From Sphingopyxis panaciterrae (lineage in GTDB: Bacteria > Pseudomonadota > Alphaproteobacteria > Sphingomonadales > Sphingomonadaceae), in NCBI RefSeq assembly GCF_011762125.1, contig NZ_JAASQN010000002.1:124001-188000 (forward strand): a DNA stretch of 64,000 bases, in the 5' to 3' direction. This document shows, in pieces, positions 1 to 64,000 of this stretch. Below the pieces are notes generated by a model that worked only from the letters and a program-made list of their open reading frames with translations, was not told where the DNA came from and made no database searches. Every line of letters begins with the position of its first letter. Within the stretch, counting starts at the first letter, position 1. A program made the translations under genes and the position numbers.

Positions 1-20
1 ACATCGATCGCGAGCAGCAT
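1..20 (-). CDS. coaX: Type III pantothenate kinase, N-terminal fragment
   Basis: Only the first six codons and part of a seventh lie in the window. They read MLLAID(V), which matches the characteristic N-terminus of type III pantothenate kinases, the ATP-dependent first step of CoA synthesis. The ATG lies one base after the birA stop, so it is the next gene of the same minus-strand transcript. birA followed by coaX downstream of nuoN is a common alphaproteobacterial order, which supports the call. The rest of the gene is outside the window. Confidence 0.7.
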
Positions 21-21
21 C

Positions 22-750
22 CTAATTCCCCTCTTCGACCGGACGCCGCAACTCGACGTCGCCCGCGTGGACAAGCATGGTCTCCCCACCCTCGCGGCGC
101 AAGCGCAGCGCGCCGTCGGGGGCGAGGCCGTCGAAAAAGCCGTCGATACCCTGTTCGGATACGCGAAGCGGTGTGCCGGCGGGGTGCGCTTGCGACAGCC
201 AGGCGCGGATGATCGATCCGATGCCTTCCTGTCGCCAGGTCCACAGCGCGTCGATCATCGCGATCGCAAGCGCCTCGGCAAAGCGATCGCGGTCGATCGC
301 GGCACCGTTGGCGGCCAATGTCGCGGTCGGACGGTCGGGCAGTTCGGGGGCGGCGACCAAATTGACCCCCATCCCGATCACCACGGCGTTGCCCGTCCGC
401 TCCATCAAGATGCCCGCGCATTTGGCGCCGCCCACGAGCAGGTCGTTCGGCCATTTGAGCTGGGCATCGAGACCGGGGGCCAGCGCCGCGACCGCCTTCG
501 CGAGCGCGACCCCGGCGACGAGCGCGAGCGTCGCGGCTGATGGATCGGCGGCGGTCAGGTGGACGACGGTCGAGCCCATGAAATTGCCCTGCCCGTCGTT
601 CCAGCCGCGCCCGAGGCGCCCGCGCCCGGCGGTCTGGCGGTCGGCGACTAGCCAATGGCTCTCGCCGACATGCTCGCCGCTGGCCAGCCGCGCCAGCAGG
701 TCGGCGTTGGTCGAACCTGTCCGCGCTACCCGCTCTATCGGCGGTATCAG
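22..750 (-). CDS. birA: Biotin--[acetyl-CoA-carboxylase] ligase
   Basis: Attaches biotin to the acetyl-CoA carboxylase carrier protein in the cytoplasm. The protein has the BirA/LplA fold signatures: TGSTN near the N-terminus, the biotin-binding GRGRLGRGW loop, KWPNDLLV, and the GIGVN-like stretch GMGVNL. There is no N-terminal helix-turn-helix, so it is a pure ligase and not a repressor of the E. coli type. The start is uncertain: the family's N-terminus begins at [14 protein letters not shown], and no ATG or GTG is available there. The CTG at 750 (about 242 aa), overlapping the nuoN stop, is the best-fitting position; a GTG at 825 inside nuoN would add 25 residues. Translation is probably coupled to nuoN. 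Confidence 0.85.
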   Translation of the reverse strand: MIPPIERVARTGSTNADLLARLASGEHVGESHWLVADRQTAGRGRLGRGWNDGQGNFMGSTVVHLTAADPSAATLALVAGVALAKAVAALAPGLDAQLKWPNDLLVGGAKCAGILMERTGNAVVIGMGVNLVAAPELPDRPTATLAANGAAIDRDRFAEALAIAMIDALWTWRQEGIGSIIRAWLSQAHPAGTPLRVSEQGIDGFFDGLAPDGALRLRREGGETMLVHAGDVELRRPVEEGN

Positions 751-2177
751 AACAGCACCGACGCGGCGCTCGCCGAAGCGATCGCGAGCATGGGAATGAA
801 CAGGTAGCCGATCACCGACAGCCACAGCGCGCTTACGGTGACGAGCGTGCCTTCGACAGCGTTGCCGCCGCCCGTCACCTCGACGTCCGACTTGTCGTCG
901 AAATACATCGTCTTGATGATCGCGATATAATAGAAAGCACCAATCACCGAGGCGACGATACCCGCGACCGCGAGCGGCACGAGGTTCGCGTTCACCGCGG
1001 CTTCGAACACCAGATATTTCGGCCAGAAGCCGAACAGCGGCGGGATGCCGGCAAGGCTGAACAGGAACACCGCCATCGCCGCCGCAAGGCCGGGGCGACG
1101 CTGCGACAAGCCGGCAAGCGCTGCTATGCTTTCGACCTGGTTGCCCGCCGGATCGCGCAGTTGCAGGACGACGAGGAATGCGCCGAGCGTCGTCACCATA
1201 TAGACGAGCAGATAGGTCAGCACCGCTTCGACCCCCTGCTGCGTTCCGGCAGCGAGGCCGACGAGCATGAAGCCGACGTTGTTGATCGACGAATAGGCGA
1301 GCAGGCGCTTGATATTCTTCTGCCCGATCGCGCCGACCGCGCCGAGGATGATCGATGCGAGCGACAGGAAGATGATGATCTGCTGCCACGCGCCGACCGC
1401 GGGGCCCATCGCGTCGATGACGACGCGTGTCATCAGCGCCATTGCCGCCACTTTGGGCGCGCTGGCGAAGAAGGTCGTGACCGGGGTCGGCGCGCCTTCA
1501 TAAACGTCAGGGGTCCACATATGGAACGGCACGGCGCTGATCTTGAAGCCGAGCCCTGCGAGCACGAAAACGATACCGAAGATCAGCCCGATATTCATCT
1601 CGCCGCCCATCCGCGCCGCGATGCCCGCGAAATCGGTTGTACCGGTAAAGCCGTAGAGCAGCGAGATGCCGTAGAGCAGCATGCCCGAGGCGAGCGCACC
1701 GAGGACGAAATATTTGAGGCCGGCTTCGCTCGACCGCTCGTCGGTGCGCATGAAGCTCGCGAGGACATAGGCGGCAAGGCTGTTGAGCTCGAGGCCGACA
1801 TAGAGCGTCATCAGGTCGCGCGACGACGCCATGATGCCCATGCCGAGCGCCGCGAACAGGATCAACACCGGATATTCGGCGCGCATGCCACCGGTGAAGA
1901 AGCGCGGCGCAACGAGGATGCAGACAAAGCTCGCCGCATAGATCAGCAGCTTCGCAAAGCCGCCGAAACCATCGACCGACAAAGTACCCGAGAAGACGGT
2001 CGCATCGACGCCGAACAACGCGATAACGGCCGCCGCAGCCGCGGCCAGCGTCAGCAGTGCGCTGAGCTGATACAGTCCGACCTGCCGGTCACCGGCGAAG
2101 GTGCCCAGCATCAGCGTGATCAGCCCGCCGATCGTCAGGATCAGCTCGGGCCAGATGAGGGCGAGATCGGCGCTCAT
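747..2177 (-). CDS. nuoN: NADH-quinone oxidoreductase subunit N
   Basis: Antiporter-like proton-pumping membrane subunit of respiratory complex I, 476 aa with about 14 hydrophobic segments. It shows the proton-antiporter family core, including the glutamate in the [13 protein letters not shown] helix and a lysine in the stretch [19 protein letters not shown]. It is the last nuo gene; its ATG overlaps the nuoM stop by four bases, indicating translational coupling, and its 3' end overlaps the start of birA. Length is normal for the family. Confidence 0.97.
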
Positions 2178-3733
2178 TGGACGCCTCCTGCATGGCTCGG
2201 TCCGTGGGCCGCTTCGCCTTCATGGGCTTTCGCGGCTTTCGGCTTGCCCGCGGCAAGATGCGCGTCGCCCGCGGGCTTCGCCGGGGCGAGGCGGGCGACG
2301 ACCGTGGTCACATCACCGCGCATCGGCGCGAGGAAGCTTTCGGGATAAACGCCCATCCACAATGCCACAGCGGCCAGCGGCGCGAGGATCACCCATTCGC
2401 GCGGGTTCAGATCGGCCATCGCCTTCACATCGTCCTTGGTCAGTTCGCCGAACACGACGCGGCGGTAGAGATAGAGCATATAGGCGGCACCGAGGATGAT
2501 GCCGGTGGTGCAGACGAACGCCACGACGCTCGACGCCTCATAGATGCCGAGCAGGCTCAGGAATTCGCCGACGAAGCCGCTGGTGCCGGGGAGGCCGATC
2601 GACGCCATGGTGAACAGCATGAAGAACAGCGCATAGGCCGGCATGTTGACCGCAAGGCCGCCGTAACGGTCGATCTCGCGCGTGTGGAGCCGGTCGTAGA
2701 TCACGCCGACGCAGAAGAAGAGCGCGGCCGAGACAACACCATGGCTGAGCATGATGATCAGCGCGCCTTCGATCCCCTGCTGGTTGAACGCGAACAAACC
2801 CGCGGTGACGATCGCCATATGCGCGACCGACGAGTAAGCGATCAGCTTCTTCATGTCGCTTTGCACCAGCGCGACGAGGCTGGTGTAGACCACCGCGACC
2901 ATCGACAGGCCAAAGACGATCCACATCAGCTGCGCCGAGGCGTCGGGAAACATCGGCATCATGAAGCGCAGGAAGCCATAGGCGCCAAGCTTCAGCAGCA
3001 CGCCCGCCAGGATCATCGAACCCGCGGTCGGCGCCTGGACGTGCGCGTCGGGAAGCCAGGTGTGGACGGGCCACATCGGCATCTTGACTGCGAGGCTGGC
3101 AAAGAAGGCCAGCCACAGCCACGTCTGCATTTCGGGCGGAAAATTATAGGCGAGCAGGGTCGGGATGTCGGTCGTACCCGCTTCGCGGATCATCGCGATC
3201 ATCGCGATCAGCATCAGCACCGATCCGAGCAGCGTGTAGAGGAAGAATTTGAACGCCGCATAGATGCGGTTCGCGCCGCCCCAGATGCCGATGATGAAAT
3301 ACATCGGGATCAGGCCGGCTTCGAAGAAGATGTAAAAGAGCAGCAGATCCTGCGCGCAGAACACGCCGATCATGATCGTTTCCATGATCAGGAACATCGC
3401 CATGTAGAGGCCGACGCGTTGCTTGATCGCGTCCCAGCTGGCGAGAATGCAGAGCGGCATCAGGAAGACGCTGAGCATGATCAGCATCAGCGCCATGCCG
3501 TCGATGCCGAGCGCCCACTGGAAACGCCCGAACAGGTCGGCGCGCTCGGTGAACTGCCATTGCGCACCGCCGATGTCGAACTGCGCCCACAGCACGCAGC
3601 CGAGGACGAACGTCACCAGCGTCGCACCAAGCGCGATCAGCCGCGCACTGCGGTCACCGGCGAAGATGCAGACGATCGCCGCGACCAGCGGGACCGCCAG
3701 CATCAGCGAAAGGATTGGGAACCCGCCGCTCAC
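2174..3733 (-). CDS. nuoM: NADH-quinone oxidoreductase subunit M
   Basis: Second antiporter-like membrane subunit of complex I, 519 aa. Recognisable features are the [18 protein letters not shown] segment with the essential glutamate of TM5, [21 protein letters not shown], and a broken-helix region near [14 protein letters not shown]. The last ~45 residues are a hydrophilic Ala/Lys/His-rich tail. Start and stop each overlap the neighbouring nuoL and nuoN by four bases, so the three pump subunits are made from one coupled message. Confidence 0.97.
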
Positions 3734-5793
3734 AGGAAATTCACCATGGCCCAGCTGGCGAGGCCGACAAGACCGAGCAGCATCACGAACGCATATCCAT
3801 AAACATAACCCGATTGCAGCCGGACCGCGAGACGGGTCCCCCCTTGCACGAGCGCCGCGGCGCCATCGGGACCGAAGCGGTCGATGGTGCCTTCATCCCC
3901 GCGCTTCCAGAAGAAGCGGCCGATCGCGAAGGCGGGCTTCACGAAGAGGAGATGATAGAGCTCGTCGAAATACCATTTGTTGTACAGGAACTGGTGGAGC
4001 AGCTTGAACTGCGCCACGAAGCGCGCCGGCAACGTCGTGTTGCGGATATAGCTGTTCCACGCGAGGAACAGGCCGATCGCCATCGCGGTGAACGGCGTCC
4101 ACTTCACCCAGGTCGGGACTTCGTGCGCGGCGTGCATCAGATGCTCGTCGAACGCGAGGCTGCCCTTCCAGAACGCCATGCCCTCTTCGGGATAGATGAA
4201 CTGATGGTGGAAGGCGATGCCCGCGAACACCGCGCCGATCGACAGCACGACCAGCGGGATCAGCATGCTCAGCGGGCTTTCGTGCGGGTGATAGCCCGCC
4301 GTGCCGTCGCCCTGAACGCCATGGGGCGCGTCGTGGTGGTGCGCGTGCGCATGATCGTGACCCGCATCTTCTTCCGACGGCGCATCGTGATGGTCGCCAT
4401 GCACCGCATGCTGGATATGCTCGCTCTGTTCCCAGCGCGGCTTGCCGTAGAAGGTCAGGAAGACGAGGCGCCACGAATAGAAGCTGGTGAGGAAAGCCAC
4501 GAAAATGCCGACCCAGAAGGCCACGACCCCGCCGCCGCCGCTTGCGAAAGCAGCCTCGAGGATGCCGTCCTTCGAATAGAAGCCGGCGAAACCCGCGACA
4601 CCCGCGATGCCGACGCCGGTGATCGCCAGCGTGCCCAGCATCATCGCCCAATAGGTGATCGGGATCGATTTGCGCAGATTGCCGTAATAACGCATGTCCT
4701 GTTCATGGTGCATCGCGTGGATCACCGAACCGGCGCCGAGGAACAGCAAAGCCTTGAAGAAGGCGTGCGTGAACAGGTGGAACATCGCGGCGCCATAAGC
4801 GCCCGCACCTGCGGCGAAGAACATGTAGCCGAGCTGCGAACAGGTCGAATAGGCGATGACGCGCTTGATGTCCCACTGCGTCGTCGCGACCGTCGCGGCG
4901 AAGAAGCAGGTCGCGGCGCCGACGAACATCACGACGCCCTGTGCGATGGGTGCTGTTTCGAACATCGGCGACAGGCGGCAGACCATGAACACGCCCGCGG
5001 TGACCATCGTCGCGGCGTGGATCAGCGCCGACACCGGGGTCGGGCCTTCCATCGCGTCGGGAAGCCAGGTGTGCAGGCCAAGCTGCGCCGACTTGCCCAT
5101 CGCGCCGATGAACAGCAGCAGACAAAGGATCGTCATCGTGTCGAGACGCATCCCCATGAAAGTGATGGTCGACCCCGCCATGCCCGGCGCGGCCGACAGG
5201 ATCTCGGGGATCGAGACGGTGCCGAAGACGAGGAAGGTGCCGAAGATGCCGAGCATGAAACCAAGGTCGCCGACGCGGTTGACGACGAACGCCTTGATCG
5301 CCGCGGCATTGGCGCTCGGCTTCTTGTACCAGAATCCGATCAGGAGGTATGATGCGAGACCGACGCCCTCCCAGCCGAAGAACATCTGGACCAGATTGTT
5401 CGCGGTCACGAGCATCAGCATCGCGAAGGTGAAGAGCGACAGGTAAGCGAAGAAACGCGGCTGGTCCGGGTCTTCCTCCATATAGCCCCAGCTATAGAGG
5501 TGGACGAGCGCCGACACCGTCGTGATCACGACGAGCATCACCGCGGTCAGCGTATCGACGCGCAGTTCCCAGTTGAACTGGAGCGCACCCGACGAGACCC
5601 AGTGTAGCACCGGCGTCACCGTCGGTTCGCCCGATCCGGTCACGAACGACAGGAAGATCGGCCAGCTCAGCGCACAGCTGGTGAACAGCGCACCCGTCGT
5701 GATGATTTTCGATGGCATATTGCCGATCACGCGCTGGCCAAGGCCTGCGACAAGCGCCGCGAGGAGCGGCAGGAAAACGATCGCCTGGATCAC
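3730..5793 (-). CDS. nuoL: NADH-quinone oxidoreductase subunit L
   Basis: Distal proton pump of complex I with the long lateral helix, 687 aa. Family signatures include [19 protein letters not shown], the [24 protein letters not shown] stretch and the [16 protein letters not shown] segment. Between two C-terminal membrane segments (about residues 455-507) it has a very histidine-rich hydrophilic loop with about 14 His in 50 residues, which is unusual. The gene lies between nuoK (4-base gap) and nuoM (4-base overlap). Confidence 0.97.
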
Positions 5794-5797
5794 CGGT

Positions 5798-6103
5798 TTA
5801 CCCCTTCATCCGGTTGGCATCGTCGACGGCAATGGTGCCGCGGCCGCGGAAGTAAATGACGAGAATGGCGAGACCGATCGCGGCTTCACCCGCGGCAACG
5901 GTCAGCACGAACATCGAGAAGACCTGCCCGACGAGATCGCCGAGCGCGGCGCTGAACGCAACGAGGTTGATGTTCACCGCGAGCAGGATGAGCTCGATCG
6001 CCATCAGGATGACAATGATATTCTTGCGGTTGATGAAGATGCCGAGCACGCCGAGCGTGAACAGCACCGCCGAAACGGCGAGATAATGACCAACCGAAAT
6101 CAC
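5798..6103 (-). CDS. nuoK: NADH-quinone oxidoreductase subunit K
   Basis: Small three-helix membrane subunit of complex I, 101 aa, the usual length. The second helix carries the conserved glutamate in [16 protein letters not shown], and a second glutamate lies in [13 protein letters not shown] in the third helix; both are part of the proton path. Overlaps nuoJ by four bases. Confidence 0.97.
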
Positions 6104-6711
6104 AATTCCATCCCCTGCCCGACGCCCGGATCGACGAGGCGCGTCGCGTCCTCGGGACGGCGCCGGTTCTGCGCCGAAATATTCTGGGTCCGCACGCCGC
6201 CGCGCTGGCGGTGGGTGAGCACGATCGCGCCGATCATCGCGACGAGCAGGACGATGCCCGCCGCTTCGAACAGGAAGATGTAGCGCGTGTAGAGCAGCTC
6301 ACCGATCTGCTGGATATTGCTGGTATCGGTCGCCGCCGGCGCCGCGCGCGCCGCGAGGTCGACCCCGCCTGCCTGCCAGGCTCCCACCGCAAACACCAGT
6401 TCGGCGACAAGGATGATCGCGACGAGCGCACCGAGCGGCAGATAGCGCACGAAACCCGCACGCAATTCGGCGAAATCGATGTTGAGCATCATCACGACGA
6501 ACAGGAACAGCACCGCGACCGCGCCGACATAAACGATGACGAGCAGCATCGCGATGAATTCGGCGCCCGCGAGCAGCATCAGCCCCGCCGCGTTGAAGAA
6601 GGCGAGGATCAGCCACATCACGCTGTGGACCGGGTTGCGCGCGAAGATCACCATGGCCGCGGAGGCGATGACGATGGTCGCGAACAGATAGAAGGCAAAG
6701 AGCTGGATCAT
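6100..6711 (-). CDS. nuoJ: NADH-quinone oxidoreductase subunit J
   Basis: Membrane subunit of complex I, 203 aa with five hydrophobic helices. The third helix region [25 protein letters not shown] contains the conserved pi-bulge tyrosine and glycine. The C-terminal ~30 residues are hydrophilic. The start ATG lies 12 bases after the nuoI stop, and the end overlaps nuoK. Confidence 0.97.
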
Positions 6712-6723
6712 GTGCGCGCGCCC

Positions 6724-7212
6724 TTATCGATAGGGCGCGTCGGCGGCAAGATTCGCCGCGATCGCACGTTCCCATTTGTCGCCGTTGGCGAGCAGCTTGG
6801 CCTTGTCATAGAGCAGTTCCTCGCGCGTTTCGGTCGCGAATTCGAAGTTCGGCCCCTCGACCACCGCATCGACCGGGCACGCTTCCTGACAGAAGCCGCA
6901 ATAGATGCACTTGGTCATGTCGATGTCGTAGCGCGTCGTGCGGCGCGAACCGTCGTCACGCGGCTCGGCCTCGATCGTGATCGCCTGCGCCGGGCAAACC
7001 GCTTCGCACAGCTTGCACGCGATGCAGCGTTCCTCGCCGTTCGGATAGCGGCGCAGCGCATGTTCACCGCGGAAGCGGGGCGACAGCGGGTTCTTTTCGA
7101 ACGGATAGTTGATCGTCGCCTTCGGCTTCCAGAAATATTTGAACGTGAGGGCGTGCGCCTTCACAAACTCCCACAAGGTAAAGCTTTTGATGAGGTGGGC
7201 AATGGTACTCAT
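6724..7212 (-). CDS. nuoI: NADH-quinone oxidoreductase subunit I (2 x 4Fe-4S)
   Basis: Peripheral-arm ferredoxin-like subunit that carries clusters N6a and N6b of complex I, 162 aa. Two complete 4Fe-4S motifs are visible, [12 protein letters not shown] and [12 protein letters not shown], spaced as in the family. The N-terminus has the amphipathic membrane-docking segment and the [17 protein letters not shown] stretch typical of alphaproteobacterial and mitochondrial (TYKY) homologues. Overlaps nuoH by four bases. Confidence 0.97.
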
Positions 7213-8252
7213 GAATACCTCGTCAGCATCAGATAGCCGGAGATCAGGAAGATCCAGAGAAGCGAGATCGGCAGGAAGACCTTCCAGCCCAGCCGCATCA
7301 ACTGATCATAGCGGTAGCGCGGGACGGTCGCCTTGACCCAGCTGAAGATGAAGAAAAACAGCAGGATCTTCGCGAACAGCCAGATGATGCCGGGGACCAC
7401 ATAGAGCGGCGCCCAATCGAGCGGTGGCAGCCAGCCGCCCCAGAACAGGATCGCGTTGAGCGTGCACATCAACAGCACGTTCGCATATTCGCCGAGCCAG
7501 AAGAGCGCGAAGCTCATCGACGAATATTCGGTCTGATAGCCCGCGACGAGCTCGCTTTCGGCTTCGGTCAGATCGAACGGCGCGCGCGCGGTTTCGGCGA
7601 GCGACGAGATCAGGAACATCACCGCGAGCGGGAAGAGCAGCAGGTTGAAGCCGAAGGCGTTGACGATGCCGAGACCATGGCCGATCTGCGCTTTCACAAT
7701 CTCGTTCATGTTGAAGCTGTCGGCGAACAGCACGACGCCGATCAGGATGAAGCCGATCGAGACTTCATAGCTGATCATCTGCGCCGAGGCGCGCATCGCC
7801 GAGAAGAAAGGATATTTCGAGTTCGACGCCCAGCCCGACAGGATCACGCCATAGACGCCGAGCGACGAGATCGCGAGGATGTAGAGCAATCCGACATTGA
7901 TGTCGGCGAGCACCGCGCCCGAATTGAACGGGATCACCGCCCACGCCATCAACGCGACGGTAAAGGTGATGATCGGCGCGATCAGGAACAGCCCGCGGTT
8001 CGCTGACGTCGGGATGATCGTTTCCTGCAGGAACACTTTCAAACCATCAGCGAAGCTCTGCAGCAGGCCGAAGGGGCCGACGACGTTCGGACCACGGCGC
8101 AGCGCGATCGCCGCCCAGATCTTGCGGTCGGCATAGATGATCATCGCGACGCTGAGCATCAGCGGCAGCGCGATGAGCAGGATGCCGCAAATCGTCGCGA
8201 CGCCCCATGCCCAGGTCGGGTCCATGCCCCAGGAAATGAAAGTCTCGGTCAT
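7209..8252 (-). CDS. nuoH: NADH-quinone oxidoreductase subunit H
   Basis: Membrane subunit at the quinone-chamber junction of complex I, about 347 aa, eight helices. Conserved stretches include [19 protein letters not shown] and [14 protein letters not shown], the acidic loop of the quinone path. I place the start at the ATG at 8252 because homologues begin near there and because it overlaps the stop of the preceding small gene (ATGA). An upstream in-frame ATG at 8279 would lie inside that small gene. Confidence 0.96.
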
Positions 8253-8386
8253 TGCCCGGCTCCGTCCTGGTTCCGCCAATTGTTATGCGGGCCGGGCCTT
8301 TTCGACTTGCGCGGGTTGAAGCCGCGCCACACCGAATAGCCCATTCCGACCAGCAACACGCTGGCGATGGCATGTGCGGGAGTCAT
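8249..8386 (-). CDS. Small single-helix membrane protein coupled between nuoG and nuoH
   Basis: A 45-residue frame not belonging to a standard nuo subunit. Its ATG overlaps the nuoG stop (ATGA) and its TGA overlaps the nuoH ATG (ATGA), so it fills the gap between the two genes exactly. It starts [20 protein letters not shown], a single predicted membrane helix, followed by a basic tail ([20 protein letters not shown]). The double overlap is strong evidence for translation. I do not recognise the family; an accessory or assembly factor of complex I is an inference from position only. Confidence 0.72.
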
Positions 8387-10394
8387 TCTGCGGCCTCCGC
8401 GAAATCGGCGCCATGGATCAGTTCTTGCGAGCAGCGCTGCATCGTCGGCGACGCGCGGCAGATGGCGTTGGTGAGGTAGAAATCCTTGATCGGCGACGGG
8501 ATCGCGCGCGCTTCGGGCTTTGCGGGCAGCTTGGGTACCGTCCAGCCATAGTCGGCGATGCCTTCGACGCCGAGCGCGGGCACCGCCGCGATCATCGCCG
8601 CGCGGCACGCGTCAAAGCTGTCGAAGCCGAGCGTCACGCCAAGCGCATCGGCGAGCGCGCGGAAGATGCTCCAGTCCTCGCGCGCGTCACCCGGCGCGAA
8701 CACCGCCTTCTCGCTACGCTGGACGCGGCCTTCGGTGTTGACCGTCGTGAAGTCCTTTTCGGTCCACGCCGCAGCCGGCAGGATGACGTCGGCGGCATGC
8801 GCGCCCTTGTCGCCATGATGGCCGACATAGACTTTGAACGTGTCCGGAAGCGCCGCAAAATCCACCTCGTCGGCGCCGAGGAAGAAAGCGAGCTTCGGCT
8901 TCGCCACGACGACATCCTTGATCCCGCCCGGCAGGCCGTAGCCGAGCATCAGCGACCCCATGCGCGCGGCCGAGAAATGCACGACATTATAGCCGTTCCA
9001 GCCATCCTTGATCGCGTTCACCGACTTGGCGAGCGCGAGGCCCGCGCCGTGGACGCCGGGCACCGACAAAGCGCCGCCGCCGAAGACCAGCATCGGCCGT
9101 TCGGCGCCCTTCAGCGCGTCCGTCACATGCGCGGGCAGCTTCGACACGAGCGAAGCGTCGTCGCCGAGCCAATCGGCCTTGTACGTGAGGTCCGCTTCGG
9201 GGCCGATGGCGAAAACCTTCGCGCCCTTCTTCCACACCGCCTTGCGGACGCGCGTGTTGATCAGCGGCGCTTCCCAGCGCAGGTTCGTGCCGACGAGCAG
9301 GATCACGTCGGCGTTCTCGGCCTCGGCGATCCCGGTGTTGAAATTGACCGCCGACAGGCTGGTGACGTCATAGTCGAGCCCGGTCTGGCGTCCTTCGAGC
9401 AGGCTGCCGCCGAGCGCGTTCACCAGCGTCTTGGCTGCAAACATCGTCTCGCAATCGGCAAGATCGCCAGCGATCGCGGCAACCGACGAACCAGCGTTCA
9501 CCGCCTTGATCGCGGCAAAGGCTTCGGCCCAGCTTGCGGGCTGGAGCGCGCCGTTCACGCGGACATAGGGCTGGTCGAGGCGGCGACGGGTCAGCCCGTC
9601 GACATGGTGGCGCGTCTTGTCGTTCGCCCATTCCTCGTTCACGTCGTCGTTGACGCGCGGGAGCACGCGCAGGACCTGACGGCCCCGCGCGTCGATGCGC
9701 ACATTGGTGCCGACCGCGTCCATCATGTCGATGCCGAGCGTCTTGGTCAGTTCCCACGGCCGCGCTTCGAAGGCATAGGGCTTGCTGGTCAGGGCGCCGA
9801 CGGGGCAAAGATCGACGATGTTGCCCGACAATTCGCTGCCCACCGCGCGTTCGAGGTAGGAGGTGATCTGCATATTCTCGCCGCGATAGATCGCGCCGAC
9901 ATCCTCGACGCCCGCGACTTCCTCCGCAAAGCGGACGCAGCGCGTGCACTGAATGCAGCGGGTCATCACCGTCTTGACGATCGGACCCATATATTTCTCG
10001 GTGACCGCGCGCTTGTTCTCGTCATAGCGCGTCGCGCCGCGGCCATAGGCGACCGATTGGTCCTGAAGGTCGCATTCGCCACCCTGATCGCAGATCGGGC
10101 AGTCGAGCGGGTGGTTGATGAGCAGGAACTCCATCACCCCTTCGCGCGCCTTCTTCACCATCGGGCTGTCGGTCTTGATCACCTGCCCCTCGGCAGTCGG
10201 CAGCGCGCACGACGCCTGCGGCTTCGGCGGTCCGGGTGCGACCTCGACGAGGCACATACGGCAATTGCCGGCGATCGACAGGCGTTCATGGTAGCAGAAG
10301 CGCGGAATTTCCTTCCCCGCCATCTCACACGCCTGCAGCACGGTCGCGCCCTGCGGGACGTCGAGTTCTACGCCATCTACGGTAACTTTAGGCA

Positions 10395-10395
<1 letters not shown>
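8383..10395 (-). CDS. nuoG: NADH-quinone oxidoreductase subunit G
   Basis: Largest peripheral-arm subunit of complex I, 670 aa. The N-terminal 2Fe-2S ferredoxin domain has CYHERLSIAGNCRMCLVEV; next come the N4/N5 cluster motifs including CPICDQGGECDLQD and CIQCTRCVRFAEEVAG. The rest is a molybdopterin-oxidoreductase-like domain without cofactor function. The length matches the short alphaproteobacterial/mitochondrial (75 kDa) form and not the ~900-residue E. coli form. The start at 10395 (MPKVTVDG) overlaps the nuoF stop by one base (TAATG). Confidence 0.97.
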
Positions 10396-11687
<1,292 letters not shown>

Positions 11688-11703
11688 GCACCCTCTCCCA
11701 CAT

Positions 11704-11776
11704 CGTCACCCCGGACTTGATCCGGGGTCCACGACTTCAACGCTGCGGTGGATGCCGGATCAAGTCCGGCATGACG
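11704..11776. repeat. Palindromic intergenic repeat, family A (short copy)
   Basis: Two palindromes face each other here: CCCCGGACTTGATCCGGGG and GCCGGATCAAGTCCGGC, bounded by CGTCA/TGACG. It sits in the 112-base nuoE-nuoF gap. The same core appears at 20479, 46598 and 60754. The RNA would fold into strong hairpins within the nuo message. Confidence 0.85.
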
Positions 11777-11799
11777 AAGGAATGAGGTGCTGGTCATGT

Positions 11800-12468
11800 T
11801 CACCACTCCTTCCGGTAATCATGGTTCGACGACACCATTTCCTTCAGCGTCGTCGGGCCGCCCTCGGGCTCGCTCGTGTGGCGCTTTGGATTCTGGGGGC
11901 CGGTCTTGGGCTGCTTGCCCGCCGCCAGGGCATCGAGGATGCTCGACATGCTGTCGAAATCGAGATCTTCGTAATTATCGTCGTTGATCTGGACCATCGG
12001 CGCATTGGTGCAGGTGCCCATGCATTCGACCTCGGTCAGCGTGAACAGGCCGTCGGGCGTGGTCTTGCCTTTGACCATGCCGCGGTTCTTGCACGCCGCC
12101 ATGACATCGTCCGACCCGCGCAGCAGGCACGGCGTCGTGCCGCAGACCTGCACATGATAGCGGCCGACGGGGACAAGGTTGTACATGGTATAGAAGGTCG
12201 CGACCTCATAGGCGCGGATGAACGGCATATCGAGCGCTGCGGCGACATACTCGATCACCGGCACGGGCAGCCAGCCCTGCGTCTGCGTCTCGGCGCCGAC
12301 CTGGCGCTGCGCGAGGTCGAGCAACGGCATCACCGCCGAGCGCTGGCGCCCCGCGGGGTAGCGCGCGATGACCGCCTTTGCCTTTTCGGCATTTTCCGCC
12401 GTCCACGCAAAAGCGCCCCAGCGCGCGCGGGTTTCGGCCTCGTCGGGGATTTGGGGTGCGTCAGCCAT
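11800..12468 (-). CDS. nuoE: NADH-quinone oxidoreductase subunit E (2Fe-2S)
   Basis: 24 kDa thioredoxin-like 2Fe-2S subunit of complex I (cluster N1a), 222 aa from the ATG at 12468. Cluster ligands are seen in CGTTPCLLRGSDDV and CMGTCTNAPM. A C-terminal tail of about 60 residues rich in Lys/Pro/Gly follows the domain. The start could also be the ATG at 12477, three codons upstream. Both candidates overlap the end of the small gene at 12461-12676. Confidence 0.95.
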   Translation of the reverse strand: MADAPQIPDEAETRARWGAFAWTAENAEKAKAVIARYPAGRQRSAVMPLLDLAQRQVGAETQTQGWLPVPVIEYVAAALDMPFIRAYEVATFYTMYNLVPVGRYHVQVCGTTPCLLRGSDDVMAACKNRGMVKGKTTPDGLFTLTEVECMGTCTNAPMVQINDDNYEDLDFDSMSSILDALAAGKQPKTGPQNPKRHTSEPEGGPTTLKEMVSSNHDYRKEW

Positions 12469-12676
12469 GGGCAACATGTCGCTTGTGAGAGATGAAAAGA
12501 ACCGACTGCGTCACAACGCAGCCAAGTGCGGCGACTGCCACCGCAAGAACAGCATAGGATCCGATCGCCATAGCCCCTTCAGCCGCAATCAAACCGCCAA
12601 CGCCAGCCGCCAATACAGCGAAATAGCCCAACAAACTGAGCGCCAGCGCAATGCGAAAGGCAGCTAGCGCCTTCAC
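12461..12676 (-). CDS. Small two-helix membrane protein coupled between nuoD and nuoE
   Basis: A 71-residue frame starting with GTG that overlaps the nuoD stop (GTGA) and ending inside the first codons of nuoE. It starts [20 protein letters not shown] and contains two hydrophobic helices (about residues 9-31 and 36-62) separated by a short AAEG turn, then a basic-histidine tail (SHKRHVAHG). It fills the nuoD-nuoE gap completely, so it is very likely translated. I do not recognise the family; a role with complex I is inferred from position only. Confidence 0.7.
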
Positions 12677-13929
12677 CGGTCGCACTCCCCGAACACGACG
12701 TCGATCGCGCCGATGATCGCGGTGGTATCCGCGAGCATGTGGCCCTTCGACATCATGTCCATCGCCTGCAGGTGCGAAAAGGCTGTCGGGCGGATCTTGC
12801 AGCGGTACGGCTTGTTGGTGCCGTCGCTGACCAGATAGACGCCGAATTCGCCCTTCGGGCTTTCGGTCGCCACGTAAACCTCGCCCGCGGGGACGTGGAA
12901 GCCCTCGGTATAGAGTTTGAAGTGATGGATCAGCGATTCCATCGACTGCTTCATCTCGCCGCGCTTCGGCGGCACGACCTTGCGGTCGAGGCTGGCGATC
13001 GGGCCGGTGGGCATGTCGCGCAGGCACTGCTTGATGATCTTCGCCGACTGATAGACTTCCTCGACGCGCACCATGAAGCGGTCGTAACAGTCGCCGCGCG
13101 TGCCGACGGGAATGTCGAACTCCATCGCCGCATAGGCATCATAGGGCTGCGACTTGCGCAGATCCCATGCGATACCGCTGCCGCGGATCATCGGGCCCGA
13201 GAAGCCCCAGGCCAGTGCGTCTTCCTTGCTCACCGTCGCGATATCGACGTTGCGCTGCTTGAAGATGCGGTTGTCGATGACGAGGCTCATCGCGTCGCCG
13301 AACAGCTTCGGCAGGCGCTTTTCGCACCATTCGCCGATGTCGTAGAGCAACCGTTCGGGCACATCCTGATGGACCCCGCCGGGACGGAAATAGGCGCTGT
13401 GCATGCGCGCACCCGAGGCGCGCTCGAAGAAGTTGAGGCAATCCTCGCGCAGCTCGAACACCCACAGGTTCGGCGTCATCGCGCCAACGTCCATGACGTG
13501 CGACCCGATGTTGAGCATGTGGTTGCAGATGCGCGTCAGCTCGGCGAACAAGGTGCGCAGATATTGCGCGCGCGCCGGCACTTCGAGGTCGAGCAGCTTC
13601 TCGATCGCGAGCACATAGCTGTGCTCCATGCCGAGCGGCGAGCAATAGTCGAGCCGGTCGAAATAGGGCAAAGCCTGCAAATAGGTCTTATATTCGATCA
13701 GCTTCTCGGTGCCGCGGTGAAGCAGCCCGACGTGGGGATCGACGCGCTCGATGATTTCGCCGTCGAGCTCGAGCACCAGACGCAACACGCCGTGCGCCGC
13801 GGGATGCTGCGGGCCGAAGTTGATCGTGTAGTTGGTGACTGCCTGGTCGCCCGCCGTATCGGCGGTGTCGACCGGATAGCCTTCGAACAGGTCGCCGCCA
13901 TAGTGATTGACGTGAGGAGAGTCGGTCAT
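12673..13929 (-). CDS. nuoD: NADH-quinone oxidoreductase subunit D
   Basis: 49 kDa subunit that forms the quinone pocket with NuoB, 418 aa. Signatures include [22 protein letters not shown], the [16 protein letters not shown] stretch, and a C-terminal [10 protein letters not shown] in which the acidic/arginine end is conserved. It is separate from NuoC, unlike the fused E. coli NuoCD. Its start overlaps the nuoC stop by four bases. Confidence 0.97.
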
Positions 13930-14828
13930 GCGTCACCTCCTGTTTTGGGCTTACGCGGCGTGCGCGGCTTTGGCGGCACCTTTTCGGCCTCGGCGGTAGC
14001 GGGCGTTTTCGCGGCCTTGGTCGCGGGTTTTGCCTTGGCACCGTCACGGCTCGTCTTCGCGGCCTTGATGTTGGTTTTTGCCCCTGCCCCGGTCTCGGTC
14101 GGCTTTTCGGTCGTCTTGGGGGTCGGTGGCGGCGGGGCCTTCGCCTTGTCGTCGGCGGCCTTCACCTGTGCTGCGGTCAGCGGCGACGGCGCGCCCTTGC
14201 CCGACGCTTCGCCCGTACCGCCGGCCTTTTCATCGCCCGGCAGCACATAGTCGGCGCCTTCCCACGGCGACATGAAGTCGAAGTTGCGGAAATCCTGCGC
14301 CAGCTTCACCGGCTCATAGACGACGCGCTTGTCCTCTTCGCTATAGCGAAGCTCGGTATAGCCGGTCAGCGGGAAATCCTTGCGCTGCGGATGTCCCTGA
14401 AAACCATAGTCGGTCAGGATACGGCGCAGGTCCGGGTTGCCGCTGAACAGCACGCCGTACATGTCGAACACTTCGCGCTCGAGCCAGCCCGCGTTCGGCC
14501 ACACCGGCACGATCGTCGGCACCGGTGTCGCTTCGTCGGTCGACACGCGGACGCGCAGGCGATGGTTCTTCGTGACGCTGAGCAGGTGATAGACGACCTC
14601 GAACCGCTCAGGTCGGTCGGGATAGTCGACCCCCGCGATCTCCATCAGCTGCTGATATTCCAGCTTGTCGCGCAGTTCGACCATCACCCCGGCGACGGCT
14701 TCGCGCGTCACCGTGATGCTGTCTTCATCGACGGTGAAGACATGCGCGACGAGGTCGGTGCCGAGCAGCGTCTGCAGCGCGGCCGCGAGCGCGGGCTGCG
14801 GCGCAACGAGAGGTGCAGGATGGGCCAT
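13926..14828 (-). CDS. nuoC: NADH-quinone oxidoreductase subunit C with long C-terminal extension
   Basis: 30 kDa subunit of the complex I peripheral arm, 300 aa from the ATG at 14828, which overlaps the nuoB stop by one base. The first ~200 residues are the normal NuoC domain, with [27 protein letters not shown] and [12 protein letters not shown]. After [10 protein letters not shown] the protein continues for about 100 residues of Ala/Lys/Pro/Thr-rich sequence with no recognisable fold, which homologues of normal length (~200 aa) lack. An upstream ATG at 14912 lies inside nuoB and is not needed. Confidence 0.95.
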
Positions 14829-15382
14829 CAGCGTTCGATCGTCCCGGTGCGGCGGATCTTTCGCTGCAACTGCATCACGCCGTAGAGCAGCGCCTCGGCA
14901 GTCGGCGGGCATCCGGGAACATAGATGTCGACCGGTACGATGCGATCGCAGCCGCGCACCACCGAATAGCTATAATGATAGTAGCCGCCGCCATTGGCAC
15001 AGCTGCCCATCGAGATGACGTATTTCGGGTTCGACATCTGGTCGTAGACGCGGCGCAAGGCGGGCGCCATCTTGTTGCACAGCGTCCCCGCGACGATCAT
15101 CACGTCCGACTGGCGCGGGCTGGCGCGCGGCGCGGCGCCGAAGCGTTCCATGTCATAGCGCGGCATGTTGACGTGGATCATCTCGACCGCACAGCAGGCG
15201 AGTCCAAAGGTCATCCACCAGAGCGACCCGGTCCGCGCCCAGTTGAACAGATCCTCGGTCGAGGTGACGAGAAAGCCCTTGTCGCCGACTTCGCTGTTGA
15301 GGTCGTCGAAATAGGACATGTCGGGGTTGGTCCCCGGCGCAACCGGCATCTGGCCGGGCGGCAGGATGATCGAGCTGCTCAT
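14828..15382 (-). CDS. nuoB: NADH-quinone oxidoreductase subunit B
   Basis: Carries the terminal N2 4Fe-4S cluster of complex I next to the quinone site, 184 aa. The cluster ligands are in [19 protein letters not shown] and [10 protein letters not shown]; the [20 protein letters not shown] stretch is also conserved. The start at 15382 overlaps the nuoA stop by four bases; a longer upstream frame is inside nuoA and is rejected. Confidence 0.97.
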
Positions 15383-15753
15383 TCCCAGTCCAACGCCCCT
15401 TTCTTCCACGCATACACAAGGCCGAGCGTCAATTCGGCGAGGAAAATCATCATCGTGGCCCAGCCAGCCCAGCCGATTTCCTTGAGGCTCACCGCCCAGG
15501 GAAAGAGGAACGCCGCTTCGAGATCGAAGATGATGAACAGGATGGCGACGAGATAGAAGCGCACGTCGAACTGGCTGCGCGCATCCTCGAACGCGGGAAA
15601 GCCGCATTCATATTCGGTGAGCTTTGCCGGGTCGGGCTTGTGTGCGCCGGTCAGCCGGGCGACACCCATCGGCAGGAAAACGAACGCCGACGACAATCCG
15701 ACCGCGATGGCCAGAAAGATCAGAATCGGTAAATATTGCGTCAGGTCGACCAT
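15379..15753 (-). CDS. nuoA: NADH-quinone oxidoreductase subunit A
   Basis: First gene of the complex I operon; three-helix membrane subunit, 124 aa. It has the conserved [32 protein letters not shown] segment, here described by its parts: YECGF loop, FDVRFY and the acidic [11 protein letters not shown] helix. The operon promoter should lie in the 219-base gap shared with the divergent YbjN-like gene; I cannot assign -35/-10 boxes with confidence. Confidence 0.97.
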
Positions 15754-15972
15754 GGGGGCGCGCAGTCCTGTGTTTGTGGCACTCTTATGGTGCCGTTCTT
15801 GCGGGCGCTTTAGGCCAGCAAGCCGCGCCTCGCAAGCGCTGCGGGCGCTAAATTCGCATGATATTGCTCAAAATTGCGCGCGCGGGTGGCGGCAGGCGTC
15901 GTCGCTGTGTTACGCCCGCGGCAAGGGTCGGCTTTCCGGGCTGCCAGCGCCCGCTTCAGATGGGGAGTTTCC

Positions 15973-16455
15973 ATGCCAAAATTCATTCTGCGGACCGCGT
16001 GCGTCCTCGCCGCCGCCGCGGCGATATCCGCCACCCCGGCCCAGGCCGAACTGGTCAACGCCCAAAATCCGGCAACCATCAAGGCGATCCTCGAGTCGCA
16101 AGGCTGGCCCGCGACATTGGTCCAGAAGGCGGGCGAGGATCCCTATATCGAAAGCAGCCGCAACGACCTGAAGTTCCTCGTGCTCTTTCTGAACTGCACC
16201 GACAGCAAAAGGTGCAAGACGCTGCAATATTATATGGGGTTCAACGACGCCAAGGATATCGCGCTGACGCGGTTCAACCAGTGGAACAAGGACAAGCGCT
16301 TTGCCCGCGCCTATAAGGACGACGAAGGCGATCCGGTGCTCGAAATGGATGTCGACCTCGATTTCGCGGGCATCCCGCGCGAGAATGTCGGCGAAACGCT
16401 CAACACCTGGGCGTCACTGATGGACTCGTTCCGCGAATATGTGTTCGAGAAATGA
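15973..16455 (+). CDS. Exported YbjN-domain protein
   Basis: A 160-residue protein with a clear signal peptide (MPKFILRTACVLAAAAAISA, cleavage likely after AQA at about residue 25). The mature part resembles the YbjN / sensory-transduction-regulator domain, with an alternating strand-helix pattern and the FNQWNKDKRFARAY stretch typical of the family. A good ribosome site (GGGGAG) lies six bases before the ATG. It is periplasmic by prediction; its function is unknown. It is transcribed divergently from nuo. Confidence 0.8.
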   Translation: MPKFILRTACVLAAAAAISATPAQAELVNAQNPATIKAILESQGWPATLVQKAGEDPYIESSRNDLKFLVLFLNCTDSKRCKTLQYYMGFNDAKDIALTRFNQWNKDKRFARAYKDDEGDPVLEMDVDLDFAGIPRENVGETLNTWASLMDSFREYVFEK

Positions 16456-16461
16456 TTAACC

Positions 16462-16539
16462 CGTCATCCCGGCGCAGGCCGGGATCTCGCCGGTTCAGCA
16501 TGACGCGATGTTGAGATCCCGGCCTTCGCCGGGATGACG
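16462..16539. repeat. Palindromic intergenic repeat, family C
   Basis: CGTCATCCCGGC...GCCGGGATGACG forms a long inverted repeat with an inner GGCCGGGATCTC / GAGATCCCGGCC pair. It lies between the convergent ybjN-like and inositol monophosphatase genes, where it could act as a bidirectional transcription end. Confidence 0.8.
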
Positions 16540-16549
16540 ACGTGGAAAA

Positions 16550-17368
16550 TCAGGCGTTGCGCAAAGCGCCCGCCACCAGTTTCTGCAGCTTCGAATGCAC
16601 GGCGGCGCTGCCGGCGATAAACTCGCTGCGCTCGATGGCGCGGTCGCCGCCACGGAAATCGCTGACGAAGCCGCCCGCCTCGCGCACCAGCAACATGCCG
16701 GCGGCGACGTCCCAGATGTGAAGGTCGCTTTCCCAGAAGCCGTCGAAACGGCCGGCAGCGACCCAGGCGAGGTCAAGGCTGGCGGCGCCGAAGCGGCGGA
16801 TGCCGGCGACTTCGGGCGCGATAGCGCTGAAAATACGGCCCCACTGCGCCATATTGCCATGGCCCATGAAGGGAATGCCGGTTGCGACCAGGCATTCATT
16901 GAGATGGCGGCGCGATGCAACGCGCAGGCGGCGATCGTGCAGCCACGCGCCGCGGCCGCGTTCTGCCCAATAGCTTTCGTCGGTGACCGGCTGATAGATC
17001 AGCGCCGCGGTCACCTCGCCCCAGCCGCCGCCGAGCTTCGGCTCCTGCACTGCGATCGAGATCGCAAATTGCGGGATGGCGTGGAGGAAGTTCGAGGTGC
17101 CGTCGAGCGGATCGATAATGAAGCGCGGCTTGCCCGGCTCACCCTCGATCTCGCCGGCCTCTTCCATCAGGAAGCCCCAGCCCGGACGCGCGTGCGTCAG
17201 TTCGTCATAGAGCGTACGCTCGGCCGCCTGATCCGCTTTCGACACGAAGTCCGCGGGGCCCTTTTGCGACACCTGCAGATGTTCGATCTCGCCGAAGTCG
17301 CGGCGCAGCTTGGTGCCCGCCTTGCGCGCGGCGCGTTCCATGACGGTGATGATGCCGGATACGGCCAT
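16550..17368 (-). CDS. suhB: Inositol monophosphatase family protein (SuhB-like)
   Basis: Mg2+-dependent phosphatase of the inositol monophosphatase family, 272 aa from the ATG at 17368. Metal and substrate motifs are present: the conserved MEEAGEIEGEPG glutamate region, IDPLDGTSNFLHAIPQFAISI, and WDVAAGMLLVREAGG near the C-terminus. In proteobacteria this family includes SuhB, which also affects rRNA transcription; which role applies here cannot be read from sequence. The upstream extension to 17422 runs into a repeat and is rejected. Confidence 0.9.
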   Translation of the reverse strand: MAVSGIITVMERAARKAGTKLRRDFGEIEHLQVSQKGPADFVSKADQAAERTLYDELTHARPGWGFLMEEAGEIEGEPGKPRFIIDPLDGTSNFLHAIPQFAISIAVQEPKLGGGWGEVTAALIYQPVTDESYWAERGRGAWLHDRRLRVASRRHLNECLVATGIPFMGHGNMAQWGRIFSAIAPEVAGIRRFGAASLDLAWVAAGRFDGFWESDLHIWDVAAGMLLVREAGGFVSDFRGGDRAIERSEFIAGSAAVHSKLQKLVAGALRNA

Positions 17369-17376
17369 GATATATC

Positions 17377-17483
17377 TCCCCCCTCCCGCTTGCAGGAGGG
17401 GTCGGGGAGGGAATGTTTCCATCGCGGCGGAGGCCCGTCCCTCGACAGGCCCTCGCCTAGCCCCTCCCGCAAGCGGGAGGGGA
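17377..17483. repeat. Palindromic intergenic repeat, family D
   Basis: Two palindromes in opposite orientation: CCCTCCCGCTTGCAGGAGGG followed by GTCGGGGAGGG, and CCCCTCCCGCAAGCGGGAGGGG at the other end. It fills the gap between efp and suhB. The architecture (palindrome plus a short G-rich flank, in mirrored pairs) is the same as in the element inside the E2 gene at 41742-41844. Confidence 0.8.
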
Positions 17484-17489
17484 GCTTAA

Positions 17490-18053
17490 TCAGTCCGCGC
17501 GGCGGACATATTCGCGATCGTACACATGCACGACGATCCTGGTCCCGCTGGTGATGTGCGGCGGCACCATCACGCGCACCCCATTGTCGAGGATCGCGGG
17601 CTTGTACGACGACGAGGCCGTCTGGCCCTTCACCACCGCATCGGCTTCGACAATCGTCGCTTCGATCGTTTCGGGCAGTTCGACCGAGATCGGACGCTCT
17701 TCCCAAAGCTCGAGCACGACATCCATGCCGTCCTGCAGGAATTCATGCGCGTCGCCGACGACATCCTTCGAGATGTTGATCTGTTCGAAACTGTCCTTGT
17801 CCATGAACACCAGATCGTCACCCTCGGCATAGAGGAACTGGAAATCCTTGGTGTCGAGGCGAACTTTTTCGACCGTATCCGCGCTGCGGAAACGATTGTT
17901 GAGCTTGCGTCCGTCGATGAGGTTCTTGGCTTCGACCTGCATATAGGCGCCGCCCTTGCCCGGCTGGGTGTGCTGGATCTTGGTGACTTTCCAGATGCCC
18001 TTTTCATATTCGATAATATTGCCGGGACGGATTTCAACGCCAGTGATTTTCAT
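17490..18053 (-). CDS. efp: Elongation factor P
   Basis: Ribosome rescue factor for polyproline stalling, 187 aa from the ATG at 18053. Three-domain EF-P with the KOW-like N-terminus, the modified-lysine loop QPGKGGAY, and the C-terminal signature [20 protein letters not shown]. The lysine that is beta-lysylated in E. coli is conserved at the loop tip; the modification pathway is not encoded nearby. The start is chosen because families begin MKI; an ATG three codons upstream exists. Confidence 0.97.
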
Positions 18054-18161
18054 CGCGCACACTCACTCAACAAGGATGGAAAGAGCAAACCGCCGCCACG
18101 CGGGCACCGGTATCAGGTGCGCGCCTTTAGCCGCGCAAGCCGCGAAGGGCAAGCCGCCGCG

Positions 18162-20132
18162 TCAGGGCGTCGCGGTGACCATGGTCCGCGTCCGCTTGTA
18201 GCTGAGCCAGACGAGCCCGACGAACAGGACGAGCCCGATCCACGGCGCATAGGGCGCATAACCGTCACCGGCCACGGCAAGCGGAGCATCGCTGCCGCTT
18301 CCCGCGACGATGCCGGCATAGAGCACGCCGAACAGGCTCTCGCCGACGATCATGCCCGTGGCGGTCAGCACGCCCATACGGTGGGCGAAGCTCGCGTTCG
18401 GGCGCCGCGCCGCCCAGCGATCGTAGAACCAGCCGCCAACCGCGCCGATGATCACCGGCAGGATCACCGACATCGGCAGATAGATACCGATGCCGATCGC
18501 GAGCGGCGGCAGCCGCAGCTTGTTCGCGCGGCCGAGCAGTTCGTCGATGATGATGAAGCCGACGCCCGCGAGCGCCCCATAGCCGAGCATCGTCCAGTTG
18601 AGATCGCCGCCGAGCACGCCCTGCGCGAGCGATGAGATCAGCCCCGCCTGCGGTGCCGCGAGCGCGTTCGGCCCCGCCCCCGGCGTGCCGACGAAGCCCA
18701 ATGTCTCGTTGAGGACGTTGAGCACCGGCGGCACGACAAGCGAGCCGAAGATCACACCGATGATCAGCGCGACCTGCTGCTTCCATGGCGTCGCCCCGAC
18801 GAGTTGCCCGGTTTTCAGATCCTGGAGATTGTCGTTCGAAATCGTCGCGATACCGAACACCAATCCGGTGACGATCAACGCATAGGCGACCATCGCCTTG
18901 ATTTCCTCGTCGCCGCCCGCGCGGCCGAGCAGGCCGAGGAGCAAAAGCGACGCCGCGATGATCGCGAGGATGCCGATCCCCGACACCGGCGAATTCGATG
19001 CGCCGATCAGGCCGGCCATATAGCCGGTAACCGATGCGATCATCAGCCCGATGACGATGATGAACAGGATCGCGCCGGCGATCAGCGTCATCGATGACCC
19101 GGCAAGCGGACCGCCCGCGAGCACCGACCACAACAGCCAGCCGATCGGCAGCATGAGGAGCAGCGACCCGCCGAACACCCAGGCGATCGGCATATCCTGT
19201 TCCTCGATCGCCAGCGCCTGCCCGCCCTGCCGGGCGCGACTCGCCGCCATCGCCGAGCGGATGCCGCCGAGCACCGGCCCAGCGATCTTCATCAGCGTCC
19301 AGATTGCGGCGATCGCAATCACCCCCGCGCCGAAGAATCGCACATCGGAACGGAACACCGTGTTCGCCAGCGTCTCGGCATCGCCTGCGCCGCCCTGCGT
19401 CAGGATCGGCAGCAACACCCACCATCCGGTGACGAGGCCGACGAGCTGCGCCATGCCGACCGACAGGCCGACGAGATGCCCGACGCCGAACAGCGCGAAG
19501 GCGAGCCCGCCCGCAACTCCGGTCGCACCGGCGCCAACGGTGAACCAGCGCGCGACTTCAGCGCCCGCCAGCTTCATCTGCGTGAGCAGGGTAAAGCCCG
19601 CCGCGACGATCGAATTCCACAGCAAGGCCGACAGCCCGGCGCGATTCTCGGCGGCGCCCTCGGCGCTTCCGGCGCCAACCTGCAGCACTTCGGCGGCAGC
19701 GCGTCCTTCGGGATAGGGAAGGTCCGAATCGACAACGAGCGCGCGGCGCAGCGGCACCGAAAAAAGGACGCCCAATATGCCGCCCAGCATCGTGATCGCG
19801 GTGGTCGTGACCATCGGGAAACCCTGCCAGTAACCGACCATCACCAGCCCCGGCAGCACGAAGATGATCGCCGCGAGCGTTCCCGCCGCGCTGGCGATCG
19901 TCTGGACGATATTATTCTCGAGGATCGTGCCGCCCGACATCAGGCGCAAGAGCGCCATCGAGATCACCGCCGCCGGAATCGAGGTGGCAAAGGTCAGCCC
20001 GACCTTCAGCCCGAGATAGACATTCGCCGCGGTAAACATCAGCGTCAGAACGCCGCCGAGCAATATGGCGCGCAACGTCAGCTCGCGCATCACGGCGATC
20101 GGTCCCGTGGCGGGTCTGGTGGCTTCGGTCAT
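18162..20132 (-). CDS. OPT family oligopeptide transporter
   Basis: Large inner-membrane permease of the OPT superfamily, 656 aa with about 15 hydrophobic segments. The N-terminus ELTLRAILLGGVLTLMFTAANVYLGLKVG, read here as the segments ELTLRAI, FTAANVYLGLKVG and TFATSIPAAVISMALLR, is typical of the bacterial OPT branch. Substrates of this branch are thought to be peptides or metal chelates, but none can be assigned here. The start at 20132 (MTEATRP) is preferred over an upstream ATG whose translation is a basic low-complexity stretch. Confidence 0.9.
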   Translation of the reverse strand: MTEATRPATGPIAVMRELTLRAILLGGVLTLMFTAANVYLGLKVGLTFATSIPAAVISMALLRLMSGGTILENNIVQTIASAAGTLAAIIFVLPGLVMVGYWQGFPMVTTTAITMLGGILGVLFSVPLRRALVVDSDLPYPEGRAAAEVLQVGAGSAEGAAENRAGLSALLWNSIVAAGFTLLTQMKLAGAEVARWFTVGAGATGVAGGLAFALFGVGHLVGLSVGMAQLVGLVTGWWVLLPILTQGGAGDAETLANTVFRSDVRFFGAGVIAIAAIWTLMKIAGPVLGGIRSAMAASRARQGGQALAIEEQDMPIAWVFGGSLLLMLPIGWLLWSVLAGGPLAGSSMTLIAGAILFIIVIGLMIASVTGYMAGLIGASNSPVSGIGILAIIAASLLLLGLLGRAGGDEEIKAMVAYALIVTGLVFGIATISNDNLQDLKTGQLVGATPWKQQVALIIGVIFGSLVVPPVLNVLNETLGFVGTPGAGPNALAAPQAGLISSLAQGVLGGDLNWTMLGYGALAGVGFIIIDELLGRANKLRLPPLAIGIGIYLPMSVILPVIIGAVGGWFYDRWAARRPNASFAHRMGVLTATGMIVGESLFGVLYAGIVAGSGSDAPLAVAGDGYAPYAPWIGLVLFVGLVWLSYKRTRTMVTATP

Positions 20133-20623
20133 CGAGATTCTCCCCGACCGCTGTCTTGCGGGGCGCCGCGCGCGACGCAAGCGAAAAGGCGACGAAGCGA
20201 GGCCGATTTGACGTATCGATCCAATCTCGACGCACAGTTATCTGCGATTCCGCCGGCATGACCCATATTCATCTTGCCGACCGCGACAACCGCCGACGGA
20301 ATCGCACCGACCGTAAACCGCTGCGCACCGTGATCGCGGCCGGCCTTTTCGGCTGGCGCAAGCAGGACGTGTCGAACGATAGCCTTCGAAAGGGCGAAGA
20401 GCCGCGGTGATCGATCGTACCGGTTTTCCGGGAAGGAACCAATGACCGCTATCGGCTGATTGCCGTCATTACCCTTATCGTCACCCCGGACTTGATCCGG
20501 GGTCCCGCTTGAAGTCAAAGACGGATTATGCGGTCAAAAAGCGGGATCCCGGATCAAGTCCGGGATGACGAAGGTGCGTTAAGCAGCGTCCGCTCCCCAC
20601 CCCAATAGCCGACATTTATCGTT
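20133..20623. other. Intergenic region, 491 bases
   Basis: No convincing gene. Small frames on both strands are present but lack a ribosome site and have no recognisable family. The right part (20479-20570) is a palindromic repeat; the rest shows no clear structure apart from candidate promoter sequence for the OPT gene at its left edge. Confidence 0.6.
20479..20570. repeat. Palindromic intergenic repeat, family A
   Basis: About 92 bases bounded by CGTCA and TGACG. Left arm ACCCCGGACTTGATCCGGGG then TCCCGCTT; right arm AAGCGGGATCCCGGATCAAG then TCCGGGATGACG. The arms pair over most of their length around an ~28-base unique loop. Same layout at 46598 and 60754. Confidence 0.9.
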
Positions 20624-21238
20624 TCAGTCGTCGCCCAATCCACCCGCGCCGGCCAGCAAGGGATAAGGATTGACCGGTTCGCCCGCGTTCCAGTCGGCAT
20701 CCGGCGCGGTTCGCAAAATCTGGAAATGAAGGTGCGGAACGGCGGGATCGGCGTTACCGCTCGCGCCGACGGTCGCGATCACCTGGCCGCGCCGCACCTG
20801 TTGCCCCTCGGCAAGGCCGCGGCGATAGCCCTGCAAATGCGCGTAATAGAGCATCAGCGAACCGTCGGCCGAGCGCTGGTAAATGGTCAGTCCGCCGCGA
20901 TCGGACGCGAACAGCTTTTCAATCTTTCCGTCCATCGCGGCAACCACCGGGGTGCCCATCGGCACGGGGATGTCGATGGCACGGTGCAAGCGGCCTTCTG
21001 CCCGGCTTTGGTCCCAGCTGTTGATCAACTCCGACGCGCCTATGCCCTCGACGGGGATGACGATCGCCAGCGGTTTGCTGCGAACCGGCTCCGCATCGAG
21101 CGCCGCGCCGCTTGCCGGGACGGCGGCGGCGGGACGAGCAGCGAACAGGTCATAGGCGGTAACCCAATAGATGGAAGTCAGGATCGCGGTGACAGTGGCC
21201 GTCCATAGCACCAGCTTGGTGGCGGCCTGCCAGCGCAT
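20624..21238 (-). CDS. M23 family metallopeptidase (LytM type), membrane anchored
   Basis: Predicted peptidoglycan endopeptidase or LytM factor, 204 aa. An N-terminal signal anchor (LVLWTATVTAILTSIYWVTA) puts the domain in the periplasm. The zinc motifs are complete: HRAIDIPVPMGTPV gives the HxxxD pair and HLHFQ the C-terminal HxH, so the enzyme should be active. The ATG at 21238 overlaps the stop of the L,D-transpeptidase gene by one base, so the two wall enzymes are co-translated. Confidence 0.9.
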   Translation of the reverse strand: MRWQAATKLVLWTATVTAILTSIYWVTAYDLFAARPAAAVPASGAALDAEPVRSKPLAIVIPVEGIGASELINSWDQSRAEGRLHRAIDIPVPMGTPVVAAMDGKIEKLFASDRGGLTIYQRSADGSLMLYYAHLQGYRRGLAEGQQVRRGQVIATVGASGNADPAVPHLHFQILRTAPDADWNAGEPVNPYPLLAGAGGLGDD

Positions 21239-22356
21239 CAGGCGACGAAGTCCACCTTCGTGCCGACCGACACCATCTGCGCCAGCCGTGCCGCGTCCCA
21301 ATTGGTCAACCTGACGCAGCCGTTGCTTTCGGTACGCCCGATATTCTGCGGCTCGGGCGTGCCGTGCAGGCCATAATGCTCCTTGTTCAGGTCGATCCAG
21401 ACGACGCCGACCGGATTGTTCGGCCCGGGCGGCAGGCGGTGCTTGCCTTCGCTCGCCGCCACGCCGCGCAACAAGGCCGGGTCAAAGGCATAATCGGGAT
21501 TGCGCCCCACCCCGCGCACCTTCCATTTGCCGATCGGCAACGGATCATGCGCAGAACCGGTGGTGACGGTAAACAGCGCGATCAATTTTTCATCGGCACC
21601 GAATATTTTCATCGTCCCGGCCTTCTTCGACACTTCGATCCGATCGGCCTTCGGCTGGTCGCTCCCGACGCCGAGCGAGGAGAGCGTCGCAAGCCAGTCG
21701 GCATTGTCGACATTTGCCGCGACGATATGGTCGCTCCCAACATTGGGAACACGCAGCTTCGTACCCGCCGCGATCGCGGGCGCCGCCGCCGTTTCGGGCG
21801 CATCGGGCGCGGCAAGGCCCGCTTCGGGGTTCAGGCCGCGCAGCACGTCGGGCGTCGTATGGAAACGTTCGGCCAGCTTTTCGAGCAGCGATTCATATCC
21901 CATCGTCGCAAGCTTCGACTGGTCGCCGGCCTTGTCAGGCAGGGGCGCGAAGGAAGTTTCGACATAGCTTGCCGGAACCGTGACGACGCGGGTTGCCGGA
22001 ATTTTGTCCCACTCGCCGAGCGCCGCCTTCGTCGCTGCGTCCCGTTCGCCGGTGGGTTTCAATCCCCTCGCCTCCTGAAAGCCTCTCAGCGCATTGGTCG
22101 TCGACAGCCCGGTCTTGCCGTCGACCACGCCCGGCGAAAAGCCAAGGCGGTCGAGTACGACCTGCAACTGCATTTCGGGGCGGGCCAGATCGTCTTTTGC
22201 GGCATGGTCATCGCGTGACGTCATGCCGTCGCCGGTCCACACGGCCTTCTCCGGCGCGGTCTCCGCTTTCGACCGAGACTCGGACTTGTCGGCAGCACCT
22301 CCGCAAGCGGCCAGCGGAAGCAGGGCGACGGCACAAAGCAAGCGAATGAATTTCAT
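21238..22356 (-). CDS. L,D-transpeptidase lipoprotein with peptidoglycan-binding domain
   Basis: 372-residue exported protein. Residues 1-20 are a lipoprotein signal with lipobox LPLAAC. Next comes a PG_binding_1 domain (about 65-115: LQVVLDRLGFSPGVVDGKTG), a LysM-like stretch (about 165-220), and a C-terminal YkuD domain with the catalytic motif HGT...SNGCVRL. L,D-transpeptidases of this type make 3-3 peptidoglycan cross-links or attach proteins to the wall. An upstream ATG at 22413 inside thiE is less likely than MKFIRLL at 22356. Confidence 0.92.
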   Translation of the reverse strand: MKFIRLLCAVALLPLAACGGAADKSESRSKAETAPEKAVWTGDGMTSRDDHAAKDDLARPEMQLQVVLDRLGFSPGVVDGKTGLSTTNALRGFQEARGLKPTGERDAATKAALGEWDKIPATRVVTVPASYVETSFAPLPDKAGDQSKLATMGYESLLEKLAERFHTTPDVLRGLNPEAGLAAPDAPETAAAPAIAAGTKLRVPNVGSDHIVAANVDNADWLATLSSLGVGSDQPKADRIEVSKKAGTMKIFGADEKLIALFTVTTGSAHDPLPIGKWKVRGVGRNPDYAFDPALLRGVAASEGKHRLPPGPNNPVGVVWIDLNKEHYGLHGTPEPQNIGRTESNGCVRLTNWDAARLAQMVSVGTKVDFVA

Positions 22357-22409
22357 CGGTAATTCCCGTGATTGGACCTTGTCATCCAACGCGCGGAAGC
22401 GCCTGCGGT

Positions 22410-23045
22410 TCACCCGGCCAGCAGTTTTTCGAACCGTTTGACCGCCGCGGCAGGTCCTTCGGGATCATTCCATACAGCGCCGGACACGGCGATGAAGTCC
22501 GCCCCTGCCTCGACCAGCCCGGCGGCATTATCGGGGGTAATGCCGCCGATCGCGACGCAGGGCAGTTCGAACATGCCCTGCCACCATATGAGGATTTCGG
22601 GGTCGGCCCTATGCTCGACGGTCTTCGTCGTCGTCGGGAAGAAAGCGCCGAAGGCGACATAGTCGGCGCCCGCGTCGCCCGCTTCCATCGCGAGGTGGCG
22701 GCTGCCATGGCAGGTGACGCCGATCTGCGCGTCGGGACCCAGGATGCGGCGTGCTTCGCGCGGGTCGCCATCGTCCTGACCCAGGTGGATACCGTCGGCA
22801 CCCAGCCGTTTGGCGAGCGCGACATCGTCGTTGACGATGAAAGCAACCTCGTGCGCGGCGCAGATTGCCTGCAACGGTTCGGCCAGCCGTGCCGCCTCAT
22901 GCTGCTCGATATCCTTGACGCGGAACTGGAACGCCGCGACCGGCGCGGCGGTCACCGCCTCCTCCAGCCGGGCGGGAAAATCGCCCCCGACGTCGAGCGG
23001 CGAGATGAGATAGAGCTGGCACGGCGTGCGGGTCGTTTGGGTCAT
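22410..23045 (-). CDS. thiE: Thiamine phosphate synthase
   Basis: Joins HMP-pyrophosphate and thiazole phosphate to form thiamine phosphate, 211 aa, TIM barrel. Recognised by QFRVKD, the DDVALAKRLGADGIHLGQDD stretch, GVTCHGSRHLA and GGITPDNAAGLVEAGADFIAVSGA. No other thiamine genes are adjacent and no TPP riboswitch was seen. Some sphingomonad ThiE paralogues are close to TenI; the DDVALA and HLGQDD residues favour true ThiE. Confidence 0.88.
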   Translation of the reverse strand: MTQTTRTPCQLYLISPLDVGGDFPARLEEAVTAAPVAAFQFRVKDIEQHEAARLAEPLQAICAAHEVAFIVNDDVALAKRLGADGIHLGQDDGDPREARRILGPDAQIGVTCHGSRHLAMEAGDAGADYVAFGAFFPTTTKTVEHRADPEILIWWQGMFELPCVAIGGITPDNAAGLVEAGADFIAVSGAVWNDPEGPAAAVKRFEKLLAG

Positions 23046-23080
23046 GGCGGGTTCATAGCGACGCGGCTAGCAACCGGCAA

Positions 23081-23482
23081 ATGCAGAACATGCTCCGCCT
23101 CGCCGCCGCCGCCCTGATCGCCACGCTCGCCCTGTCGGCCTGCGCGGCCACCGGCCAGCAGACGCCGCTCCCGGACGCCGGCAATGTCGCGCTGGGCCAG
23201 CGCGCCTATGCCGACGGCCCCATCATCCAGCCGGTCGAAGTGACCGAGGACAGCCGCTGCCCGATGAACGCGCGCTGCGTCTGGGCAGGCCGGGTCAAGG
23301 TGAAGATGCTCTGGTGGCGCCCGACCGGCGAGAAGCAGCCTTTCGAAGTAACGCTGGGCGAAGCGACGCCGCTTGCCGACGGCAGCATCACCCTCGAATC
23401 GGTCCGCCCCGACAAGCGCACCGACGTCACACTCAAACCCGAAGATTATCGCTTCTCGTTCCGCTTTGCCGGCGGCCTCTAA
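23081..23482 (+). CDS. Small exported lipoprotein
   Basis: 133-residue protein with a lipoprotein signal (MQNMLRLAAAALIATLALSACAA, read as signal plus lipobox LSAC). The mature domain contains two cysteines in EDSRCPMNARCVWAGRV, a motif common in small alphaproteobacterial hypothetical lipoproteins, and predicted beta strands. Function unknown. Its stop overlaps the stop region of the convergent methyltransferase gene by four bases. Confidence 0.75.
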   Translation: MQNMLRLAAAALIATLALSACAATGQQTPLPDAGNVALGQRAYADGPIIQPVEVTEDSRCPMNARCVWAGRVKVKMLWWRPTGEKQPFEVTLGEATPLADGSITLESVRPDKRTDVTLKPEDYRFSFRFAGGL

Positions 23483-24135
23483 ATCACCCGCGCCAATACG
23501 AACCCGTCCCATCCCTTCGCGCCGACGGTCTGCACCGCGGTCGCGGCGAGGCGCGGGTCGGCGGCGAGCATGTCGAACAGCGCCCGCGTGCCGATGATCC
23601 GTTCATCGTCGCTACCGGCCTCGATTACCCCGCCCTCACGCACGACATTGTCGACGATGATCGTCGTTCCCGGGCACCCGAGCCGGATCGCTTCGGCGAC
23701 ATAAAGGCTGTTGCTCTGCTTGTCGGCGTCGATGAAAACGAAGTCGAAGGGCACACCATAGGCCATCGCCGCGAGGCTGTCCGCCGCCGGGCCGGTGCGG
23801 ATTTCGACCTTGTCGGCCAGTCCCGCATTTTCCAGATTGAGGCGCGCGACGGCGGCGTGATGCGCTTCGAGTTCGAGCGTCACGAGCGATCCGCCCTCCG
23901 GCAAGGCACGGGCGAGCCAGATCGTCGAATAGCCGCCGAGCGTGCCGACTTCGAGGATCCGTTTCGCGCCCGCCATTTGCGCGAGCAGGCAAAGCATCTT
24001 GCCCTGCGCCGCGGAGACATCGATCGGCGGCAGGCCGCGCGCGGCGTTATTCACGAGGGTGGCGGCAAGTACGTCATCGTCGCCGAGCAATTTCGCGGCG
24101 ATATAATCGTCGACGGCTTGCCACCCCCCGCTCAT
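23479..24135 (-). CDS. Class I SAM-dependent O-methyltransferase
   Basis: 218-residue enzyme of the O-methyltransferase family 3 (catechol/caffeoyl-CoA type). Motif I is KRILEVGTLGGYSTIWLARA, and the acidic metal/catalytic stretch FDFVFIDADKQSN with DNVVREG follows as in the family. The substrate cannot be read from sequence. It lies just downstream of the aldolase gene on the same strand with a 17-base gap, but is probably functionally unrelated. Confidence 0.87.
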   Translation of the reverse strand: MSGGWQAVDDYIAAKLLGDDDVLAATLVNNAARGLPPIDVSAAQGKMLCLLAQMAGAKRILEVGTLGGYSTIWLARALPEGGSLVTLELEAHHAAVARLNLENAGLADKVEIRTGPAADSLAAMAYGVPFDFVFIDADKQSNSLYVAEAIRLGCPGTTIIVDNVVREGGVIEAGSDDERIIGTRALFDMLAADPRLAATAVQTVGAKGWDGFVLARVI

Positions 24136-24152
24136 TTCGGGCGTCCTGTCAC

Positions 24153-25043
24153 CTAGGCCACGGAGGCCGCGTGAATCTCGGTAATCGCCCGGCCAAGCGA
24201 GTTGTTGAATTCCTCGTCACTCATCTGGTGGCGCAGGTCCTCGAGCAGCGCGCGGCTGAAGCTTGCGATGATGCCCGGGTTCTTCGCCAGTTCGGCGCAG
24301 GCTTCGGGGCGCGCGAAGCCGCCCGACAGCGCGACGACGCGCAGCACCTTGGGATGATCGACCAGCGGCTGGAACAAACCGGCCTCGGTCGGCAGCGACA
24401 GCTTCAGCATGACCGGCGCGCCGGTCCAGGCGTCGAGCGCCGCCAGCGTTTCATCGAGCAGCAGACGGTCCGCCGCGGCGCGCTCGGCGCTCTTGATGTT
24501 CACTTCGGGTTCGATGATCGGCATCAGGCCGTGCGCCGCAATGCGCTTGGCTTCGGCGAACTGCTGTTCGACGATCGCCTTGACGCCCGCCGGGTTGGCG
24601 AGATTGACGACGCTGCGCATCTTGGTGCCGAACACGCCCTTGCCGACCGCCCGTTCGCACAGGGCGTCAAGGTCGGCATTCGGCTTCATCAGCTGCACGC
24701 CATTTTCTTCGGCTTCCAGCCCCTTGTCGACCTTCAGGAACGGCACCACGCCGCGTTCCCAGAGCAGCGCGGGGACCGGCTTGCCGCCGGCATCGCCGTC
24801 CATCGTGCGCTCGAACAGGATCGCGCCGATCACCTTTTCGCCATTGAAACAGGGTGCGGTCACGATGCGGCTGCGCATCGCGTGGATCAGGCCGAACATT
24901 TCCTCGTCGTTCGAGAAGGCGTCTTCTTCGATGCCATAGCCCTTGAGGGCCTTGGGCGTCGAACCGCCGCTCTGGTCGAGTGCGGCGATAAAGCCCTGTC
25001 CCGATTTGATCTGGTTCAGCATCTCGGCATTGGCGGTGGTCAT
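24153..25043 (-). CDS. fba: Class I fructose-bisphosphate aldolase
   Basis: Cleaves fructose 1,6-bisphosphate by Schiff-base chemistry, 296 aa. Recognised by AALDQSGGSTPKALKGYGI, LFERTMDG, the IIEPEVNI stretch and the Schiff-base lysine region VMLKLSLPTEAGLFQPL. The start at 25043 (MTTANAEMLNQI) matches the family; upstream frames extend into the pgk-fba gap. It ends the tkt-gap-pgk-fba cluster. Confidence 0.95.
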   Translation of the reverse strand: MTTANAEMLNQIKSGQGFIAALDQSGGSTPKALKGYGIEEDAFSNDEEMFGLIHAMRSRIVTAPCFNGEKVIGAILFERTMDGDAGGKPVPALLWERGVVPFLKVDKGLEAEENGVQLMKPNADLDALCERAVGKGVFGTKMRSVVNLANPAGVKAIVEQQFAEAKRIAAHGLMPIIEPEVNIKSAERAAADRLLLDETLAALDAWTGAPVMLKLSLPTEAGLFQPLVDHPKVLRVVALSGGFARPEACAELAKNPGIIASFSRALLEDLRHQMSDEEFNNSLGRAITEIHAASVA

Positions 25044-25119
25044 AACGTCTCCGATGGTTTGCATACGTATGTGGCGGCGCGCATAGCGATCCGGCGGGCC
25101 GGATGCAATGCGGCGAAAA

Positions 25120-26316
25120 TCAGGCTTTGAGGGCGTCGACCCCCGGCAGCGGCTTGCCTTCCATCCATTCGAGGAAGGCGCCGCCCGCGGTCGAAACGAA
25201 AGTGAAATCGCCGCCGACACCGGCATGGTTGAGCGCCGCGACGGTATCGCCGCCGCCCGCGACCGAAATCAGCGAGCCTTCGCGGGTCAGCGCCGCCGCC
25301 GTCTTGGCCAGCGCGACGGTCGCGGTGTCGAACGGCGGCGTCTCGAACGCGCCGAGCGGGCCGTTCCACACCAAAGTGCGGCAGTTTTTGAGCACATCGG
25401 CGAGCGCTTCGACCGCGGCGGGACCGACGTCGAGGATCATCTCGTCGGCGGCGACTTCGTGGACGTTGACGGTGCGCGTCGGCGGATTGGGCGCAAATTC
25501 CTTTGCCACGACGACATCATACGGCAGGTGGATCGTGCAATTTGCGGCATCGGCGGCATCGAAGATCGCGTTCGCCGTATCGACCAGATCATGCTCGCAC
25601 AGCGACTTGCCGACATTGACCCCGCGCGCGGCAAGGAAGGTGTTCGCCATGCCGCCGCCGATGATCAGATGATCGACCTGGCCGACGAGATTGCGCAGCA
25701 CATCGATCTTGCTCGACACCTTGGCGCCGCCGACCACCGCGGCCACCGGATGGACGGGGTTGCCGAGCGCGGCGTCGAGCGCCTTCAATTCAGCTTCCAT
25801 CGCACGCCCGGCATAAGATGGCAGCCGGCGCGCGACACCCTCGGTCGAACCATGGGCGCGGTGCGCGGCCGAAAAGGCGTCGTTGACATAGAGATCGCCG
25901 ATTTCCGCCAAAGCGTCGGCGAAGCCGGGGTCATTCTGTTCCTCGCCGGGATAGAAGCGCGTGTTTTCGAGCACCGCGACATCGCCGGCGGCCAGCACCG
26001 CGACGCCGGCCTTGGCGCCTTCGCCGATGCATTCGGGAATGAACATCACCGAATGGCCGAGCACATCCTCGAGCCCGCCCATGACGAGGCTCAAGGATTG
26101 CGTCGGGTTCTTCGCGCCCTTCGGGCGGCCGAAATGGGCGAGCAACAGGACGATCGCGCCCTTGTCCGACAGTTCGCGGATCGTCGGCATCGCTGCCTCG
26201 ATCCGCGTCTTGTCGCTGACCGCGCCCTCGAACATCGGGACATTCAGGTCGACGCGGACAAGCACGCGCTTGCCGGTGACGTCGCCGATATCGTCGAGGG
26301 TTTTGAACGCGGTCAT
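25120..26316 (-). CDS. pgk: Phosphoglycerate kinase
   Basis: Glycolytic ATP-forming kinase, 398 aa, full length. Signatures: [12 protein letters not shown] at the N-terminus, the [10 protein letters not shown] stretch, [12 protein letters not shown] in the hinge region and the nucleotide motif [12 protein letters not shown] near the C-terminus. Lies 50 bases after gap in the same orientation. Confidence 0.97.
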
Positions 26317-26366
26317 TTTCTACTCCGTTTCCGAAACGTGCCCCTGCCGGCAGGGGCACATGCGGA

Positions 26367-27374
26367 TTAAATCAGCTTCGCGATCACACCCGCGGTGTCG
26401 ATCATGCGGTTCGAGAAGCCCCATTCATTGTCGTACCAGCTGAGCACGCGCACCAGCTTGCCGTCGATCACCGCGGTTTCGAGGCTGTCGATGGTCGAGC
26501 TGTCGGCATTATGGTTGAAGTCGATCGAAACCAGCGGCTCGTCGGTATAGCCGAGCACGCCCTTCAGCGGACCTTCGGCCGCGGCCTTCAGCACCGCGTT
26601 GACTTCGTCCTTGCTGGTGTCGCGCGAGGCGGTGAAGGTCAGGTCGACCACCGAAACATTCGGGGTCGGGACGCGGATCGACGACCCGTCGAGCTTGCCC
26701 TTCAGTTCGGGCAGCACCAGGCCGACGGCGACCGCGGCACCGGTCGAGGTCGGGATCATCGACATCGCGGCGGCGCGGGCACGGCGCGGATCGTCGTGGA
26801 TCTGGTCGAGGATCTTCTGGTCGTTGGTATAGGCATGGATCGTGGTCATCAGGCCGCGCTCGATGCCGATCGCTTCATGCAGCACCTTGGCAAAGGGCGC
26901 GAGACAGTTGGTGGTGCACGACGCGTTCGAGATGATCAGGTGATCGGCGGTGATCTTGTCGTCGTTGACGCCGTAAACGACGGTCAGGTCGACTTCCTTG
27001 GCAGGGGCCGAAATCAGCACGCGCTTGGCGCCGGCATCGAGATGCTTCTGGCCGCCAGCCTTGTTGGTGAAGAAGCCGGTGCATTCCATCACGATGTCGA
27101 TGCCATTGGCGGCATGCGGCAGATTGGCAGGGTCACGCTCGGCGGTCACCTGGATGCGCTTGCCGTTGACGATCAGGTCATTGCCGTCGACGTCGACGGT
27201 GCCGTTGAATGCGCCGTGCACCGAGTCATTGCGGAACAGACGGGCATTCGCCTTGGCATCGCCCAGGTCGTTGATCGACACCAGTTCGAGATCATGGTCG
27301 GTACGCTCCAGAATCGCGCGCGCCACATTGCGGCCGATGCGTCCGAAACCGTTGATTGCAACCTTCACTGCCAT
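26367..27374 (-). CDS. gap: Glyceraldehyde-3-phosphate dehydrogenase, type I
   Basis: 335-residue GAPDH. The NAD-binding N-terminus is [19 protein letters not shown] and the catalytic cysteine is in [12 protein letters not shown]. The residue after the first strand is aspartate-like (SINDLG), consistent with NAD preference. It is flanked by tkt and pgk as in many alphaproteobacteria. Confidence 0.97.
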
Positions 27375-27412
27375 GTCGAAAAATTCCTTTTCTGCGTGGG
27401 GCGAGCCGGTCC

Positions 27413-29380
27413 TTAACTGCCGAGCTTTGCCAGGATCTTGGGGGTGATCGCGTCGACCGTCAGGCCGAAATGCGTGTAGAGGTCGTCGATCGGCGCCGAG
27501 GCACCGAAGCTGTCGATGCCGAAACGCAGGCCGTGGCGGCCGGTGTAGCGTTCCCAGCCGAAGGTCGTGCCCGCCTCGATCGACACGATCAGCGCGTCGT
27601 CAGGCAGGATATCGGCCTGGTAGGCGGCGTCCTGTTCGTCGAACAATTCGGTCGACACCATCGACACGACGTCGGCGCCATGGCCGGCGGCTTCGAGCTT
27701 GTCGGCGATGTCGATCGCAAGCGACACTTCGGAACCCGTTGCGACCAGCACGACCTTGCGCGCCGCGGCGGCATCACGAAGGCGGTAACCGCCTTTCAGG
27801 CAAAGATTTTCCGTGACGTCATGACGCAGCGGCGGGAGGTTCTGACGGGTCAGCGCGAGCAGCGACGGCCGATCTTCCTGCGCGAGCGCGAGCGCCCAGC
27901 ATTCGGCGGTTTCCACGGCGTCGGCGGGACGCAGCACAAGCAGGTTCGGCATCGCGCGGAGCGACTGGAGATGCTCGATCGGCTGGTGCGTCGGGCCATC
28001 CTCGCCGAGCCCGATGCTGTCGTGCGTCATCACATAGACGACGCGCTGCTGCTGCAACGCCGACAAGCGGATCGCGGCGCGGCAATAATCGGCAAAGACC
28101 AGGAAGGTGCCGCCATAGGGCACCACGCCGCCGTGCAACGCCATGCCGTTCATCGCCGCCGCCATGCCGAATTCGCGGATGCCATAATAGATATAGCGGC
28201 CTGAATAATCATTCTTCGTCAGCGGCTTGGTCGATGACGTTTTGGTGTTGTTCGAACCGGTCAAGTCGGCGCTGCCGCCGATCAGCGACGCGATGTCGGC
28301 GGTCAACGCGCCGAGCGTATTTTCCGACGCCTTGCGCGTCGCGACCTTCGGCGGTTCGGTGACGAGGCCATCGAGATAGGCCTTGAAGGCGTCGCCCAGA
28401 ACGACCTTGCCGCTCAGTCGATCAGAAAATTCAGCCTTTTTATCGCTATTTGCGAGGCGATCATTCCACTCCGCATGAAGCTTCTTGCCCTTTTCGCCGA
28501 ACGCCGCCCATGCCGATGCGATATCGGCGGGAATGGCGAACGGTTCGGCGGTCCAGCCCAGTTCCGTGCGCGCCGCAGCGATTTCGTCGGCACCGAGCGG
28601 CGATCCGTGGGTCGCAGAAGTCCCCTGCTTGTTCGGCGCACCGAAGCCGATGATCGTCCGGCAAGCGATCAGCGACGGACGGTCGTCGGCCAGCGCGGCA
28701 TCGATCGCGCGGCGGATATCGGCGGGATCATGCCCGTCGCAGCTTTCGACGTGCCAGCCGGTCGCGGCATAGCGCGCCTTCACATCCTCGCTCGTCGACA
28801 AATCGGTCGACCCGTCGATGGTGATCTTGTTGTCGTCCCACAGCACAATCAGGCGGCCGAGGCCAAGATGGCCGGCAAGCCCGATCGCTTCGTGATTGAT
28901 GCCTTCCATCAGACAGCCGTCGCCCGCGATCACCCAGGTACGATGATCGACGAGATCATCGCCGTACAGCGCATTCAGATGCCGCTCGGCGATCGCCATG
29001 CCGACCGAGGTCGCGACGCCTTGCCCCAGCGGTCCGGTCGTCGTTTCGACACCCGCGAGCTCGAAATTCTCGGGGTGCCCCGCGCACGGGCTGTGCAACT
29101 GACGGAAATTGCGAATGTCATCGATCGTCGGGCGCGCATAGCCGGCAAGGTGCAGCGTCGCATAGGCGAGCATCGAGCCATGGCCTGCAGACAGGACAAA
29201 ACGGTCGCGATCGGCCCATCTCGGATCGCGGGGATCGAACTTCAGATAATCGGAATACAGCACCGTCGCGACGTCGGCCATGCCCATGGGCATTCCCGGA
29301 TGGCCGCTGTTCGCGGCCTGTACGGCGTCCATCGCAAGCGCCCGGATGGCGTTGGCGAGCTGGCGTTCGGGCAGTGTCAT
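27413..29380 (-). CDS. tkt: Transketolase
   Basis: 655-residue thiamine-diphosphate enzyme of the pentose phosphate pathway. Motifs: [19 protein letters not shown], the ThDP fold [17 protein letters not shown], and the pyrimidine domain with [19 protein letters not shown]. It is the first gene of the tkt-gap-pgk-fba cluster; the 156-base gap to the divergent zauP-like gene should hold the promoters. Confidence 0.97.
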
Positions 29381-29536
29381 TGGTCCCCCGGGGATGGATT
29401 ATGGGATGGCCGGATTCGGTGGGACAGCCCTTTGCGGGGGTGGGGGCAGGAGTCAACCGCCTGCAGCACAAAATTGCGCGCATTTCGGCGCGGAGAGGCG
29501 ATTGCGCGCCCGAAGTCGCGCTGCTACCCCTTGGAT

Positions 29537-29743
29537 ATGGAACTCGATCTCGACGAATCCAGCCTGGCCATCGGCCGTATCGAGCGCGCATTGAGCCGTA
29601 TCGAAAAGGCGCTGGCCGAACGGGCGAACCGCCCCCCCGCCCCCTTGCTGGCCGCCGCGACCGATCAGGGCGGCCTGAAAGCCGAGGTTGCGGCGGTGAT
29701 CGGTGAACTCGACCGGCTGATTGCGGAGGCAAAGCATGGCTGA
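29537..29743 (+). CDS. Small coiled-coil protein upstream of ZapA (ZauP-like)
   Basis: 68-residue protein starting MELDLDESSLAIGRIERALS with a heptad pattern through residue ~30 and a second helix (LKAEVAAVIGELDRLIAEAKHG). It overlaps zapA by eight bases. In Caulobacter a small coiled-coil protein encoded directly upstream of zapA, ZauP, works with ZapA to focus the Z-ring. The position, size and coiled-coil character fit this, although sequence identity could not be tested. Confidence 0.72.
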   Translation: MELDLDESSLAIGRIERALSRIEKALAERANRPPAPLLAAATDQGGLKAEVAAVIGELDRLIAEAKHG

Positions 29744-30179
29744 TGTGAAGCTGACCATCGCGGGGCGCCCCTATGACGTGCATTGCGCCGACGGGCAGGA
29801 AGCGCAGCTGCTTCAGCTGGCGACGATCGTCGATGAAAAGGCCCGTGAAATTCAGGGCGGAACCGAGGTCCGTCAACTGCTGTTCGCGGCGCTGATGCTT
29901 GCCGACGAAACGCAGGAAGCCCGTGCCAAGGTCGAAAAGGCCGAACCCCAGTCCGATTCGCTGCGTGCCGCCGTCGCCCTCGCCGAAAGCCGCGAAGCGG
30001 CGGTGCGCGAGGAATTACGCGAGGCGCTCGAACGCGAAAAGACCGCGCGCAAGGAACTCGAAACCGCACGGCAGGCCGCGCCGGCCGCCCCGGCGGCGAC
30101 ACCCGTGAACGACCGCGCGCTGATCCAGATCGCCGATCGCATCGAGGCGCTGGCGGCGAAGGTCGAGCAAATTCCTTGA
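29736..30179 (+). CDS. zapA: Cell division protein ZapA
   Basis: FtsZ-ring-associated protein, 147 aa from the ATG at 29736. The N-terminal ZapA head is clear (VKLTIAGRPYDVHCADGQEAQ, read as strand VKLTIAGRPYDV plus CADGQEAQLLQLA). A long helix (about 65-115) forms the coiled-coil stalk. A Pro/Ala linker and a last helix (ALIQIADRIEALAAKVEQ) follow. It overlaps the ZauP-like gene and precedes 6S RNA, the classic zapA-ssrS-fau order. Confidence 0.9.
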   Translation: MADVKLTIAGRPYDVHCADGQEAQLLQLATIVDEKAREIQGGTEVRQLLFAALMLADETQEARAKVEKAEPQSDSLRAAVALAESREAAVREELREALEREKTARKELETARQAAPAAPAATPVNDRALIQIADRIEALAAKVEQIP

Positions 30180-30215
30180 GAAACCCGCTGTTTGCGGAGG
30201 CGCTATTCCCATATT

Positions 30216-30304
30216 CGTCGCCCCCGCGAAGGCGGGGGCCGCTGGAGGTTTTGTCCCGCATCGCTGCGTAAACCGACAGCGCCCCCGCCTTCGCGGGAGC
30301 GACG
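30216..30304. repeat. Palindromic intergenic repeat, family B
   Basis: CGTCGCCCCCGCGAAGGCGG at the left and GCCCCCGCCTTCGCGGGAGC plus GACG at the right pair with each other; the ~30-base middle is unlike the other two family B copies. It follows the zapA stop and may end its transcript before the 6S RNA promoter. Confidence 0.88.
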
Positions 30305-30328
30305 CTTTCTTAGCGGCCGCCAAACCCC

Positions 30329-30357
30329 TTGAGCCGCCGCGTCCGCGCCCCTACATA
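30329..30357 (+). promoter_or_regulatory. Predicted promoter of 6S RNA
   Basis: TTGAGC, 17 bases, TACATA: a sigma-70-type -35/-10 pair with ideal spacing. The transcript would start near 30363-30364, exactly where the 6S RNA closing stem begins. This agreement is from sequence inspection only. Confidence 0.6.
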
Positions 30358-30363
30358 GGGGAC

Positions 30364-30522
30364 GGCGGGTACTGCCCGGCACGAGCTTTTGCGAAAATCC
30401 CTGAGGCGATACATCATCCTAGGGGGCTGTCCCTGCCCGGACCCTGGTCCGACGTACATGGTCCCCACCTGACGTTACTGGCGTCAGAGGAGTTTCCAGC
30501 AAACGACCTCGGCGGTCCCGCC
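30364..30522 (+). ncRNA. ssrS: 6S RNA
   Basis: Structured RNA that mimics an open promoter and inhibits the housekeeping RNA polymerase. It lies between zapA and fau, the usual proteobacterial location. Ends GGCGGG (30364) and CCCGCC (30517-30522) form the closing stem. The conserved alphaproteobacterial core is visible: CCCTGAGGCGATACATCATC, then GGGGGCTGTCCCTGCCCGG and later CCCACCTGACGTT...GCGTCAGAGG. The length of about 159 nt is typical. The exact ends are inferred from the stem and the promoter. Confidence 0.88.
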
Positions 30523-30575
30523 AACCGATCGCGTTCCAGATTGCCCAAGCCAGATCCAAGTCTCAGGGGGAGGCG

Positions 30576-31169
30576 TTGACCCACTTGTCCGCCGACCTGA
30601 CCCTTCAGAAGCAGAAATTGCGCGAAAAACTCCGCTTTCGGCGGCGCCATTTCGCCGCGAACCTCGACGGCATGGCGCAGCTCGCGGCGTTCCGCGCCCT
30701 GCCCGCGCCGCTTGCGACGCGGATTGCCGATCACGCCGTGGTCGGCGTTTATGCCGCATGGGGTGACGAACCCGACATCCTGCCGATGTTCGCCGGGCTC
30801 GGCGAAGCCGGAGCGCTCGCCCTGCCGCATCACGCCGCCCGCATCGAGACGATGGATTTTCGCCGCTGGCGGCCGGGCCAGCCGCTGGTGAAAGGCCCTT
30901 GGGGTACGCAGCAGCCCGCCGAAGCCACCCTTCCGGTCGTTCCCGGCCTCATTTTCTGCCCGCTCGTCGGCTTCGACCGCCGGGGCGGCCGCCTTGGCCA
31001 GGGCGGCGGCCATTATGACCGCTATTTCGCCGTGCACCCCGCGATACCGCGGATCGGCGTTGCCTGGTCAGTACAGGAAGTCGATGCGATTCCGCGCGAA
31101 TCGACCGACATCGGTCTCGACGCCGTGCTGACCGAACAAGAATTCATCATCTGTGGAGAGCGTTTGTGA
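30576..31169 (+). CDS. fau: 5-formyltetrahydrofolate cyclo-ligase
   Basis: ATP-dependent enzyme returning 5-formyl-THF to the folate pool, 197 aa. Signatures: KQKLREKLRFRRR at the N-terminus and the C-terminal LVGFDRRGGRLGQGGGHYDRYF motif. It starts with TTG at 30576, or with TTG at 30585; a GGGGGAGG ribosome site ends two bases before the first and eleven before the second, so the second is also plausible. It follows 6S RNA and may be co-transcribed with it. Confidence 0.92.
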   Translation: MTHLSADLTLQKQKLREKLRFRRRHFAANLDGMAQLAAFRALPAPLATRIADHAVVGVYAAWGDEPDILPMFAGLGEAGALALPHHAARIETMDFRRWRPGQPLVKGPWGTQQPAEATLPVVPGLIFCPLVGFDRRGGRLGQGGGHYDRYFAVHPAIPRIGVAWSVQEVDAIPRESTDIGLDAVLTEQEFIICGERL

Positions 31170-31411
31170 ACCAGGATCGCCAGACCCCCGCTCAGGACCA
31201 GCATCAGCCGAGCTGGCGCAAGCCCGCCGGCATGTTCCTGATCCTGTTGCTGATCGCGGTCTGGGCGGTGATCATCGTCAGCCTGTCGCCGTGGGTCGGC
31301 ACCTGGCCGGTGCTGGTCCAGGCGGTCTTCTATCTGGTCACCGGGGTGATCTGGATCATGCCGCTCAAGCCCCTGCTGCGCTGGATGGAACTGGGGCGGT
31401 GGCGCGGCTGA
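31166..31411 (+). CDS. DUF2842 family small membrane protein
   Basis: 81-residue protein with two membrane helices (about 22-44 and 48-70) and the ending MPLKPLLRWMELGRW seen in the alphaproteobacterial DUF2842 family. Its GTG start overlaps the fau stop (GTGA), so it is translated with fau. Function unknown. Confidence 0.85.
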   Translation: MNQDRQTPAQDQHQPSWRKPAGMFLILLLIAVWAVIIVSLSPWVGTWPVLVQAVFYLVTGVIWIMPLKPLLRWMELGRWRG

Positions 31412-31505
31412 TTAGGGTCAGGACCCTAAGCCGCGCCGATCCACAAATTTCCGTATTGGAATGTCCCAAGCATGCGGTGGCCATTTCCTCCAAAAAGAGG
31501 GGAAA

Positions 31506-31582
31506 TGGCGCGAGTGACGGGGCTCGAACCCGCGACCTCCGGCGTGACAGGCCGGCACTCTAACCAACTGAGCTACACCCGC
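31506..31582 (-). tRNA. tRNA-Asp (GTC)
   Basis: 77 nt with encoded CCA. The acceptor stem GCGGGTG/CACTCGC, D arm with GCTCAGTTGGTTAGAGT, anticodon loop CTGTCAC (anticodon GTC) and T arm GGGTTCGAGCCCC all fold normally. Minus strand. Confidence 0.97.
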
Positions 31583-31625
31583 GTGTGCTTGGGAGCCGCG
31601 CCAATATGCGCCGCGCTCCACCCTG

Positions 31626-32825
31626 TCAACCGTCGCTTTCTTCCTTCGTGCGATTTAATCGATCACGCACCTCGTCGGTGGTGGTGAGGGTGCCATGTTC
31701 GAAAAGGAAACCCGCCAGATCGGGGGTTCCCGTCGACGCGAGGATCGTCTGCAGGATCAGCAGCAGCGGCACCGCAAGCAACGCGCCGGGCGTGCCCCAC
31801 ACCCAGCCCCAGAAGCTCAGCGACACCAGAATCAGCAGCGGATTGACCGTCAGCCGCCGGCCGAGCACCAACGGCGTGATGAGATTCGCCTCGACGAGGT
31901 GGACGCCGATGAAGATCGTCGCGGGCAGCAGCGCCAGCCCCACCGCATCGAACGTCATCAAACCGCCAAGCGCCAGCAGCACCGCGGCAACGATCGGCCC
32001 GAGATAGGGCACGAAATTGCAGATGGAGACGATTCCGCCCCACATGAAAGGCGACGGCATCCCCAGCGCCCAGAGCAGCAATGAGACGACGAGGCCCAGG
32101 ATGGCGTTGATCATCGTGATCGTCGCGAGATAGTCGGCGGTCGCATCGACGACATTCTGGATCACGCGCGCGGTCTGCATCGCGCCGTCGAAACTGCCGC
32201 GCCGCCGAATCGTGCCGCGCCGCAGCCGCGTCCAGCCCGCGAGGAAGAAGAAGATCACGAGCACCGCGAAGAAAAGCTGGATCGCCGCCGACGGCGCCGA
32301 CGAGATGAAATAGTCGACGACCGAGGTCGGCGCGGTATCGGCCACCGCCTGCGCCGTCGCCTCGGTCCCCGTCGCGACCGAGGTCAGCGTCCGGTCGACG
32401 AATTTCTGCAGCGTCGAGTAAAAATCGATCAGCGGCGCGAGGTTGCTCTGGATGCGCGGAATCGATTCGGGAAGCCGTGCGAACCAGCCGGTCGCGGGCA
32501 GGACGATGATCGCCAGCGCCGCGTTGACGAGCATCAGGAACGCCGACAGCGACAGGAACGACGCCAGCGCCGACGGCACGCCGCGCCGCTCGAGCCATTC
32601 GAGCAGCGGCACCAGCGCAATCGCAATCACGATCGCGGCGGTCAGCGGCAGGAAAAACTCGGCGCCGGCCTGCAGCGCGAAGGGAAGCCCGAGGCAAAAA
32701 CTGGCGCCCAATATCAGCGCCAGCGCCGCGAGCAGCCGATCGCGGCGGAAATCGTCGATTTCGATCTGGTGCAGGGGATTGTTGCGCGGCACTTTGGCGT
32801 CCCGCTTCCCCCTCTCCTCGGCCAC
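31626..32825 (-). CDS. AI-2E family transporter
   Basis: Inner-membrane permease of the AI-2E/PerM (UPF0118) family, about 399 aa with eight hydrophobic segments; the C-terminal YLGPIVAAVLLALGGL and the GVHLVEANLITPLVLGRRL segments are characteristic. The start is uncertain: GTG at 32825 has a GGGAG site upstream, while GTG at 32792 and ATG at 32927 are alternatives. The residues before 32825 are basic low-complexity sequence, so I exclude them. The transported substrate is unknown. Confidence 0.88.
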   Translation of the reverse strand: MAEERGKRDAKVPRNNPLHQIEIDDFRRDRLLAALALILGASFCLGLPFALQAGAEFFLPLTAAIVIAIALVPLLEWLERRGVPSALASFLSLSAFLMLVNAALAIIVLPATGWFARLPESIPRIQSNLAPLIDFYSTLQKFVDRTLTSVATGTEATAQAVADTAPTSVVDYFISSAPSAAIQLFFAVLVIFFFLAGWTRLRRGTIRRRGSFDGAMQTARVIQNVVDATADYLATITMINAILGLVVSLLLWALGMPSPFMWGGIVSICNFVPYLGPIVAAVLLALGGLMTFDAVGLALLPATIFIGVHLVEANLITPLVLGRRLTVNPLLILVSLSFWGWVWGTPGALLAVPLLLILQTILASTGTPDLAGFLFEHGTLTTTDEVRDRLNRTKEESDG

Positions 32826-32958
32826 GCCCCGTCGCTCCCATATTTTTGACCGCGCCGTCTTACGCGACCTTCGCCTTGCGCGCCAGCAACTCCCGAGGGC
32901 GGCCTTCCAATCGCTTTCTGTCCTCATTTGAGCCAGAACACTGATTCCTACTGCCAAT

Positions 32959-32973
32959 TTAACCAGAAATTAC
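32959..32973 (+). promoter_or_regulatory. CtrA-like site upstream of the DUF11 operon
   Basis: TTAACCAGAAATTAC matches the CtrA consensus TTAA-N7-TTAA in seven of the eight half-site bases. It lies about 53 bases before the first gene of the DUF11 operon. A single near-match like this is suggestive only. Confidence 0.35.
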
Positions 32974-33025
32974 CCTTTCGCCGTCATGACAGGCTCCGGA
33001 CCAGCCATTTGGAGTCAATATTGTC

Positions 33026-34030
33026 ATGATGAAAGCGCCTGTGGGGGGCGTGCAGCATCAGCTTCGCATAACCTCCTCTTCAGCCATCGCCCTGCTCGCC
33101 GCCCTCGCGCTGCCGATGCAGGCGCATGCCGCCGGCACGCGCGCCGGCTCGACGATCAGCAACACCGCGAGTGCCAGCTTCGATGCCGGCGGCGGAACGC
33201 AGACGATCGATTCGAACAAGGTCGACCTGCTCGTCGACGAGCTGCTCGACGTCACGGTCGATTCGAGCAACCCCGCCGACGTACCGACCACGCCCGGCGC
33301 GACCAGCCAGGTTCTGACCTTTTCGGTGACGAACAACGGCAACGGCCAGGAGGCCTTCGTGCTCAGCACGATCGCCAATGGCGGCGGCGACCAATATGAT
33401 CCGACGGTCACCCAAATCTATCTCGACAATGGCGACGGTGTCTTCGACGCCGGCACCGACACGCTCTACACGCCCGGTTCCAACAATCCGGCCCTGAATC
33501 CCGACCAGAGCATCACCGTCTTCGTTATCGCGACGACGCCCGGCACGGTGAGCGACGGCAATCGCGGCATCGTCAGCCTTGTCGCGGCAGCCGAGACCGG
33601 AACCGGCGCGCCGGGACGGAGCTTCGCCGGCAAGGGTGAAGGCGGCGGCGATGCGGTGGTCGGCTCCACCGGCGCCGACGGCCAGGACAATGGCGCGTTC
33701 GTCGTGTCGGCCGCCACGGTGACGCTCGTCAAATCGGCCGTCGTCGCCGATCCCTTCAGCGGGACCGAGCCGGTTCCGGGTGCGACCATCACCTATACGA
33801 TCACCGCGACGGTGGCGGGCAGCGGATCGCTGAACGGGCTGACCATCTCCGACAACATCCCGGCGAACACCAGCTATGTGCCGGGTTCGCTGAAGCTCGG
33901 CAGCACGGCGCTGTCCGACGCCACCGACGGCGACGCCGGCAATTACGACGGGACCAAGGTCGCGGTGTCGCTCGGCACCATTGCGGGCGGCCAGACCCGC
34001 GCCGTCACGTTCCAAGCCAAGATCAACTGA
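33026..34030 (+). CDS. Exported DUF11 repeat protein A
   Basis: 334-residue protein with a signal peptide (cleavage after AHA near residue 36). The mature N-terminus has the module GSTISNTASASFDAGGG followed by a short strand (SNKVDLLVDELLDV) that recurs in the two related genes downstream. The C-terminal ~100 residues are a DUF11/conserved-repeat beta-sandwich (VTLVKSAVV...YTITATVAG...LTISDNIPANTSYVPGSL). It is extracytoplasmic by prediction, with no anchor seen. First gene of a four-gene operon; function unknown. Confidence 0.82.
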   Translation: MMKAPVGGVQHQLRITSSSAIALLAALALPMQAHAAGTRAGSTISNTASASFDAGGGTQTIDSNKVDLLVDELLDVTVDSSNPADVPTTPGATSQVLTFSVTNNGNGQEAFVLSTIANGGGDQYDPTVTQIYLDNGDGVFDAGTDTLYTPGSNNPALNPDQSITVFVIATTPGTVSDGNRGIVSLVAAAETGTGAPGRSFAGKGEGGGDAVVGSTGADGQDNGAFVVSAATVTLVKSAVVADPFSGTEPVPGATITYTITATVAGSGSLNGLTISDNIPANTSYVPGSLKLGSTALSDATDGDAGNYDGTKVAVSLGTIAGGQTRAVTFQAKIN

Positions 34031-34041
34031 TGGAGATGCGC

Positions 34042-34506
34042 ATGCGTACCGCTCTTTTCCTGATTCTCGCCGCGCTGATGCCCGGGCAGGCGCTCGCCGC
34101 CAACCAGGTGGCGCTCGACAACAGCGTGTTCATCGAACGCGTCATGACCGATGCCGCCGGCAAACAGCGCGTGCTGCTCGAGGAACCGAAGGTCGTCGTT
34201 CCCGGCGACAAGCTCCTCTTTGTGCTCAACTATCGCAACGCCGGGGCGCAGCCCGCCGACAAGTTCGTGATCACCAATCCGCTACCCTCGGCGGTCCGCT
34301 TCGCCGATGCCGGCGATACGCAGCCGCTCGTTTCGATCGACGGCGGCCGGGCGTGGGGCCGGCTTGGTGAACTGACCGTCCAGCAAGCCGACGGCACCCG
34401 CCGCGCGGCGCAGCCCGCCGATGTCACGCACATCCGCTGGGCGTTCCAGAAACCCATTCCCGCCGGCGCAAGCGGCAAGCTCATGTTCCGGGGGGTCGTC
34501 AAATAG
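34042..34506 (+). CDS. Exported hypothetical protein of the DUF11 operon
   Basis: 154-residue protein with a signal peptide (MRTALFLILAALMPGQALAA). The mature part is a single beta-sandwich-like domain with the DUF11-type phrase LFVLNYRNAGAQPADKFVIT followed by NPLPSAVRFADAG. It lacks the N-terminal ISNTA module of its neighbours. A GGAG ribosome site lies six bases before the ATG at 34042; another ATG at 34030 overlaps the previous stop (TGATG) and would add four residues. Confidence 0.8.
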   Translation: MRTALFLILAALMPGQALAANQVALDNSVFIERVMTDAAGKQRVLLEEPKVVVPGDKLLFVLNYRNAGAQPADKFVITNPLPSAVRFADAGDTQPLVSIDGGRAWGRLGELTVQQADGTRRAAQPADVTHIRWAFQKPIPAGASGKLMFRGVVK

Positions 34507-34580
34507 ACGCGTAAGGCAAACCGCTTAACGGTCGCCAGCGGTGGGGAAATGGCGACCAACCAAAGCCTAGGAGCTCAGCT

Positions 34581-35645
34581 ATGACCAGCAAGCTGACTTA
34601 TATGGGCACCATCGGTCTGGCGGCGTTTTCATGCGTCGCTGCCGCCCCGGCCTTCGCCGCGGCGGGAACGACCGCGGGTACCCAAATCATCAATACTGCC
34701 ACCGTCAACTATCAGGTCGGCGGCATCGCACAGGGTTCGCAGAACGCATCGAACACGATCATGGTCGACCGCAGGGTCGAACTGCTGGTCGAAGAGGACG
34801 GCACGACGACGACCGAAGTGTCGCCGGGCCAGACCAATGCGGTCACGACCTTTCGCCTGACCAACAAGACGAACGAAATACTCGACTTCGCGCTGACGGC
34901 GTCGCAGATCAGCGGCATCGCGGCCGCGCATGGCGGCACCGACTCGTTTGACGTCACCAATGTCCGGATTTATCGGGACAATCCGGCAGGCGCGGGCGTC
35001 GGGACGTATGACGCCAGCGATACGCTCGTCGCCTATGCCGATGAAGTGGGGATCGATGCCTCGATCCGCCTGTTCGTCGTCGCGGACATTCCCGCAGGCC
35101 TTGGCACCAATGCCGTCGCCGGGGTCCGCCTGACCGCCACCGCCGCCGAGGGCGGCACGGCGGGATCGCCGGGTGCGCTTGTCACCCAGACGGCTGGCGC
35201 CAATACCGCCGGCAAGGACACGGTATTCGCCGACGCGGCAGGCGTCACCGACGCCGCGCGCGACGGTTCACACAGCGACGACGACGATTATACCGTCAAG
35301 ACGGCGACGCTGACGGTGACGAAAAGCAGCCGCGTCGTTTCCGACCTGGTGAACGGTACGAGCAATCCGAAGATGATTCCGGGGGCGGTGATCGAATATT
35401 GCATCGCCGTCGCCAACGCGACCGGCGGCGTCGCCGCCACATCGGTCGCGATTACCGATAGCGTGCCGACCCAGCTGACGTTCGTCCCGAGCACGATCAA
35501 GCTCAACGGCACCGTCACCGGCACGACGTGCGATTTCAACGGGACGGCGGGGGGCAGCTATGCGGCGCCGGTGGTGTCGGGAACGCTCCCGACCATCAAC
35601 CCGGGGCAGACGCTGACGCTCGTCTTCCAGGCTACGGTCAACTGA
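34581..35645 (+). CDS. Exported DUF11 repeat protein B
   Basis: 354-residue paralogue of protein A. Signal peptide to about residue 27 (PAFAA). Mature start GTTAGTQIINTATVNYQVGG carries the same I-x-N-T-A module, then the RRVELLVEEDG strand. The C-terminus is a DUF11 domain (LTVTKSSRVV...VIEYCIAVANATGG...ITDSVPTQLTFVPSTIKLNG, described in parts) with two cysteines. A good AGGAG site precedes the ATG. Same operon; function unknown. Confidence 0.82.
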   Translation: MTSKLTYMGTIGLAAFSCVAAAPAFAAAGTTAGTQIINTATVNYQVGGIAQGSQNASNTIMVDRRVELLVEEDGTTTTEVSPGQTNAVTTFRLTNKTNEILDFALTASQISGIAAAHGGTDSFDVTNVRIYRDNPAGAGVGTYDASDTLVAYADEVGIDASIRLFVVADIPAGLGTNAVAGVRLTATAAEGGTAGSPGALVTQTAGANTAGKDTVFADAAGVTDAARDGSHSDDDDYTVKTATLTVTKSSRVVSDLVNGTSNPKMIPGAVIEYCIAVANATGGVAATSVAITDSVPTQLTFVPSTIKLNGTVTGTTCDFNGTAGGSYAAPVVSGTLPTINPGQTLTLVFQATVN

Positions 35646-35712
35646 TCGGAAACGGACGGAGCAGCGAGTTTTCCGGTGCAATCCGGTAACCGCTGCTCCC
35701 TTCGGCGCTGAC

Positions 35713-38700
35713 ATGCGGCTGTCTCCGAAACATCTCGGCCACGTGACCGCCCTGGTCGCGGCAGCGATGCTGCCCGCGGCAGGCGCAAGCGCGCAGGTCA
35801 TTTCCAACACCGCTTCGGCCGCGTGGAACGGCGGCGCGGGCCAGGTGCTGTCGAATCGCGTCGACTTGACGGTTCGCCAACGCCCGCCCGAACCGCCGCG
35901 GATCACGACCTATCGCCTTGGGGAACAAGGCGCCAAATCGGCGCCGGTGGTTCCCACGCAATGCGACGGCAGCGATGGTGGCAAGCTCATCCAGCTCGCT
36001 GGACCCTATGCCGGCATCGCCACGACCCCCGCCGCCTTGCAGAGCAGCGACAGCTTTCGCGCCGGCGAAGTGGTGGTGGTCGGGGTGGTCCTCGCCTCGG
36101 CAAACCATGATCCGCAGCAGCGCGATGCCTTGCCCGTCACCCTCGCACTCGAAAATGGCGACCGCGAACAGATCACGCTGACCGAAACCGCGGCGAACAG
36201 CGGCGAATTCATCGGCATCATCAACACGATCGGCGTCCCGCCCGCAATCGTCGCGGGCGATTGCCGGCTGTCGGTGACCCCCGGCACGCCGGTCCGCGTG
36301 CAGGTCAGCGACCGCGCCGACGCCAGCCTCGTTGCGCTGGCGACCCTCAATTTCCTCGTCGACCCGTTCGGTATCGTCTTCGACAGCGGCGACGGTGCGC
36401 CCGTCGCGGGCAGCCGCGTGACAATCGTCGACGCCGCGACCGGCCAGCCGGCCCAGGTGTTCGGCGACGACGGCGTGTCCGCTTATCCGTCGAGCGTCGT
36501 CACCGGCCAGAGCGTCCGCGACGCGGGCGGCACAACCTATGATTTCCCGCCGGGCGATTATCGCTTCCCGTTCGTCGCCCCCGGCACCTACCGCCTCGTC
36601 GTCGAGCCGCCGGCGCCCTATACCGCACCGTCGAAATCGAGCGCGGCCGACCTTGCCGGCCTCCGCCGCCCCGACGACGGCCTGCCCTTCGATATCACCG
36701 GGGCCAGCTATGGCAACGCCTTCACGCTGAACAGCCCCGCGCCCGTGCGCGTCGACGTTCCTGTCGACCAGCCCGGTCTGCCGTTGATCCTCCGCAAGAC
36801 CACCTCGACCGCGGTCGCGGTGCCCGGCGACGTCATCCAATACCGGATCGAAGTCGCCAATCGCGACACGCGTCGCAATACGGGCGCGGTGACCGTGCGC
36901 GACGTCCTGCCCGCCGGCATGCGCCTGCGCGCGAACACCGTCCGCGCCGACGGCGTGTCGATCACCCCCGATGTCGCGGCGAATGGCCGCGAGTTTGCCG
37001 TCACGCTGCCCGGCGTCGCGGCGGCGCGCTCGGTCCTGCTCACCTATCTGGCCGAAGTCGTCGTCTCGGCGCAGCCTGGCAACGCGCTCAACCGCGCCAC
37101 CGCGACCGACAATCGCGGCACTTCGAGCAATATTGCCGAAGCGACGATCGCGATCAAACGCGACCAGCTCGGCGACCGGATGACGATCATCGGCCGCATC
37201 GCCGACGGCGGCTGCGGCGTCGATCCCGGCAAGGCAGCAGGCATCGCCGGCGTGCGCGTGATGCTGCAAGACGGCAGCTACACCGTCACCGACGAAGGCG
37301 GCCGCTATCATTTCGAAGGCGTCCGCCCGGGCATCCATGTCGTGCAGATCGACCCGTCGACGTTGCCGCTCGACCGCGAGGCGGTCGATTGCGCGCGCTC
37401 GACGCAAAGCGCGGGCAGCGCAATATCGCGCTTCGTCGAAGGCCGCGGCGGCGCGTTGAAGCGCGCCGACTTCCGCGCCGTCGCCAGCACACCACGCGCG
37501 GCGCCCAAAACCGGCGCCATCTCCGCGCCGATCATACTCAGCGACCAGGAAGCCGCCGGTGCGGGCCGCGACTGGCTGGCGGGCGAAACGCCGGGCACCG
37601 GCTGGATATTCCCCGGCACCGACCACAATCCACGCTCGAAATCGGTGCGTGCCATTGTCAAGCACCTGCCCGGCCAGACCGTCACCTTGCGCGTCAACGG
37701 CAAGCCCGTCGACGACATGACCTATGAAGGCGAACGCAAGTCGGCGGATGGCAGCGTCATTGTCGGCATGTGGCGCGGCATCGAAATCCGCGAAGGCGAA
37801 AACCGCCTCAGCGCCGAGATAAAGGATGCGAGCGGCGTTACGATCCAAACCATCGACCGCGCCGTGCATTATTCGATCACGCCGATGCGCGCGACGCTGA
37901 TCCGCGAGCGGTCGGTGCTGATCGCCGACGGCGTGACGCGCCCCATGCTCGCCGTTCGCCTCACCGACCGCGACGGCAAGCCGGTGCGCAGCGGACTGAC
38001 CGGCGATTTCAGCGTTCCCGCCCCTTATTATCCGGCGATCGAGGCCGATGCGCAGCAGGCCCGCCAGCTCGCGGGCCTCGAACGCGCCCGCCCGATCTGG
38101 AAGATCGATGGCGACGACGGCATCGCTTATATCGAACTCGAACCGACGACCGCGTCGGGCACGCTGGCAATGGATTTCACCTTCCGCGACGACAAGGTCG
38201 AACGCAAGCAGACGGTCGAGACCTGGCTCGATCCGGGTAATCGCCCGTGGACCGTCGTCGGTTTTGCCGCGGGCACGCTCGGTTATAATACGCTCGACGA
38301 CCGGATGGAGCCGGTGGCGGAAACGCTGGACGACCTCAGCGCCGACGCGCGGCTCGCGCTCTATGCCAAGGGCCGGGTGCGTGGCAAATGGCTGATGACG
38401 CTCGCCTACGACAGCGACAAGGACAAGGACGATGCGCGTTTCGGCGGCGTCATCGACCCGCGCGCTTATTATACCATCTACGCCGACCGCAACGAGACCC
38501 GCTACGACGCGGCGTCGGTGCGCAAACTCTATCTTCGCCTCGAACGCCCGCAATTCTATGCGATGTTCGGCGATATCGAGACGGGCATTTCAGAACCGCA
38601 GCTCGCCCGTTACCAGCGCGCGCTCAACGGCGGCAAGGCCGAATATCGCGGCCGCAACCTCGCCGCGACCGCCTTCGCCGCCGACACACCCTATCGTTTC

Positions 38701-40785
38701 CGCCGCGACGAGATCCAGGGCAATGGCCTGACCGGCCCGTACCAGCTCGGCGCAAAGGATATATTGCCGAACAGCGAACGCATCGTCATCGAAACGCGCG
38801 ACCGGCTGCACAGCGAGCGGATTGTCGAAACCGTCACGCTGACGCGTCATGTCGACTATGACATCGACTATCTCGCCGGCACGCTCCGTTTCCGCGACCC
38901 GGTGCTCAGCCGCTCGTCCAGCCTCGACCCGAAGTTCATCGTCGCCGAATATGAAGTCGACGGCGTCGGCCAGCGCGTCCTCAACGCCGGCGGCCGCGTC
39001 AGCTACCGGTCGAATGACGAAAAATTGCGTGTCGGCGCCACGCTGATCCACGACGAAGACGGTAATGCCAAGACCAATCTCGGCGGGGTCGACGCGCGCT
39101 ACCGCCCCGGTATCGACACCGAAATCCGCGCCGAAGTCGCGGTGAGCGACGCGAAAGCCCAGAATGGCAGCCCCGCCGCCACAACCGGCAGCGCCAAGGC
39201 CTGGCTGATCGAGGCCGAGCATCACAGCAGCAAGGCCGATCTCCTCGCCTATGTCCGCGAGCGCGAGACGGGTTTCGGTGCGGGCCAGCTCAATCGCGGC
39301 GAGGACGGCACGCGCAAGTTCGGGTTCGATGCGCGGCTGCGCGCCACCCGCGCCCTCTCGGTCACCGGCAGCGCCTGGCAGGAGGATTATCTCGATGCCG
39401 GATCGCGCCGCCGCGCCGCACGGATCCTCGCCGAATATGACAATGGCACGACCGTCGGCCGCGCCGGCCTGACCCACGCCGACGACCGGCTCAGCGACGG
39501 CACCCGCAACCGGTCGAACCTCGTCCAGTTCGGCGCGACACAGCGGCTGTTCAATAAACGCCTCGAACTCGACGCGCAGACCGAATTCGCCCTCGGCGGC
39601 AAGGATGCGAGCGTCGATTTCCCCACCCGCCACCGCCTCGGCGCGCGCTTCGCGATCACCCGCGACGTCAATCTGGTCGGCAGCTACGAGATCGCCGATG
39701 GCGATACGATCAAGGCGCGCACCGCCCGGCTCGGCTTCGACCTTGCCCCGTGGGCCGGCGCGCGGCTGCTCGCCACCGCGAACCAGCAGGACATCGGCGA
39801 ATATGGCCCGCGCAGCTTCGCGGCCTATGGTCTGTCGCAGTCGCTGAAGCTTGGCCAGCATCTGTCGGTCGACGTCTCGGTCGACGGCAACCGGACCCTC
39901 GGCGGCATTCGCGCGAAAGATGTGCTCAATGCCGACCAGCCGGTCGCATCGGGCGGCTTCCTCGGCGCCGGCGGCACCCTGACCGAGGATTTCCTCGCGA
40001 TCAGCACCGGCGCCACCTGGCGCGCCGACCGCTGGACGCTGACCGGACGCGCCGAATATCGCGATGGCGAGCTCGCCAATCGCTACGGCCTGACGCTCGG
40101 GGGCTTACGCCAACTCGGCGAAGGCCGTGCGCTCGGCGCGCTCTTCACCTATGCCAAGGCGAGCGGCGCCGGCACGACGCCGACGACCGAGGTGATCCAG
40201 TTCGAAATGAGCTGGGCGCACCGCCCCGCGGATTCGCGGATTTCCTGGCTCAACAAGAGCGAGTTCCGTTCGGACAAGGTCCGTGACGCGATCGCGGGTC
40301 AGGCCGGACCGATCGGAGGCCCCTCGCTGACGATCGACGGCGACGCGACAAGCCGTCGCCTGCTCAACAGCCTGTCGGTCAACTGGACGCCGCTCGGCGA
40401 TCGCGGGTTCGGCGAAGGCTGGTACGAGCGCGCCGAAATCGGCTTCTTCTGGGGCACGCGCTATAATTTCGACCGTTTCGGCGCCGATGATGTCAAAGGC
40501 TGGTCGAACCTGATCGGCGCCGACTTCCGCTTCAACCTCGGCGAGCATGTCGATGTCGGCGCGTCGGGCACCGTGCGCGTCGGCACCGATGCCGACACCG
40601 TCAGTTGGGCGGGTGGCCCGACGGTGACGCTCGCGCCGATGACGAATGCGAACATCACCTTCGGCTATAATTTCGCCGGCTTCCACGACCGCGATTTCGA
40701 AGATGCACGCTATGCCCGTTCGGGCGCCTATGTGACCTTCAAGCTGAAGTTCGACCAGACGAGCTTTCAGGGGCTGGGGCTGTAA
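35713..40785 (+). CDS. Very large exported protein: DUF11 and SdrD-B-like domains plus C-terminal outer-membrane barrel
   Basis: 1690 residues with a signal peptide (cleavage near 28). Domains in order: an ISNTASAAWNGGAG module (about 30-45) as in the two smaller operon proteins; beta-sandwich regions; a DUF11 domain (about 355-470, LRKTTSTAVAVPGDVIQYRI); a carboxypeptidase-regulatory/SdrD-B-like domain (about 486-560, GRIADGGCGVDPGKAAGIAG); further sandwich domains; from about 845 to the end, repeated amphipathic strands with aromatic girdles (GYNTLDDRMEP, RGKWLMTLAYDSD, FAMFGD-like stretches) ending VTFKLKF, as in an outer-membrane barrel. It may anchor or export the smaller proteins; this is inference. 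Confidence 0.83.
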   Translation: MRLSPKHLGHVTALVAAAMLPAAGASAQVISNTASAAWNGGAGQVLSNRVDLTVRQRPPEPPRITTYRLGEQGAKSAPVVPTQCDGSDGGKLIQLAGPYAGIATTPAALQSSDSFRAGEVVVVGVVLASANHDPQQRDALPVTLALENGDREQITLTETAANSGEFIGIINTIGVPPAIVAGDCRLSVTPGTPVRVQVSDRADASLVALATLNFLVDPFGIVFDSGDGAPVAGSRVTIVDAATGQPAQVFGDDGVSAYPSSVVTGQSVRDAGGTTYDFPPGDYRFPFVAPGTYRLVVEPPAPYTAPSKSSAADLAGLRRPDDGLPFDITGASYGNAFTLNSPAPVRVDVPVDQPGLPLILRKTTSTAVAVPGDVIQYRIEVANRDTRRNTGAVTVRDVLPAGMRLRANTVRADGVSITPDVAANGREFAVTLPGVAAARSVLLTYLAEVVVSAQPGNALNRATATDNRGTSSNIAEATIAIKRDQLGDRMTIIGRIADGGCGVDPGKAAGIAGVRVMLQDGSYTVTDEGGRYHFEGVRPGIHVVQIDPSTLPLDREAVDCARSTQSAGSAISRFVEGRGGALKRADFRAVASTPRAAPKTGAISAPIILSDQEAAGAGRDWLAGETPGTGWIFPGTDHNPRSKSVRAIVKHLPGQTVTLRVNGKPVDDMTYEGERKSADGSVIVGMWRGIEIREGENRLSAEIKDASGVTIQTIDRAVHYSITPMRATLIRERSVLIADGVTRPMLAVRLTDRDGKPVRSGLTGDFSVPAPYYPAIEADAQQARQLAGLERARPIWKIDGDDGIAYIELEPTTASGTLAMDFTFRDDKVERKQTVETWLDPGNRPWTVVGFAAGTLGYNTLDDRMEPVAETLDDLSADARLALYAKGRVRGKWLMTLAYDSDKDKDDARFGGVIDPRAYYTIYADRNETRYDAASVRKLYLRLERPQFYAMFGDIETGISEPQLARYQRALNGGKAEYRGRNLAATAFAADTPYRFRRDEIQGNGLTGPYQLGAKDILPNSERIVIETRDRLHSERIVETVTLTRHVDYDIDYLAGTLRFRDPVLSRSSSLDPKFIVAEYEVDGVGQRVLNAGGRVSYRSNDEKLRVGATLIHDEDGNAKTNLGGVDARYRPGIDTEIRAEVAVSDAKAQNGSPAATTGSAKAWLIEAEHHSSKADLLAYVRERETGFGAGQLNRGEDGTRKFGFDARLRATRALSVTGSAWQEDYLDAGSRRRAARILAEYDNGTTVGRAGLTHADDRLSDGTRNRSNLVQFGATQRLFNKRLELDAQTEFALGGKDASVDFPTRHRLGARFAITRDVNLVGSYEIADGDTIKARTARLGFDLAPWAGARLLATANQQDIGEYGPRSFAAYGLSQSLKLGQHLSVDVSVDGNRTLGGIRAKDVLNADQPVASGGFLGAGGTLTEDFLAISTGATWRADRWTLTGRAEYRDGELANRYGLTLGGLRQLGEGRALGALFTYAKASGAGTTPTTEVIQFEMSWAHRPADSRISWLNKSEFRSDKVRDAIAGQAGPIGGPSLTIDGDATSRRLLNSLSVNWTPLGDRGFGEGWYERAEIGFFWGTRYNFDRFGADDVKGWSNLIGADFRFNLGEHVDVGASGTVRVGTDADTVSWAGGPTVTLAPMTNANITFGYNFAGFHDRDFEDARYARSGAYVTFKLKFDQTSFQGLGL

Positions 40786-40790
40786 AATCC

Positions 40791-40868
40791 CGTCGCCCCC
40801 GCGAAGGCGGGGGCCGCTGGCAACCTTGCGCTAGGCCGATGGCGGCCCCCGCCTTCGCGGGGGCGACG
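40791..40868. repeat. Palindromic intergenic repeat, family B
   Basis: 78 bases, CGTCGCCCCCGCGAAGGCGG ... CCGCCTTCGCGGGGGCGACG. It differs from the copy at 60623 at two positions including the unpaired middle, so the loop is conserved and not only the arms. It lies between the convergent DUF11 operon and the E2 gene. Confidence 0.93.
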
Positions 40869-40875
40869 GTTTAGC

Positions 40876-42192
40876 TCAATCCGCGAACAGCAGAACCGGC
40901 GTCTCGACCAGCTTCTTCAATGCTTGGACATAGCTGGCTGCATCCCAGCCATCGACGACGCGGTGGTCGCAGCTGATCGACAGGTTCATCAGCTTCGCAC
41001 GGCGAATCTCGTCGCCGTCGAAGACCGGGCGCTCGACGATCTTGTTCGGACCGATGATCGCCACTTCAGGACGGTTGATCACCGGCGTCGTCGCGATGCC
41101 GCCCAGCGGGCCGAGCGAGGTGACGGTCAGCGTCCCGCCGGTCAGTTCCGCGGGCCTGGCCTTGCCGGTGCGTGCGGCTTCGGCAAGCCGCGTGATCTCG
41201 CTCGCGAGTTGCCACACATTCTTGTCCTGCGCGTCGCGGATGACCGGGACCATCAGCCCTGCGTCGGTCTGCGTCGCCATGCCAAGATGCACCGCGCCGT
41301 ACCGCGTCACCACGCCGCCCTCGTCGTCATAGCGCGCGTTGATCATCGGAAACTGCGGGATCGTGCGGCAGATCGCGACGATCAGGAAGGGCAGCATCGT
41401 CAGCTTCGGACGGCCGCCGCGATTGGCGTTGAGGTCCGCGCGCATCTCTTCGAGCGCGGTGACGTCCATTTCCTCGACATAGGTGAAGTGCGGGATCGCG
41501 CGCTTCGATGCCGCCATGTTTTCGGCGATCTTGCGGCGCATGCCGATGACCTTGATCGGCTCGTCGGCGCGCGCGCGGCTGGCGCCGGGCGCATGATAAC
41601 CCTGCCCGCCGCTGTAGCGCAGGAAGGCATCGAGATCGGCATGACGAACGCGATCGCCTTCGGCCTGCACCTGACCCAGGTCGACGCCGAGGTCCTTGGC
41701 GCGAGCACGGACGGCGGGCGATGCGAGGACCGGCTTTTTCTCCCTCTCCCCTTCAGGGGAGAGGGCCGGGGAGAGGGGAACATCGGCGGGAGCAGGAACC
41801 GCAACAGCCCCCTCTCCCAACCCTCTCCCCTGAAGGGGAGAGGGCTTTTCGACAACCTCGGCCACCGAAACTTCTTCAGCCCCCGGCGTTTCCGCCACGA
41901 TTTCCTGCTCGGCCGGCGTGTCCGCCGGCGGCGCCTCGACATCGCCGTCACCATCGGTCTCGATCACCGCCAGCGTCGATCCGATCGCGATCAGGTCGCC
42001 GACCTCGCCCGCCAGTTCGACGACAACCCCCGAAACGGGCGATTCCATTTCGACCGTCGCCTTGTCGGTCATCATGTCGGCAAGCTGCGCGTCTTCCTCG
42101 ACGCGTTCGCCGATCTTGACGTGCCAGGCGACGATTTCGGCCTCGGCAATGCCTTCGCCGATATCGGGCAGACGGAATGAATAACGGGCCAT
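40876..42192 (-). CDS. bkdB: 2-oxoacid dehydrogenase E2 (dihydrolipoyl acyltransferase), branched-chain type
   Basis: 438-residue acyltransferase core of the branched-chain 2-oxoacid dehydrogenase complex. Lipoyl domain at 1-80 with the lipoylated lysine K44 in MMTDKATVEME; subunit-binding domain at about 153-190 (ASPAVRARAKDLGVD); catalytic domain from about 210 with HRVVDGWDAA. Residues 117-151, in the flexible linker, are encoded by a palindromic repeat element and read SPLQGRGLGEG...LSPALSPEGERE, a typical translated repeat. The linker tolerates it, so the enzyme is probably active. E1 genes are immediately upstream. Confidence 0.93.
   Translation of the reverse strand: MARYSFRLPDIGEGIAEAEIVAWHVKIGERVEEDAQLADMMTDKATVEMESPVSGVVVELAGEVGDLIAIGSTLAVIETDGDGDVEAPPADTPAEQEIVAETPGAEEVSVAEVVEKPSPLQGRGLGEGAVAVPAPADVPLSPALSPEGEREKKPVLASPAVRARAKDLGVDLGQVQAEGDRVRHADLDAFLRYSGGQGYHAPGASRARADEPIKVIGMRRKIAENMAASKRAIPHFTYVEEMDVTALEEMRADLNANRGGRPKLTMLPFLIVAICRTIPQFPMINARYDDEGGVVTRYGAVHLGMATQTDAGLMVPVIRDAQDKNVWQLASEITRLAEAARTGKARPAELTGGTLTVTSLGPLGGIATTPVINRPEVAIIGPNKIVERPVFDGDEIRRAKLMNLSISCDHRVVDGWDAASYVQALKKLVETPVLLFAD
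41742..41844. repeat. Palindromic repeat element inside the E2 coding region
   Basis: CCCTCTCCCCTTCAGGGGAG AGGG at 41742-41765 and its mirror copy CCCTCTCCCCTGAAGGGGAG AGGG at 41821-41844 (each shown in two parts), with complementary flanks CGGGGAGAGGGG and CCCCCTCTCCC between them. The whole 103-base unit is an inverted pair. It is translated in frame into the linker of the E2 protein. Confidence 0.92.
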
Positions 42193-42196
42193 GGCG

Positions 42197-43234
42197 TCAG
42201 TCCTTCAAAATCTTGGTCAGCGCAGTCGCGATGCGCACCGGGCCGGGGAAATAGGCCCATTCGAGGCTATGCGGATAAGGTGTGTCGAAACCGGTCACGC
42301 GTTCGACCGGGGCTTCGAGGTGATAGAAGCAACGCTCCTGAACGAGCGCGGCCAGTTCGGCGCCGAAGCCCGAGGTGCGCGTCGCTTCGTGGATGATCAG
42401 GCAGCGCCCGGTCTTCTTCACCGAGGTTTCGATCGCGTCGATATCGAGCGGCAGCAGGGTGCGCAGGTCGATGATTTCGGCATCGATACCCATTTCCTCG
42501 ACGATCGTCTTGGTCACATGAACCATCGTGCCATAGGCAAGGATGGTGAGCGCCTCACCCTCGCGCACCGTCGCGGCCTTGCCGAGTTCGATGCGGTAAT
42601 GACCTTCGGGCACCGCGCTGGCGGCATGCTTCGACCACGGCTCGACCGGGCGGTCGTAATAGCCGCTGAACGGGCCGTTGTAGATGCGCTTGGGTTCGAG
42701 GAAGACGACGGGGTCGTTATCCTCGATCGCGGCGATCAGCAGGCCCTTGGCATCATAGGGGTTCGACGGGATCACCGTCTTCACGCCGCAGATGTGGGTC
42801 ATGATGCTTTCGGGTGACTGGCTGTGCGTCTGGCCGCCGAAAATGCCGCCCCCGAACGGCGTCCGCACCGTCATCGGGCAGATGAAATCCGCCGCCGAAC
42901 GGTAGCGCAGGCGCGCCGCTTCGCTGACAAGCTGGTCAAGCCCCGGGTAGATATAGTCGGCGAACTGGATCTCGGGGACGGGCCGCAGGCCATAGGCCCC
43001 CATGCCGACCGCGACACCGATGATGCCGCATTCGTTGATCGGCGTGTCGAACACCCGCGTCTTGCCGTGCTTTTTCTGCAAGCCCGCGGTGGCGCGGAAC
43101 ACGCCGCCGAAAAAGCCGACGTCTTCGCCCATCACGACCATCTTGTCGTCGCGGCCGAGCATGACATCCATGGCGCTGTTGATCGCCTCGATCATGTTCA
43201 TCGTTTTGGTGCTGGTCTGGGATTCGGGGGCCAT
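42197..43234 (-). CDS. bkdA2: 2-oxoacid dehydrogenase E1 beta subunit
   Basis: 345-residue beta subunit of the branched-chain keto acid dehydrogenase E1 heterotetramer. The N-terminal region has GEDVGFFGGVFRATAGLQ and DTPINECGIIGVAVGMGAYG; the PMTVRTPFGGGIFGGQTHSQSPE stretch (read in parts PFGGGIFGG and QTHSQSPE) is typical of the branched-chain type. Its start overlaps the E1alpha stop by a base; the E2 gene begins five bases after its stop. Confidence 0.95.
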   Translation of the reverse strand: MAPESQTSTKTMNMIEAINSAMDVMLGRDDKMVVMGEDVGFFGGVFRATAGLQKKHGKTRVFDTPINECGIIGVAVGMGAYGLRPVPEIQFADYIYPGLDQLVSEAARLRYRSAADFICPMTVRTPFGGGIFGGQTHSQSPESIMTHICGVKTVIPSNPYDAKGLLIAAIEDNDPVVFLEPKRIYNGPFSGYYDRPVEPWSKHAASAVPEGHYRIELGKAATVREGEALTILAYGTMVHVTKTIVEEMGIDAEIIDLRTLLPLDIDAIETSVKKTGRCLIIHEATRTSGFGAELAALVQERCFYHLEAPVERVTGFDTPYPHSLEWAYFPGPVRIATALTKILKD

Positions 43235-44544
43235 TATTCGGGCTTCCAGTTGGGGCCGAACTTGGCCTCTTGCTCGGCGAGCAGCTGCTCGCTCTGTTCC
43301 TTGAGATGCCAGGGCATGTCCTCGAACACGTCCTGGAACATCGTTTCGAACGGCTGGTGCATGCCATGGCCCAATATGCCAAGTTTTTCAGACTGTTTCT
43401 GGGTCGTCTTGACCAGATCGTCGAGCTCTCTCGCCTGCGCCTCATGGCGCTCGCCGTCCCATTCGCCAAGCGTTTCGAGATGCTGGCGCAACCGGTCGAT
43501 CGGATCGCCGAACGGCCAGATCGTCGGCTCTTCGGCGGGACGATAGGCGCTTGGATCATCCGAGGTGCTGTGGCCCTCGCTGCGATAGGTGAAATGCTCG
43601 ATCAGGGTCGGACCATTGTTCGTCCGCGCCCGGTCGGCCGCCCATTGCGTCGCGGCATAGACCGCAAGCGGATCATTGCCGTCGATGCGCAGCCCGGCGA
43701 TGCCATATCCCACCGCGCGTGCCGCAAAGGTCGTGCGCTCGCCGCCGGCAAAGCCCGAAAAGCTCGAAATCGCCCACTGGTTGTTGACGATGTTGAAGAT
43801 CACCGGCGCATTATAAACGGTCGCAAAGGTCAGCGCCGAATGGAAGTCGCCCTCGGCCGACGAGCCTTCGCCGCACCACACGGTCGCGATGCGGCTGTCG
43901 CCCTTCGACGCCGACGCCATCGCCCAGCCCACCGCCTGCGGATATTGCGTCGCAAGGTTGCCCGACACGCTGAAGAAACCATGTTCGGGCGCCGAATACA
44001 TGATCGGCAGCTGGCGGCCGAGCAGATGATCGCCGCGGTTCGAATATATCTGGTTCATCATCTGGATCAGCGGATAGTCGCGCGCGATCAATATGCCCTG
44101 CTGGCGATAGCTCGGAAAACACATGTCGCCGCGGTCAAGCGCCATCGTCGAGGCGACCGAGGTCGCCTCTTCGCCCGTGCACTTCATATAGAAGCTGGTC
44201 TTGCCCTGCCGCTGGGCACGGAACATGCGATCGTCGAACGCGCGCACTAGCATCATGTAGCGCAGCATCGTCCGCAGCCGTTCGGGCGAGAGCTTCGGAT
44301 CCCACTGGCCCTTCGCCTCGCCATCGAAATCGAGCACGCGAACGAGGCCATAGCTGAGCTCGCGCATCGCGTCGGGCTTGGTCGCCTCGCCGGGGCGCGG
44401 GGTCGCATCGACCGCGGGTATGGCAATGTCGCCGAAATCGGGCGTATCACCGGGGCGATAGCGCGGTTCGGGGATATGGAGCGACAGCGGCGGCAGATTG
44501 CTCGCCGGGCGCCCCAAATTCGCCTTGGGAGGCGTTTCAGTCAT
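43234..44544 (-). CDS. bkdA1: 2-oxoacid dehydrogenase E1 alpha subunit
   Basis: 436-residue alpha subunit of the branched-chain 2-oxoacid dehydrogenase. The thiamine-diphosphate motif is in WCGEGSSAEGDFHSALTFA ending NIVNNQWAIS; the phosphorylation-loop-like HFTYRSEGHSTSDDPSAYR is present. The E1alpha-E1beta-E2 operon oxidises the keto acids of Val, Leu and Ile. No E3 gene lies here; lipoamide dehydrogenase must be elsewhere. Confidence 0.95.
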   Translation of the reverse strand: MTETPPKANLGRPASNLPPLSLHIPEPRYRPGDTPDFGDIAIPAVDATPRPGEATKPDAMRELSYGLVRVLDFDGEAKGQWDPKLSPERLRTMLRYMMLVRAFDDRMFRAQRQGKTSFYMKCTGEEATSVASTMALDRGDMCFPSYRQQGILIARDYPLIQMMNQIYSNRGDHLLGRQLPIMYSAPEHGFFSVSGNLATQYPQAVGWAMASASKGDSRIATVWCGEGSSAEGDFHSALTFATVYNAPVIFNIVNNQWAISSFSGFAGGERTTFAARAVGYGIAGLRIDGNDPLAVYAATQWAADRARTNNGPTLIEHFTYRSEGHSTSDDPSAYRPAEEPTIWPFGDPIDRLRQHLETLGEWDGERHEAQARELDDLVKTTQKQSEKLGILGHGMHQPFETMFQDVFEDMPWHLKEQSEQLLAEQEAKFGPNWKPE

Positions 44545-44641
44545 CTCTTCATCCCTTCACGGAGCGAATCATCGCGCCGTCTATTAATATTTCAAAGCGG
44601 CGACATATTATTACCGCCACCTGCGCATTGCAATGCCCGCT

Positions 44642-45586
44642 TCAAACGGCAACGGGCGCGGAAATATGCGCTTGCGGCGCATAGGCTTCGACGGTGAAAT
44701 CCTCGAACTTGTAATCGAAAATGCTGTCCGGCCGGCGCATGATGCGAAGCTTCGGCGCTCCCTCGGGCACCCGCGACAATTGCTGTTCGACCAGTTCGGC
44801 GTGATTGAGATAAAGATGGACGTCACCGCCGGTCCAGACGAGTTCGTGCGCGTGAAGATCGCATTGCTGCGCGATCATCCGCGTCAGCAGCGCCGCCTCG
44901 AAAATGTTGAAAGCGAAGCCAAGGCCAAGGTCGCACGACCGTTGGAACAACAGGCATGACAGGCCGCCGTCGCTGCGGACATGGAATTGATAGGTCATGT
45001 GGCACGGCGGCAGCGCCATGCGATCCAGGTCGGCGACGTTCCAGCCGGTGAAAATATGCCGCCGTGAGCCCGGGTTGCTGCGCAGTCCGTCGATCAGCGC
45101 GGCGATCTGGTTATGCCCCTGCGCGGCGCGCCGATACAGCCCCTCGCCCGCTTCGCCCACCGCCTCATAACGCGGCCAGTTGACCCATTGATGGCCGTAA
45201 ACGGGTCCCAGGTCGCCCCACCGCTCCGCAAAAGCGTCGTCGGCGACGATCCGCGCTTCGAAATCGGCAGCACTGATCGCATCCCCGGTCTCGCGGCGAT
45301 ATTTTTCGAGCGGCCAGTCGGTCCAGATTTTCACGCCCTGCGCCACCAGCGGCCGGATATTGGTATCGCCGGTCAGGAACCACAAAAGCTCGCGCAGCGC
45401 GGTCTTCCAATAGACGCGCTTGGTTGTGAGCAGCGGGATCGCGTCGTCCTGCAGCGAGAATCGCATCGTTTCGCCGAACAGCGAACGCGTTCCGACGCCG
45501 GTGCGATCGACGCGTTCGTCGCCCTCCACCCAGATGCGGCGCATCAGGTCGAGATATTGCAGCTCATAATGGATGGAATCAGGCAA
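44642..45586 (-). CDS. thyA: Thymidylate synthase
   Basis: Makes dTMP from dUMP with methylene-THF, 314 aa, slightly longer than E. coli ThyA because of inserts in the middle. Signatures: RTGVGTRSLFGETMRF, the catalytic cysteine in LPPCHMTYQFHV, and SCDLGLGFAFNIFEAALLTRMIAQ in parts. The start is TTG at 45586, with AGGGAG six bases upstream; homologues begin here and no ATG is available. Confidence 0.95.
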   Translation of the reverse strand: MPDSIHYELQYLDLMRRIWVEGDERVDRTGVGTRSLFGETMRFSLQDDAIPLLTTKRVYWKTALRELLWFLTGDTNIRPLVAQGVKIWTDWPLEKYRRETGDAISAADFEARIVADDAFAERWGDLGPVYGHQWVNWPRYEAVGEAGEGLYRRAAQGHNQIAALIDGLRSNPGSRRHIFTGWNVADLDRMALPPCHMTYQFHVRSDGGLSCLLFQRSCDLGLGFAFNIFEAALLTRMIAQQCDLHAHELVWTGGDVHLYLNHAELVEQQLSRVPEGAPKLRIMRRPDSIFDYKFEDFTVEAYAPQAHISAPVAV

Positions 45587-45728
45587 GATTCGCTCCCTGG
45601 TTTGGAAGCTCTTTGCTAGGCCTCGCGCCGAGAGGCGACAAGGGCGCGGGCCAATGCGCCGGCGCCATATGTCCGATATGGCGCGACCCGGCGTTGGACT
45701 TTGCGGCGGGCCGTGCTTGATCGCCGCA

Positions 45729-46157
45729 ATGACCCTGTACGAACCCGTCGGCAAAGCGCCCGATCCGCTGGCGCTGGCCGGATTTGTGCCGCGCGAATCC
45801 GAAGGCGGCATCGCGCGCGACCTGCTGCGCCCGTACTTCCCGCCCGACCGCGAAATGTTGCTGCTCGCCGGATTCGACGGTTACGAACGCCTGGTGCGCC
45901 TCGAACATGCCGAAGGCGACCGCAGCGGGCGTTGCGTCATATCCGCGCGTAGCTGGCGCGCCCTGCTCGACAGCGACATTACGACCGCCTTGATGGCGCA
46001 CAACCACCCGTCGGGCGCCGCCTGGCCGAGCAACGCCGACCGGCGCTGTACGCAGGAGGCGGCGCTTTTCCTGCGCACCTTGGACGTCGATCTGGTCGAT
46101 CATCTGATTTTCGTCGCGAGCGGTCATTTCAGCTTTCGCCGTGCCGAATTCATGTAG
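45729..46157 (+). CDS. Stand-alone RadC-like JAMM/MPN domain protein
   Basis: 142 residues covering only the C-terminal JAB domain of RadC-type proteins. The metal motif HNHPSG followed ten residues later by D (HxHx10D) is intact. The helix-hairpin-helix N-terminus of full RadC (~220 aa) is missing, so a DNA-repair role is doubtful. Earlier in-frame ATGs at 45654, 45669 and 45678 are possible; the ATG at 45729 fits the domain best. Convergent spacing with thyA is divergent: both start in the same ~140-base region. Confidence 0.8.
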   Translation: MTLYEPVGKAPDPLALAGFVPRESEGGIARDLLRPYFPPDREMLLLAGFDGYERLVRLEHAEGDRSGRCVISARSWRALLDSDITTALMAHNHPSGAAWPSNADRRCTQEAALFLRTLDVDLVDHLIFVASGHFSFRRAEFM

Positions 46158-46263
46158 AAACGGCAATCGCGGCGAATGTGCCGATTGGCGCTTGAAGTTC
46201 GCAGATTGCGCGTCTAGAGGACCGCCCTGCCTCGCGGCGACCCTCGGTCGGCGCAAGATCGGT

Positions 46264-46340
46264 CGGGGAGTAGCTCAGCCTGGTAGAGCACTGTCTTCGG
46301 GAGGCAGGGGCCGGAGGTTCGAATCCTCTCTCCCCGACCA
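46264..46340 (+). tRNA. tRNA-Pro (CGG)
   Basis: 77 nt with encoded CCA. Acceptor CGGGGAG/CTCCCCG, anticodon stem CTGTC/GGCAG around loop TTCGGGA (anticodon CGG), and T arm GGAGGTTCGAATCCTCTC. All stems pair. Confidence 0.97.
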
Positions 46341-46342
46341 GT

Positions 46343-46365
46343 ATCTTCACTTGGTTGAAGATTTT
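46343..46365 (+). terminator. Hairpin after tRNA-Pro
   Basis: ATCTTCA, loop CTTGGT, TGAAGAT followed by TTT. It begins two bases after the tRNA end and could terminate or process its transcript. The stem is AT-rich and weak. Confidence 0.45.
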
Positions 46366-46439
46366 ATGCCGCTTGTTCTTGTAACGCGGCACATTACGTC
46401 CTAAATCGGTTTCACACCGCTATGGTTTTCCCCCTTTCC

Positions 46440-46526
46440 ATTGCGGTCAGTGCCCCGTCTTCGTGACGCGGGTGCGTCCTCCCTGGACCCTGGCCACCTC
46501 GTACTTCGGTACGGGGTGGTTTTTTA
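46440..46526 (+). ncRNA. Candidate small RNA with anti-Shine-Dalgarno loop
   Basis: Downstream of tRNA-Pro there is a gene-free stretch with several compact hairpins: CCCGTC-TTCG-(T)GACG(C)GGG at 46454-46472, then GTCC-TCCCT-GGAC at 46476-46488 exposing CCTCCC, then a strong terminator. This order (stem, CCTCCC anti-SD element, terminator) resembles the alphaproteobacterial mmgR/suhB (alpha-r8) sRNA family. The family assignment is from remembered motif layout and is not verified; the 5' end is unknown. Confidence 0.5.
46494..46526 (+). terminator. Rho-independent terminator with TTCG loop
   Basis: CCACCTCGTAC, loop TTCG, GTACGGGGTGG, then six to seven T. The 11-pair stem with one G-U pair is the strongest terminator in the window, yet no protein gene ends nearby, which supports a small RNA here. 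Confidence 0.9.
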
Positions 46527-46597
46527 TTGGGCGTATGTCATTTGGTTGCTCCTGGGAAAATAACGGTTTTGGGGTGGGAGGCTGTCGTTCCTATAAC

Positions 46598-46690
46598 CGT
46601 CATCCCGGGCTTGACCCGGGATCCCGCTTTTTAAGGTTATCCGGCAATTTGTGACGCCAAGCGGGACCCCGGATCAAGTCCGGGGTGACG
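46598..46690. repeat. Palindromic intergenic repeat, family A
   Basis: About 93 bases bounded by CGTCA and TGACG; arms CCCGGGCTTGACCCGGGATC and GACCCCGGATCAAGTCCGGG with inner CCCGCTT/AAGCGGG. Same layout as 20479 and 60754; the middle ~20 bases differ. Confidence 0.9.
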
Positions 46691-46748
46691 AGGATGGAGA
46701 TGGCAGCTCTCGGCCAAAACCCGCCCCACAGCAGATCGATATGTCCGC

Positions 46749-47624
46749 TTACTCCGCTGCCAGCGGCGGAATTTCGACAACGGGCGCCATCTGCCCCGCC
46801 TCCGCTACCAGCCGCGCGAACCACTGCGCCAGCGATGCCAGCCGATCCGCGTCCGGCAACCGGTCGGGCGCCAGATACAGGCTGCGGTCGATTTCGATCT
46901 GCACCGCATGAATCGCGCGCTCGGGCTGGCCGTGGGTGCGGACGATGTGTCCGCCCGCATAAGGCTGGTTGCGCGTCACCGGCACGTCGAGCCGCCCGGC
47001 CGCTTCGACCACAAAGTCGACCAGCCATGCCCCGGCGGTGACGCCATAATGGTCGCCGACGACGATTCGGGCGCCATGGCCTGCCTGCCCCGCCGGAATC
47101 GGCGGCATGCTGTGAAGATCGATCAATATGGCGTGTCCGAAGCGCCGCTGCGCCGCCGCAAGTTCTTCGGCGAGCGCCGTCTGATAGGGCCGATGGAAAG
47201 ATACGAGCCGCCAGGCGAGCCCCGCACCGTCGATCGGACGCTTCCACAAAGGCCCGCAATCGGCGAGCCGCGTCGGCACGACACCGAGTCCCGCACGCTC
47301 CTTGCGCCCCGGCGCGGAAAATTGCGGCCGCAGCGCTGGCGCCACCTCGCTCGGCGCCATCTGGCTTTCACCCCGGTTGCAGTCGGCAACCGCGCGCGCC
47401 CAGAGCGCCTGCACCACCGTTGCCCCCGCCTCGCAGGCGCCGTGCGCGATCAGGTCGCACCATCCGTCCTCGAGCCGTTCGAGTTCGGGCCGCCCCACCC
47501 GCGCTGCGGAGAGGATCTCGGGCGGATAGATACGCCCCGCGTGGGGAATCGACACGATAACGGGTCCGCTGGCCGCGGGCCGATTGACAGCAATGGCGGC
47601 TGGCGGGATGGTGCGGTGCGGCAT
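46749..47624 (-). CDS. N-formylglutamate amidohydrolase family protein
   Basis: 291 residues. Signatures of the family: VIVSIPHAGRIYP at the N-terminus, the metal-site region ALWARAVADCNRGE, and LIDLHSMPP. The family includes HutG of histidine breakdown, but no hut genes are here. In many alphaproteobacteria this gene stands next to cpdR, as it does here. The real substrate is not known from sequence. Confidence 0.88.
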   Translation of the reverse strand: MPHRTIPPAAIAVNRPAASGPVIVSIPHAGRIYPPEILSAARVGRPELERLEDGWCDLIAHGACEAGATVVQALWARAVADCNRGESQMAPSEVAPALRPQFSAPGRKERAGLGVVPTRLADCGPLWKRPIDGAGLAWRLVSFHRPYQTALAEELAAAQRRFGHAILIDLHSMPPIPAGQAGHGARIVVGDHYGVTAGAWLVDFVVEAAGRLDVPVTRNQPYAGGHIVRTHGQPERAIHAVQIEIDRSLYLAPDRLPDADRLASLAQWFARLVAEAGQMAPVVEIPPLAAE

Positions 47625-47765
47625 TCGCCATGCGTGCCAAAAAAGAGCAGGTAAATCCAGCGCTCACGGGAATTTGTTAAATCTCTCGCGCTATGACGCG
47701 GCTTCAGACATCGGAGTGGCCGGCAGCAACCGGCAGCAACGAGGACCAGGGGACAGACTTTCCAT

Positions 47766-48143
47766 ATGATTCGTATTTTGCTGGCCGAAGATGATGATGT
47801 GATGCGCGAATATCTCGCGCGGGCGCTGACCAGCGCCGGTTATCACGTGACCGCCGTCGATCGCGGGACCGAGGCCGTTCCCTATATCGATTCGGGCACC
47901 TTCGACCTGCTATTGTCCGATATTGTCATGCCCGAAATGGACGGGATCGAACTCGCCCAGCATAGCGCGAAGGTCGCGCCGCAGACGCAGGTGATGTTCA
48001 TCACCGGCTTCGCCGCCGTATCGCTGCGCGCCGAGGAAAATGTGCCGCAGGCGAAATTGCTGTCGAAGCCCTTCCATCTCAAGGACCTGGTGCGCGAAGT
48101 CGATAATATGTTCGGCCGGGCCGACCGGTCGAGCCAACAATAA
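47766..48143 (+). CDS. cpdR: Single-domain response regulator CpdR
   Basis: 125-residue receiver domain without output domain. Acidic pocket LLAEDDD, phosphoacceptor aspartate in LLLSDIVMPEMDG, and lysine in LLSKPF are intact. In Caulobacter unphosphorylated CpdR primes ClpXP for cell-cycle proteolysis, including CtrA removal, and is dephosphorylated through the CckA-ChpT relay. Size, sequence and the neighbouring amidohydrolase gene fit this ortholog. Confidence 0.9.
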   Translation: MIRILLAEDDDVMREYLARALTSAGYHVTAVDRGTEAVPYIDSGTFDLLLSDIVMPEMDGIELAQHSAKVAPQTQVMFITGFAAVSLRAEENVPQAKLLSKPFHLKDLVREVDNMFGRADRSSQQ

Positions 48144-48214
48144 CGACGCCAAAGCCAGCGAAGGGCTTGCCAAGCGATGCGGGGGATATTAGGGGCCGCG
48201 TCACCCCAAGGGAT

Positions 48215-48289
48215 GGGCGTGTAGCTCAGTGGTAGAGCACTGTGTTGACATCGCAGGGGTCGCAAGTTCAATCCTTGCCACGCCCACCA
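48215..48289 (+). tRNA. tRNA-Val (GAC)
   Basis: 75 nt with encoded CCA. Acceptor GGGCGTG/CACGCCC, anticodon stem CTGTG/CGCAG around TTGACAT (anticodon GAC), T arm with GTTCAATCC. All stems pair. Confidence 0.97.
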
Positions 48290-48291
48290 TT

Positions 48292-48328
48292 AAAAACGCC
48301 GCCACCCTGATGGGTTGGCGGCGTTTTT
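48292..48328 (+). terminator. Terminator after tRNA-Val
   Basis: AAAAACGCCGCCA, an 11-base loop, TGGCGGCGTTTTT. A 13-pair stem starting three bases after the tRNA, ending in five T; symmetric, so it could work in both directions. Confidence 0.92.
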
Positions 48329-48350
48329 GCTGTGGGCAATCCGAACCTTC

Positions 48351-48459
48351 CCGTGCCCCTGCGAAGGCAGGGGCCCATCTCCCGCCATCACGAAATCCGG
48401 CGACCGGCGCTGGAAAAGGATAGCGCAGGCGATGGGCCCCTGCCTTCGCAGGGGCACGG
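48351..48459. repeat. Palindromic intergenic repeat, family E
   Basis: CCGTGCCCCTGCGAAGGCAG GGGCCCATC pairs with GATGGGCCC CTGCCTTCGCAGGGGCACGG around a ~50-base middle. The 29-base arms are nearly perfect. It lies between tRNA-Val and the SDR gene. Confidence 0.9.
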
Positions 48460-48470
48460 AAGCATGGGGT

Positions 48471-49262
48471 TCAGGCCATGCCTTTTGCCAGATCGCCGCG
48501 CGAGGCATCGCCGATCTGGCTGCCGCCGTCGCAGTCAAGGATCGTGCCGGTGATATAGCCCGCCGCGGGCGAGCAGAGGAACACCGCCGATTCGGCGACC
48601 TCTTCGACTTCGCCCCAGCGCTTCATCGCGATCCGGTCATAATGCGCCTGCCGCGTTGCCGCATCGGGGGCGAGCCGCGCCATCCCCTCGGTCCCGGCGA
48701 TCGGCCCGGGCGAGATACCGTTTACCCGCACCTCGGGGCCCCACTCGAGCGCGAGAACCCGGATCAGCTGGTTGATGCCCGCTTTCGCTGCGCAGGCATG
48801 CGCCTGCAACGCCGACGCATTGACCGCCTGCCCCGCGGTGATCGCGATCAGCGACGCGCCCGGCCGGACCAGCAGGTCGTGGCAGCCGCGAAACACGTTG
48901 AACGTGCCGTTGAGATCGATGTCGACGACGGTGCGAAACGCATTCGCCGACATGCCGAGTACCGGCGCCAGAAAATTGCCCGCCGCGCCCGAAATGACGA
49001 TGTCCATCGGGCCCAGCTTGTCGGCCACCGTTTCCATCACCCCGCGAATCGCGGCATAGTCGCGCACGTCGCCCGACAGGCCGATCGCGTCATGACCGAT
49101 CTCGGCGGCGGCGCGCTGCGCCTTGTCGGGGTCGCGGCCCGCAACCGCGACCTTCGCCCCCAGTTCGGCAAAGCGCTTCGCAATGCCCAGGTTGATGCCG
49201 CTCGTGCCCCCGGCGACGAATGCCGTCTTGCCGGCCAGCAGATTGTCGCGGAACGTGCTCAT
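48471..49262 (-). CDS. SDR oxidoreductase, 2,4-dienoyl-CoA reductase-like
   Basis: 263-residue short-chain dehydrogenase. The nucleotide motif is VAGGTSGINLGIAKRF and NAG-like SGAAGNF follows. The usual YxxxK is replaced by a HACAAKAG stretch without the tyrosine, and the SPGPIAGTEGMARL segment follows. Both features match the peroxisomal-type 2,4-dienoyl-CoA reductases, which reduce unsaturated fatty acyl-CoA with NADPH and do not use the classic tyrosine. The divergent alpha/beta hydrolase shares its promoter gap. Confidence 0.85.
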   Translation of the reverse strand: MSTFRDNLLAGKTAFVAGGTSGINLGIAKRFAELGAKVAVAGRDPDKAQRAAAEIGHDAIGLSGDVRDYAAIRGVMETVADKLGPMDIVISGAAGNFLAPVLGMSANAFRTVVDIDLNGTFNVFRGCHDLLVRPGASLIAITAGQAVNASALQAHACAAKAGINQLIRVLALEWGPEVRVNGISPGPIAGTEGMARLAPDAATRQAHYDRIAMKRWGEVEEVAESAVFLCSPAAGYITGTILDCDGGSQIGDASRGDLAKGMA

Positions 49263-49368
49263 GGATTTCTTCTCCCCGATGCGGCGATCCGTCGGCGCCG
49301 CGCATGCGGGGTTGACGGGAGTGAATCAGTCGCCTTTTGAAACTCGACAAGACAGCAAGGATGAAACG

Positions 49369-50235
49369 ATGGCAAGCGGCCCCACCTCGAACAGCTTTAT
49401 CTCGCAGCGGCTGAAGCTCCATTATGCCGACTGGGGGAATCTGGACGCCCCGCCGCTTTTGCTCGTCCACGGCGGCCGCGACCATTGCCGCAGCTGGGAT
49501 TGGGTCGCTGAACGGCTGGCGGATCGCTACCATGTCATCGCCCCCGATCTTCGCGGCCACGGCGACAGCGCCTGGTCGCCCGACGGCAATTATGAAATGG
49601 GCGCCTTCGTCTATGACCTGGCGCAGCTGATCCATCAACTCGACCTCGCACCGGTGACGATCGTCGCCCATTCGATGGGCGGCAATATTTCGACGCGTTA
49701 TACGGGGCTCTATCCCGGCAATGTGAAAAAGCTGGTGTCGATCGAAGGGCTCGGCCCCTCCCCCGCGGTGCAGCAAGAGCGTGCAAAGACCCCGTTCGAC
49801 GAACGCATGCGGCAATGGATCGCCGACAAACGGCAGGCGGCGGGCCGCTCGCCGAAGCGCTACGCCACGCTCGACGAAGCGCTGGCGCGGATGATGAGCG
49901 AGAACAGCTATCTGACCGAGGCGCAGGCACGTCACCTGACCATCCACGGCGCTAGCCGCAACGAGGACGGCAGCTGGAGCTGGAAGTTCGACAATTATCT
50001 CAACATCTGGACGATCTTCGATATGCCACAGGACGAACTGCACCGGCTGTGGTCGAACATCAGTTGCCCGACCCTGCTCCTCTACGGCGCCGACAGCTGG
50101 GCGTCGAACCCCGACAAGGACGGGCGCATGGCGCATTTCGGCACCGCCAAGGTGATCGAGTTCGAAAATGCCGGGCACTGGCTGCATCACGACCAGTTCG
50201 ACCGGTTCATGTCCACGCTAGACGAATTCCTCTAA
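49369..50235 (+). CDS. Alpha/beta hydrolase
   Basis: 288-residue hydrolase with the fold's signatures: oxyanion HGG in LLVHGGRDHCRSWDWV, DLRGHGDS, nucleophile serine in VAHSMGGN, acid in LYGADSW, and histidine in ENAGHWLHHDQ. Homologues of this type include epoxide hydrolases and dehalogenases, but the substrate cannot be told. The ATG at 49369 is chosen; longer frames run into the SDR gene. Confidence 0.9.
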   Translation: MASGPTSNSFISQRLKLHYADWGNLDAPPLLLVHGGRDHCRSWDWVAERLADRYHVIAPDLRGHGDSAWSPDGNYEMGAFVYDLAQLIHQLDLAPVTIVAHSMGGNISTRYTGLYPGNVKKLVSIEGLGPSPAVQQERAKTPFDERMRQWIADKRQAAGRSPKRYATLDEALARMMSENSYLTEAQARHLTIHGASRNEDGSWSWKFDNYLNIWTIFDMPQDELHRLWSNISCPTLLLYGADSWASNPDKDGRMAHFGTAKVIEFENAGHWLHHDQFDRFMSTLDEFL

Positions 50236-50282
50236 AAGCCCGTCGGTTGCGCGGGACCTTCACGCGCGTCGAGACGGCAGCG

Positions 50283-51011
50283 ATGGCCTATACGGGGCAG
50301 ATTTCAGTGCGACAGCGAATGGCGGCGGGCAGCGGCGCGCTGCTTGCCGTGGCCGCGATCGGCCTGGGTTTCGCCGCCGGGCTCGATCTCGACGTCGTTC
50401 GCAAGGCCGGCGAGACGATCTCCGCGATCGCGATTCCGGCGCCTGAGCCGCCGCGCGTCGAACCGGTGCCGCAAAAGGTCGCCGCTGAAACGCAGAGCGG
50501 CAAGGCCTCCGCTGCAAACCGCCATGCCAAGGCCGCCGCCATCGTCGCGCCGAAACCGGTAATCCCGCCGCCGGTGTCGCCGCCGATCGCGACGGCGACA
50601 AGGAGCGGCACCGGAAACGACGCTTCGGCAGGCGCCGCGCCGAACCCCGGCCCGGGATCGGGCGCCGGCGGGCAAGGTGACGGCACGGGCGCGGGCGGCA
50701 CGGGGAGCGGAACCGGCGGCGGCACCAGGCCGGTCTGGCGCAGCGGCACGATCCGCGACCGCGATTATCCGAAATCGGCCAGCCGCGCGAAAACGGGCGG
50801 CGAGGTCGAGACGCGCTTCACCATCCTCCCGACCGGACGCGTATCGGGATGCCGCGTCACCCGGTCGAGCGGCGACGCATCGCTCGATGCGACGACGTGC
50901 CGCCTGATCGAAGACCGCTTTCGCTTCAAACCCGCCACCAACGGCGCCGGCGATCCAGTCGCCAGCCTGTATGGCTGGCGGCAAAGCTGGTGGCTCGAAA
51001 CGCGACGCTGA
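50283..51011 (+). CDS. TonB-family protein (energy transducer)
   Basis: 242 residues: a membrane anchor (about 13-33), a proline/alanine-rich stretch (about 52-115), a Gly-rich linker (about 120-150, GSGAGGQGDGTGAGGTGSGT) and a TonB C-terminal domain (about 155-235, VETRFTILPTGRVSGCRVTRS). TonB transfers proton-motive energy from ExbB/ExbD to outer-membrane receptors. It precedes a siderophore receptor, which makes it a likely dedicated TonB. No exbB or exbD is nearby. Confidence 0.85.
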   Translation: MAYTGQISVRQRMAAGSGALLAVAAIGLGFAAGLDLDVVRKAGETISAIAIPAPEPPRVEPVPQKVAAETQSGKASAANRHAKAAAIVAPKPVIPPPVSPPIATATRSGTGNDASAGAAPNPGPGSGAGGQGDGTGAGGTGSGTGGGTRPVWRSGTIRDRDYPKSASRAKTGGEVETRFTILPTGRVSGCRVTRSSGDASLDATTCRLIEDRFRFKPATNGAGDPVASLYGWRQSWWLETRR

Positions 51012-51074
51012 GCCTGCCTTCCCCTACGTCCGCTTATATCTGCGGCTGGCAATGCGGCAAATTGCGACAATATC

Positions 51075-51119
51075 GCGAACGATTATCAATATCTGTTGAC
51101 AGTGAGAACGACTCTCAAT
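51075..51119 (+). promoter_or_regulatory. Fur-like box and -35 element upstream of the siderophore receptor
   Basis: TGAGAACGACTCTCA at 51103-51117 is a 7-1-7 inverted repeat like the Fur core TGATAATNATTATCA. A second partial site (GAACGATTATCAAT) lies at 51077-51090, and TTGACA at 51096-51101 is a good -35. The overlap fits iron repression of the receptor gene that begins at 51157. Confidence 0.7.
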
Positions 51120-51156
51120 AGCGGCCTGCCCGTCCATAACAAAGGGGGTAACAGCC

Positions 51157-53568
51157 GTGAAAAATACGACGTCCGCCACATTCCTGGCGCTCTCCTGCGT
51201 CGGCAGCCTGATGAGCACGACCGCGCTGGCGGCCAATCTCGATGCCGAAACGTCGACCGATCAGCAAAGCGAACGCGAACGCCGCGAGGAGCGCGAGCAG
51301 ATCGTCGTCACCGGGGACCATTATCAGACGCAGCAGGAATCGCCGAAATCGACGCGTTCGGTACGCGACACGCCGCAGACGGTCACCGTCATCACCGGCG
51401 AGACGATCGAGCAGCAGAACCTCCTTACCCTCCGCGACATGCTGTCGACGGTGCCCGGTATCACCTTCGGCGCCGCCGAAGGCGGTTCGCCCCCGGCCGA
51501 CTCGATCAACTTCCGCGGCTATTCGGCGGGCAGCGACATCACGCAGGACGGCGTCCGCGACAGCGCGGCCTACAGCCGCTCCGACTCGTTCAACCTCGAA
51601 CAGCTTGAAATCGTCAACGGCGCCAACTCGGTACAGAGCGGCGCCGGTTCGGTCGGCGGTTCGATCAACATCGTCACCAAGCGCCCGCTCGACGACACCC
51701 GCGTCATCGTGACCGGCGGCGTCGGCACCGACGATTATTACCGCGGCACCGTCGACGCCAATGTCCGTGTCAACGACCTGATCGCGGTCCGCCTCAACGC
51801 GATGGCGCACAAGAATGACGTTCCCGGCCGCGACGTCGAAAATTACGAGCGCTGGGGCGTTGCGCCGTCGATCAGCATCGGCATGTCGGGCCCAACCAAG
51901 CTGACGCTGCAATATCTGCACCAGGAAGACGACAATATCCCGCAATATGGCGTGCCCTATTATAACGGCATCATTCCGGGCGCCCACCGCAGCGACTATT
52001 TCGGCTATCGCAACGTCGATACGCAGGAGATCACGGTCGATCAGGCAACGGCGATCTTCGAGCATGAACTCAGCGACAACTGGTCGGTCCGCAACCTCGC
52101 GCGCTGGCAGCAGGTCAGCCAGTTGACCATCGTCGGCCCGCCGCAGGGCACCTATTGCCTCGCGAGCGGCGTGACGCCGACCGGCGGCGCCTGCACCGTC
52201 GATCTCGATACGCGCACCGGCCCTGGCCAAGTCTACAACATCACGATTCCGGCCGGCTATTATTACATCACCGGTCCGCGCGGCACCTATCGCGACAGCA
52301 AGAACGAACTGATGTACGATCAGATCGATTTCCGCGGCGTATTCAACACCGGTGCGATCGAACATACGATGGTTATCGGCGCGTCGGCGATGTGGGAAAA
52401 ATATTCGCTGAACAGCGGCAGCGCCTATCGCAACGCCGACGGCAGCAATCCCTTTGCCTTCAACCCCGCCGCGCCCGATCCGACGGCGCATTTCCCTTAT
52501 GTCAACATCGCCAATCCCAACGAGATCGTGATCGGCCCCAACCTGCCGGGTGCGACCTATGGCAGCAACGTCTACACCGGCCCCGTCAATCTGACCCAGA
52601 CCGGCCGCCAGATCGGCGAAGTGAACAACTATGCCGTCTACCTGTTCGACGCGATGAAGCTCGGCAAGTTCGAACTCAACGGCGGTGTCCGCTATGAAAA
52701 GAGCAGCGGGTCGAACCGCAACGGTCTCGGCACCGTGATTCCGACCGAATATAGCGACAACCTCTTCTCCTACCGCATCGGTGCCGTTTACAAGCCGATC
52801 GAGGCCGTCACCCTCTACGCCGCCTTCGGCAACTCGAAGACGCCGTCGCAATCGTCGGTGAACGGCGCCTGCTCGGACGCGGTGGCCAACGGCAATTGCA
52901 ACGTCAAACCCGAAGGCGCCAAAAATTACGAGATCGGCGTCAAGGCCGAGGTCGCGGGCGGCAAACTGCTGCTGAGCGCCGCCGCTTTCCGCAACGAGCG
53001 CGACAGCTACCGCGTCAATTCGGGCGATCCGCTGCTTCCCGACCAGGTCCTCGAAGGTCATTCGCGCGTCGATGGCCTTGCGTTGAGCGCGGTCGGGCAA
53101 ATCCTGCCCGGCTGGTCGGTTACCGCCAACTACACCTATCTGAAGAGCAAGGTGATCCAGTCGGTGTCCGATTTCTGCCTCGCCAATCCGGGCCAGGGCA
53201 GCTGCACGAACTCACCCGCGTTTCCCGACGTGGTCGCGGGTGCGCTGTTGCAGAACACGCCGAAGCATTCGGGCAGCCTCTTCACCACCTACGAACTGCC
53301 GTTCGGCCTGAAGGTCGGTTATGGTGTGACCTATCAGGGCAAGTTCGCGTTCAACCTGCCGACGGCGACCGTCCCGGCGATCAGCTATTCCGACGATTAT
53401 TGGGTTCACAACGCCTATCTGGCCTATGATTTCAACGATCGCATTTCGGCGCAGCTCAACGTGAAGAATTTCACCGACAAGCTCTACTACACCCGCATCC
53501 GCAACAATGGCTGGGCAACCCCCGGCGATGCGCGGTCGGCGGTGCTGACGCTCTCCGTCGGCTTCTGA
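51157..53568 (+). CDS. TonB-dependent siderophore receptor (Fiu/PiuA-like)
   Basis: 803-residue outer-membrane receptor starting with GTG, with AAGGGGG eight bases upstream. Signal peptide to about residue 27; TonB box region EREQIVVTGD near residue 50; plug domain with DTPQTVTVITGETIEQQNL and FRGYSAGSDITQDGVRD; 22-strand barrel ending with the terminal phenylalanine (TLSVGF). The VPGRDVENYERWGVAPSISIG stretch resembles catecholate receptors Fiu/PiuA. A PiuC-type gene follows, as in the piuA-piuC pairs of other bacteria. Confidence 0.95.
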   Translation: MKNTTSATFLALSCVGSLMSTTALAANLDAETSTDQQSERERREEREQIVVTGDHYQTQQESPKSTRSVRDTPQTVTVITGETIEQQNLLTLRDMLSTVPGITFGAAEGGSPPADSINFRGYSAGSDITQDGVRDSAAYSRSDSFNLEQLEIVNGANSVQSGAGSVGGSINIVTKRPLDDTRVIVTGGVGTDDYYRGTVDANVRVNDLIAVRLNAMAHKNDVPGRDVENYERWGVAPSISIGMSGPTKLTLQYLHQEDDNIPQYGVPYYNGIIPGAHRSDYFGYRNVDTQEITVDQATAIFEHELSDNWSVRNLARWQQVSQLTIVGPPQGTYCLASGVTPTGGACTVDLDTRTGPGQVYNITIPAGYYYITGPRGTYRDSKNELMYDQIDFRGVFNTGAIEHTMVIGASAMWEKYSLNSGSAYRNADGSNPFAFNPAAPDPTAHFPYVNIANPNEIVIGPNLPGATYGSNVYTGPVNLTQTGRQIGEVNNYAVYLFDAMKLGKFELNGGVRYEKSSGSNRNGLGTVIPTEYSDNLFSYRIGAVYKPIEAVTLYAAFGNSKTPSQSSVNGACSDAVANGNCNVKPEGAKNYEIGVKAEVAGGKLLLSAAAFRNERDSYRVNSGDPLLPDQVLEGHSRVDGLALSAVGQILPGWSVTANYTYLKSKVIQSVSDFCLANPGQGSCTNSPAFPDVVAGALLQNTPKHSGSLFTTYELPFGLKVGYGVTYQGKFAFNLPTATVPAISYSDDYWVHNAYLAYDFNDRISAQLNVKNFTDKLYYTRIRNNGWATPGDARSAVLTLSVGF

Positions 53569-53666
53569 CCTACGGTGGCGGGGGCGGTTCGATACCGCTC
53601 CCGCCATTGATCCGCACCCCAACCTATGGCAGCGCGAAGCGGTAGTGCCGAAGGGACATCCCGCCC

Positions 53667-54350
53667 ATGCTGATCGCCATTCCCGACCTTCTGTCCGCGG
53701 ACGAATTGTCCGACGTCCGGATGATCATCGACGCTGCCGGCTGGATCGACGGCAATGCGACATCGGGACCGCAATCGGCGCTCGCCAAACGCAACGAACA
53801 ATTGCCCGAAGATAGCGACGCCTCCAAACAGGCCGGGCGCCTCATTCTCGAAGCGCTGGGCCGCTCGCCGCTGTTCGTCGCATCGTCGCTCCCGCTCAAA
53901 ATCTACCCGCCGCTGTTCAACAGCTATGGCGAGGGACAGGAGTTCGATACCCACGTCGACAACGCGATCCGCATCAAGCGCGGCGTCGATTTTCGTATCC
54001 GCAGCGACCTGTCGGTCACCGTCTTTCTCGAAGCGCCCGAAAATTACGACGGCGGCGACTTGCTGATCGAGGATCATTATGGCGTGCAGCGGGTCAAGCT
54101 TCCCGCCGGCCATGCCGTGGTCTACCCCTCGTCAAGCCTGCACCGCGTGACCCCGATCACCCGCGGGCGCCGCGTCGCCTCCTTCTTCTGGCTGCAATCG
54201 ATGATCCGCGATGCCGAGGCGCGGCGCACCCTGTTCGACCTCGACCGCGCTATCCAGCGGCTGACCGGCGATCTTGGCGGCAAGGACCGTTCGGTGATCG
54301 AACTCACCGGCGTCTATCACAACCTATTGCGGCGCTGGGCAGACAGCTAA
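53667..54350 (+). CDS. piuC: Fe(II)/2-oxoglutarate-dependent PKHD-type hydroxylase (PiuC-like)
   Basis: 227-residue dioxygenase. The iron-binding HxD...H triad is visible in [11 protein letters not shown] and SSLHRVTPI, with the 2-oxoglutarate-binding arginine in [12 protein letters not shown]. This family (PiuC/YbiX) is usually encoded beside an iron-regulated TonB receptor and is Fur-regulated; its substrate is not known. It lies 98 bases after the receptor on the same strand, likely one transcript. Confidence 0.92.
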
Positions 54351-55297
54351 GCCAGCATCTCACGCCACGCGCGCGACAGATATTCGGCGTCGCCCGCCAG
54401 CACGCACGCGGCGAGGTCCCGCTCGTCGGCCAGCGCAATGGCGGCTTCCGGCCCCGGCACGGTCAGCGCGGTCGCCCAGCCGTCCGCCATCATGCAACTG
54501 CGGTGCACCACCGTCACCGACGACACGTCATGCGCGATCGGCCGCCGCGTGCGCGGATCGAAGCTGTGCGAATAATATCGGCCGCCGTCCGCAAATCCGC
54601 GGCGATAATTGCCCGACGTCGCGACGGAGAGGTCGTGAAGCGCGATGCGATAGGGTGCCACCGGCGATGCGGGCGGCAGCTCCAGGTCGACCCACCATGG
54701 CTGCCCGTCGGGGCGGATCCCCTCCCCGCGCAATTCGCCGCCGACCTCGATCAGAAAATGGCGGACACCGGCGGCGAGCAGCCATTCGGCGGCCAGGTCG
54801 ACGCCATAGCCCTTGGCGATCCCCGACAGGTCGAGCGCCGCGCCGTCACCGCGCCGGATACGCCCGGTCGAAGCATCAAAATCGATTCCGCCGGCAGCGG
54901 GAGGAGCCGCCGGTTCGCCCGGCACCCGATCGACCGGCCCCGCGCTGCCAAAGCCCCAGCACTCGGTCAGCGCGCCGAGGCCCGGATCGAAAGCGCCGCC
55001 GCTCGCCTCGGCGATATCCAGCGCCGCCCCGACCACCTGCGCCAACCCGGCAGGAATGGTATGCCACGCCCCCGCAGCCGCGCGATTGAAGCGCGACAGG
55101 TCCGATGCCGGCTCCCACTGGCTCATCTGCGCGACGACCGTGTCGAGCGCCTCCTGAACGCCCTCAGCCACCCCCGCGGGCGGCGCCACCGCCTGCAGCG
55201 ACCAGCTCGTCCCCATACTCTCACCGGCACAGGTCAGGATATTCGCCCCCGGATCGCGCCCGGCGAAAGCCGCCGGCGTCAGCGCCCGGGGGATCAA
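54347..55297 (-). CDS. apbE: FAD:protein FMN transferase (ApbE)
   Basis: 316 residues from a TTG start at 55297 (CTG at 55312 is also possible; no ATG or GTG fits). ApbE attaches FMN by a phosphoester bond to a Thr/Ser of a periplasmic target. Motifs: [36 protein letters not shown] and [10 protein letters not shown]. No obvious signal peptide remains with this start, so export is unclear. It is the last gene of a four-gene operon with its probable target and partners. The end overlaps piuC's stop region (convergent). Confidence 0.9.
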
Positions 55298-55308
55298 TAT
55301 GCGGTCGG

Positions 55309-56154
55309 TCAGGGCGCCATCACTTCCAGCGTCGTGACATAGCTCGCGCGGCGCTGCGGCGCTGCGGGGGCGGCTTCGGGCGCGCCCTCGCCTTCGGGCC
55401 GCTCGCTCCGCGGGGTCGTGACGTTGACCCAATACATGCCGGCTTCGGGCCAGGTCACCTCGACCTTGCCCTCGGCATCGGTCTTGAGGTCGATCTGGCC
55501 AAGCTGATCGCGATAGCGGATCCCGCCGGGAATGATCGTCACCGGGAGGCCCGCAGTCGGTTTGCCGTCGAGCAGGAACTGGAACGTCGCCGCCTCCCCC
55601 GAAATCAGGTCGTTGGGATGGGTGACCGGAACCAGCTCGATCCCCTTGCCCGTCGGCTTGAACAGCGTCGTCGTCGGCTCACCGACGGTCACGAAAATCT
55701 CGTTGCGATTATTCGATTCGGCCGTTTGCACGTTCGTCGCGCCGGCGGGAATCTTTTCCGCGAGATTGGCGGTCGTCGTCCCGCGCGGCAGGCGTTCGGT
55801 CTTGCCGTTCAGATCATAGCTGCCCATCAAGCCGTCGGACACCGACGCGATGCGCCACGTGCCCTTCTGCGTCAGATGCACGTCGAAGGTGCTGCGATAC
55901 CGGCCGGTCGCCTTATTCTCGATCGCCGCTTCGGTGCCGTCGGGCGCCCAGGCCTTCAGCGCGTCGAGCCGCATCGGCTGATGCTCGAAATAGAACAGGT
56001 CGTTCGACACCGCGGCATCGACCGTCACCCACACATCGTCGCCCGACAGCACGGTCGACGACGGCATCATCCACTGGCGATGCGCGCTCGCCGGAACCGC
56101 GGCGAGCGCCACCAACGCAGCAGTCGCCGCGAAACCCCAAAATCGCTTGTTCAT
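55309..56154 (-). CDS. DUF4198 domain exported protein
   Basis: 281 residues from MNKRFWG at 56154. A signal peptide ends at PASAH, and the mature protein starts HRQWMMPS, a His-first motif common in periplasmic metal-binding DUF4198/NikM-like proteins. Beta-rich domains follow, the last like a carboxypeptidase-regulatory fold (DLKTDAEGKVEVTWPEAGMYWV, read in parts). Family members occur next to TonB receptors and in ApbE clusters. Its role here is probably periplasmic iron handling or support of the flavoprotein, which is inference. Confidence 0.86.
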   Translation of the reverse strand: MNKRFWGFAATAALVALAAVPASAHRQWMMPSSTVLSGDDVWVTVDAAVSNDLFYFEHQPMRLDALKAWAPDGTEAAIENKATGRYRSTFDVHLTQKGTWRIASVSDGLMGSYDLNGKTERLPRGTTTANLAEKIPAGATNVQTAESNNRNEIFVTVGEPTTTLFKPTGKGIELVPVTHPNDLISGEAATFQFLLDGKPTAGLPVTIIPGGIRYRDQLGQIDLKTDAEGKVEVTWPEAGMYWVNVTTPRSERPEGEGAPEAAPAAPQRRASYVTTLEVMAP

Positions 56155-56170
56155 TCCCTGTCCTTTCAGA

Positions 56171-56692
56171 TTAGCGGAAGGAGACCGAAACGGCCCCGAG
56201 TTCGCTTGCCCCCGCGGCGCGCCCGCCTGCACCGGCCTTGGCCGGCCAGGTAAAGGGAATGCGCAGCAATTCACGGCCGCCCACCTCACGCGCCGCCTCG
56301 ATCACCAGCGTGTACTGGCCGGGCGTCTGCACGCCGAGCTGCGCGCGCGTGAACGAGATTTTGTGCGTACCCGGCGCGCGCGTCGCGCCGGTGATCCCGT
56401 TGGCGGGAAAGCTCATCGTGCGTCCCGATGCGCGCCACCACTGGCGAACATCGCGCAGCCATTTGGTGCCCTCGTTCGCCTTCATGTCATGGTCGTACCA
56501 GACCGCGACGGTCTTCGCCTTGGCGCCCGCCTTCTCGACCCAAAAGGCCACATAGGGTTTGTGATATTCGGCGACCTTCAGCCGCGGGATCGCGACGGTA
56601 ACGTCCATCGTTCCCGGATCGGCGGCGAGTGCGGGCACGGCCAGCGTCGCGCCGGCACCAAAGGACAGGACGATACGATAGGGCAGTTGCAC
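56171..56692 (-). CDS. DUF2271 exported protein, candidate flavinylated electron carrier
   Basis: 173 residues, signal peptide to about residue 24 (ALAA), then a single beta-sandwich domain of the DUF2271 family. Residues 98-104 read NGITGAT, close to the ApbE target pattern D/N-x-x-[ST]-G-A-[ST] of known flavinylated proteins, with T104 as acceptor candidate. Conserved WYDHDMKANEGTKWLRDVRQW stretch (in parts WYDHDM and KWLRDVRQW) is typical of the family. It is flanked by PepSY and DUF4198 genes and an apbE in the same operon. Confidence 0.85.
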   Translation of the reverse strand: MQLPYRIVLSFGAGATLAVPALAADPGTMDVTVAIPRLKVAEYHKPYVAFWVEKAGAKAKTVAVWYDHDMKANEGTKWLRDVRQWWRASGRTMSFPANGITGATRAPGTHKISFTRAQLGVQTPGQYTLVIEAAREVGGRELLRIPFTWPAKAGAGGRAAGASELGAVSVSFR

Positions 56693-56704
56693 GGCGACAA
56701 TCTC

Positions 56705-57349
56705 CTAGTGGATGAAAATGATGGCGATCGCGGCGGGAATCGCAATCCCGGCCCCGACGAGCGGCCAGGTGCTCTTCCGCTTGGCGGAATGAAGTTGCAG
56801 CAGGAACAACCCGGTGATCGCAAAGACCAGGCAGGCGCCCGCGAAGATATCGATGAACAGGCTCCATTCACCGCCCGAATTGCGGCCCTTGTGGAGGTCG
56901 TTGAGATAGGAGATCCAGCCGCGGCTGGTGACCTCGCTTGTCACCGCGCCGCTCGCCCGGTCGATCGCCACCCACGCGTCGCCGCCGGGACGCGGCGCGG
57001 GCAGATACACCTCTTCGGCCGACCATTCCGCCTCCGCCGACGCCCGCACCGGGAAATGATCCTCGACCCATGCTGCCACGGGTTTCGGCAGCCCCGCCTT
57101 GCCGTCGGCGTGCCCTGCCGATGCCAGTTGACGCAGCAAGGCCGGCGGCAATTGCCCACCCTTCTCGGTCACGACGGGCGTTCCCTCGATGTCGGCGGCA
57201 TGATTGAGGGTGAAGCCGGTAATCGCGAACAGCAGCAAGCCGATCAGGCTGATGGCCGAACTCATCCAGTGCCACATATGGAGCTGTTTCAGCCAAAAGG
57301 CTTTCCGGCTCTTCTTGGTCGCCGGGCGCGAGGATGTGGGTGCGTGCAT
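56705..57349 (-). CDS. PepSY-associated transmembrane protein
   Basis: 214 residues. Membrane helices at about 25-48, 160-183 and 193-212, with a periplasmic PepSY-like domain between the first two. The order helix-PepSY-helix-helix matches the short PepSY_TM proteins of ferric-siderophore reductase systems. It is first in the operon PepSY-DUF2271-DUF4198-apbE and follows a Fur-like box, so iron control is likely. It would pass electrons from the inner membrane to the periplasmic flavoprotein; this is inferred from family context. Confidence 0.85.
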   Translation of the reverse strand: MHAPTSSRPATKKSRKAFWLKQLHMWHWMSSAISLIGLLLFAITGFTLNHAADIEGTPVVTEKGGQLPPALLRQLASAGHADGKAGLPKPVAAWVEDHFPVRASAEAEWSAEEVYLPAPRPGGDAWVAIDRASGAVTSEVTSRGWISYLNDLHKGRNSGGEWSLFIDIFAGACLVFAITGLFLLQLHSAKRKSTWPLVGAGIAIPAAIAIIFIH

Positions 57350-57386
57350 CGATGATTTCTGAACGGAAAGGATGACCGGCCATTAT

Positions 57387-57401
57387 CGAGAACGATTCTC
57401 A
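57387..57401 (-). promoter_or_regulatory. Fur-like box upstream of the PepSY-apbE operon
   Basis: CGAGAACGATTCTCA, on the minus strand TGAGAATCGTTCTCG, is a 7-1-7 inverted repeat of the Fur type, 38 bases before the PepSY start. TTGTAA and TAATGG with 17 bases between them overlap it as possible -35/-10 on the minus strand. Confidence 0.7.
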
Positions 57402-57504
57402 ATTACAATAATATTCGGGACATTTCCTTCGCGCACAGCCGATTCTTTCCCCTGGCGTCAGGACCCGTTAATTCCGCCGGGCGGATCATCATTGCCGCGT
57501 CGCG

Positions 57505-57942
57505 TCAAACGGTGCTCAGCAACAGGCTCGTCTCGCTGTTCTCGACCCCGTCGATCATCCGCACTTCGCGCAGCACGCGGTCGAAGTCCGACAGATTCTG
57601 GGCGCGGATATCGGCGACAAGGTCCCAACTCCCGTTGGTCGTATGCAACGAGCGGATTTCGGTAATGCCGCGAAGCTTGAGAATGACCTGCGTCGTCGAC
57701 TTTCCGGTGACCTCGATGAGCATGACCGCACGCACGGTCCGGTCGTCATAATCCTCGCGAACACGGACCGTGAAGCCCAGCAGCGCACCCGTTTCCAGCA
57801 AACGGTCGAGCCTGTTCTGCACGGTACCGCGTGCGACACCCAAGGCATCGGCCAGCTTCGACAGCGACGCACGCCCATCGGCGCGAAGATGCGCGATGAT
57901 ACGGCGATCAAGATCATCAGGGATATATTTGGCGCTTCCCAT
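57505..57942 (-). CDS. Lrp/AsnC family transcriptional regulator
   Basis: 145-residue regulator: N-terminal winged helix (DDLDRRIIAHLRADGRASLS, then KLADALGVARGTVQNRL) and C-terminal RAM ligand domain. It is divergent to an ornithine cyclodeaminase gene; Lrp-type regulators commonly control an adjacent amino-acid catabolic gene, so it probably senses ornithine or a related amino acid and controls that gene from the 150-base gap. Confidence 0.92.
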   Translation of the reverse strand: MGSAKYIPDDLDRRIIAHLRADGRASLSKLADALGVARGTVQNRLDRLLETGALLGFTVRVREDYDDRTVRAVMLIEVTGKSTTQVILKLRGITEIRSLHTTNGSWDLVADIRAQNLSDFDRVLREVRMIDGVENSETSLLLSTV

Positions 57943-58092
57943 GGCGAGCCCCTGTGAACGATATTGCCGGTTTGAACAAACCGGCTAGCAGATATGCTAG
58001 GTTTCATACAATATATAAGACCGGATTGCGATTTCGGTAGACAGGAGAGAAGCGTAAAATCGGACCACAGTCCATAAGGAAGAGGATCCGCC

Positions 58093-59142
58093 ATGCCGCC
58101 TGTCGCCTCCGAGCTCGCGTATATTCCGTTCGTCAGCGTCGAAAATATGATGCGCCTCGTCCATCATTTCGGGATCGAAACCATCCTCGATGAACTGACC
58201 GACGCGGTCGAGGCGGATTATCGGCGGTGGGACCGCTTCGAAAAGGCTCCCCGCCTCGCCTCGCACTCGAAAGAGGGGGTGATCGAACTGATGCCGACTT
58301 CCGACGGCGAAGCCTTCAGTTTCAAATATGTGAATGGCCATCCGAGCAACACCGCAAAGGGGTTCCAGACCGTCGCGGCCTTCGGCCTCCTCGCGCGCGT
58401 CGACACCGGCTATCCGCTGATGCTCACCGAAATGACGCTGCTGACCGCGCTGCGGACCGCCGCGACCTCGGCGATGGCGGCACGACAACTGGCGCCGGAA
58501 GGCGCGCGGGTCATGGCGATGATCGGCAATGGCGCCCAGGCCGAATTTCAGGCGCTTGCGATGAAGGCGGTCGTCGGGATCGAGGAAGTGCGCCTTTACG
58601 ACATCGATCCCGAAGCGATCGCAAAGACAGCGCGCAACCTCGCCGGCAGCGGCCTTCGCATCGTCACCTGTTCGGCCTCGCAAGATGCGATCGAGGGCGC
58701 ACACATCATCACGACCTGCACCGCCGACAAGGCCTATGCCACGATCCTGACCGACAATATGGTCGGCGCCGGCGTCCATATCAACGCGATCGGCGGCGAT
58801 TGCCCGGGCAAGACCGAACTCCACAGGGACATATTGGCGCGCGCCCGGACCTTCGTCGAATTCGAGCCGCAAACGCGGATCGAAGGCGAAATCCAGCAGA
58901 TGGACGAAAGCTATCCCGTGACCGAATTCTGGCGGGTGCTGCAGGGTGACGCCGAAGGACGCGAGGACGTGCGCCAGATCACCCTGTTCGACAGCGTCGG
59001 CTTCGCGATCGAGGATTTCTCCGCCCTTCGCTACGTCTATGCCAAGCTGCAAGGCACCGACTTCTTTCAACAGATCGACATCTTGGCCGACCCCGACGAT
59101 CCCCGCGACCTTTACGGCATGCTTCAGCGCGCGGCCGCCTGA
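58093..59142 (+). CDS. Ornithine cyclodeaminase
   Basis: 349-residue enzyme of the ornithine cyclodeaminase/mu-crystallin family. NAD-binding AMIGNGAQAEFQALAM and the substrate region TEMTLLTALRTAATSAMAARQL (read as TEMTLLTALRTAA plus TSAMAA) are present, with KAFQ-like loop KGFQTV. It converts ornithine directly to proline with release of ammonia in characterised members. Its length and the insert typical of this subgroup fit ornithine rather than alanine use. An Lrp-type regulator is divergent. Confidence 0.9.
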   Translation: MPPVASELAYIPFVSVENMMRLVHHFGIETILDELTDAVEADYRRWDRFEKAPRLASHSKEGVIELMPTSDGEAFSFKYVNGHPSNTAKGFQTVAAFGLLARVDTGYPLMLTEMTLLTALRTAATSAMAARQLAPEGARVMAMIGNGAQAEFQALAMKAVVGIEEVRLYDIDPEAIAKTARNLAGSGLRIVTCSASQDAIEGAHIITTCTADKAYATILTDNMVGAGVHINAIGGDCPGKTELHRDILARARTFVEFEPQTRIEGEIQQMDESYPVTEFWRVLQGDAEGREDVRQITLFDSVGFAIEDFSALRYVYAKLQGTDFFQQIDILADPDDPRDLYGMLQRAAA

Positions 59143-59312
59143 CCCTCCATCGCTGCCCGGCCAAGCGGGCCCGCCGCCGCCCGCCGGCTGCGGCCGCGAT
59201 CAGCGGGCTGCAGCCCCTCTTCCCACATCTTCTTCGCCGGAAATTTGATGGCGACGAGGAGGCGCGCGCGCGCCCACCGCGCTCCTTCGAATCACTCGAA
59301 TCATCGGCAAGC

Positions 59313-59336
59313 CCCGGAAGTCCCCGGACTTCCGGG
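59313..59336. terminator. Inverted repeat, possible terminator stem
   Basis: CCCGGAAGT, six-base loop, ACTTCCGGG. The nine-pair stem lies between the end of the cyclodeaminase gene and the convergent tRNA-Ser. There is no T-tract, so factor-independent termination is unlikely; an end signal or operator are alternatives. Confidence 0.4.
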
Positions 59337-59365
59337 CCGCTCGCAAATTCGAAGGGATAGTTAAG

Positions 59366-59458
59366 TGGCGGAGACGGAGGGATTCGAACCCTCGGTACCG
59401 GATTTACCAGTACGACGGTTTAGCAAACCGTTGGTTTCAGCCACTCACCCACGTCTCC
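59366..59458 (-). tRNA. tRNA-Ser (GCT)
   Basis: 93 nt with encoded CCA. Acceptor GGAGACG/CGTCTCC, anticodon loop TTGCTAA (anticodon GCT), long variable arm CGTACTGGTAAATCCGGTACC typical of serine tRNA, T arm GGGTTCGAATCCC. Confidence 0.97.
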
Positions 59459-59697
59459 GCATGGCCCGCCGCGCTAACGGCAGTCTGGCTTAGGCGGGTC
59501 GCTATAGCCATGGCTTTCGCGCCTCGCAACGCCAAACATTGCCCTTTTTTTACCCGTTCTGCACGACTCGCAGATGAAATGATTCGGCCTGGCGCAAAAT
59601 CGACTCAAGTCATCGCCCATTCATTGCCCCTGATTCAAAGAGCGAGTCATGGTTAACCCGCATGGCGCCGCGCCGCGCCAACCGATTGGGGGACAAT

Positions 59698-60486
59698 ATG
59701 CGTAACAAATTCGCCGCCTTTGCCGTCACGGCCTTCGCCGCGATCGGACTGGCCGCATCGCCGATCCCGGCGATGGCGCAGATGACGCAGGTCGATCCGA
59801 ACACCGCGATCGATTCGGACCTCGACAATCCGAATCCGGCGCCGCCATCCTCATCCGACACCCCGGCGGGCGACTACAATTCGTCCGGCAGCGACATCAA
59901 CAGCGATCTCGCCACCGGCGACGAACAGACCGCCGTCGCCCCCGACACCGTCCCGACCGTCGGCACCGATCCCGAAACGGCGGCGGCGAATGCCAAGCCG
60001 GGCACCACCTACAAGAAGGACGATCTGATCGGCGCGGCCGAAGGCGTGTTCGGCAAGGGCGCCCAGGGCCTCGCCAGCATGATCGAGGACATATTGAAGA
60101 AGCAGGGCGAACCCAACGCTTACATCGTCGGCCGCGAAGCCAGCGGCGCGCTGGTCCTCGGCGTCCGCTACGGCTCGGGCACGCTTTACCACAAGGTGGA
60201 GGGCGAGCGCCCCGCCTATTGGACCGGGCCGTCGATCGGTTTCGACGCGGGCGCCAACGCCGGCAATACCTTCGTCCTCGTCTATAATCTGTTCGACAGC
60301 GAAGACCTCTACAAGCGCTTCCCCGCAGGCGAAGGCGCGGCCTATCTGATCGGCGGCTTCAATGCCTCCTATCTCCGCCGCGGCGACATCGTGCTGATCC
60401 CGATCCGCGTCGGCGTCGGCGCGCGCCTCGGCGCCAATGTCGGTTATATGAAGTTTCGCAAGAAGCAGAGCTGGGTGCCGTTCTGA
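59698..60486 (+). CDS. eipA: EipA family (DUF1134) envelope protein
   Basis: 262 residues from the ATG at 59698. Signal peptide to about residue 27 (AMAQ), a Ser/Asp/Pro-rich linker (about 30-100), then the DUF1134 domain with GRFAEGVFGKGAQGLA-like sequence GAAEGVFGKGAQGLA and KQGEPNAYIVGREASGA. In Brucella EipA is a periplasmic factor needed for envelope integrity and is under CtrA control; here a TTAACC half site lies 40 bases upstream. An ATG at 59662 is possible but adds non-signal residues. Confidence 0.88.
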   Translation: MRNKFAAFAVTAFAAIGLAASPIPAMAQMTQVDPNTAIDSDLDNPNPAPPSSSDTPAGDYNSSGSDINSDLATGDEQTAVAPDTVPTVGTDPETAAANAKPGTTYKKDDLIGAAEGVFGKGAQGLASMIEDILKKQGEPNAYIVGREASGALVLGVRYGSGTLYHKVEGERPAYWTGPSIGFDAGANAGNTFVLVYNLFDSEDLYKRFPAGEGAAYLIGGFNASYLRRGDIVLIPIRVGVGARLGANVGYMKFRKKQSWVPF

Positions 60487-60512
60487 GGCCGCAAAGCTAG
60501 CCAAGGGGGCGA

Positions 60513-60539
60513 AGCCCGCGCTTCGGCGCGGGCTTTTTC
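60513..60539 (+). terminator. Terminator after eipA
   Basis: AGCCCGCGC, loop TTCG, GCGCGGGCT followed by TTTTC. A nine-pair GC-rich stem with a tetraloop, 26 bases after the eipA stop. Confidence 0.92.
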
Positions 60540-60622
60540 TTTGGTGATTGCGCCGGTTGCAAACGCAAAGCACGGATGCCCGCTTTGGGGTGGTGAGCGC
60601 ACGTTCGCTAACCATCCATAAC

Positions 60623-60700
60623 CGTCGCCCCCGCGAAGGCGGGGGCCGCTGGCAACCTTGCGCTCGGCCGATTGCGGCCCCCGCCTTCGCGGGGGCGACG
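60623..60700. repeat. Palindromic intergenic repeat, family B
   Basis: 78 bases, two mismatches against the copy at 40791, including the shared middle TGGCAACCTTGCGCT. Arms CGTCGCCCCCGCGAAGGCGG and CCGCCTTCGCGGGGGCGACG. Confidence 0.93.
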
Positions 60701-60753
60701 GTTATTTGGCTAGCGTCCGCAATCGGCCGCTTCTTGCCGTTGCCTCCGCTCCT

Positions 60754-60846
60754 CGTCATCCCGGGCTTGACCCGGGATCCCGCTTTTTTGAGGGCAGCGA
60801 CAGCTTTCGACTTCAAGCGGGACCCCGGATCAAGTCCGGGGTGGCG
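60754..60846. repeat. Palindromic intergenic repeat, family A
   Basis: About 93 bases; arms CGTCATCCCGGGCTTGACCC and GACCCCGGATCAAGTCCGGG with inner TCCCGCTT/AAGCGGGA. It sits 53 bases after a family B copy, so two families have landed in one gap. Confidence 0.9.
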
Positions 60847-60972
60847 GTGAATGGCATGGCCGCTCCCAGCCGAAACCGGACATTCGAATTTGCCCGCGCC
60901 GCCCTGCGACGAAAATCCATTCCCGCTGCAACCCGCCAAGCAGAGGCCTGCCCGGCGGGTTACAATCTTGCG

Positions 60973-61647
60973 TCAGTTCACGGGATCAGCCGCCGGCGCA
61001 GCTTCGGTTGCCGGCGCGGCCGGCGCGGCATCGGCCGCAGGTTCGGCGGCAGCCAGCGTCGGCATCAGCACGCCATTAAGAACGTGGATCATGCCGTTCG
61101 ACTGCGCGACATCGGCCTGGGTCACATAGCCCGAGCTGCCCTGCGTCCCGTCGACCTTGATGTTGCCCTGCACTTCGGTGAAGGTCAGCGGCTCGCCTTC
61201 GACCGTGGTCAGCGTCGTCTTGCCGCCGCCCGCCTTGATCTTGGCATACAGGTCGGTCGAGGTAATGCGGCCGGGGACGACGTGATATTTCAGCACCTGC
61301 GCCAGATGATCCTTGTTGAGCGGATCCATCAGATAGGCGGTCATCGGCGGCGGCACCGCGGAAAAGGCCTGATCGGTAGGCGCGAAGACGGTGAACGGCC
61401 CGGCGGCGCTCAGCGTGTCGGCCAGGCCGGCGGCGGTGATCGCCTGCACCAGCGTCTTGTGCTCGGGCGAGCTCGTCGCATTCTGGACGATATTCCAGCC
61501 ATCCTGCATCGCGCCGGCGGCAGCATCGGCCTCGGCGGCGGTCGCTTCGCCTTCATCGGCGGCGCGCGCCTGGGCGGCAGGAACCGCCATCGCGGCGGCG
61601 GTCAGGGCAAATAGGGGAACAGCGAAAAACTTCGCACGCAGCATCAT
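60973..61647 (-). CDS. Fasciclin domain exported protein
   Basis: 224 residues: signal peptide (cleavage near residue 29), an Ala/Glu-rich linker, one fasciclin (FAS1) domain (about 50-200) with GPFTVFAPTDQAFSAV and YHVVPGRITSTDL, and an Ala/Pro/Glu-rich tail. FAS1 domains act in adhesion or in secreted-protein interactions. It has no membrane anchor, so it is periplasmic or secreted. It follows pntAA on the same strand after a 104-base gap, probably with its own promoter. Confidence 0.92.
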   Translation of the reverse strand: MMLRAKFFAVPLFALTAAAMAVPAAQARAADEGEATAAEADAAAGAMQDGWNIVQNATSSPEHKTLVQAITAAGLADTLSAAGPFTVFAPTDQAFSAVPPPMTAYLMDPLNKDHLAQVLKYHVVPGRITSTDLYAKIKAGGGKTTLTTVEGEPLTFTEVQGNIKVDGTQGSSGYVTQADVAQSNGMIHVLNGVLMPTLAAAEPAADAAPAAPATEAAPAADPVN

Positions 61648-61751
61648 TACTCTCCGGTTGTTGATAAGTTCAGGGTTTGCAGACCCTGAACCATCCTAAC
61701 CGGACGAAGTTCCAAGAAAAGGCCAAATTTGGCCATTTTCAGATAGAAATA

Positions 61752-62873
61752 CTATCCCAGCAACCGCTCGTTGACGACCTTGCCGCCCTGCGTCAGGCGC
61801 ACGGCGTTGCCGATTTCCTCGTCGAGCACGGGCTTGCCCTGCTCCTTGTCCCAGAAGGCCGACAGGAAGTTGAACAGGTTGCGGCTGAACAGCGCACTGG
61901 TGTCGGCGGGCATCAGCGCCGCGATATTGCTCGCGCCGATCACGGTGACGCCATGGATGCGCTTTGCTTCGCCCGACACCGATCCTTCGACATTGCCGCC
62001 GCTTTCGGCCGCCATGTCGACGATCACGCTGCCGGCGCGCATCGTCGCGAGCTGGGCGTCGCTGATCAGCCGCGGCGCCGGCCGCCCCGGGATCAGCGCG
62101 GTGGTGATGACGATGTCCTGCTTGGCGATGTGCGATGAGACCAGTTCGGCCTGCGCCGCCTTATATTCGTCCGACATTTCGGTGGCATAGCCGCCCGTGC
62201 CCTCGCCCTCGATCCCCGCGACACTCTCGACGAAGATCGGCTTGGCGCCGAGTGACATGATCTGTTCCTTGGTCGCGGCGCGTACGTCGGTCGCGCTGAC
62301 CTGCGCACCCAGGCGCCGCGCGGTCGCGATCGCCTGAAGGCCCGCAACCCCGACGCCCATCACGAACGCCTTCGCGGCGCTGACCGTGCCCGCGGCGGTC
62401 ATCATCATCGGAAAGGCGCGGCCATAGGCGTTTGCCGCCATCAGCACCGCCTTGTAGCCGGCGAGGTTCGCCTGGCTCGACAATATGTCCATCGACTGCG
62501 CGCGCGTGATGCGCGGCATGAATTCCATCGCGAGGGTTTCGAGGCCCAGCTTGGCATATTCGTCGACCCGCGCGCGCTCTCCGAACGGGTTGAGCCCGGC
62601 GGCGAGCCAGGCGCCGTCGGCGAAGCCCTTCAGCCCCGCGGGATCGGGGCCCTGGATGCCGAGGATGATGTTCGCCCCCTTCAGCACCGATGCGCGGTCG
62701 CCGACCGTCGCACCCGCGGCGGCATAATCGGCATCGGCGATCGAGGCCTGCTCGCCCGCTCCCGCTTCGACGGCCAGTTCAGCGCCCAGCCCGATGAATT
62801 TCTTCACCGTTTCGGGGGTTGCAGCGACGCGGGTCTCGCCGGCGGCGAGCTCCTTCAGCACAGCGATGCGCAT
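61752..62873 (-). CDS. pntAA: NAD(P) transhydrogenase subunit alpha part 1
   Basis: 373-residue NAD(H)-binding component (domain I) of proton-translocating transhydrogenase. It shows MRIAVLKELAAGETRVAATP, GTVSAAKAFVMGVGVAGLQA for nucleotide binding and the mobile-loop region QDIVITTALIPGRPAPRLI. The membrane parts PntAB and PntB normally follow directly, but here the next genes are a fasciclin protein and unrelated genes. They must be elsewhere or lost. The gene is preceded by the oxidase subunit IV-like small gene. Confidence 0.92.
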   Translation of the reverse strand: MRIAVLKELAAGETRVAATPETVKKFIGLGAELAVEAGAGEQASIADADYAAAGATVGDRASVLKGANIILGIQGPDPAGLKGFADGAWLAAGLNPFGERARVDEYAKLGLETLAMEFMPRITRAQSMDILSSQANLAGYKAVLMAANAYGRAFPMMMTAAGTVSAAKAFVMGVGVAGLQAIATARRLGAQVSATDVRAATKEQIMSLGAKPIFVESVAGIEGEGTGGYATEMSDEYKAAQAELVSSHIAKQDIVITTALIPGRPAPRLISDAQLATMRAGSVIVDMAAESGGNVEGSVSGEAKRIHGVTVIGASNIAALMPADTSALFSRNLFNFLSAFWDKEQGKPVLDEEIGNAVRLTQGGKVVNERLLG

Positions 62874-62885
62874 CGCGGAGGCCGG

Positions 62886-63008
62886 TCAGGAAGCGAGCAG
62901 GAGAACGACGAAGATCGTCACGACCGCCGTAATAACCGACCCAACCTTCAGCAGATTGAGGAAACCCGCATAGGTTTCGTTCGCCGCCTTCATTTCCTGC
63001 TGTGCCAT
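62886..63008 (-). CDS. aa3-type cytochrome c oxidase subunit IV-like small protein
   Basis: 40 residues from the ATG at 63008: MAQQEMKAANETYAGFLNLL, then one membrane helix. The TYAGFLNLLKVG phrase followed by a helix is the signature of the bacterial aa3 oxidase subunit IV (COX4_pro_2) family. It lies 12 bases before pntAA; this placement is common in sphingomonads. It could bind cytochrome oxidase or the transhydrogenase; the family role is itself poorly defined. Confidence 0.8.
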   Translation of the reverse strand: MAQQEMKAANETYAGFLNLLKVGSVITAVVTIFVVLLLAS

Positions 63009-63253
63009 CGCTGTTCCCCTTATCTGTGTCAGCTTCGCCACGCGCATCGGCGCGGTGCAGAATCGGAATTTCGCGCTAGCCTTAGCCACGCTGTCCGATA
63101 TGCTCAAGTGGGGCTTTGGCCGAAAAAAGCGGGATTCAGGCCCTCAGCAAAAGCGGAATGGCCTTAATCGCCCTTTTACCCCTGTCCGGTAAAGCGGTTC
63201 GCTATCGCGGAACTATGGCATAAGATGCCGATAAAGGGGCAGATTCGAAGACG

Positions 63254-64000
63254 ATGGCAAGCACGCGTGACACGCGAATGGTGATGATCGTCGATAGCGA
63301 GCCTGCACAGCAGCGCTTTCTGTCGGCCCTCGTGTCGCGCGGCGGCTGGCGCAGCGTCGTCGCCGCCGACACCGACACCGCGCTCGCGAAACTCGGTACG
63401 CAGGAAGGCATGGCGCTCGACGCGGTCATCGTCGATCAGGGCGCGCCGGGCATGTCGATCCCCGATTTCGTCGCCGAACTGCGTCGCTGGCGCCCCGCGC
63501 TCCCGCTGGTCGTCATCACCATGCGCAACGGGGTCGAGGTCGCTGTCGGCGCAATGCGTGCCGGGGCCAGCGACTTCGTGCAGAAGCCGATCGCACCCGA
63601 CCGGCTGCTCAGCGCGCTCGACCGCATCGTCTCGACCAGCGGACCGCAGGGTGAACTCCGTCCGCTGACCGAAAAGCTCCGCGCGCCGCTCGCCTTCGAA
63701 GAGATCATCGGGTCGAGCCCCAATTTCCGCAGCGCGCTGGCGATTGCGGCCAAGGCGGCGCGGGCGCGCGTGCCGGTGATGATCAACGGCCGGCCAGGCA
63801 CCGGCAAGGAAGTCTTTGCCCGCGCGATCCACAGCGCGTCGCCGCGCGCGCGCGGCGCACTCGTCATGGTCGACTGTTCGGCGGTGTCGCCGGGGCTCAT
63901 CGGGTCGGGGCTGTTCGGCCATGAACGCGGCGCCTTCGCCGGCGCGTTCGACCGCCAGGTCGGACGGCTCGTACAGGCCGACGCGGGCAGCATCATCATC
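63254..64000 (+). CDS. NtrC-type response regulator with altered sigma-54 contact loop, 3' truncated by the window
   Basis: 249 residues are visible: a receiver domain (1-120; VMIVDSE start, phosphoacceptor region VIVDQGAPGM, lysine in FVQKPIAP) and the start of an AAA+ domain (from about 150; EIIGSSPNFRSAL). Walker A is INGRPGTGKE instead of the usual GESGTGKE. The sigma-54 contact loop GAFTGA reads GAFAGA (residues 226-231), with Ala for the key Thr. The remaining AAA+ and any Fis-type HTH are outside the window. It is divergent to the oxidase subunit IV-like gene. Confidence 0.87.
   Translation, partial: MASTRDTRMVMIVDSEPAQQRFLSALVSRGGWRSVVAADTDTALAKLGTQEGMALDAVIVDQGAPGMSIPDFVAELRRWRPALPLVVITMRNGVEVAVGAMRAGASDFVQKPIAPDRLLSALDRIVSTSGPQGELRPLTEKLRAPLAFEEIIGSSPNFRSALAIAAKAARARVPVMINGRPGTGKEVFARAIHSASPRARGALVMVDCSAVSPGLIGSGLFGHERGAFAGAFDRQVGRLVQADAGSIII

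Follow-up and report, generated by a model that had tools for sequence, protein, structure and literature searches.

Results

In the window, the 64,000-nucleotide stretch of Sphingopyxis panaciterrae DNA that was analysed, the genes A (33026–34030), B (34030–34506), C (34581–35645) and D (35713–40785) constitute a conserved operon, with open reading frames of 334, 158, 354 and 1690 aa, all on the + strand. This bears out the four-gene operon of an earlier sequence-only reading, whose coordinates and lengths were correct. The order A–B–C–D was kept in all 30 loci fetched, a set made up of the window and 29 loci from 27 other genomes, with G019 and G143 contributing two loci each. Of the 31 D-positive genomes, 29 also have A, which is absent from every D-negative genome (0 of 147). 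The small genes do accompany D, so the lack of co-occurrence in relatives that was to count against the sequence-only reading was not observed. From the 31 D-positive genomes, G130 (a fragment on a 10 kb contig), G012 (a split variant) and G132 (a 96-residue match) do not belong to the 30-locus set. A larger set holds the best 80 of at least 574 confirmed stretches; the two sets share members, and near relatives predominate in both. Alignment A1 was built without L057, and alignment A2 without L037, L057, L079, L088, L089 and L098 as well as without identical or short copies. Operons of a related kind also occur outside the class (Alphaproteobacteria), where the loci, as does L066, encode different proteins with the same donor/acceptor logic. 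Promoter and terminator scans of the operon gave no excess over shuffled sequence and no promoter was found, and PHROGs returned no match for A, B or C.

An I-x-N-T-A module behind the signal peptide, previously described as common to three genes, could be confirmed in A (ISNTASASF, from residue 44), C (IINTATVNY, from residue 36) and D (ISNTASAAW, from residue 30), following in each case an apparent Sec signal peptide as judged by eye. Its Asn is kept in 29/30 homologues of A, 30/30 of C and 30/30 of D, and the module is therefore more than a chance resemblance. The claim of DUF11-like domains in all four proteins holds for A, C and D, which pass the Pfam gathering score of PF01345 (DUF11/CLIPPER; 24.6 bits) with 28.1, 26.2 and 34.1 bits, while B stays below it with 17.5 bits. 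In A and C the DUF11 match reaches profile position 84 of 114 and goes no further, as the chain itself terminates there; both are thus predicted to end in a DUF11 domain devoid of its last two strands. The Lys and Asp of the isopeptide triad were found in 30/30 loci in A and likewise in C, with no Asn after them, and the C-termini lie 0–1 (A) and 0–2 (C) residues past the same alignment column. A complete one-chain DUF11 domain with Lys, Asp and Asn is absent from A and C, which end before the Asn strand. Conservation of Lys, Asp and donor Asn was similar in the 80-locus set, which overlaps the 30-locus set. Exceptions are a Ser in place of the donor Asn in A of L052 and of L173, an Ala in its place in C of L123, a locus without B, and the lack of a clear donor motif in D of L177 and L179.

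A, a pilin-like subunit of 334 aa with putative donor and acceptor (33026–34030, + strand), matches DUF11 at residues 245–333 (profile positions 9–84 of 114). Its donor hairpin comprises mature residues 1–34 (33131–33232, + strand) with Asn46, and its acceptor domain residues 230–334 (33713–34027, + strand) with Lys236 and Asp276. AlphaFold2 modelled mature A confidently (pLDDT 94.8), with an N-terminal two-strand hairpin (strands 8–19 and 22–34) and a last domain of seven strands, adding up to nine strands and thereby matching the nine-strand CLIPPER fold. In VIA-align this model matched tandem domains in order and single-domain matches began at about residue 39, so that neither domain seems to include the hairpin. 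C is a paralogue of A (33% identity, E 2e-26) and the second pilin-like subunit with putative donor and acceptor (354 aa, 34581–35645, + strand; DUF11 at 260–353, profile positions 8–84 of 114). Here, the donor stretch spans approximately residues 28–63 (34662–34769, + strand) with Asn38, and the acceptor domain, whose end column is conserved, residues 242–354 (35304–35642, + strand) with Lys248 and Asp293. B (34030–34506, + strand) is a small, seemingly acceptor-only protein with a weak DUF11 match at residues 55–107, lacking the Lys and Asp; its homologues carry Glu at the Lys position in 20/30 and Asn at the Asp position in 27/30 cases.

D, the candidate base protein of 1690 aa (35713–40785, + strand), combines a donor N-terminus, sandwich domains and a C-terminal barrel-like region. 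The donor stretch covers approximately residues 28–56 (35794–35880, + strand) with Asn32. An internal DUF11 domain at residues 359–478 (36787–37146, + strand) is complete (profile positions 3–113 of 114), with its triad of Lys362, Asp397 and Asn460 kept in 29, 30 and 29 of 30 homologues. For residues 600–1690, AlphaFold2 gave a model of middling confidence (pLDDT 72.3, pTM 0.63) in which barrel-like strands, also indicated by Foldseek and VIA-align, extend over residues 938–1678 (38524–40746, + strand); 32 strands of at least 10 residues lie between 1073 and 1678 and shorter ones before. Barrel-like strands are hence predicted within residues 845–1690, for which a barrel had been proposed earlier, and the lack of one that was to count against the sequence-only reading did not occur in the prediction; the start of the putative barrel seems to be nearer 940–1070 than 845. 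Outer-membrane barrels make up most of the 50 Foldseek matches listed, with TM-scores of at most 0.37. SlpA structures top that list with TM-scores of about 0.2, while VIA-align places several barrels above SlpA. SprA (6h3j) is also listed (E 6.8e-5), and TIGR04189 (SprA/Sov) touches D at E 0.071; its score of 10.2 bits lies well under the required 200, and a type 9 system was rejected on this ground. Sequence searches of the PDB with A and D gave no significant match.

Linked adhesin-like proteins (E) carry the Lys, the Asp and the cut end in 17/17 cases read by eye. CshA_NR2 and P-domains are among their N-termini; E1 of the genome of the window displays a donor-like SNTAS stretch near its N-terminus, and the N-terminus of E in L042 was unreadable. 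Joining donor to acceptor raised DUF11 scores, with modest gains that overlap those of shuffled controls; for C, the gains were near nil with an HMM built from E domains alone. The HMM of this fusion test, used in place of a last-strand HMM whose scan was noisy, was built from 30 D domains and the internal domains of 7/13 E proteins, which were retrieved with a second pattern, a first one having found none.

Discussion

Read from their sequences, the four genes look as if they encoded the components of a bacterial surface fibre not recognised so far. The I-x-N-T-A module is best described as the final portion of a DUF11 (CLIPPER) domain, the very portion that seems to be absent from the C-termini of A, B, C and E; this mechanism had escaped the sequence-only reading. 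In these terms A and C would be donor and acceptor, D donor only, and B and the linked E acceptors with no clear donor; with a donor-only D and an acceptor-only E, the donor/acceptor logic is complete. We consider it probable, from sequence and models, that the products form a pilus joined by donor-strand complementation between split DUF11 domains. The donor of a neighbour would fill the acceptor of each subunit, contributing the two final strands that its terminal domain lacks, in a chain of the order D(base)–[A/C]n–E(tip). D would form the base in the outer membrane and A and C the shaft, with E at the tip, comparable to FimH. At each joint Lys and Asp of the acceptor would meet Asn of the donor, and a Lys–Asn isopeptide bond would probably form spontaneously between subunits, rendering the fibre covalent without a sortase. 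D is inferred from its model to anchor the fibre at the outer membrane and may, more tentatively, be its exporter too. B would bind donors without cross-linking, and its role as a donor-shielding periplasmic chaperone is narrowly more likely than that of a cap.

Chaperone-usher pili (FimA/FimD/FimH) resemble this arrangement in their incomplete Ig-like subunits with N-terminal donor, a tip adhesin without donor and a large outer-membrane barrel, but differ from the two-strand hairpin donor, the covalent bond and the donor-bearing base proposed here. An actual chaperone-usher pilus was rejected, as A–D showed no PF00577 or PF00345 (PapD) match at E 1. A separate usher is encoded at G000:C1, and a PF00345 match lies elsewhere in the genome. 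Gram-positive sortase-built pili resemble the proposed fibre in being covalent, with isopeptide-type domains and tip adhesins, whereas subunits here would link themselves autocatalytically across a split domain; a sortase pilus was rejected, the genome having no PF04203 match in a search in which 3/14 controls rang. The CLIPPER/DUF11 domains of fibrillar adhesins, as excerpts of PMC12617251 describe them, belong to the same domain family and have the same Lys/Asp/Asn triad, placed in one chain, whereas here Lys and Asp are C-terminal and Asn sits at the N-terminus of another protein. In the CLIPPER crystal structure 9IFR, a nine-strand fold, the Lys715–Asn806 bond forms beside Asp748, and in CnaA-like folds the isopeptide bond links the first and the penultimate strand (PMC12617251, excerpts). 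Archaeal threads (Saci_0406) resemble the proposed pilus in being head-to-tail donor-strand fibres whose chains are joined by an isopeptide-type bond, and in having a putative cap protein that shares their transcript; according to the excerpted account they differ in that the bond is proposed between Asn57 and N-terminal Asp24 of subunit n+2, in occurring in Archaea without an outer-membrane protein, and in a proposed cap without acceptor (PMC9715654). Saci_0406 was not among the PDB sequence matches of A, nor among the fold matches listed. In excerpts, PMC12282271 mentions DUF11 in passing only, and PMC11952670 places DUF11 in an exosporium anchor, with donor strand appearing in its reference list only. 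None of the papers that our literature searches listed deals with DUF11 donor-strand pili.

If the N-terminal stretch folded into the C-terminal domain of its own chain, the genes would encode monomeric surface proteins and no polymer. Both halves are present in A and in C, and self-complementing pilin monomers are known in vitro; yet such folding leaves D as a donor without open acceptor and B and E as acceptors without clear donor, and the hairpin of A seems to stand apart from both domains, making it an unlikely arrangement. We give about as little weight to D as a translocon that would recognise the truncated DUF11 domains at the C-termini of A, B, C and E as sorting signals, as in type 9 secretion. 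The likeness of these C-termini, the large barrel and the SprA and TIGR04189 matches would suit it, but the latter falls far below its cut-off, and why A, C and D should begin with a matching donor is left unexplained. A translocon role is partly compatible with a donor-strand pilus.

It appears less likely still that the C-terminal domains are complete as they stand, in a seven-strand fold related to DUF11, and that proteins of this sort generally bear the N-terminal motif without any joining role: DUF7507, a related domain, typically has seven strands (PMC12617251, excerpts) and the fusion gains were modest, but Lys and Asp are invariant without a following Asn, which is kept at the N-termini instead, whereas the Asn of DUF7507, in the same excerpts, stays within the domain. 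Joint assembly of the proteins as a fibre or surface layer had been suggested before; the fibre with D as anchor or exporter fits our analysis, and the layer is disfavoured, because a linear chain with base and tip is what the distribution of donors and acceptors predicts. A layer built round D in the manner of SlpA in Deinococcus would account for the SlpA structures heading the Foldseek list for D, but given their low TM-scores and the barrels ranked above them by VIA-align, we deem it very improbable.

Beyond the donor-strand pilus itself, we tentatively put forward, as a possibility somewhat short of even, a distinct class of Pseudomonadota pilus: tandem CLIPPER adhesins, truncated in the loop that precedes the final two strands, would serve as polymerising subunits with autocatalytic Lys–Asn cross-links across the joint, a giant barrel that exceeds 30 strands and bears the terminal donor hairpin would both assemble and anchor them, and B, as a chaperone, would shield donors, the opposite way to PapD. 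If true, the pilus would provide a function for DUF11 proteins of many Sphingomonadaceae and some other Pseudomonadota, and a covalent, sortase-free fibre would join the known Gram-negative pili. It would also offer natural split-domain Lys–Asn pairs, of the kind behind protein ligation tools such as SpyTag. Acceptor-only and donor-only proteins would furthermore yield testable predictions of tip, cap, chaperone or base.

Results

The operon lies on the plus strand, with A at 33026–34030 (334 aa), B at 34030–34506 (158 aa), C at 34581–35645 (354 aa) and D at 35713–40785 (1690 aa), and the block is flanked on either side by minus-strand ORFs. Among the matches listed, the named relatives that share 83–88% identity with D come nearly all from Sphingopyxis. 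The sequence-only reading had assigned DUF11-like domains to all four proteins, which holds for A, C and D, whereas B stays below Pfam's cut-off. A is a paralogue of C, and each has a short stretch, N-terminal or within DUF11, in common with D. The own genome has six DUF11 matches, every one within A, C, D, the adhesin-like protein E1 or a B-like gene. A B-like gene also stands on its own in this genome (L070:8867-9358, equal to G000:C1:1133866-1134357; 163 aa; closest to B, E 7e-18), and nearby ORFs resemble ftsH and tilS by eye.

The DUF11 match in A and C runs from profile position 8–9 to 84 of 114, where the end of the protein cuts it off, and the absent part includes a strand whose sequence in complete copies is I/V-x-N-x-A. 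A stretch carrying this missing strand opens each mature protein of A, C and D, bearing out the common N-terminal module noted earlier. In PMC12617251, a crystallised CLIPPER (DUF11) domain shows a nine-strand sandwich with a Lys715–Asn806 bond next to Asp748, and in CnaA-like folds the bond connects the first strand with the penultimate one.

We counted conservation in two overlapping sets, one of 30 loci and one of 80 named loci, the best 80 of at least 574 confirmed stretches. Acceptor Lys236 and Asp276 of A and Lys248 and Asp293 of C are conserved in 30/30 loci, with the C-terminus lying 0–1 (A) or 0–2 (C) residues beyond one alignment column. The donor Asn is found in 29/30 loci for A (Ser in L052) and in 30/30 for both C and D. 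Among the best 80 of at least 574, the acceptor Lys is kept in 71/72 (A) and 73/73 (C), the Asp in 72/72 and 73/73, and the donor Asn in 70/72 for A (the remaining two being gaps), 72/73 for C (Ala in L123) and 71/80 for D, where at least six of the nine gaps occur in copies truncated at a contig end. The internal DUF11 domain of D is complete (Lys 29/30, Asp 30/30, Asn 29/30), and the loss of the end is therefore specific to the C-terminal copies. By manual count, the Asn follows the final conserved aromatic or aliphatic residue at a span of 14–15 residues in complete copies (E1, D); across the joint the span would be about 16 for A or C and 10 for D, with signal-peptide cuts guessed.

Fusing donors to acceptors gave real but modest support for complementation. 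In Pfam DUF11 scores the A acceptor rose from 34.8 bits alone to 37.8, 37.9 and 37.1 with the donors of A, C and D, against 34.5 with an internal segment and 36.3 with a shuffled donor; the C acceptor rose from 31.6 to 36.0, 36.3 and 35.2, against control values of 32.5 and 30.6. With the C donor, E1 went from 33.1 to 34.5 bits (control 32.4), its neighbour E2, undetected alone and in the control, reached 20.1, and B went from 18.0 to 25.0, a value without a paired control. Across the 30 loci, using an HMM built from internal D and E domains, A and C acceptors gained a median of 4.9–9.1 bits versus 1.9–3.6 for shuffled donors and 0.3–0.7 for internal tails, and gains exceeded the 95th percentile of shuffles in 10–17 of 30; B gained 0.3–3.0 bits, with wide controls. 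When the HMM came from E domains alone, A gained 2.5–6.2 bits and C −0.9 to 0.6.

The AlphaFold2 model of mature A (91 sequences) is confident (pLDDT 94.8, pTM 0.76) and places an N-terminal hairpin (strands 8–19 and 22–34) before a middle strand region and a last domain of seven strands from 195 to 298; together with the two hairpin strands this makes nine, the CLIPPER count. The hairpin seems to be located outside both domains, since single-domain VIA-align matches mostly start at about 39–40 or 193–196 and whole-chain matches pair the domains one after another with those of integrin legs (best Z 9.6, rmsd 10.6, 219 residues). In Foldseek the donor-strand-complemented Saf chain 5y9h ranks 18 (E 6.5e-6, TM 0.31), with integrins ranking higher.

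Barrel-like strands had also been proposed for the C-terminal half of D, and the model of residues 600–1690 contains 32 strands of at least 10 residues within 1073–1678 (pLDDT 72.3, some stretches below 50). Outer-membrane barrels, including SlpA, LptD, BtuB, FimD and SprA, dominate the Foldseek rows, and VIA-align matches FimD (Z 12.2, rmsd 7.1, 312 residues), with FhaC and porins tying. D very probably forms a barrel in the outer membrane.

The order A-B-C-D is kept in 30/30 loci and in 69 of the 80 named loci, the best 80 of at least 574 confirmed stretches. Of the other 11, seven end at a contig edge immediately ahead of D, starts or frames are disturbed in L079 and L088, and B is missing from L123. 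The remaining one, L120, carries a second C gene in tandem with the first (L120:5874-8080, A-B-C-C-D). The small genes were expected to accompany D, and they do: among 147 genomes of the order, all 29 with a match to A belong to the 31 with a match to D, the other two of the 31 being one split variant and one 96-residue match.

The D model matches 55/398 genomes of the phylum. Among 20 stretches inspected around distant matches, nine carry B and D together with pilin-like genes (L171, L173, L174, L176–L179, L182, L183), L180 has D plus a pilin-like end, L186 has one long D-like frame, and L172 and L175 are short contigs; near the two-gene D versions of the other seven (L181, L184, L185, L187–L190) such small genes were not found. 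Ser replaces the donor Asn in A of L173, and no clear donor was found in D of L177 and L179. L066 follows the same logic with different proteins: one of 448 aa with an acceptor alone, one of 792 aa that has an acceptor as well as ENTATI near its N-terminus, and one of 740 aa with the donor VVTNTASI and without an acceptor end, the barrel being encoded separately. The barrel and the DUF11-bearing N-terminal part of D are likewise separate genes in L067, L068, L181, L184, L185 and L187–L190, and DUF11 proteins of 1600–3000 aa often adjoin these split loci, L066 included.

An E gene adjoins the operon in 15/30 loci, 13 times downstream of D and twice upstream of A; in the own genome E1 and E2 are adjacent at about 139351–143702 of G000:C6. 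By eye, Lys, Asp and the cut end are present in 17/17 E proteins, and none of the 16 readable N-termini (L042 being unreadable) carries the full donor motif. Resembling stretches occur near the starts of E1 (TYSNTASG) and L048 (TNNTAS). We read this motif as the beginning of the P-domain, because the P-domain-type relatives (L050, L063, L064, L065) do not conserve it, but a donor may be present there. A domain scan of eight E proteins found CshA_NR2 (4.9e-19) and SpaA_3 in L051, a P-domain in two proteins and a Calx-beta match in one, with no match for L053; the architecture is that of tip adhesins. A minimal E at L054:14817-15470 extends barely beyond the acceptor domain, with Lys and Asp, and is perhaps a cap.

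Discussion

The split domains, the distribution of their halves, their conservation and the gene order are established at the level of sequence. By chaperone-usher logic D, which bears a donor but lacks an open acceptor, would form the base of a fibre, with E at the tip, and a Lys–Asn bond as in the CLIPPER crystal would form at every joint.

The least certain steps are D's export of the fibre and the function of B, which has an acceptor but no donor and carries Glu at the Lys position in 20/30 loci and Asn at the Asp position in 27/30 (each 69/71 among the best 80 of at least 574 confirmed stretches). Since the acceptor is retained and the bonding residues are not, B could hold the donors of A, C and D reversibly as a chaperone; alternatively, B would be a cap. 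Help may also come from a separate chaperone-usher system, since at G000:C1:667212-669938 of the own genome a 788-aa frame contains two usher matches, with a PapD_N match adjoining it.

Among the matches listed from open-licence literature on DUF11/CLIPPER, donor strand, isopeptide, pili and Sphingomonadales, no paper dealt with DUF11 donor-strand fibres. Sulfolobus threads (PMC9715654) are the closest functional parallel to the A–D system, in which A and C would build the shaft of a donor-strand pilus.
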